Source: Bacilli bacterium (GTDB lineage: Bacteria > Bacillota_I > Bacilli_A > ML615J-28 > CAG-698). Taken from it: DNA of 21,666 bases. Under the pieces are notes generated by a model. The model saw only the letters and a program-made list of their open reading frames with translations, did not search any database and had not been told where the DNA came from. Positions 1 through 21,666 of the stretch are shown here, one piece after another. The first letter of the stretch is position 1. Each line of letters begins with the position of its first letter. Location: the NCBI GenBank assembly GCA_028693885.1, contig JAQUUM010000003.1, positions 1 through 21,666 of the forward strand, in the 5' to 3' direction. A program made the position numbers and the translations under genes.

Positions 1-2262
1 GAAGAAAAAGTAACCGGTGAAATAGTAAAGATAAAACATTATAAAGAAGAAACGGGATTTGGTGCAGTTGTCATCAAAATCGATTTCGAGAAAGAAGCAA
101 CAAAGGTTTTAAAAAACATGCTTTTTTCAAATACACTAACTGTAGTTGGTGTATTTTCAAGAACTCCTCGAGTTCATGAGGAGTATACTTTTTCAGGTTT
201 TTTTGAAACTAATCAGTATGGTTATCAATTTAAAATGAAGAGTTATGAAATAAATAATGAAGCTACTGAGGAGTATATTGTTGCTTATTTATCAAGCGAT
301 TTTTTCCCTGGAGTTGGTAAAACTACAGCCTCTAAAATCTATCAAGAATTGGGAAAAGATTGTATAAGTGAAATTATTAAGAATCAAAAAGTTTTAAACG
401 ATATAAAAGGTGTTACTCCAAAACAAAGAGATACAATTTATAAAACATTAATTTCAAATGATTTATATCAAAAAGCGATTTTAGAATTAATTGGTTTTGG
501 ATTAAGTGTTACTTGGAGTAAAAGGTTATATGATAATTTGGGGGCTGATGCTGCTATAACAATTAGAAAAAATCCTTATTTGTTAATAGATTTAGTTGAT
601 GGAATTGGTTTTAAAAGAGCTGATGAAATAGCTTTGAAAAACAATATACAAAAGAATAGCCCTTTAAGAATTAAAGCTTTTCTTTTATTTTTAATTAATA
701 CATCTATTAGAAATAAAGGGGATACTTATTTAGACAAAATAAAATTAGATGAATATGTTTTAACTGAAATTAACAAAGGTGAGGAAGAAGAAGTATTAAG
801 CACTTTTGATCTTCATAAATTCTATACTGATTTAGAACAAGAAAATAAGATTAGATTTTTGCGTGGTAGAGTTTATGAAATGAGTTTATTTCAAGCAGAA
901 AAGAAGATTGCTGATAAAATCTTTGATTTATTAAATGAAAAATTAGAGATTAAAAAAGAAGAAATAGTAATGGCTTTAGACATAGTAAAAAACGATATTA
1001 AAATTGAATATAACTATAAACAAAATAAAGCCATTATTAATGCACTTAGTGAAAAGATTACGATTATTACAGGAGGTCCTGGTACTGGTAAATCTACTAT
1101 AATTCAAGGTATTATTAAAACTTATTTAGAATTAAATAAATTTGATAAAAATGTTTTAGATAAAATTGCTTTGCTTGCACCAACAGGAAGAGCTGCCCAA
1201 AGGTTAAAAGAGGTTACTGGTTTTAATGCTTCTACAATCCATAGATTTTTAGGATATGAAGGTGGTACAAGATATCGCTTTAGTAAAGACAATCCAGTTT
1301 TTGTTGATCTAGTTATAGTTGATGAATTTTCAATGGTTGATACCTTATTAGCTGAAAAACTATTTGAATGTGTTAGTCCTAATGCTTGCTTTGTTTTAGT
1401 TGGAGATGTTGATCAATTGCCATCTGTTGGTCCTGGTCAAATACTAGCTGATTTTATTTTATCAAGTGAAATTACAACAACTCACCTAGAAGAAATTCAC
1501 CGTCAAGCAAGTGACTCTAGTATTATTAGTTTAGCACATAGTATTAATAATGGTAATTTACCTGAAGGTATTTTAGATTCAAAAGAAGATAGTGCATTTT
1601 TTCAGGTTGAAGATACTTCAGTTATTAATAATGTTATTAATATAATCGAGAAAGCTTTGGAAAAACAATATAATTTGATTAACAACATTCAAGTATTGAT
1701 TCCTTTTTATAAAGGTGATTTAGGGATAAATTCTTTTAATGAAAAACTTCAAGAAAGATTTAATCCAGTAATTGACAATCAAGAAATTAAACATTATTCA
1801 AGAAAGTTTAGAGTTAATGATAAAGTCATTCAATTAGTTAATCGAACTGAAAAAAAAGTGATGAATGGTGATATAGGTTTTGTATATAGATTAATCGAAG
1901 AAGACAACCAATATAAAGGTTTAGAAATAAATTTTGATAATAATATTGTTAGTTATAAAATTGATGAATTAGAAGATATTACGCATGCTTATGCGATATC
2001 TATTCATAAGGCTCAGGGGAGTGAATTTGATTTAGTTATTATTCCTTTTTCTTTTAAATACTATAATATGCTTAAAAGAAAACTAATTTATACAGCAGTT
2101 ACTAGGGCGAAAAAGTCTTTAGTAATGATTGGAGACATTAAAGCTTTTAGTATGGGGATTAGAAATATAGAAGAAACCAGAAAGACGGCTTTGTTGGAAA
2201 GAATAAAAGAAGTTTTTGAGAAAAGAATTGAAAGAAAAAAAAATCCTTGGGATTTTCTATAG
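1..2262 (+). CDS. recD2: ATP-dependent DNA helicase RecD2, 5'-partial
   Basis: A superfamily 1B 5'-3' DNA helicase of the RecD2/YrrC type, acting in DNA repair and replication-fork maintenance without RecBC. The reading frame is open from base 1 and encodes the start of the usual N-terminal domain (EETGFGAVVIK at residues 16-26 of the visible part), so the ATG at 118 is internal and only a few residues are missing. Residues are numbered from base 1. After helix-hairpin-helix segments (FFPGVGKTTASKIY, VDGIGFKRADEIA) come Walker A GGPGTGKST at 358-366, Walker B VDEFSM with D441-E442, motif III GDVDQLPSVGPGQ, EIHRQ, the UvrD-like C-terminal HAYAISIHKAQGSEFD and motif VI YTAVTRAKK. About 753 residues are visible, the normal family length. 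No terminator is visible before the next gene, which has its own promoter. Family assignment is firm. Confidence 0.96.
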   Translation, partial: EEKVTGEIVKIKHYKEETGFGAVVIKIDFEKEATKVLKNMLFSNTLTVVGVFSRTPRVHEEYTFSGFFETNQYGYQFKMKSYEINNEATEEYIVAYLSSDFFPGVGKTTASKIYQELGKDCISEIIKNQKVLNDIKGVTPKQRDTIYKTLISNDLYQKAILELIGFGLSVTWSKRLYDNLGADAAITIRKNPYLLIDLVDGIGFKRADEIALKNNIQKNSPLRIKAFLLFLINTSIRNKGDTYLDKIKLDEYVLTEINKGEEEEVLSTFDLHKFYTDLEQENKIRFLRGRVYEMSLFQAEKKIADKIFDLLNEKLEIKKEEIVMALDIVKNDIKIEYNYKQNKAIINALSEKITIITGGPGTGKSTIIQGIIKTYLELNKFDKNVLDKIALLAPTGRAAQRLKEVTGFNASTIHRFLGYEGGTRYRFSKDNPVFVDLVIVDEFSMVDTLLAEKLFECVSPNACFVLVGDVDQLPSVGPGQILADFILSSEITTTHLEEIHRQASDSSIISLAHSINNGNLPEGILDSKEDSAFFQVEDTSVINNVINIIEKALEKQYNLINNIQVLIPFYKGDLGINSFNEKLQERFNPVIDNQEIKHYSRKFRVNDKVIQLVNRTEKKVMNGDIGFVYRLIEEDNQYKGLEINFDNNIVSYKIDELEDITHAYAISIHKAQGSEFDLVIIPFSFKYYNMLKRKLIYTAVTRAKKSLVMIGDIKAFSMGIRNIEETRKTALLERIKEVFEKRIERKKNPWDFL

Positions 2263-2283
2263 AGTAAAATGATTTTTAATAAC

Positions 2284-2312
2284 TTGTAAAAACATGCTAA
2301 ATATGGTAAAAT
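2284..2312 (+). promoter_or_regulatory. Predicted promoter of the 71-residue repeat protein gene
   Basis: TTGTAA at 2284-2289, a 17-bp spacer, and TAAAAT at 2307-2312 preceded by TGG, which gives an extended -10 (TGGTAAAAT). The start codon at 2339 follows an AAAGGTGA ribosome site at 2327-2334. It was found by eye, but spacing and extended -10 are both good. Confidence 0.55.
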
Positions 2313-2338
2313 AAGATATATTATTTAAAGGTGAAAGT

Positions 2339-4510
2339 ATGGAAAAATTAGATCAAGAGATTTTACAATTATATCTAAAACAAGAAACAATTAATTTCTT
2401 TCCGAAAACTAGTCTTACGGTTAGATACTTAGATCAAATCAAAGAACTTAATGAATATTATAATTCTTTATCAGAAGATGATAAAGAATCTATTAGTAAT
2501 CAAAACATTCTTGAAAAATTGTTAGAGTTAAGGGAAAAGATTTTAGGGGAGTATAATTTAATTGAAAGCAAAGAAGAAGCCTTAAAGTTTGATGAAAAGA
2601 TTTTAGAATGTAGAGATGCAAAAAGTACTAATCATACTTGGTTTTATCGTGTTAGAAAATTAGCTGCGGATTATGATAAATTAGAAGATAGTGTTAAAAA
2701 AATGTGTATTAATAAGTGGATTATTGATTCAATGCTTAAAGAGATAAGCGACTATGAAAAAAGTGTGGCTTTTGATCAACTTAAAAAAGAAGCAGTTGTT
2801 TTTGACAAAAGAATTTTAGATTTAAAAAAGAATAAAAATGATTCTCTAGATTGGGTAGAAAATGTTAAAGAAACAATTGAAGACTTTGAGGTTTTAGCTT
2901 TGCCTGTTAAAGAGTTGTTAGAAAAAAATTCAATTTTAATTACTTTAAGACAAGAAGCATTTGAGTTTGAAGAACGTATTAATAATAAAGAGTTTTTAAA
3001 AGCAGCAAATGCTTTTGATAATAAAATAGCTGAACTTCAAAAAAATAAAGTTTGGACTCTAGATTGGTATCAAGAAGTTCAAGAATTAGAATCTGAATAT
3101 AAATATTTAAAAGCTGAAGTAAAAAACTTGCTTAAAAAAGAAGGTGTATTACTTACTTTGAAGCAAGAAGCTATTGAAGTATATGAATCTTTTAAAATGG
3201 AAAACATAAAAGATGAGGCCTTAAAGTTTGATGATTCAATTAAAGCATTAGAAAAAAATAAAAAACCTAATATTGAATGGGCTAATCAAGTTATTGATTT
3301 AGATAGAGAATTTAGTTCTCTTGAAAGTTTAGAAAAAGATGTTATTAAACAAGTAGCAACTCTTGCAACTTTAAAGCAAGAAGCTTTAGAAGTAATTGAT
3401 AAGTTTAAGAAAAACGATTATTACATGATGGCTAATGAATTTGATACTGCCGTTTTAACACTAGATAAAAACAGAGCTTTGACTTCTTCTTGGGCAAGTG
3501 CAGTTGTTGCTTTAGAAGAAAAATATAACAGTTTTGAAAATATAGCTAAAAATTTAGTTAAAGAATATGGGAAACTGATTAATTTAAAGCAAGAAGCAAT
3601 TTCAATTAAAAGCAGAATAAAATTTGGTGAAAAGAATGAGATTGCGATGAAGTTTGATGATAAAGTAAGTGATACTTTAAAAAACAAAACTTCTTCAGAG
3701 GAATGGATAAAAGAAGTAGAAGATTTAGAAATAGAATATAATAGTTTAGATGAAAGTATAAAAGAGTTAGTTACCAAAGCATTGGTTTTATCAGAGTTGA
3801 AAAATCAAGCTCGTGAAGTAAAACATCTTTTAGATTTTTATAAGACTAAAGCAACTGCCATTACATTTGATCAAAAGCTGATTAAATGTAAAGAACATAA
3901 AAGTTTTTCACTTGAATGGTATGAAGAGGTCATGGCTTTAGAAAAAGAATATAAAGCTTTAAGTTTAATAGTTAAAGAAGTCCTAGATAATAAAGGAATG
4001 ATTGAAACATTAAAACATGATGCTTTTGAAATTAGAAAACAAATTTTTGATAATAACTATAAACAAATTGCTAATGAAATTGATAATAAGATTACTAATT
4101 GTGAGAAACGTTATCAAAAAACTGAAGAATGGATAAAAGAAGTAGAAGAACTTAAAAAAATGTTTGATGGATTGAGTTTAGAAATTAAAGCTTTTTGTAC
4201 AAAAACTAAATTGCTTGATTTTTTAATAGAAGAAACAAAAATTATTAAGAAAGCAAAAGCAATTGCGGTTTTAGAAAATAAAGCTAGTGTACTTGATAAT
4301 GAAATAATTGCTTTGTGTGATAAAGTTTCAAAAGAAGAACCTTTGTATAAACAAATGTTACACATGCAAGATGTATTAGAAAGTACTGCTAAAGAAGTAT
4401 TAGATTATTTAGTTAATAAAAAAATATTTGAAACCACTTTAGTGAAAAGTTTTAAATTCAATCGTAAAAAAGAAAAAAACGAAGCTAAAAGAAATAAAAA
4501 GAATAACTAA
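2339..4510 (+). CDS. Uncharacterised cytoplasmic protein of ten tandem 71-residue repeats
   Basis: I do not recognise a named family. The 723-residue protein is almost wholly made of tandem units. Units 2 to 9 (residues 81-648) are each exactly 71 residues with no gaps; a diverged unit 1 fits residues 10-80 and a last, diverged unit runs from 649 into a basic lysine-rich tail. Position by position, most units have Ala at 1, Phe-Asp at 4-5, Trp at 21 (units 2-9; Tyr in unit 1, Leu in unit 10), Val at 25, Tyr or Phe near 32, Lys at 40, and Leu-Lys-Gln-Glu-Ala around 52-56. Heavy Lys/Glu/Leu content and almost no proline suggest alpha-helical bundles in a long rod. There is no signal peptide, lipobox or membrane segment, so it is probably cytoplasmic. 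It is a single-gene unit with its own promoter and terminator. A structural, scaffolding or DNA/RNA-associated role is possible, but nothing in the sequence decides it. Confidence 0.85.
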   Translation: MEKLDQEILQLYLKQETINFFPKTSLTVRYLDQIKELNEYYNSLSEDDKESISNQNILEKLLELREKILGEYNLIESKEEALKFDEKILECRDAKSTNHTWFYRVRKLAADYDKLEDSVKKMCINKWIIDSMLKEISDYEKSVAFDQLKKEAVVFDKRILDLKKNKNDSLDWVENVKETIEDFEVLALPVKELLEKNSILITLRQEAFEFEERINNKEFLKAANAFDNKIAELQKNKVWTLDWYQEVQELESEYKYLKAEVKNLLKKEGVLLTLKQEAIEVYESFKMENIKDEALKFDDSIKALEKNKKPNIEWANQVIDLDREFSSLESLEKDVIKQVATLATLKQEALEVIDKFKKNDYYMMANEFDTAVLTLDKNRALTSSWASAVVALEEKYNSFENIAKNLVKEYGKLINLKQEAISIKSRIKFGEKNEIAMKFDDKVSDTLKNKTSSEEWIKEVEDLEIEYNSLDESIKELVTKALVLSELKNQAREVKHLLDFYKTKATAITFDQKLIKCKEHKSFSLEWYEEVMALEKEYKALSLIVKEVLDNKGMIETLKHDAFEIRKQIFDNNYKQIANEIDNKITNCEKRYQKTEEWIKEVEELKKMFDGLSLEIKAFCTKTKLLDFLIEETKIIKKAKAIAVLENKASVLDNEIIALCDKVSKEEPLYKQMLHMQDVLESTAKEVLDYLVNKKIFETTLVKSFKFNRKKEKNEAKRNKKNN
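2579..4282 (+). repeat. Eight in-frame 213-bp tandem coding repeats
   Basis: Eight consecutive units of exactly 213 bp (71 codons) begin at 2579, 2792, 3005, 3218, 3431, 3644, 3857 and 4070. Each starts with a codon for Ala followed two codons later by Phe-Asp or Ile-Asp, and each has TGG (Trp) as codon 21. The DNA of the units has diverged strongly, so the repetition is clear at protein level only, which implies old duplications kept by selection. Confidence 0.88.
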
Positions 4511-4512
4511 TC

Positions 4513-4549
4513 AAAAAAGCGTCTATTTAATTTAAATAGATGCTTTTTA
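4513..4549 (+). terminator. Rho-independent terminator after the repeat protein gene
   Basis: Inverted repeat AAAAAGCGTCTATTTA / TAAATAGATGCTTTTT with one G-T pair and a two-base centre, ending in a T run. The A run on the left makes it plausible in both directions. Confidence 0.8.
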
Positions 4550-4610
4550 AAATAGAAAATTAAAGTAAAAAAAAGTAGAAATATTAATATATATATGAGA
4601 GGTAAGTTTT

Positions 4611-5144
4611 ATGAAAAGAAAAATTATAATTGCTTTAGTAATAGTTGTTGCATTAGTAGGCGTTGTTGTTAAAAATATTATAGATTCAAATGATGATATT
4701 ATTGTTGAGAGTGAAACAACATTACTTGAAAATCCTTTATCTAACAAAGTTTTAGTTGAGATAAGAGGGGCTGTTAAATATCCTAATATTTATGAAGTTG
4801 ATAGTGAATATAGAGTTGATGATATTATTAATTTAGCTGGTGGATTGACTCAAGAGGCTAATATTAGTGAAATTAATCGATTAGAAAAAGTTTATGATTC
4901 AATGTTAATTCAAATAAGTGAGAATAGTGTATCAGAGTTAAGTAGTGTCGTAACTAATAAAATCTCACTTAATACAGCTTCACTTCAAGAACTAATGACT
5001 TTAACTGGAATTGGAGAAGCCAAGGCTTTAGCAATAATTAGTTATAGAAACCAAAAGAAATTTTCAAATATTGAGGAAGTTAAAAATGTTAGTGGAATTT
5101 CCGAAACTATATTTTCTAAAATTAAAGATAATATCTGTATATGA
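4611..5144 (+). CDS. comEA: ComEA, membrane-anchored DNA receptor for competence
   Basis: Binds incoming double-stranded DNA at the outer face of the membrane and passes it to the ComEC channel during natural transformation. The 177 residues show the standard order: an N-terminal membrane anchor (about residues 4-22), an SLBB domain (about 46-103, VLVEIRGAVKYPNIYEV then AGGLTQEANI), and a C-terminal double helix-hairpin-helix DNA-binding domain (about 119-177, SLNTASLQELMTLTGIG, then VKNVSGI). The ATG at 4611 follows GAGAGG at 4597-4602. The gene ends in TGA inside the beginning of comEC. In Bacillus subtilis comEB (a dCMP deaminase) lies between comEA and comEC; here it is absent. The presence of comEA and comEC alone does not prove that the organism is competent, because pilus and ComF genes are not in view. 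Confidence 0.94.
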   Translation: MKRKIIIALVIVVALVGVVVKNIIDSNDDIIVESETTLLENPLSNKVLVEIRGAVKYPNIYEVDSEYRVDDIINLAGGLTQEANISEINRLEKVYDSMLIQISENSVSELSSVVTNKISLNTASLQELMTLTGIGEAKALAIISYRNQKKFSNIEEVKNVSGISETIFSKIKDNICI

Positions 5145-7254
5145 TTATTTAAAAAACAATTTCTTTATTTTAGTAATGGGGATAGTTTTTTTAGCCCTTA
5201 GTCTTAACTGCTATTATTTTTTCATTCTTTATTTCTTTTATGTTTATTTTTTATACTCTAAATATAAAATTATATTTAGAGTATTTTTGTTTGTTAGTGT
5301 GGTGTTTGGATTTAGTTTTTTTATTTATAATCATTTATACAAAGTAACTGAAATAGAAGAAATCCAAGGGATTGTTATTGAGATTAAAGAAAAAGATAGT
5401 TATAACCAAATTTTAGTTAAGAGCTACTTTAAAAAGTATTATGTTTATGATAGTGATAAATCGCCTTATAGATTAGGCGCTAAGATATTAGTTAAAGGTG
5501 AAAATGTAAAAATTAAAAAGAACCAAATAGCAATGGCTTTTAATTATCAGGAATATTTAATTCATCAAAAGATAGTTGGTGTTATTAAGGCAAGTAGTAT
5601 CAAAGTATTAAGTAACAATCTGTCAATTTTGGTTGTTAAAGAAAAAGTTAACGAATATATCAATAATAATTTTGATGATGAAAACTTAATGTTTTTAAGA
5701 GCTGTAATTTTAGGTGATGATACTCTTATAACAAGCGAAGCACAAGAAGGTATTAGAATAAACGGTATTTCACATTTGTTTGCAATATCGGGGCTTCATA
5801 TTGGATTGTTAGTTATTATAATTAATTATTTATTAAAAAAGATAAAACTAGAAGAAAATAAAATTAATTTATTAATTAGTATTTTTTTATTTTTATATTT
5901 AATAGTTACTTCTTTTGCAGCCTCTATATTAAGAGCTTCTTTGATGTGGTTTTTGTTTTTTATAAATAAAAAATATAATTTAAAATTAAAAAGTTTAGAT
6001 GTTGTATCAATTATATTTCTAATACTTGTATGTATTAATCCTTTTTATATTTATAATTCTGGTTTTATCTTGAGTTTTTTAGTAACTTTTACTATTGTAT
6101 TACTTAATCCTCTTATCAAAGATAAATCAAATGTGATTCAAATTTTATATATAAGTATTGCTAGTCAAATAGTTACACTACCAATAATTATTAATTTTAA
6201 TATGGAAATAAATATAGTTTCTTTTTTAAGTAATGTATTATATATTAATTTATTTTCTATTGTTTTACCAATTTCATTTTTGGTTTTAATATTTCCTTTT
6301 TTAAATTCAATTTATAATTATCTAATTGTTGGATTTTTTAAATTGGTCGATTTTAGTAGTTATATAAATATAGGATTAAAACTACCATATTTTAATATAA
6401 ATATGACTTTTATCTATTATGCATTGATAGCATTTATATGTGTGTTTTATTTTAATAAAACTATAAGGAACTATTTAAGTTTATTAATAATACTTTTCGT
6501 TTTAGCAATTACTAATATTAGTAGTTTTAATGTTTCTAAAGAAATATATTTTTTTTCACTTTATAATGGAGAAGCTATTTTACTAACTGACAGTTTCAAT
6601 CAAGCAAATTGTTTGATTGATACAGGTGATGGTAAAAACAACGAGGTTAGTAATTATCTTAAAAGAAAAGGTGTAAAAAAATTAGATTATTTAATATTAA
6701 CACATAATCATTTAGATCATAATGGTGAAGCACAAGAAATAATAAACAATTTTAAAGTTAGAAATGTTGTAGTAAGTATTTATGATGAAAGTCATTTTGC
6801 ATATTTAAATAATACTATAAAAGTTCAAGCAAATGATGTGCTTGAAAAAGGAAACTTAAGACTTGAAGTTTTAGCACCTTTGATTAAATCAAATGATGAA
6901 AATGATAATAGTATTGTTTTAAGAGTTTTTTTTGGAGAATATTATTTTTTGTTTTTAGCAGATGCAAGTAGTATTGTAATAGAAAAAATTGTTAATAATA
7001 ATTTAAAAGCAGATATAATAAAAGTAGCTCATCATGGCAGCAAAACTTCTCTTTCATATAAAACTTTGGATATATTAAAACCTAAGGTGGCGATTATTCA
7101 AACGGGGGAAATTAAGCATTTTGGTTTTCCTGATAAAGAAGTGATTGCATCGCTAAATTACTATAATATAAAAATATATAGAACTGATTTAGATTATTCG
7201 ATAAAATATCAATATCTCTTTAATAAAAGTTATTTTACTAAAGAGAATCTTTGA
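5086..7254 (+). CDS. comEC: ComEC, DNA uptake channel with metallo-beta-lactamase domain
   Basis: Polytopic membrane channel that carries single-stranded DNA into the cell in transformation. N-terminal hydrophobic segments are followed by a soluble OB-like part (about residues 90-175), the Competence-domain membrane core (FLRAVILGDDTLI, HLFAISGLHIGLLV) with many membrane helices, and a C-terminal metallo-beta-lactamase domain with an intact HNHLDH motif (H540-H545), a later LADAS segment and VAHHGSKTS (H649-H650). Those residues suggest an active nuclease domain, as proposed for other ComECs. I chose ATG 5086 because GAGGAAG at 5073-5079 sits six bases upstream; a TTG at 5071 would add five residues and has no clear ribosome site. 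The start lies 59 bases inside comEA, so translation is probably coupled. Length is 722 residues, usual for Firmicutes, and the gene stops at TGA. Confidence 0.93.
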   Translation: MLVEFPKLYFLKLKIISVYDYLKNNFFILVMGIVFLALSLNCYYFFILYFFYVYFLYSKYKIIFRVFLFVSVVFGFSFFIYNHLYKVTEIEEIQGIVIEIKEKDSYNQILVKSYFKKYYVYDSDKSPYRLGAKILVKGENVKIKKNQIAMAFNYQEYLIHQKIVGVIKASSIKVLSNNLSILVVKEKVNEYINNNFDDENLMFLRAVILGDDTLITSEAQEGIRINGISHLFAISGLHIGLLVIIINYLLKKIKLEENKINLLISIFLFLYLIVTSFAASILRASLMWFLFFINKKYNLKLKSLDVVSIIFLILVCINPFYIYNSGFILSFLVTFTIVLLNPLIKDKSNVIQILYISIASQIVTLPIIINFNMEINIVSFLSNVLYINLFSIVLPISFLVLIFPFLNSIYNYLIVGFFKLVDFSSYINIGLKLPYFNINMTFIYYALIAFICVFYFNKTIRNYLSLLIILFVLAITNISSFNVSKEIYFFSLYNGEAILLTDSFNQANCLIDTGDGKNNEVSNYLKRKGVKKLDYLILTHNHLDHNGEAQEIINNFKVRNVVVSIYDESHFAYLNNTIKVQANDVLEKGNLRLEVLAPLIKSNDENDNSIVLRVFFGEYYFLFLADASSIVIEKIVNNNLKADIIKVAHHGSKTSLSYKTLDILKPKVAIIQTGEIKHFGFPDKEVIASLNYYNIKIYRTDLDYSIKYQYLFNKSYFTKENL

Positions 7255-7263
7255 AGATAACAA

Positions 7264-7292
7264 TTGAAAAAAAAGCAATTATTGTATATAAT
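7264..7292 (+). promoter_or_regulatory. Near-consensus promoter of holA
   Basis: TTGAAA at 7264-7269, exactly 17 bp, then TATAAT at 7287-7292. It starts nine bases after the comEC stop, so holA need not depend on the competence transcript. Confidence 0.7.
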
Positions 7293-7322
7293 ATATATAT
7301 AATTATAACAAGGGGATTAAAT

Positions 7323-8300
7323 ATGGCTACAAATATTTTTTTATTTTTAGGAAATGAAAAGTTAATTACTGAAAATAAAATAAACAAAATAATAACAGAT
7401 TCTGGAATTGGTGATATGAATGTTGAAACATATGATTTATCTTTTGATAAAAAGAATGAATCTGAAAATACTAAGATATCAGATGTTATTAATTCTTGTT
7501 TAACACCACCGTTTTTTTCTAGTAAAAAAGCTGTGATTATAAAAAACCCTGTTTTTTTAACAAGCCAGGGTTTGACTGAGAGTGAAAGCAATTTTCTTAT
7601 CAAATATTTAAACAATCCACTTGAATCAACTATTTTAATTTTTAATGCTGTAAATTTAAGACTAGATGATAAGTTAGAAGTTGTTAAAGTTTTAAAAAAA
7701 GTTTGTGAAACTAGAACAACTGAAATTAGTGAAAAAGAGATGTTTGGTTGGTTGACGATGTATCTTAGAAAAATGAATATAGATATTGATGAAGATGCTC
7801 GAAAACTTTTCTTTGAATATGTGGGAAAAGATACGGTAAAAGCTGAAAATGAAGCTTTGAAGTTAATGAGTTATGTTGGTAGTAACTCAAGAGTTTTTGA
7901 AAAAGACATTGAAGCGATTGTTTCTAAAAGTAATGATATTCAATCTTATGAATTAACTAACGCTATAGTTAATGGCCAAACTAAAAAAGCTATTGATAAT
8001 TACTTAACTTTAGTTAAAGGCGGGGTTAAAGGCGATTACATTTTTAATATTATTGCAAATACTATGAAAAGGTTGTTGATTGCTCAAGCAATGATTTTAG
8101 AAAAAGCAAAACAAAAAGAAATTGCTCAAGTATTACAAGTAAGTGAAAATCAAGCCTACTATATTATGCAAAATACTAAAAAAATTTCTAAAGAAAAAAT
8201 AGTGAGTAATATTATACAGTTAGGTGAATTAGATTATAAAATAAAGACAGGTAAATTAGATTTAGATACAGCCATTGAGTATTTAGTTTTCAGAGCATAA
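7323..8300 (+). CDS. holA: DNA polymerase III delta subunit (clamp loader)
   Basis: The delta subunit opens the beta sliding clamp within the clamp-loader complex at the replication fork. The 325-residue product has the family's N-terminal pattern (NIFLFLGNEKLITENKI), the typical LTPPFFSSKKAVIIKNP strand-helix region, and the C-terminal helical collar region (YELTNAIVNGQ, then IANTMKRLLIAQAM). The delta subunit normally lacks a working ATPase site and no Walker A motif is seen here. The frame extends upstream to 7251, but ATG 7323 is preferred because AGGGGA at 7311-7316 lies just upstream and the predicted promoter TATAAT at 7287-7292 would fall inside a longer gene. Position after comEC and facing rpsT is the common Firmicutes order. 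Confidence 0.92.
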   Translation: MATNIFLFLGNEKLITENKINKIITDSGIGDMNVETYDLSFDKKNESENTKISDVINSCLTPPFFSSKKAVIIKNPVFLTSQGLTESESNFLIKYLNNPLESTILIFNAVNLRLDDKLEVVKVLKKVCETRTTEISEKEMFGWLTMYLRKMNIDIDEDARKLFFEYVGKDTVKAENEALKLMSYVGSNSRVFEKDIEAIVSKSNDIQSYELTNAIVNGQTKKAIDNYLTLVKGGVKGDYIFNIIANTMKRLLIAQAMILEKAKQKEIAQVLQVSENQAYYIMQNTKKISKEKIVSNIIQLGELDYKIKTGKLDLDTAIEYLVFRA

Positions 8301-8326
8301 AAAAACACCCTTGTGGGATGTTTTTA
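8300..8326. terminator. Bidirectional terminator between holA and rpsT
   Basis: An A run, ACACCC, loop TTGT, GGGATGT and a T run form a hairpin with one bulged base. Both convergent genes end at its edges; the rpsT stop (8324-8326) overlaps the right flank. Confidence 0.75.
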
Positions 8327-8587
8327 AGCAATAGTATTAATGCTTTTGGCTAAACGAGATTTAACACGACTAACATGGTTCTTATAGAAGATACCTTTTG
8401 CTAAAGCTTTATCTAATTTCTTAGCTGCAAAATTATAAGCTTCTTGAGCTGCTTTTTGATCTTTAGCAGCAACAGCTGTTTCTACGATTTTGATAGCTGT
8501 TTTTACAGAAGATTTAAAAGCTGCATTTGCTAGTCTTTTCTTTTCGTTTGTTAGGTTGCGTTTTGCTTGTTGTTTGATATTTGCCAT
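8324..8587 (-). CDS. rpsT: 30S ribosomal protein S20
   Basis: A small basic protein that binds 16S rRNA early in 30S subunit assembly. The 87 residues start MANIKQQAKRNLTNEKKR and contain the family's KSSVKTAIKI helix, then FAAKKLDKALAKGIFYKNHVSR (given here as KKLDKALAKGIFYKN), ending SRLAKSIN. Length is typical. The start is fixed by a very strong GGAGGTGA site at 8593-8600 on the opposite strand. It is transcribed alone, against its neighbours, from its own promoter, as is usual for rpsT next to holA in Firmicutes. Confidence 0.97.
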   Translation of the reverse strand: MANIKQQAKRNLTNEKKRLANAAFKSSVKTAIKIVETAVAAKDQKAAQEAYNFAAKKLDKALAKGIFYKNHVSRVKSRLAKSINTIA

Positions 8588-8617
8588 TTTAAGTCACCTC
8601 CGAAATTCATACATTTT

Positions 8618-8646
8618 ATTGTAACAAGAAAAATGAAAAAATGCAA
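8618..8646 (-). promoter_or_regulatory. Promoter of rpsT
   Basis: Read on the minus strand: TTGCAT (8641-8646), a 17-bp spacer, and TACAAT (8618-8623) preceded by TGT, an extended -10. The predicted leader is only about 25 bases, so there is no room for a long leader regulating S20. Confidence 0.65.
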
Positions 8647-8702
8647 GAATTATGTAAACTATTTTTTAAAAGAATTTAATCATAAATAAAAGAGGATAAT
8701 TA

Positions 8703-9821
8703 ATGAAAAAAGAAGTGATAATAATTGGGGCTGGTGCATCTGGAATTTTAAGTGCGATTCTAATTAAGAGAGAAAAACCAGATTGCAAAGTAACTATTAT
8801 TGAAAAAGAAAATAAGATTGCAAAGAAAATTTTGGCGAGTGGAAACGGAAAATGTAATTTATCTAATCTTAATTTAGATGTAGATAATTATAATCAAATA
8901 GATTTTTTAAAAGAGAAGTTAAATGAATTTGATTATAAAAAATTGAAAGATATTTTTTTATCGATTGGTTTGATAATCAAAACTGATAAAGAAAGTAGAG
9001 CATATCCTTATAGTGAAAGTTCTAAAACTGTTGTTGATGTATTACAATACAATTTAGATAAATTAGATATAAAAGTATTACTAGAAACAGAGATAATTAA
9101 AATTGAAAAAAATGTTCGATTTGAATTATATTCTAAAGAAGAAAAATTTGAAACTGATTATTTAATTATGGCAGTTGGCGGAATGGCTGCTGTTAATAAT
9201 TTTAATGGGTATAAATTATTAAAAGAATTTAATCATAACTATAAAGAACCAATGCCTAGTTTGGTAGGTTTAATTACTTATGAAGATGTTAAAAGGTTAA
9301 AAGGAGTAAGAGTTAAATCTAGAGTTTATGCTAATGGATTAGAAGAAGATGGTGAAGTTCAGTTTAGAGAAAATGGGATTTCAGGGATTGTTGTAATGAA
9401 TCTTTCAAGAGCAATAAAGGAAAATGATTTTGTTTGTTTAGATTTAATGCCTGATTATAGTGTTTCAGCTTTGGAAAATATGTTTAACGGTAAAGATACA
9501 TTAAAAGTATTAGAAGGAATTTTTGTAAAGGAGTTAGCTAATTATATTTATAGTTTAGGTAAAAATATTAATCAAGTAATTAGCAACATTAAAAAATTAT
9601 CTTTTAAAGTAAAAGCTAAAGATTCCTTTAAGAATGCACAAGTAACTAAGGGAGGAATTATCATCAATGAAATTGATGATAGCTTTGAATCTAAGAATGT
9701 AAAAGGATTATATATATTAGGTGAAACATTAGATGTTGATGGAATTTGTGGTGGGTATAACTTGCATTTTGCTTGGCTTTCAAGTTATTTTGCAAGTCTA
9801 GATTTGATAAAAAAACTTTAA
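8703..9821 (+). CDS. HI0933/YhiN-family FAD-binding flavoprotein
   Basis: An FAD-dependent oxidoreductase of the HI0933 family (often named aminoacetone oxidase family or BaiN-like). Visible features are the N-terminal FAD-binding GAGASG at 9-14, the family signature ASGNGKCNLSN at 45-55, a middle MAVGG segment, and the C-terminal GICGGYNLHFAWLSS near 347-361. At 372 residues it is a little shorter than the usual 390-420. As established knowledge recalled from the literature, the E. coli member YhiN (RdsA) has been reported to make dihydrouridine in 23S rRNA; whether this protein does the same is inference. The start has AGAGGA at 8691-8696, six bases upstream. It is transcribed away from rpsT. 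No clear promoter or strong terminator was recognised for it. Confidence 0.9.
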   Translation: MKKEVIIIGAGASGILSAILIKREKPDCKVTIIEKENKIAKKILASGNGKCNLSNLNLDVDNYNQIDFLKEKLNEFDYKKLKDIFLSIGLIIKTDKESRAYPYSESSKTVVDVLQYNLDKLDIKVLLETEIIKIEKNVRFELYSKEEKFETDYLIMAVGGMAAVNNFNGYKLLKEFNHNYKEPMPSLVGLITYEDVKRLKGVRVKSRVYANGLEEDGEVQFRENGISGIVVMNLSRAIKENDFVCLDLMPDYSVSALENMFNGKDTLKVLEGIFVKELANYIYSLGKNINQVISNIKKLSFKVKAKDSFKNAQVTKGGIIINEIDDSFESKNVKGLYILGETLDVDGICGGYNLHFAWLSSYFASLDLIKKL

Positions 9822-9873
9822 AGATATTACTAAAAATAGGAAAAATAATATTTTTGAAAAAAGTCTATTTAAA

Positions 9874-9902
9874 TTGAAATAAGTTAAGAAAAATGATATA
9901 AT
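9874..9902 (+). promoter_or_regulatory. Promoter of pgsA (and probably recA)
   Basis: TTGAAA at 9874-9879, 17-bp spacer, TATAAT at 9897-9902 with TGA directly upstream (extended -10 TGATATAAT). The predicted start of transcription is near 9909, which leaves about 20 bases before the TTG start codon. Confidence 0.7.
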
Positions 9903-9928
9903 ATTCAAAGTGAAAGGTCGTGAACATC

Positions 9929-10534
9929 TTGAATTTGCCTAATAAACTAACTCTGATGAGAGTGTTATTAATACCTGTGATAATTGTTGTAGGTCTAATA
10001 GAAGCATTAGATGTAGTAATGTTTCAAGGAACTAATATTAGCATTGCTAGTTTTATAATTTTTATAATTTTTTCAATAGCTTCGTTTACAGATTTTCTTG
10101 ATGGTTATATTGCAAGAAAATATAATCTTGTAACTGATTTTGGAAAATTTGTAGATCCATTAGCTGATAAAATGTTAGTTGTATCGACTTTGATTGTAAT
10201 ATTTAATTTAAGTTTACTAACAGGTTATAAGGTTGTTTTATTCTTAATTGCTGTTATTTTGATAATTGTTAGAGAATTTTTTGTATCAGGAATTAGAATG
10301 GTAGCAGCTAGTAATAATAAAGTGATCCAAGCAAGTAATATGGGGAAGATAAAAACTGTTTTACAAATGGCAATGATTATATTTATTTTACTAGGTAATT
10401 ATCCGTTTTCGTTAATTAATTTTGACTTTGATACTGTTTTGATTGTTGCTGCTTTAATAATGACAGTTATATCAGCAGTCGACTATTTTATTAAAAATAA
10501 AGATACTGTATTTAATACAGAAGAAAGGAAATAA
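9929..10534 (+). CDS. pgsA: CDP-diacylglycerol-glycerol-3-phosphate 3-phosphatidyltransferase
   Basis: Integral membrane enzyme that makes phosphatidylglycerol phosphate from CDP-diacylglycerol and glycerol 3-phosphate, the first step to phosphatidylglycerol and cardiolipin. The CDP-alcohol phosphotransferase motif is complete: D58-G59, A62-R63, G72, D76 and D80 (DGYIARK, then [11 protein letters not shown]). Several membrane helices surround it and the length of 201 residues is usual. I chose TTG 9929: it gives the N-terminus MNLPNKLTL, which matches the family's usual beginning, and lies 11 bases after GAAAGG (9912-9917). A GTG at 9920 would add three residues but is only two bases from that site and too near the predicted 5' end of the transcript. 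recA begins one base after the stop, so the two genes are cotranscribed. The usual cinA gene between them is missing. Confidence 0.94.
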
Positions 10535-10535
10535 T

Positions 10536-11537
10536 ATGGCAACACCAGATAAAGAAAAAGCTATTGAAGAGGCTCTTAAGAAAATTGAAAAAGAATTTGG
10601 AAAAGGTTCAGTCATGAAACTTGGAGAAAGAATCTATGAAAAAATGGATACTATTCCAACTGGATCTATTTCTCTTGATATGGCATTGGGAGTAGGAGGA
10701 TATCCTAAGGGTAGAATTATTGAAATTTTTGGTCCTGAAAGTAGTGGTAAAACTACATTTGCATTACATGCAATTGCTCAAGCTCAAAAACAAGGAGGCT
10801 ATGCAGCCTTTGTTGATGCAGAACATGCCTTAGATGCAAATTATGCTAGAGCACTTGGTGTTGATGTGGATAACTTAATTTTATCGCAACCAGATACAGG
10901 AGAACAAGCTTTAGAAATAGTTGAACACTTAGTTAGAAGTGGAGCAATTGATATCGTAGTAATTGACTCAGTAGCAGCGCTAGTTCCTAGAGTTGAAATT
11001 GATGGTGAGATGGGTGATTCACATATTGGTTTGCAAGCAAGGCTTATGTCTCAAGCTATGCGTAAATTAAGTGGTATTATTAGTAAGACTAATACAGTTG
11101 CTATTTTTATTAATCAAATTAGGGAAAAAGTTGGAGGCTATGGAAATCCAGAAACAACATCTGGAGGTAGAGCTTTGAAATTTTATGCTACAATCCGACT
11201 TGATATTAGAAAAGGTGAACAAATTAAAAATGGTACAGAAGCTGTTGGTAATATTACAAAAGTAAAAGTTGTAAAAAATAAAGTAGCTCCACCATTTAAA
11301 GTAGTTGAAGTAGATTTAGTATATGGACAAGGCATTTCGTATGAAGCTGAATTGCTTGATTTAGCAGTCAAAGCAGAAATCATTCAAAAAAGCGGTTCTT
11401 GGTTTTCATATAATGATGAAAAACTTGGTCAGGGCAGAGAAAATATTAAAGACTATTTAAAAAAGAATCCTAATTTATGTAAAGAATTAGAATTAAAAAT
11501 AAGAGAATTGATTAAAATTGCTGGTGATTTAGAATAG
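10536..11537 (+). CDS. recA: Recombinase RecA
   Basis: Forms filaments on single-stranded DNA, carries out strand exchange and triggers SOS-type cleavage of LexA where present. The 333-residue protein is near full conservation: Walker [10 protein letters not shown] at 66-74, catalytic E96 in VDAEHALD, Walker [12 protein letters not shown], loop L1 [12 protein letters not shown], and loop L2 [10 protein letters not shown] followed by [13 protein letters not shown]. The C-terminus stops at IAGDLE, without the longer acidic tail seen in E. coli and many Bacillus RecAs, which accounts for the length being slightly below average. The ATG has GAAAGGA just upstream, inside the end of pgsA. The gene shares its transcript with pgsA and is closed by a hairpin that overlaps its stop codon. 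Confidence 0.99.
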
Positions 11538-11560
11538 AGGAGAAATCCTCTGTTTTTTTT
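11536..11560 (+). terminator. Terminator of pgsA-recA
   Basis: AGAGGA, GAAA tetraloop, TCCTCT, then G and eight T. The left arm starts within the recA stop codon (11535-11537). Confidence 0.88.
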
Positions 11561-11586
11561 AGTTTTTAAAAAAAAGTTATTTGTTG

Positions 11587-11615
11587 TTGAAAAAATTCAA
11601 GTTTTATATTATAAT
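11587..11615 (+). promoter_or_regulatory. Promoter of rny
   Basis: TTGAAA at 11587-11592, 17-bp spacer and TATAAT at 11610-11615. The leader of about 55 bases contains ATATTC (11633-11638) and GAATAT (11647-11652), a weak 6-bp inverted repeat of unknown meaning. The -35 lies within TTGAAAAAATTCAA (11587-11600), an imperfect dyad that might be a protein site. Confidence 0.68.
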
Positions 11616-11679
11616 CATTTAGTAGACTTTAAATATTCAAAATATCGAATATATGAAAATTAAATAATGGAGGTGCATG

Positions 11680-13266
11680 ATGCAAAGTGTAGGATTATTG
11701 CTGATCTCAACAGCAGTTGAAGTACTAATCTATGTTGTATCTTCCATTTTATTGCTAGGAATAGGATTCCTATTAGGGCTATTTTTTGTTCGTAAAAAAT
11801 TTATGCAAGCGGGCAAAGATGCAGCTAGGCTTATCGAAGAAGCTACTAGAAAAGCAGAAGATAACCGTAAAGAAGTTTTACTTGAAGTAAAAAAAGAAAC
11901 TTATCAATTAAAGCAAGAAACTGAAAGAGAAATTAAAGAAAGAAAAAAAGCAGTCGAAGCTTTAGAATTGAAAGTTGAACAAAGGGAAGAACGTTTAGAT
12001 AGTTTAACTAAAAGTTTAGAAAAACGTTCAGAAGCTTTATCATTGAAAGAAAGAAAAACTGAAGAAAAAGAAGCTGAAATAGTAAAAAGATCTAGCAAAG
12101 TGGAAGAGTTAATTTCTGAACAAGAGAAAAAATTAATTGAAGTATCCGGATTATCCGTTGATGAAGCAAAGAAGCAAATTTTAGAAAGAGTTGAAGAAAA
12201 TATTGCATATGAGATTGCAGGCTTAATTAAAGACGCTGAGGAAAAAGCGAAAATTGAAATTAAGAAGAAATCTCAAAGTCTACTAGCAAATGCTATTCAA
12301 CAATATGCTAATGATGTTGTTAATGAGAAAACAGTATCAACAGTTAATTTGCCGAATGATGAAATGAAAGGAAGAATCATTGGTCGTGAAGGTAGAAATA
12401 TTCGTGCCATTGAAGCTTCAACAGGGGTAGATTTAATTATTGATGATACACCTGAGGCTGTTGTAATTTCTTCTTTTGATCCTGTTAGAAGAGAAGTTGC
12501 AAAAAGAACTCTTGAAGCCTTGATTGCCGATGGTAGAATTCAACCACCAAGGATTGAAGAGTTAGTAGTTAAATTCAATAAAGAACTAGAAAACGAAATG
12601 AAAGAAGCTGGTGAGAAAGCTATCTTTGATATCGGTATAGGTAAAGTTCATCCTGAATTAACAAAATTAGTAGGACGATTAAAGTTTAGAACAAGTTATG
12701 GGCAAAATGCTTTAACTCACTCATTAGAAGTAGCTTACCTTGCTGGTAAGTTAGCTGTAGAGATTGGCGAAAATGAACATTTAGCTAGAAGAGCTGGACT
12801 TTTCCATGACATAGGAAAAGCAGTTGATCATGAAATGGAAGGCAGTCATGTTGATATCGGTATTGAACTTGCTAGACGTTATCGTGAAAATAATACTGTA
12901 ATTGATGCTATCGCATCTCATCATGGAGATAAAGAAGCAACTACAGTTATTGCTCTTTTAGTAGCAGCCGCTGATACATTATCTGCTGCAAGACCAGGAG
13001 CAAGAAGTGAATCTTTAGAAAACTATATCAAACGACTTAACCAATTAGAAGAAATTTGTAACGAGTTTAAAGGCGTTGACAAATCATATGCTTTACAAGC
13101 AGGTCGTGAGATTAGAATATTAGTTAAGCCAGAAATGATTAATGATGTTGAGGCATATAAATTGGCTAGAGATATTCGTTTAAAGATTGAAAGTAATCTA
13201 AGTTACCCTGGAACAATTAAAGTTACAGTAATCAGGGAAACTAGAGCGCATGAAGTAGCAAAATAA
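11680..13266 (+). CDS. rny: Ribonuclease Y
   Basis: Membrane-anchored endoribonuclease that starts decay of many mRNAs in Firmicutes. Domains appear in the classic order: an N-terminal membrane helix (about residues 10-35), a long charged coiled coil (about 45-200), a KH RNA-binding domain with GREGRN near 235-240, and an HD domain with catalytic [10 protein letters not shown] (HD near 376-377), the later ASHHGDKE segment and [15 protein letters not shown]. The length of 528 residues is normal. Two ATGs lie in tandem at 11677 and 11680. The ribosome site GGAGG (11669-11673) is only three bases before the first and six before the second, so the second was chosen; the difference is one residue. 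The gene has its own promoter and a hairpin after it, but the ymdB-like gene follows within 44 bases. Confidence 0.97.
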
Positions 13267-13293
13267 AAGGTTTCCTTCGGGAAATCTTTTTTT
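13266..13293 (+). terminator. Terminator between rny and the ymdB-like gene
   Basis: AAAGGTTTCC, TTCG loop, GGAAATCTTT with one G-T pair, followed by a T run. A 10-bp stem closed by a UUCG tetraloop is stable. No clear promoter lies between it and the next gene, so read-through probably feeds that gene. Confidence 0.82.
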
Positions 13294-13310
13294 AAATAAT
13301 AGGAGGCAAT

Positions 13311-14105
13311 TTGGAAATATTGATTGTTGGAGATGTTTTTTCAAAACTAGGTAGAGAAACTTTTGAAAAAAATCTTAAGAGAATAAAAGAAAAAAGAAAT
13401 ATTAATTTCGTTATAGTTAATGGTGAAAATACAACTCATGGTAGAGGATTAAATTTAGGTCACTATAAATGGTACATGGAAAATAAAGTTAATGTAATTA
13501 CTTTAGGTAATCATTCATATCAAAACAAAAGTATTTTAACTTATATTAATGAAGTTAATAATGTTGTAAGACCACTTAATTTTCCAGATAATGCACCAGG
13601 TAAAGGCTATGTAACTATTAATTATAATGGTAAAAAGATTACAGTTTTTCAATTAATAGGCACTATTTTTATGAATGGAGAGCTTATGAAAGTTGGAGAA
13701 ATTTCATCACCATTTGTAAAAGCAGAAGAACTATTAAATAGTGTTGAAAGTGATATATACATATGTGATTTCCATGCTGAAGCAACAAGCGAAAAGATTG
13801 CTTTTGGTCATTATTTTACAGGTAAGATTGATGTCATTTTCGGAACTCATACACATGTTCAGACATCTGATGCCAGAATTATTAACAATGAAACAGCCTA
13901 TATTACAGATGTTGGAATGACTGGGGCTCTTGATGGAGTTATTGGTGTAAAAAAAGATATAATAATAGATAGATTAGTAAATAAAAAAAATCAGGTATTT
14001 TCACCTGAAGACAAAGGGTTATCACAATTCTCTGCGATTATAGTTGAAATTGATGATAAAACTAATCAAGTTAAAAAAATAGAAACTATTTTTATTGTTG
14101 AGTAA
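13311..14105 (+). CDS. ymdB: YmdB-family metallophosphoesterase (2',3'-cyclic nucleotide phosphodiesterase)
   Basis: A calcineurin-like phosphodiesterase of the TIGR00282/YmdB family; B. subtilis YmdB hydrolyses 2',3'-cyclic nucleotides and influences biofilm and motility gene expression. The expected metal ligands are all visible: D8 in IVGDVF, E39-N40 in NGEN, N67 in GNHSY, H155 in DFHAEATSEK, and H180 and H182 in GTHTHVQT, followed by TDVGMTG. The segment after GNH reads SYQNK, whereas B. subtilis has TWDKK, a change outside the metal ligands. It starts at TTG 13311 behind AGGAGG at 13301-13306. Length is 264 residues, as usual. Its position directly after rny is the conserved Firmicutes arrangement and fits a link to RNA turnover. 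Confidence 0.93.
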   Translation: MEILIVGDVFSKLGRETFEKNLKRIKEKRNINFVIVNGENTTHGRGLNLGHYKWYMENKVNVITLGNHSYQNKSILTYINEVNNVVRPLNFPDNAPGKGYVTINYNGKKITVFQLIGTIFMNGELMKVGEISSPFVKAEELLNSVESDIYICDFHAEATSEKIAFGHYFTGKIDVIFGTHTHVQTSDARIINNETAYITDVGMTGALDGVIGVKKDIIIDRLVNKKNQVFSPEDKGLSQFSAIIVEIDDKTNQVKKIETIFIVE

Positions 14106-14108
14106 ATT

Positions 14109-14152
14109 AAAATAAAAGCCTTTTGAAAACACTTTCACAGGCTTTTATTTTC
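14109..14152 (+). terminator. Terminator after the ymdB-like gene
   Basis: AAAATAAAAGCCT (14110-14122) pairs with AGGCTTTTATTTT (14139-14151). The interior can form a second short GAAA/TTTC stem. Confidence 0.8.
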
Positions 14153-14206
14153 TTTACTAATAAAATAAATTATAATATAATAAGTCTAAGTTATATTTTA
14201 TATAAC
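14153..14206 (+). promoter_or_regulatory. liv operon promoter with a 17-bp inverted repeat at the transcript start
   Basis: TTTACT at 14153-14158, a 17-bp spacer and TATAAT at 14176-14181 suggest a start near 14188. Directly there lies GTTATATTTTATATAAC (14190-14206), a perfect inverted repeat with 7-bp arms and a 3-base centre. Its position suits a repressor site, but no regulator is known from this window. Another TATAAT overlaps at 14171-14176. AAAGGAGA lies just before the livJ start codon. Confidence 0.45.
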
Positions 14207-14233
14207 ATAATAATATAAAAAGGAGAAAAATTA

Positions 14234-15412
14234 ATGAAAAAATTGTTGGTTATTTTAGTTATGTTAGTAAGTGTTTTTACTCTTTCTGCTTGTCAAAAAG
14301 AATCAGAAACAATTCGTTTTGCATCAATTGGTCCTTTAACTGGTCAAGTATCAGTTTATGGAAATGCTGTAAAAGAAGGAATTGAATTAGCTGTTGAAGA
14401 AATTAATGCAGCTGGTGGAATCACTTTAGAAGGGGGAGTTAAAAAATTAGTTTCTTTTGAAATGTTAGATGATGAACACGATGGTGATAATGCAAAAGCT
14501 GCTTTTAACACTTTGAATAGTAAAGGAATTGATGTATTATTAGGTGCTGTTACATCTGCTCCAACTGAAGCTGTTATTGGTGAGGCAATTAAGACTGGTG
14601 TCCCTATGATTACACCTACTGCAACTGCAGATCATATTACTGTTGGAAATCCTGCAAATCGTGCTGCTCGTAGCAATGTATTTAGAGCTTGTTTCTTTGA
14701 TTCTTTCCAAGGTCAAGTTATGGCAAATTTTGCTGCTACATCATTAACTGATGTTGAAAGTGTTGCGATTCTTTATAATAGTTCTGATGCATATTCAACT
14801 GGTTTGAAAGATGCATTTGTTGCTAAAGCTGCAGCTCTTGATTTAAATACAACTGCAATTGCTTATACAAGTGGAACTTCTGATTTCTCATCTCAAGTTA
14901 TTCAAGTTACAAGTGGATCATTTGGTGCTGTATTTATTCCTGATTATTACGAAGCTGCTGCAAATATCTTAACTACATTACGTGGTGCTGGATATACTGC
15001 TCCTTGTCTAGGTGTTGATGGATGGGATGGAGTTTTAGAACAATTTGCAACAACTGTTGACAAAGCCGTTCTAGAAAATTGCTATTTCTCAAATCATTAT
15101 GCTACAGATGATACATCTGCAAAAGTTCAAAGTTTTATTACTGCTTATGAAGCAAAATATAGTAAAACTCCAAATGCTTTAGCAGTGCTTGGATATGATG
15201 CTGCTTACATTGCAAAAGCTGCAATTGAAGAAGCTGGGTCTGTTGATTATGAAGCTGTTATCGCTGCATTAAATACTATTACTGTAGATGCTGTTACTGG
15301 TAATATTACATATGATGATAACGGTAATCCAATTAAGAATGCTGCAATTATTACATTTGATAGCGAAAATGACTATGCTTTAAAATTCCATTTAAGCGGT
15401 ACTTCTGAATAA
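14234..15412 (+). CDS. livJ: Branched-chain amino acid type ABC transporter, lipoprotein substrate-binding protein
   Basis: Extracytoplasmic receptor of a HAAT-family importer. A type II signal peptide with lipobox LSAC puts the lipidated cysteine at residue 20. The mature part begins RFASIGPLTGQVSVYG, typical of the periplasmic-binding fold type I Leu/Ile/Val/amide group, and continues with ELAVEEINAAGG, LLGAVTSAPTEA and a C-terminal LGYDAAYIAKAAI segment. The 392 residues are the usual size. It is the first gene of the liv cluster, expected because the receptor is needed in excess; a hairpin after it probably lowers expression of the following genes. The true ligand is not decided by sequence: family members bind Leu/Ile/Val, but also urea, short amides or other amino acids. 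Confidence 0.93.
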   Translation: MKKLLVILVMLVSVFTLSACQKESETIRFASIGPLTGQVSVYGNAVKEGIELAVEEINAAGGITLEGGVKKLVSFEMLDDEHDGDNAKAAFNTLNSKGIDVLLGAVTSAPTEAVIGEAIKTGVPMITPTATADHITVGNPANRAARSNVFRACFFDSFQGQVMANFAATSLTDVESVAILYNSSDAYSTGLKDAFVAKAAALDLNTTAIAYTSGTSDFSSQVIQVTSGSFGAVFIPDYYEAAANILTTLRGAGYTAPCLGVDGWDGVLEQFATTVDKAVLENCYFSNHYATDDTSAKVQSFITAYEAKYSKTPNALAVLGYDAAYIAKAAIEEAGSVDYEAVIAALNTITVDAVTGNITYDDNGNPIKNAAIITFDSENDYALKFHLSGTSE

Positions 15413-15437
15413 TAGTAATCTGTATTAGATTTTAAAG

Positions 15438-15475
15438 AATAGAAACCTATTATTTAGGTTTCTATTTGTTTTTAT
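15438..15475 (+). terminator. Hairpin terminator/attenuator between livJ and livH
   Basis: AATAGAAACCTA (15438-15449), loop TTATT, TAGGTTTCTATT (15455-15466), then TGTTTTT. A perfect 12-bp stem. No clear promoter follows before livH, so it likely acts as partial termination within the operon. Confidence 0.82.
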
Positions 15476-15512
15476 AAAAACGTAAATTTTTTCAATAGAA
15501 AGGATAATCGAT

Positions 15513-16409
15513 ATGTTTGCTCAAAAATTTGTTGAGGGCTTAGTTGCGGGATTGCAAATAGGAAGTATATATGCATTGATTGCGCTGGGTTATACAATGG
15601 TTTATGGGATCGTAAAACTAATAAATTTTGCACATGGTGAAATTATAATGATAGGTGCTTTTGTGGCACTGGCAATGTCTAATTTAATTGGAGCTAATCC
15701 TTTTACAATGATAATTAGTATGATTGCCTCAAGTGTAGTTTGTGCATTAGTTGCAATATTAGTTGAAAAGATTGCATATAAACCTTTAAGAAATTTAAAA
15801 AGAATTACTTCCTTAATCACGGCGATTGCAATGAGTTACTTAATTCAAAACGTTTTTATGTTGATTGAAGAAAATCAGCAAACCTCCCCAAGTTTTATTA
15901 AGTTTCCAAGAGTTAATTTTGGAAATGCATCAGTTGATTTATACACTACCTTATTTACGGTAGGTGTTTCAATTCTACTAATGGTAGGTTTGATGGTTTT
16001 TGTTAAAAAAACAAGAATAGGAAAATCAATGAGAGCAGTTTCTGAAAATATGGATGCTGCGAAATTGATGGGTGTAAATGTTAATACTACAATCTCAATT
16101 ACTTTTGCATTAGGAGCTGTGCTTGCAGCAATTGGAGCGTATTTCTATTGCTTAAGAATCCCTTTCTTTAAGTATACGTTTGGTTCTATTGACATTGGAA
16201 TAAAACCATTCGTTGCAGCAGTAGTTGGTGGAATCGGAAGTTTCCCTGGTGCTATGATTGGTGGATATGTAATCGGAATGATTGAATCACTAATCGGAGT
16301 TACTGAAATAAGTAAATGGAAAGACGTTTTTGTATTTGGTATTTTAATCACCGTATTAGTAGTTAAACCAGAGGGTATTTTTGGTAAAAATGTCGGTCAT
16401 AAGGTGTAA
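15513..16409 (+). CDS. livH: Branched-chain amino acid ABC transporter permease LivH
   Basis: One of two membrane permeases of the HAAT importer. The N-terminus GLQIGSIYALIALGYTMVYG and the following KLINFAHGEIIMIGAF are the family hallmark. About eight hydrophobic segments can be seen. The cytoplasmic loop AVSENMDAAKLMGVNVN is the ATPase contact region, and the C-terminal GGIGSFPGAMIGGY is also typical. At 298 residues the length is normal. AAAGGA precedes the ATG. livM starts one base after its stop. Confidence 0.95.
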   Translation: MFAQKFVEGLVAGLQIGSIYALIALGYTMVYGIVKLINFAHGEIIMIGAFVALAMSNLIGANPFTMIISMIASSVVCALVAILVEKIAYKPLRNLKRITSLITAIAMSYLIQNVFMLIEENQQTSPSFIKFPRVNFGNASVDLYTTLFTVGVSILLMVGLMVFVKKTRIGKSMRAVSENMDAAKLMGVNVNTTISITFALGAVLAAIGAYFYCLRIPFFKYTFGSIDIGIKPFVAAVVGGIGSFPGAMIGGYVIGMIESLIGVTEISKWKDVFVFGILITVLVVKPEGIFGKNVGHKV

Positions 16410-16410
16410 T

Positions 16411-17583
16411 ATGATGAATGAAAACATACAAAATGTGAACGTTTCAAATAGGAAAAGAATCTTAAAAAAATACTTAATTAACTCAAGTGTTGTATTAGGT
16501 GTTTTGATTTTATTATCTATATTAGGTAATGATAATCCTTCAGTTTTAAGAAACTTAATAATTTTAGCATCAATTAATATTATAGCGGCTGTTTCACTTA
16601 ATTTAATGAGTGGTAGTTTGGGTGAATTAGTTTTAGGTCATGCAGGGTTTATGTTAACAGGCGCATATGCGGCTGGTATCTTTACTAAAGCATGGCAAGT
16701 ATCAGATCAGTTAATGATAAGATTTGTAATGCAGCCAGCTGGGTATTTACAAGTATTATTAGCGGTTATAGTTGCAGGTCTTGTTGCAGCATTATTAGGC
16801 TTTTTAATTTCAATACCTTTCTTAAGATTAAAAGGTGATTATTTAGCAATCGTTACTTTAGGTTTTACTCTAATTATGGTAACTATAGCTAATAATATGC
16901 CTATGTCTCCTGATTCAGGATGGTATACAAGTAGTTCGCAAGGACTACTTGGTGTGCAAAACTTACTTGAGATAAATGCATTTATGGCAGTTGCCTTGAT
17001 GATAATTTGTGTGACTGTTATTATTCTATTTATTACATCAAGACACGGGCGTGCAATTCTTGCAATTAGAGAAGACTATATTGCAGCTGAAGCATCAGGT
17101 ATAAAAGTTTCTAAATATAAAGTAATTACTTTTGTTATATCAGCTTTTTTTGCTGGTGTTGCTGGTGGTGTCTATGCATTTTATAATAACGTCACTCCTA
17201 CAAGTTTTTCTTTTGAAAAATCAATTGAAATCTTGGTTATGGTAGTGCTTGGTGGACTTGGTTCTTATACTGGTTCTATACTTTCTGCATTTACTTTAAC
17301 TGCTTTACCTATTATGTTACTTAATTTTTCGAGATATCAAAAATTAGTATATGCCGTAATTTTATTAATCGTTATGTTAGTTAAACCAACCGGACTATTT
17401 GGAACAAAAGAGTTTAGTTGGAAAGCATTAAAAGAATCACCAAAAAGCTTTATGGAATGGCTTAAAGCATTACCAAAGAATGTTTCAACTGGATTTAAAA
17501 AATTAATTAAAAGAATTAAAAATACCTTTAAAAAACGTTCAAAAGTAGTTGTTAAAGGAGGTAATGCAGATGTCAAAAAATAA
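16411..17583 (+). CDS. livM: Branched-chain amino acid ABC transporter permease LivM
   Basis: Partner permease of LivH. Family marks are NLIILASINIIAAVSLNLMS, SLGELVLGHAGFMLTGAY, the RLKGDYLAIVTLGF loop, the ATPase-contact AIREDYIAAEASGIKVSKYK, and VLGGLGSYTGSILSA. The start at ATG 16411 lies behind AAGGTG at 16401-16406; ATG 16414 is equally possible, and the longer upstream frame (to 16381) overlaps livH without a ribosome site. Near 390 residues, it ends in a basic, lysine-rich tail of about 50 residues after the last membrane helix (through LKESPKSFMEW and RIKNTFKKRSK), longer than I would expect for the family. Its end overlaps livG by 14 bases. Confidence 0.94.
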   Translation: MMNENIQNVNVSNRKRILKKYLINSSVVLGVLILLSILGNDNPSVLRNLIILASINIIAAVSLNLMSGSLGELVLGHAGFMLTGAYAAGIFTKAWQVSDQLMIRFVMQPAGYLQVLLAVIVAGLVAALLGFLISIPFLRLKGDYLAIVTLGFTLIMVTIANNMPMSPDSGWYTSSSQGLLGVQNLLEINAFMAVALMIICVTVIILFITSRHGRAILAIREDYIAAEASGIKVSKYKVITFVISAFFAGVAGGVYAFYNNVTPTSFSFEKSIEILVMVVLGGLGSYTGSILSAFTLTALPIMLLNFSRYQKLVYAVILLIVMLVKPTGLFGTKEFSWKALKESPKSFMEWLKALPKNVSTGFKKLIKRIKNTFKKRSKVVVKGGNADVKK

Positions 17584-18352
17584 AGAACTTGTTTTAGAAA
17601 CAAAAGATTTAGAAATTAGCTTTGGTGGCCTTCAAGCAGTTAAAGATTTAAATATTAAAATTTATGAAAAAGAATTGGTTGGCTTAATTGGTCCAAATGG
17701 GGCTGGTAAAACTACTGTCTTTAATTTAATAACTGGAGTTTATAAAGCAACTGGAGGGTCTATTTATTTGTGTGGAGAAAGTATGCTTAACAAACTAACT
17801 CATGAAAGAGTTGGTAAGGGTATTACTAGAACTTTTCAAAATATAAGGTTGTTTAAAAACTTAACTGTTTTAGAAAATGTAAAAGTTGCTTGTAACATTA
17901 ATATGAAATATTCAATGTTAACAGGAATTTTAAGACTTCCTAAGTATTGGAAAGAAGAAAAAGAAATTGAAATAAAAGCATTAGAAATTTTAAAGGTTTT
18001 TGGCCTTGATACTTATGCTGAATATCAAGCTTGTAATCTACCTTATGGTAAACAAAGAAAGTTAGAGATTGCTCGTGCTTTAGCATCAAATCCTAAACTT
18101 ATTTTATTAGATGAACCCGCTGCTGGAATGAATCCAACTGAAACTCAGGAGTTAATGGATACAATAAGTATCATCAGAGATAAGTTTAATGTTACTATTC
18201 TTTTAATCGAACATGATATGAAATTAGTAATGGGTATTTGCGAGAGAATTTATGTATTAAATTATGGCCAATTAATCGCAAGTGGGACTCCTAAAGAAGT
18301 TGCTCATAATGAAAAAGTTGTTACTGCATATCTTGGGACTGGAGAAATATAA
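17570..18352 (+). CDS. livG: Branched-chain amino acid ABC transporter ATP-binding protein LivG
   Basis: Cytoplasmic ATPase that drives the LivHM permease together with LivF. Walker A is GPNGAGKTT, the family's altered signature is LPYGKQRKLEIARAL, Walker B is LILLDEPAAGMNP, and the switch histidine is in IEHDMKLVM. GITRTFQNIRLF marks the Q-loop region. There are 260 residues, as expected. ATG 17570 was chosen because AAAGGAGGT (17554-17562) is seven bases upstream; the ATG at 17564 is too close to it. It overlaps the livM end by 14 bases, so the two are translationally coupled. Confidence 0.96.
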   Translation: MSKNKELVLETKDLEISFGGLQAVKDLNIKIYEKELVGLIGPNGAGKTTVFNLITGVYKATGGSIYLCGESMLNKLTHERVGKGITRTFQNIRLFKNLTVLENVKVACNINMKYSMLTGILRLPKYWKEEKEIEIKALEILKVFGLDTYAEYQACNLPYGKQRKLEIARALASNPKLILLDEPAAGMNPTETQELMDTISIIRDKFNVTILLIEHDMKLVMGICERIYVLNYGQLIASGTPKEVAHNEKVVTAYLGTGEI

Positions 18353-18353
18353 T

Positions 18354-19088
18354 ATGGCAAGATATATATTAAAAGTTAAAGATATAAGTGTTAGTTATGG
18401 AGCTACTATTAGAGCTATTCATAATGTTAGTGTTGATATAAAAGAAGGTAAAATTGTAGCTTTCATTGGAGCTAATGGGGCTGGTAAAACTACTATCTTA
18501 AAAACAATTTCAGGTTTACTTAGGCCAACAAGTGGAGATATTCATTGGTTAAAAGAAGATGGAACAATTCTAGATTTAAGAAAAATAGAACCACATGAAA
18601 TTTTAAAGCTAGGGATGGCGCATGTTCCAGAAGGAAGGCAAGTATTTGCTAACCTTACTGTTCAAGAAAATCTTGAAATGGGAGCATATACTGTTAAAGA
18701 TAAAAAAGTTATTGAAGATAATATGTGTAAGATGTATGAAAAATTTCCAAGATTAGCAGAAAGAAAAAAACAACTTGCAGGGACTCTATCAGGTGGAGAA
18801 CAACAAATGCTTGCGATTGCAAGAGCTTTGATGAGTAATCCAAAAATTTTATTGTTGGATGAACCATCAATGGGGCTTTCTCCAATTCTAGTGGCGGAGG
18901 TTTTTGAAATTATTCAAACTATTAAAAAAATGGGAACTACCATTTTAATAGTTGAACAAAATGCTCGTATGGCTTTATCAATTGCAAATTATGCTTATGT
19001 TTTAGAAACGGGTAGAATAGTAATGCAAGGCGATGCTAAGGAATTGCTTGAAAATGATGAAGTAAGAAAAGCATATCTAGGAGCTTAA
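18354..19088 (+). CDS. livF: Branched-chain amino acid ABC transporter ATP-binding protein LivF
   Basis: Second ATPase of the HAAT importer. Walker A GANGAGKTT, MAHVPEGRQVFANLTVQENL around the Q-loop region, signature LSGGEQQMLAIARAL, Walker B ILLLDEPSMGLSP and switch histidine position replaced by Gln in VEQNARMAL, which is normal for LivF. There are 244 residues. ATG 18354 follows the livG stop by one base with GGAGA at 18341-18345; the upstream frame to 18282 lies inside livG and was rejected. It is the last gene of the operon and is followed by a strong hairpin. Confidence 0.96.
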   Translation: MARYILKVKDISVSYGATIRAIHNVSVDIKEGKIVAFIGANGAGKTTILKTISGLLRPTSGDIHWLKEDGTILDLRKIEPHEILKLGMAHVPEGRQVFANLTVQENLEMGAYTVKDKKVIEDNMCKMYEKFPRLAERKKQLAGTLSGGEQQMLAIARALMSNPKILLLDEPSMGLSPILVAEVFEIIQTIKKMGTTILIVEQNARMALSIANYAYVLETGRIVMQGDAKELLENDEVRKAYLGA

Positions 19089-19091
19089 ATT

Positions 19092-19130
19092 AAAAAAAAT
19101 CTATGTTTTTAAATAAACATAGGTTTTTTT
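19092..19130 (+). terminator. Terminator of the liv operon
   Basis: An A run, CTATGTTT (19101-19108), loop, AAACATAG (19115-19122), then G and a run of seven T. Confidence 0.86.
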
Positions 19131-19141
19131 ATTTTTAAATA

Positions 19142-19150
19142 TGATATAAT
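19142..19150 (+). promoter_or_regulatory. Extended -10 promoter of the GNAT gene
   Basis: TGATATAAT at 19142-19150 without a recognisable -35 box. Transcription would start near 19157, about 11 bases before the ATG at 19168, so the ribosome site AGGTG (19157-19161) would sit at the very 5' end of the mRNA. Confidence 0.5.
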
Positions 19151-19167
19151 AAAGTTAGGTGAAATAT

Positions 19168-19740
19168 ATGAGAACTAATTTTAAAAGCAGATTACCTGTT
19201 ATTGAAACTGAAAGATTAATTATTAGAGAAATTGAGGCAATAGATGCTGAAGATTTCTATGAGTATGGTAAAATAGTAAGTGTAGGTGATGCTGCTGGTT
19301 GGGAAGCGCATTTTAGTAAATATGATAGTAAAATGAGAATTGAGATAATGCGTAAAAAAAGTGATCCGAATTATTTAGGATTGTTTAGTATTATTTTAAA
19401 ATCAGAAAGTAAAATGATTGGTACAGTTGAACTACATAGTTATTTGCCTAAATTTAAAGCTGAGTTAGGTTATACAGTTAATCCTAGATATTGGGGTAAT
19501 TCATATGCAGTAGAAGCAAGTAAAACTTTATTAAAATGGGGGTTTGAAGATTTAGGTTTAAAAAGGATTGAATGTTCTTGTTATTTAGATAATTTACAGT
19601 CAATGAAAGTTTGTGAGAAATTGCTTTTTACAAACGAAGGTATTAAAAAAAGAGGTTATATAAATTTCAAAGGTGAATGTGTTGATATAATGACTTATGC
19701 ACTTACGATAGATGAGTATTATGAGAGGTATAAAAAATGA
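19168..19740 (+). CDS. GNAT family N-acetyltransferase (RimJ/RimL-like)
   Basis: An acetyl-CoA dependent transferase of the Acetyltransf_3 type, the group containing the ribosomal protein acetylases RimJ and RimL and many enzymes of unknown substrate. Visible are the N-terminal ETERLIIREIEAIDAEDFYEY, the beta strands up to GTVELH, the acetyl-CoA binding region ELGYTVNPRYWGNSYAVEAS, and the C-terminal RIECSCYLDNLQSMKVCEKL followed by NEGIKKRGYINFKG. It is 190 residues long. ATG 19168 is preferred to GTG 19159 because AGGTG at 19157-19161 lies six bases upstream of it. Its TGA stop overlaps the ATG of the protease gene (ATGA), so the two are coupled. The substrate cannot be told from the sequence. 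Confidence 0.88.
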   Translation: MRTNFKSRLPVIETERLIIREIEAIDAEDFYEYGKIVSVGDAAGWEAHFSKYDSKMRIEIMRKKSDPNYLGLFSIILKSESKMIGTVELHSYLPKFKAELGYTVNPRYWGNSYAVEASKTLLKWGFEDLGLKRIECSCYLDNLQSMKVCEKLLFTNEGIKKRGYINFKGECVDIMTYALTIDEYYERYKK

Positions 19741-20459
19741 AAAAAATCTTAATATTAGTTTCTTTTTTGTTTATATTAAGTGGTTGCGATTTCTTTAATG
19801 AAGCTTTTTCTAATACTGTCCCTATGGCCAGTATTAATGAAATTAGTCAAAACATCATTAAGTCAAATTTAGAAATCACTGTAAAACCTTATACTCTTAA
19901 TCACGAAGAACAAAAAGTATATGATGATAATTATGTTAGTGGAAGTGCAGTAGTATATGATATTACTGCAGAAGACATTTTAATGATTACTAATCGTCAT
20001 GTGGCTTTACCTGGTGGAGTAAGCACTTGTGATTATTCTGTCCAAACAGTTAATGGGACAGAAGCTGATGCTAGATATGTTTTTAGTTCTGATCTCTATG
20101 ACTTAGCAGTTATTGCGATTACTAAAACAGAAGAATTATTAGCTGAGGTAGAAGAAATTACTATGGCAGTTGAAAACGAGATAATGGGCGGGGTAGTATA
20201 TGCGATTGGTTCGCCATATGGGATGAATAATATTTTAACTGTAGGTAAGGTTTATAAATATAGTAATATTGATGAAGTAGATTTCCAAATAGTATTACAT
20301 ACTGCTCCAATTAATACAGGTAATAGCGGAGGAATGTTAATTAATAAAGATTATCAATTAGTCGGAGTAAATACATGGAGTGTTACAGTTAATGGAACAA
20401 CTTATAGTGGAGCTACGCCTATTGTTGAGGTTAATGCTTTCTTAGAATTAGTGCCTTAA
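19737..20459 (+). CDS. Secreted lipoprotein trypsin-like serine protease
   Basis: A surface-anchored serine protease. A type II signal peptide ends in lipobox LSGC (C17). The catalytic triad of the chymotrypsin/HtrA (S1C-like) fold is complete by motif: H88 in TNRHVA, D122 in DLYDLAVI and S197 in TGNSGG, with AIGSPYG before the serine region as in HtrA enzymes. At 240 residues the protein stops soon after the protease domain; the PDZ domains of HtrA/DegP are absent, and an N-terminal linker of about 50 residues separates the anchor from the domain. It may process or degrade proteins at the outer membrane face. It overlaps the acetyltransferase gene by four bases and ends before a strong hairpin. 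Confidence 0.88.
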   Translation: MKKILILVSFLFILSGCDFFNEAFSNTVPMASINEISQNIIKSNLEITVKPYTLNHEEQKVYDDNYVSGSAVVYDITAEDILMITNRHVALPGGVSTCDYSVQTVNGTEADARYVFSSDLYDLAVIAITKTEELLAEVEEITMAVENEIMGGVVYAIGSPYGMNNILTVGKVYKYSNIDEVDFQIVLHTAPINTGNSGGMLINKDYQLVGVNTWSVTVNGTTYSGATPIVEVNAFLELVP

Positions 20460-20465
20460 AAAAAC

Positions 20466-20494
20466 TAAACTCACTTCTTAAAGAAGTGAGTTTA
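20466..20494. terminator. Bidirectional terminator between protease and kinase-like genes
   Basis: AAACTCACTTCT (20467-20478), loop TAA, AGAAGTGAGTTT (20482-20493): a perfect 12-bp stem between convergent genes. The minus-strand gene's stop (20492-20494) lies in its right flank. Confidence 0.85.
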
Positions 20495-21532
20495 TATTAT
20501 TAAATCAGCTTTTAAAATAATATTTTCTTTTGAAAAATATTTTTCTTCCATAGGAAGCCATATTTTTTTAAATTTCGGATATAGTTTTTTATTGCGGTTG
20601 ATTAACCGCTTTTTTTGTTCTTGTTTATTGATATCTAGATAGATTAATCGTTTATAAAATCTTCTGAAATCTTCTAGATAACTAAAAACTCCTTCGATGA
20701 TAACTAAAGAATGAACAAATTCTCTTTTTTCAAAATATTTTTGAGTTTTACAATTAAAAGCTTGAAACATTATTTCTTGATTTTGAGATAGTCTTGAAAG
20801 CACATCTTTTAAAGCATCGATATCAATATTACCACCTAAAGTATTTAATTGTTTTTTTGTTTGAAGTGATTTAGGTAAAAAGAAGTCATCCATATGAATA
20901 ATAGTGACGTTATGTTCTCTTAGGTTCTTAGTGATTGTAGATTTACCAGAAGCAGCTTTTCCATCTAAAGCTATGATATTAAATCTATTGCCTTGTTTAA
21001 AGTTTTTAATATAGTTTCTAAATTGTAAATCTTTCATATAAGAAGGCATTATGTTTTTATCTATAATTCTATAATGAGGGTTGTATTTTTCTTTGTATTT
21101 AGTTGAGTGACTAAGAGGTTTGACTTTTTTTAAGTAATTAGTAATAAACTCCTTTGATGTTTGATAATCAAGTTTTATTTCTTGTTTTTCAATTAAAGAA
21201 AGTAATAACCTTAAACTTTTTTTAAAGTCTTTAACTGGTCTTTTTTTAGTAAATGATTTAATAAACCATTCATTAATCTCTTCTAAAGGTAAGTTGTTGG
21301 CTTTTACAGCACTAAGGTTTAGTCTTATAGTATCAAAACCTATATCTTCATAAATAAAAAATGGTAATTCATAATCAAGAGAGTTTATTTCTTCTTCAAG
21401 CATTTTTAAAGAAGCTTCTTTATCGGTGAATAAATGTTCGCCTTTAAAAAAACTTTGATAAAGAAGTTTTATGAAATCCTCTATTTCCATTTGAGGATAT
21501 TTTTTAAAGTGATGTAATAGTATTTCTCTCAT
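20492..21532 (-). CDS. Two-domain protein with C-terminal uridine-kinase-like P-loop domain
   Basis: 346 residues. The C-terminal half resembles uridine kinase/phosphoribulokinase-like NTP-binding proteins: Walker A GKAASGKST at 191-199, acidic IHMDDFFLP with D215-D216, then GGNIDIDAL, a VIIEGVFS strand-loop and an arginine-rich lid-like stretch (KKRLINRNKK). The N-terminal part of about 170 residues (FIKLLYQSFFKGEHLF, later HYRIIDKNIMPSY) is a conserved-looking accessory domain that I recall only from annotated uridine kinase-like proteins of Firmicutes; I cannot name its function. The phosphate acceptor is therefore uncertain. ATG 21530-21532 has no ribosome site, and a TATAAT box ends seven bases before it, so translation may be leaderless. 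An alternative is a start at Met15, which also lacks a good ribosome site. Confidence 0.78.
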   Translation of the reverse strand: MREILLHHFKKYPQMEIEDFIKLLYQSFFKGEHLFTDKEASLKMLEEEINSLDYELPFFIYEDIGFDTIRLNLSAVKANNLPLEEINEWFIKSFTKKRPVKDFKKSLRLLLSLIEKQEIKLDYQTSKEFITNYLKKVKPLSHSTKYKEKYNPHYRIIDKNIMPSYMKDLQFRNYIKNFKQGNRFNIIALDGKAASGKSTITKNLREHNVTIIHMDDFFLPKSLQTKKQLNTLGGNIDIDALKDVLSRLSQNQEIMFQAFNCKTQKYFEKREFVHSLVIIEGVFSYLEDFRRFYKRLIYLDINKQEQKKRLINRNKKLYPKFKKIWLPMEEKYFSKENIILKADLII

Positions 21533-21539
21533 AGAATAA

Positions 21540-21548
21540 ATTATATCA
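21540..21548 (-). promoter_or_regulatory. Extended -10 promoter directly before the kinase-like gene
   Basis: On the minus strand TGATATAAT covers 21548-21540; the ATG begins at 21532, seven bases after the box. The -35 region (TTTATT, 21568-21563) is weak. Confidence 0.5.
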
Positions 21549-21605
21549 TAAAATATTTAGAAAATAAATATTTGAATATTACAAAATTACTAGTATATAA
21601 ACTGC

Positions 21606-21635
21606 TTGCGTAAATAGTCTAATTTGTGATATTAT
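21606..21635 (+). promoter_or_regulatory. Probable promoter of the gene entering at the right edge
   Basis: TTGCGT at 21606-21611, an 18-bp spacer and TATTAT at 21630-21635 preceded by TGA (extended -10). Nothing else is recognised in the AT-rich 21549-21605 stretch. Confidence 0.45.
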
Positions 21636-21660
21636 ATATTAAGTAAAAAGGATGTAGATT

Positions 21661-21666
21661 ATGAAA
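21661..21666 (+). CDS. First two codons of a further gene, 3'-partial
   Basis: ATG AAA at the very end, preceded by AAAAAGGA (21645-21652) at eight bases and by a probable promoter. Only Met-Lys is visible, so nothing can be said of the product. Confidence 0.5.

Follow-up and report, generated by a model that had tools for sequence, protein, structure and literature searches.

A tandem array of exactly 71-residue repeats, predicted to be helical and lacking an export leader, in a Bacilli bacterium

The described systems that come closest to the protein examined here are EzrA, the spectrins and the Ebh/Embp repeats. EzrA is held at the membrane by an N-terminal anchor. In Bacillus and Staphylococcus, it forms a cytoplasmic linear array of three-helix bundles connected by continuous junction helices; according to the excerpted text, its repeats are approximately 100 residues long and share no meaningful sequence homology with one another, and spectrin repeats are also of approximately 100 residues (PMC4243239, excerpt). 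The 125-residue Ebh/Embp repeat of giant staphylococcal surface proteins consists of two small bundles that share a helix, together with a short perpendicular helix, and is rod-like in solution (PMC7587433, excerpt).

The 723-aa protein described in this work is similar to EzrA in having serial three-helix bundles with a continuous junction helix, as judged on our side from a model. However, the EzrA units, as described in that excerpt, are approximately 100 residues long and mutually non-homologous, whereas the units reported here are 71 residues long and have kept their sequence. Furthermore, the membrane anchor of EzrA has no counterpart in this protein, in which the highest 19-residue hydropathy value is 1.08. 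Eukaryotic spectrin differs in the same way in repeat length (approximately 100 against 71 residues); there is no sequence match to it, and the structural Z score is too low for a claim of homology. The Ebh/Embp repeats, going by the excerpt, resemble the present units in their small bundles joined by a shared helix and in the short extra helix, but they are exported and belong to the FIVAR and GA families, whereas our protein is leaderless and matches neither. Finally, the N-terminal part of SbsC (2ra1) belongs to an S-layer surface protein, and our unit profiles gave no meaningful sequence match to it or to any other solved chain.

The window, by which we mean the whole stretch of 21,666 nucleotides that was analysed, corresponds to bases 1-21666 of contig C196 in a 1.34 Mb assembly that is 86.5% complete. 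The repeat gene (Table 1) lies on the same strand as its neighbours, 76 bases downstream of recD2 and 100 bases upstream of comEA, comEC and holA, the last of which was assigned by reading. Its frame is open only from position 2315, eight codons upstream of the ATG, and AAAGGTGA, the putative ribosome-binding site of the gene, stands directly in front of that start; there is thus no room upstream for a hidden leader. A promoter-like site at 2284-2312 was discarded, as such sites are no commoner in the window than in shuffled sequence (64 found, 58.7 expected). One end of another contig in the same assembly (G000:C127:2-97) matches the RecD2 encoded in the window at 100% identity over residues 3-34, and is either an assembly overlap or a strain variant.

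Table 1. Positions of the repeat gene and its parts in the window
Feature	Position	Strand	Basis or remark
AAAGGTGA, ribosome-binding-site-like	2327..2334	+	read in sequence, 4 bases 5' of ATG
Gene of the 723-aa repeat protein	2339..4510	+	ORF call
Divergent N-terminal unit (aa 10-80)	2366..2578	+	16 bits against unit profile, positions 17-54
Gapless unit 1 of 8 (aa 81-151)	2579..2791	+	
Gapless unit 2 of 8 (aa 152-222)	2792..3004	+	
Gapless unit 3 of 8 (aa 223-293)	3005..3217	+	first half of two-unit model
Gapless unit 4 of 8 (aa 294-364)	3218..3430	+	second half of two-unit model
Gapless unit 5 of 8 (aa 365-435)	3431..3643	+	sole unit matched singly by profile A3, E 9.7e-4
Gapless unit 6 of 8 (aa 436-506)	3644..3856	+	
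Gapless unit 7 of 8 (aa 507-577)	3857..4069	+	
Gapless unit 8 of 8 (aa 578-648)	4070..4282	+	
C-terminal block (aa 649-702), questionable as a tenth unit	4283..4444	+	2.2 bits against unit profile, not significant
Basic C-terminal tail (aa 703-723)	4445..4507	+	net charge +8

An earlier sequence-only reading of this DNA had described the protein as ten gapless repeats of 71 residues. The period itself is clear. When the protein was compared with itself at lags of 5 to 399 residues, the mean BLOSUM62 score was positive only at lag 71 and at multiples of it as far as 355; lag 71 scored highest (1.06, or 20 SD above the mean of 1000 composition shuffles), followed by 142, 355, 213 and 284, and the next best lag reached only -0.09. 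Residues 81-648 divide into eight blocks of exactly 71 residues without a single gap or indel. The number ten, however, has to be lowered: the N-terminal block (16 bits) is acceptable as a divergent ninth unit, but the C-terminal block (2.2 bits) is not a credible tenth, and the firm count is therefore eight plus one. Five residues are invariant in all eight gapless units (Ala1, Asp5, Trp21, Val25 and Lys40) and Phe4 is found in seven, so the same-phase residues picked out earlier (Ala1, Phe4-Asp5, Trp21 and Val25) do recur; Lys40 had not been among them. The Leu-Lys-Gln-Glu-Ala block that was also proposed holds for its columns, with Leu52 in seven units and Glu55 and Ala56 in six each, but not as a string, as the exact LKQEA is present in only three of the eight.

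The units have diverged considerably, with a mean pairwise identity of 27.9% in protein (16.9-38.0) and 50.2% in DNA (41.8-57.3), and every one of the eight is still exactly 71 residues long; the fixed length was indeed held while the DNA drifted, as had been suggested. Identity at codon positions 1, 2 and 3 is 0.47, 0.59 and 0.45, against 0.31, 0.34 and 0.38 expected from composition; the excess is thus largest at position 2, smaller at position 1 and smallest at position 3, which indicates that the protein is what has been conserved. Together, these values fit old duplications kept by selection on the protein.

Our structural interpretation rests on an AlphaFold2 model of units 3 and 4, a full-length model having been discarded. 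In this two-unit model (mean pLDDT 91.3), each unit is a three-helix bundle (helices A, B and C) with a short additional helix between B and C, and helix C of one unit passes into helix A of its successor, such that a single continuous helix of 39 residues (46-84) bridges the two bundles. As modelled, this is the layout of EzrA and resembles that of spectrin, and the regular helical rod that had been anticipated is what the model predicts. The spectrin-like kinship proposed at the same time agrees with the layout of the model but not with the sequence. Foldseek gave 49 matches at E up to 10 and none at 0.001, and chains of Ebh, Embp and EzrA were not among the matches listed, an absence that carries no weight.

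Searches of family libraries were likewise unrewarding. The sole Pfam match to the 723-aa protein at E up to 1 was Pullulanase_Ins (E 0.44); the spectrin repeat, FIVAR, GA and EzrA (PF06160) families were absent from these hits, as was DUF349, a relationship to which had been mooted and is not supported. NCBIfam and PADLOC yielded zero matches, and PHROGs two weak ones (best E 0.054). The whole protein found nothing in a sequence search of solved structures, and the profiles A1, built from the window units, and A3, built from related units described below, found only chance-like helical matches there; those of A3 were largely one cytochrome b562 stretch that recurs in many chains. No relative of the whole protein was found in the viral contigs, plasmids and phages searched, and no orthologue in the 27 other genomes of the family, so the protein is a single-genome case. 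In the literature (open-licence full texts, by title and start of abstract), none of the matches listed dealt with this repeat or with a leaderless array of it.

The individual units, by contrast with the whole protein, do have relatives. The genome surveys sampled 395 genomes of the class and 392 of the phylum, each set drawn from a larger group. In the class, A1 found the window protein itself eight times and six other genomes weakly, once each, at single-unit E-values of 1.5e-4 to 7.1e-4. Among the A1 hits that were checked, two (G328, L092/L194; G329, L095/L187) lie in repeat proteins that carry a leader or are cut, and one (G407) in a 34-aa frame with a stop. Three others are weak, may be due to chance and were set aside: one inside a 184-aa lipoprotein-like ORF (G303), one in a start-less frame beside lipoprotein-like and helical ORFs (G482) and one in an 87-aa helical ORF (G226). 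The first two A1 hits to be read, L091 and L083, are repeat arrays on GH18-like proteins; L091 has a lipoprotein-like leader, and the 5' end of L083 is cut off, so that its leader region lies outside the sequence. Profile A3 was made from five units of L091, omitting its divergent first, and two of the four units of L083.

Aligned with hhalign, A3 and A1 match collinearly over 57 columns without a gap (score 34.6, P 1.1e-6). A3 also finds the whole window frame at E 3.8e-11, although singly it matches only one of the eight units (Table 1). It defines an unnamed repeat that occurs in 33 of the 43 searched genomes of the order, the window's own included, where it is carried by two lipoprotein-like proteins, L160 with seven copies and L161. 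We found no Pfam model for this repeat, and the significant Pfam hits of L091, L083 and L160 lie in other domains. The claim that the protein belongs to no recognised family thus stands as regards curated families, but fails in its strong sense because the units fall within a widespread, unnamed repeat borne by proteins that have export leaders.

A common alignment of nine window units and 149 others, which were collected and aligned with a model that contained the window units, shows Tyr/Phe32, Leu35 and Leu49 to be near-universal on both sides; Ala1, Ile8 and Val/Ile25 are also common to both, and Lys40 is present in 116 of the 149. Other positions set the window units apart. They have Trp at position 21, where 107 of 146 others have Asp, lack the Pro12 present in 88 of 104, and have Leu at position 28 in place of the Ala of 85 of 149, and Lys makes up 15% of the window array against 6.8% of the other units. 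The eight gapless units of the window group together as a single clade (support 0.954) when 116 units are placed in a tree. The leader-bearing repeats, which occur in Acholeplasmatales and elsewhere in the class (for example L091/L220 and L160), are like those of the window in being tandem, with up to nine copies, but they mostly have Pro12 and Asp21 and are irregularly spaced, whereas the window protein is nearly all repeat at an exact pitch of 71. Matches in the window array are spaced by 57 from the divergent unit and then seven times by 71; in other arrays the steps are mostly 45 to 74, with bigger ones where copies were missed, and part of this jitter is technical, since alignment can displace the point at which a match begins.

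Could such a likeness simply reflect convergence of helical, Lys- and Glu-rich sequence, with no common descent? The modest single-unit E-values of the direct A1 search would agree with this, as would the low mean identity of any non-window unit to the window units (24% at most), and the A3 rows come from proteins that the window profile itself had found, which is a selection effect. However, the collinear match scores far above its controls (100 column shuffles gave 15.4 at most, the reversed profile 9.7), and the Tyr-Leu-Lys-Leu positions recur in the 149 units, although the model used to gather and align these contained those of the window. We therefore regard convergence as very unlikely. 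Both the fold and the ancestry of the window units are well supported, and by profile comparison the protein is a member of the repeat family that stands outside its exported class.

Two groups of relatives deserve separate mention. The GH18-like proteins L091/L220, L083/L219 and L167 carry several repeat copies ahead of the catalytic domain (GH18 by Pfam for L091 and L083). A set of lipoprotein-like proteins of 531-550 aa that spans several genera (L162, L163, L164, L165, L186, L205 and L206) has one or two copies directly behind the leader.

The exported nature of the family was assessed in a census of 66 open repeat frames, the window's included, among those fetched from the order and class. 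Leaders were called by reading N-termini and by a hydropathy threshold of 1.8, applied to the first 80 residues of each stop-to-stop frame, rather than by a signal-peptide program. The count excludes eight frames that lack their 5' end, although one of these, L174, does show a leader; at the census threshold, neither L216 nor L218 yielded a repeat frame, nor was the second one of G008:C21 recovered. All 57 intact relatives have a hydrophobic leader-like N-terminus, with a lipobox-like pattern in 34 of them. The N-terminal hydropathy of the window frame is 0.30, against at least 1.8 in these 57, and the hydropathy scan confirms that, as first noted, the protein has neither a signal peptide nor a membrane helix. 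With the examined relatives exported and no export signal of its own, the window protein looks like a stiff intracellular rod.

The same census invites another explanation, namely that the protein is a former surface lipoprotein stripped of its leader, either as a functionless relic of mutation or rearrangement or because it leaves the cell by a leaderless route. That every comparable frame has a leader-like N-terminus, that the same genome keeps the lipoprotein-like L160 and that the 723-aa gene is known from one genome would all suit a relic. However, a relic sits poorly with AAAGGTGA placed just before the ATG, with an open frame of 723 codons, and with units that are 28% identical and yet of exact length, conserved at codon positions 1 and 2 above 3, a pattern suggestive of prolonged selection on the protein as it now stands. 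Furthermore, Trp21, the loss of Pro12 and the Lys content distinguish the window array. Overall, we consider a stripped surface protein unlikely.

The position of the gene, on the same strand between recD2 and comEA, together with the net charge of its C-terminal tail, could suggest a role in DNA uptake or repair in which the basic tail contacts DNA. However, the recD2-comEA interval (window 2263-4610) is a variable slot in the order, so the position says little on function, and a competence or repair role argued from position alone can be discarded. We found recD2 in 42 of the 43 genomes of the order and examined the downstream stretch in 34 (L126-L159); comEA followed within the stretch in 18, and in the other 16 it was either not reached or absent. 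In those 18 relatives, with gene labels given by reading N-termini, the slot has no ORF of at least 110 aa in six, an inverted lipoprotein-like gene in five, a lipoprotein-like gene of 1.3-1.4 kaa in two, an ABC-type pair plus an inverted gene in two and other contents in three. The window repeat gene occurs there in none of the 34 stretches, and a DNA-related role strikes us as improbable. In three genomes of a sister family, a repeat-bearing lipoprotein-like gene (L147, L151 and L152) lies approximately 4 kb past recD2, on the same strand and after three ORFs.

What kind of cell might hold such a rod? We detected no transpeptidase, MreB or EzrA in the window's own genome, the sole MreB match (64 bits) being an Hsp70 protein, and the joint absence of the three makes a wall-less host probable, bearing in mind that the assembly is 86.5% complete. 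Across the order, 24 of the 43 genomes have a transpeptidase match and 19, some of them incomplete, have none; since both states occur in the family to which the window belongs, the loss of the wall looks patchy. The Pfam EzrA model was above cut-off in none of the 43 genomes, with sub-threshold matches in three, none of which is the window's own.

The reading that we prefer, and hold to be probable though by no means certain, is that the 723-aa protein is a stiff, cytoplasmic, spectrin-like rod of roughly 23-35 nm, drawn from the leader-bearing repeat stock and acting as a spacer or scaffold in a cell that is probably wall-less. The ancestral repeat would have been that of the leader-bearing, mostly lipoprotein-like proteins found across the order; one founder unit would have multiplied, its pitch becoming fixed at 71 and the export leader being shed. 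The product would be a stiff rod of one divergent and eight exact three-helix units, each helix C fused to the next helix A. Such a rod may serve as a passive spacer or scaffold, or as the ruler that was proposed earlier, in which the array fixes a spacing of roughly 23-35 nm; its acidic N-terminal unit and basic C-terminal tail may attach it to partners or to the cytoplasmic face of the membrane. The 723-aa protein would then add another case of a cytoplasmic spectrin-like array, and one in which the repeat, having kept its sequence and exact length, is easy to recognize and model. It may also illustrate the conversion of a surface spacer into an internal scaffold within a lineage that has apparently lost its cell wall.

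A bolder version, which we offer only tentatively and think somewhat doubtful, is that an extracellular spacer repeat moved into the cytoplasm of a wall-less bacterium lacking MreB and EzrA and was regularized there, becoming a cytoskeletal rod or ruler of spectrin-like build. If true, an entire family of repeats would have changed compartment, and spectrin-like arrays would have arisen in the bacterial cytoplasm a second time, independently.

Two further loci in the window were noted on the same strand as the repeat gene. A row of genes at 14234-19088 (+) resembles a branched-chain amino acid ABC importer, with a binding protein (Pfam Peripla_BP_6) and, by reading, two permease-like and two ATPase-like ORFs. 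Finally, the ORF at 19737-20459 (+) encodes a trypsin-like protease domain (Pfam Trypsin_2) behind what reads as a lipoprotein-like leader.
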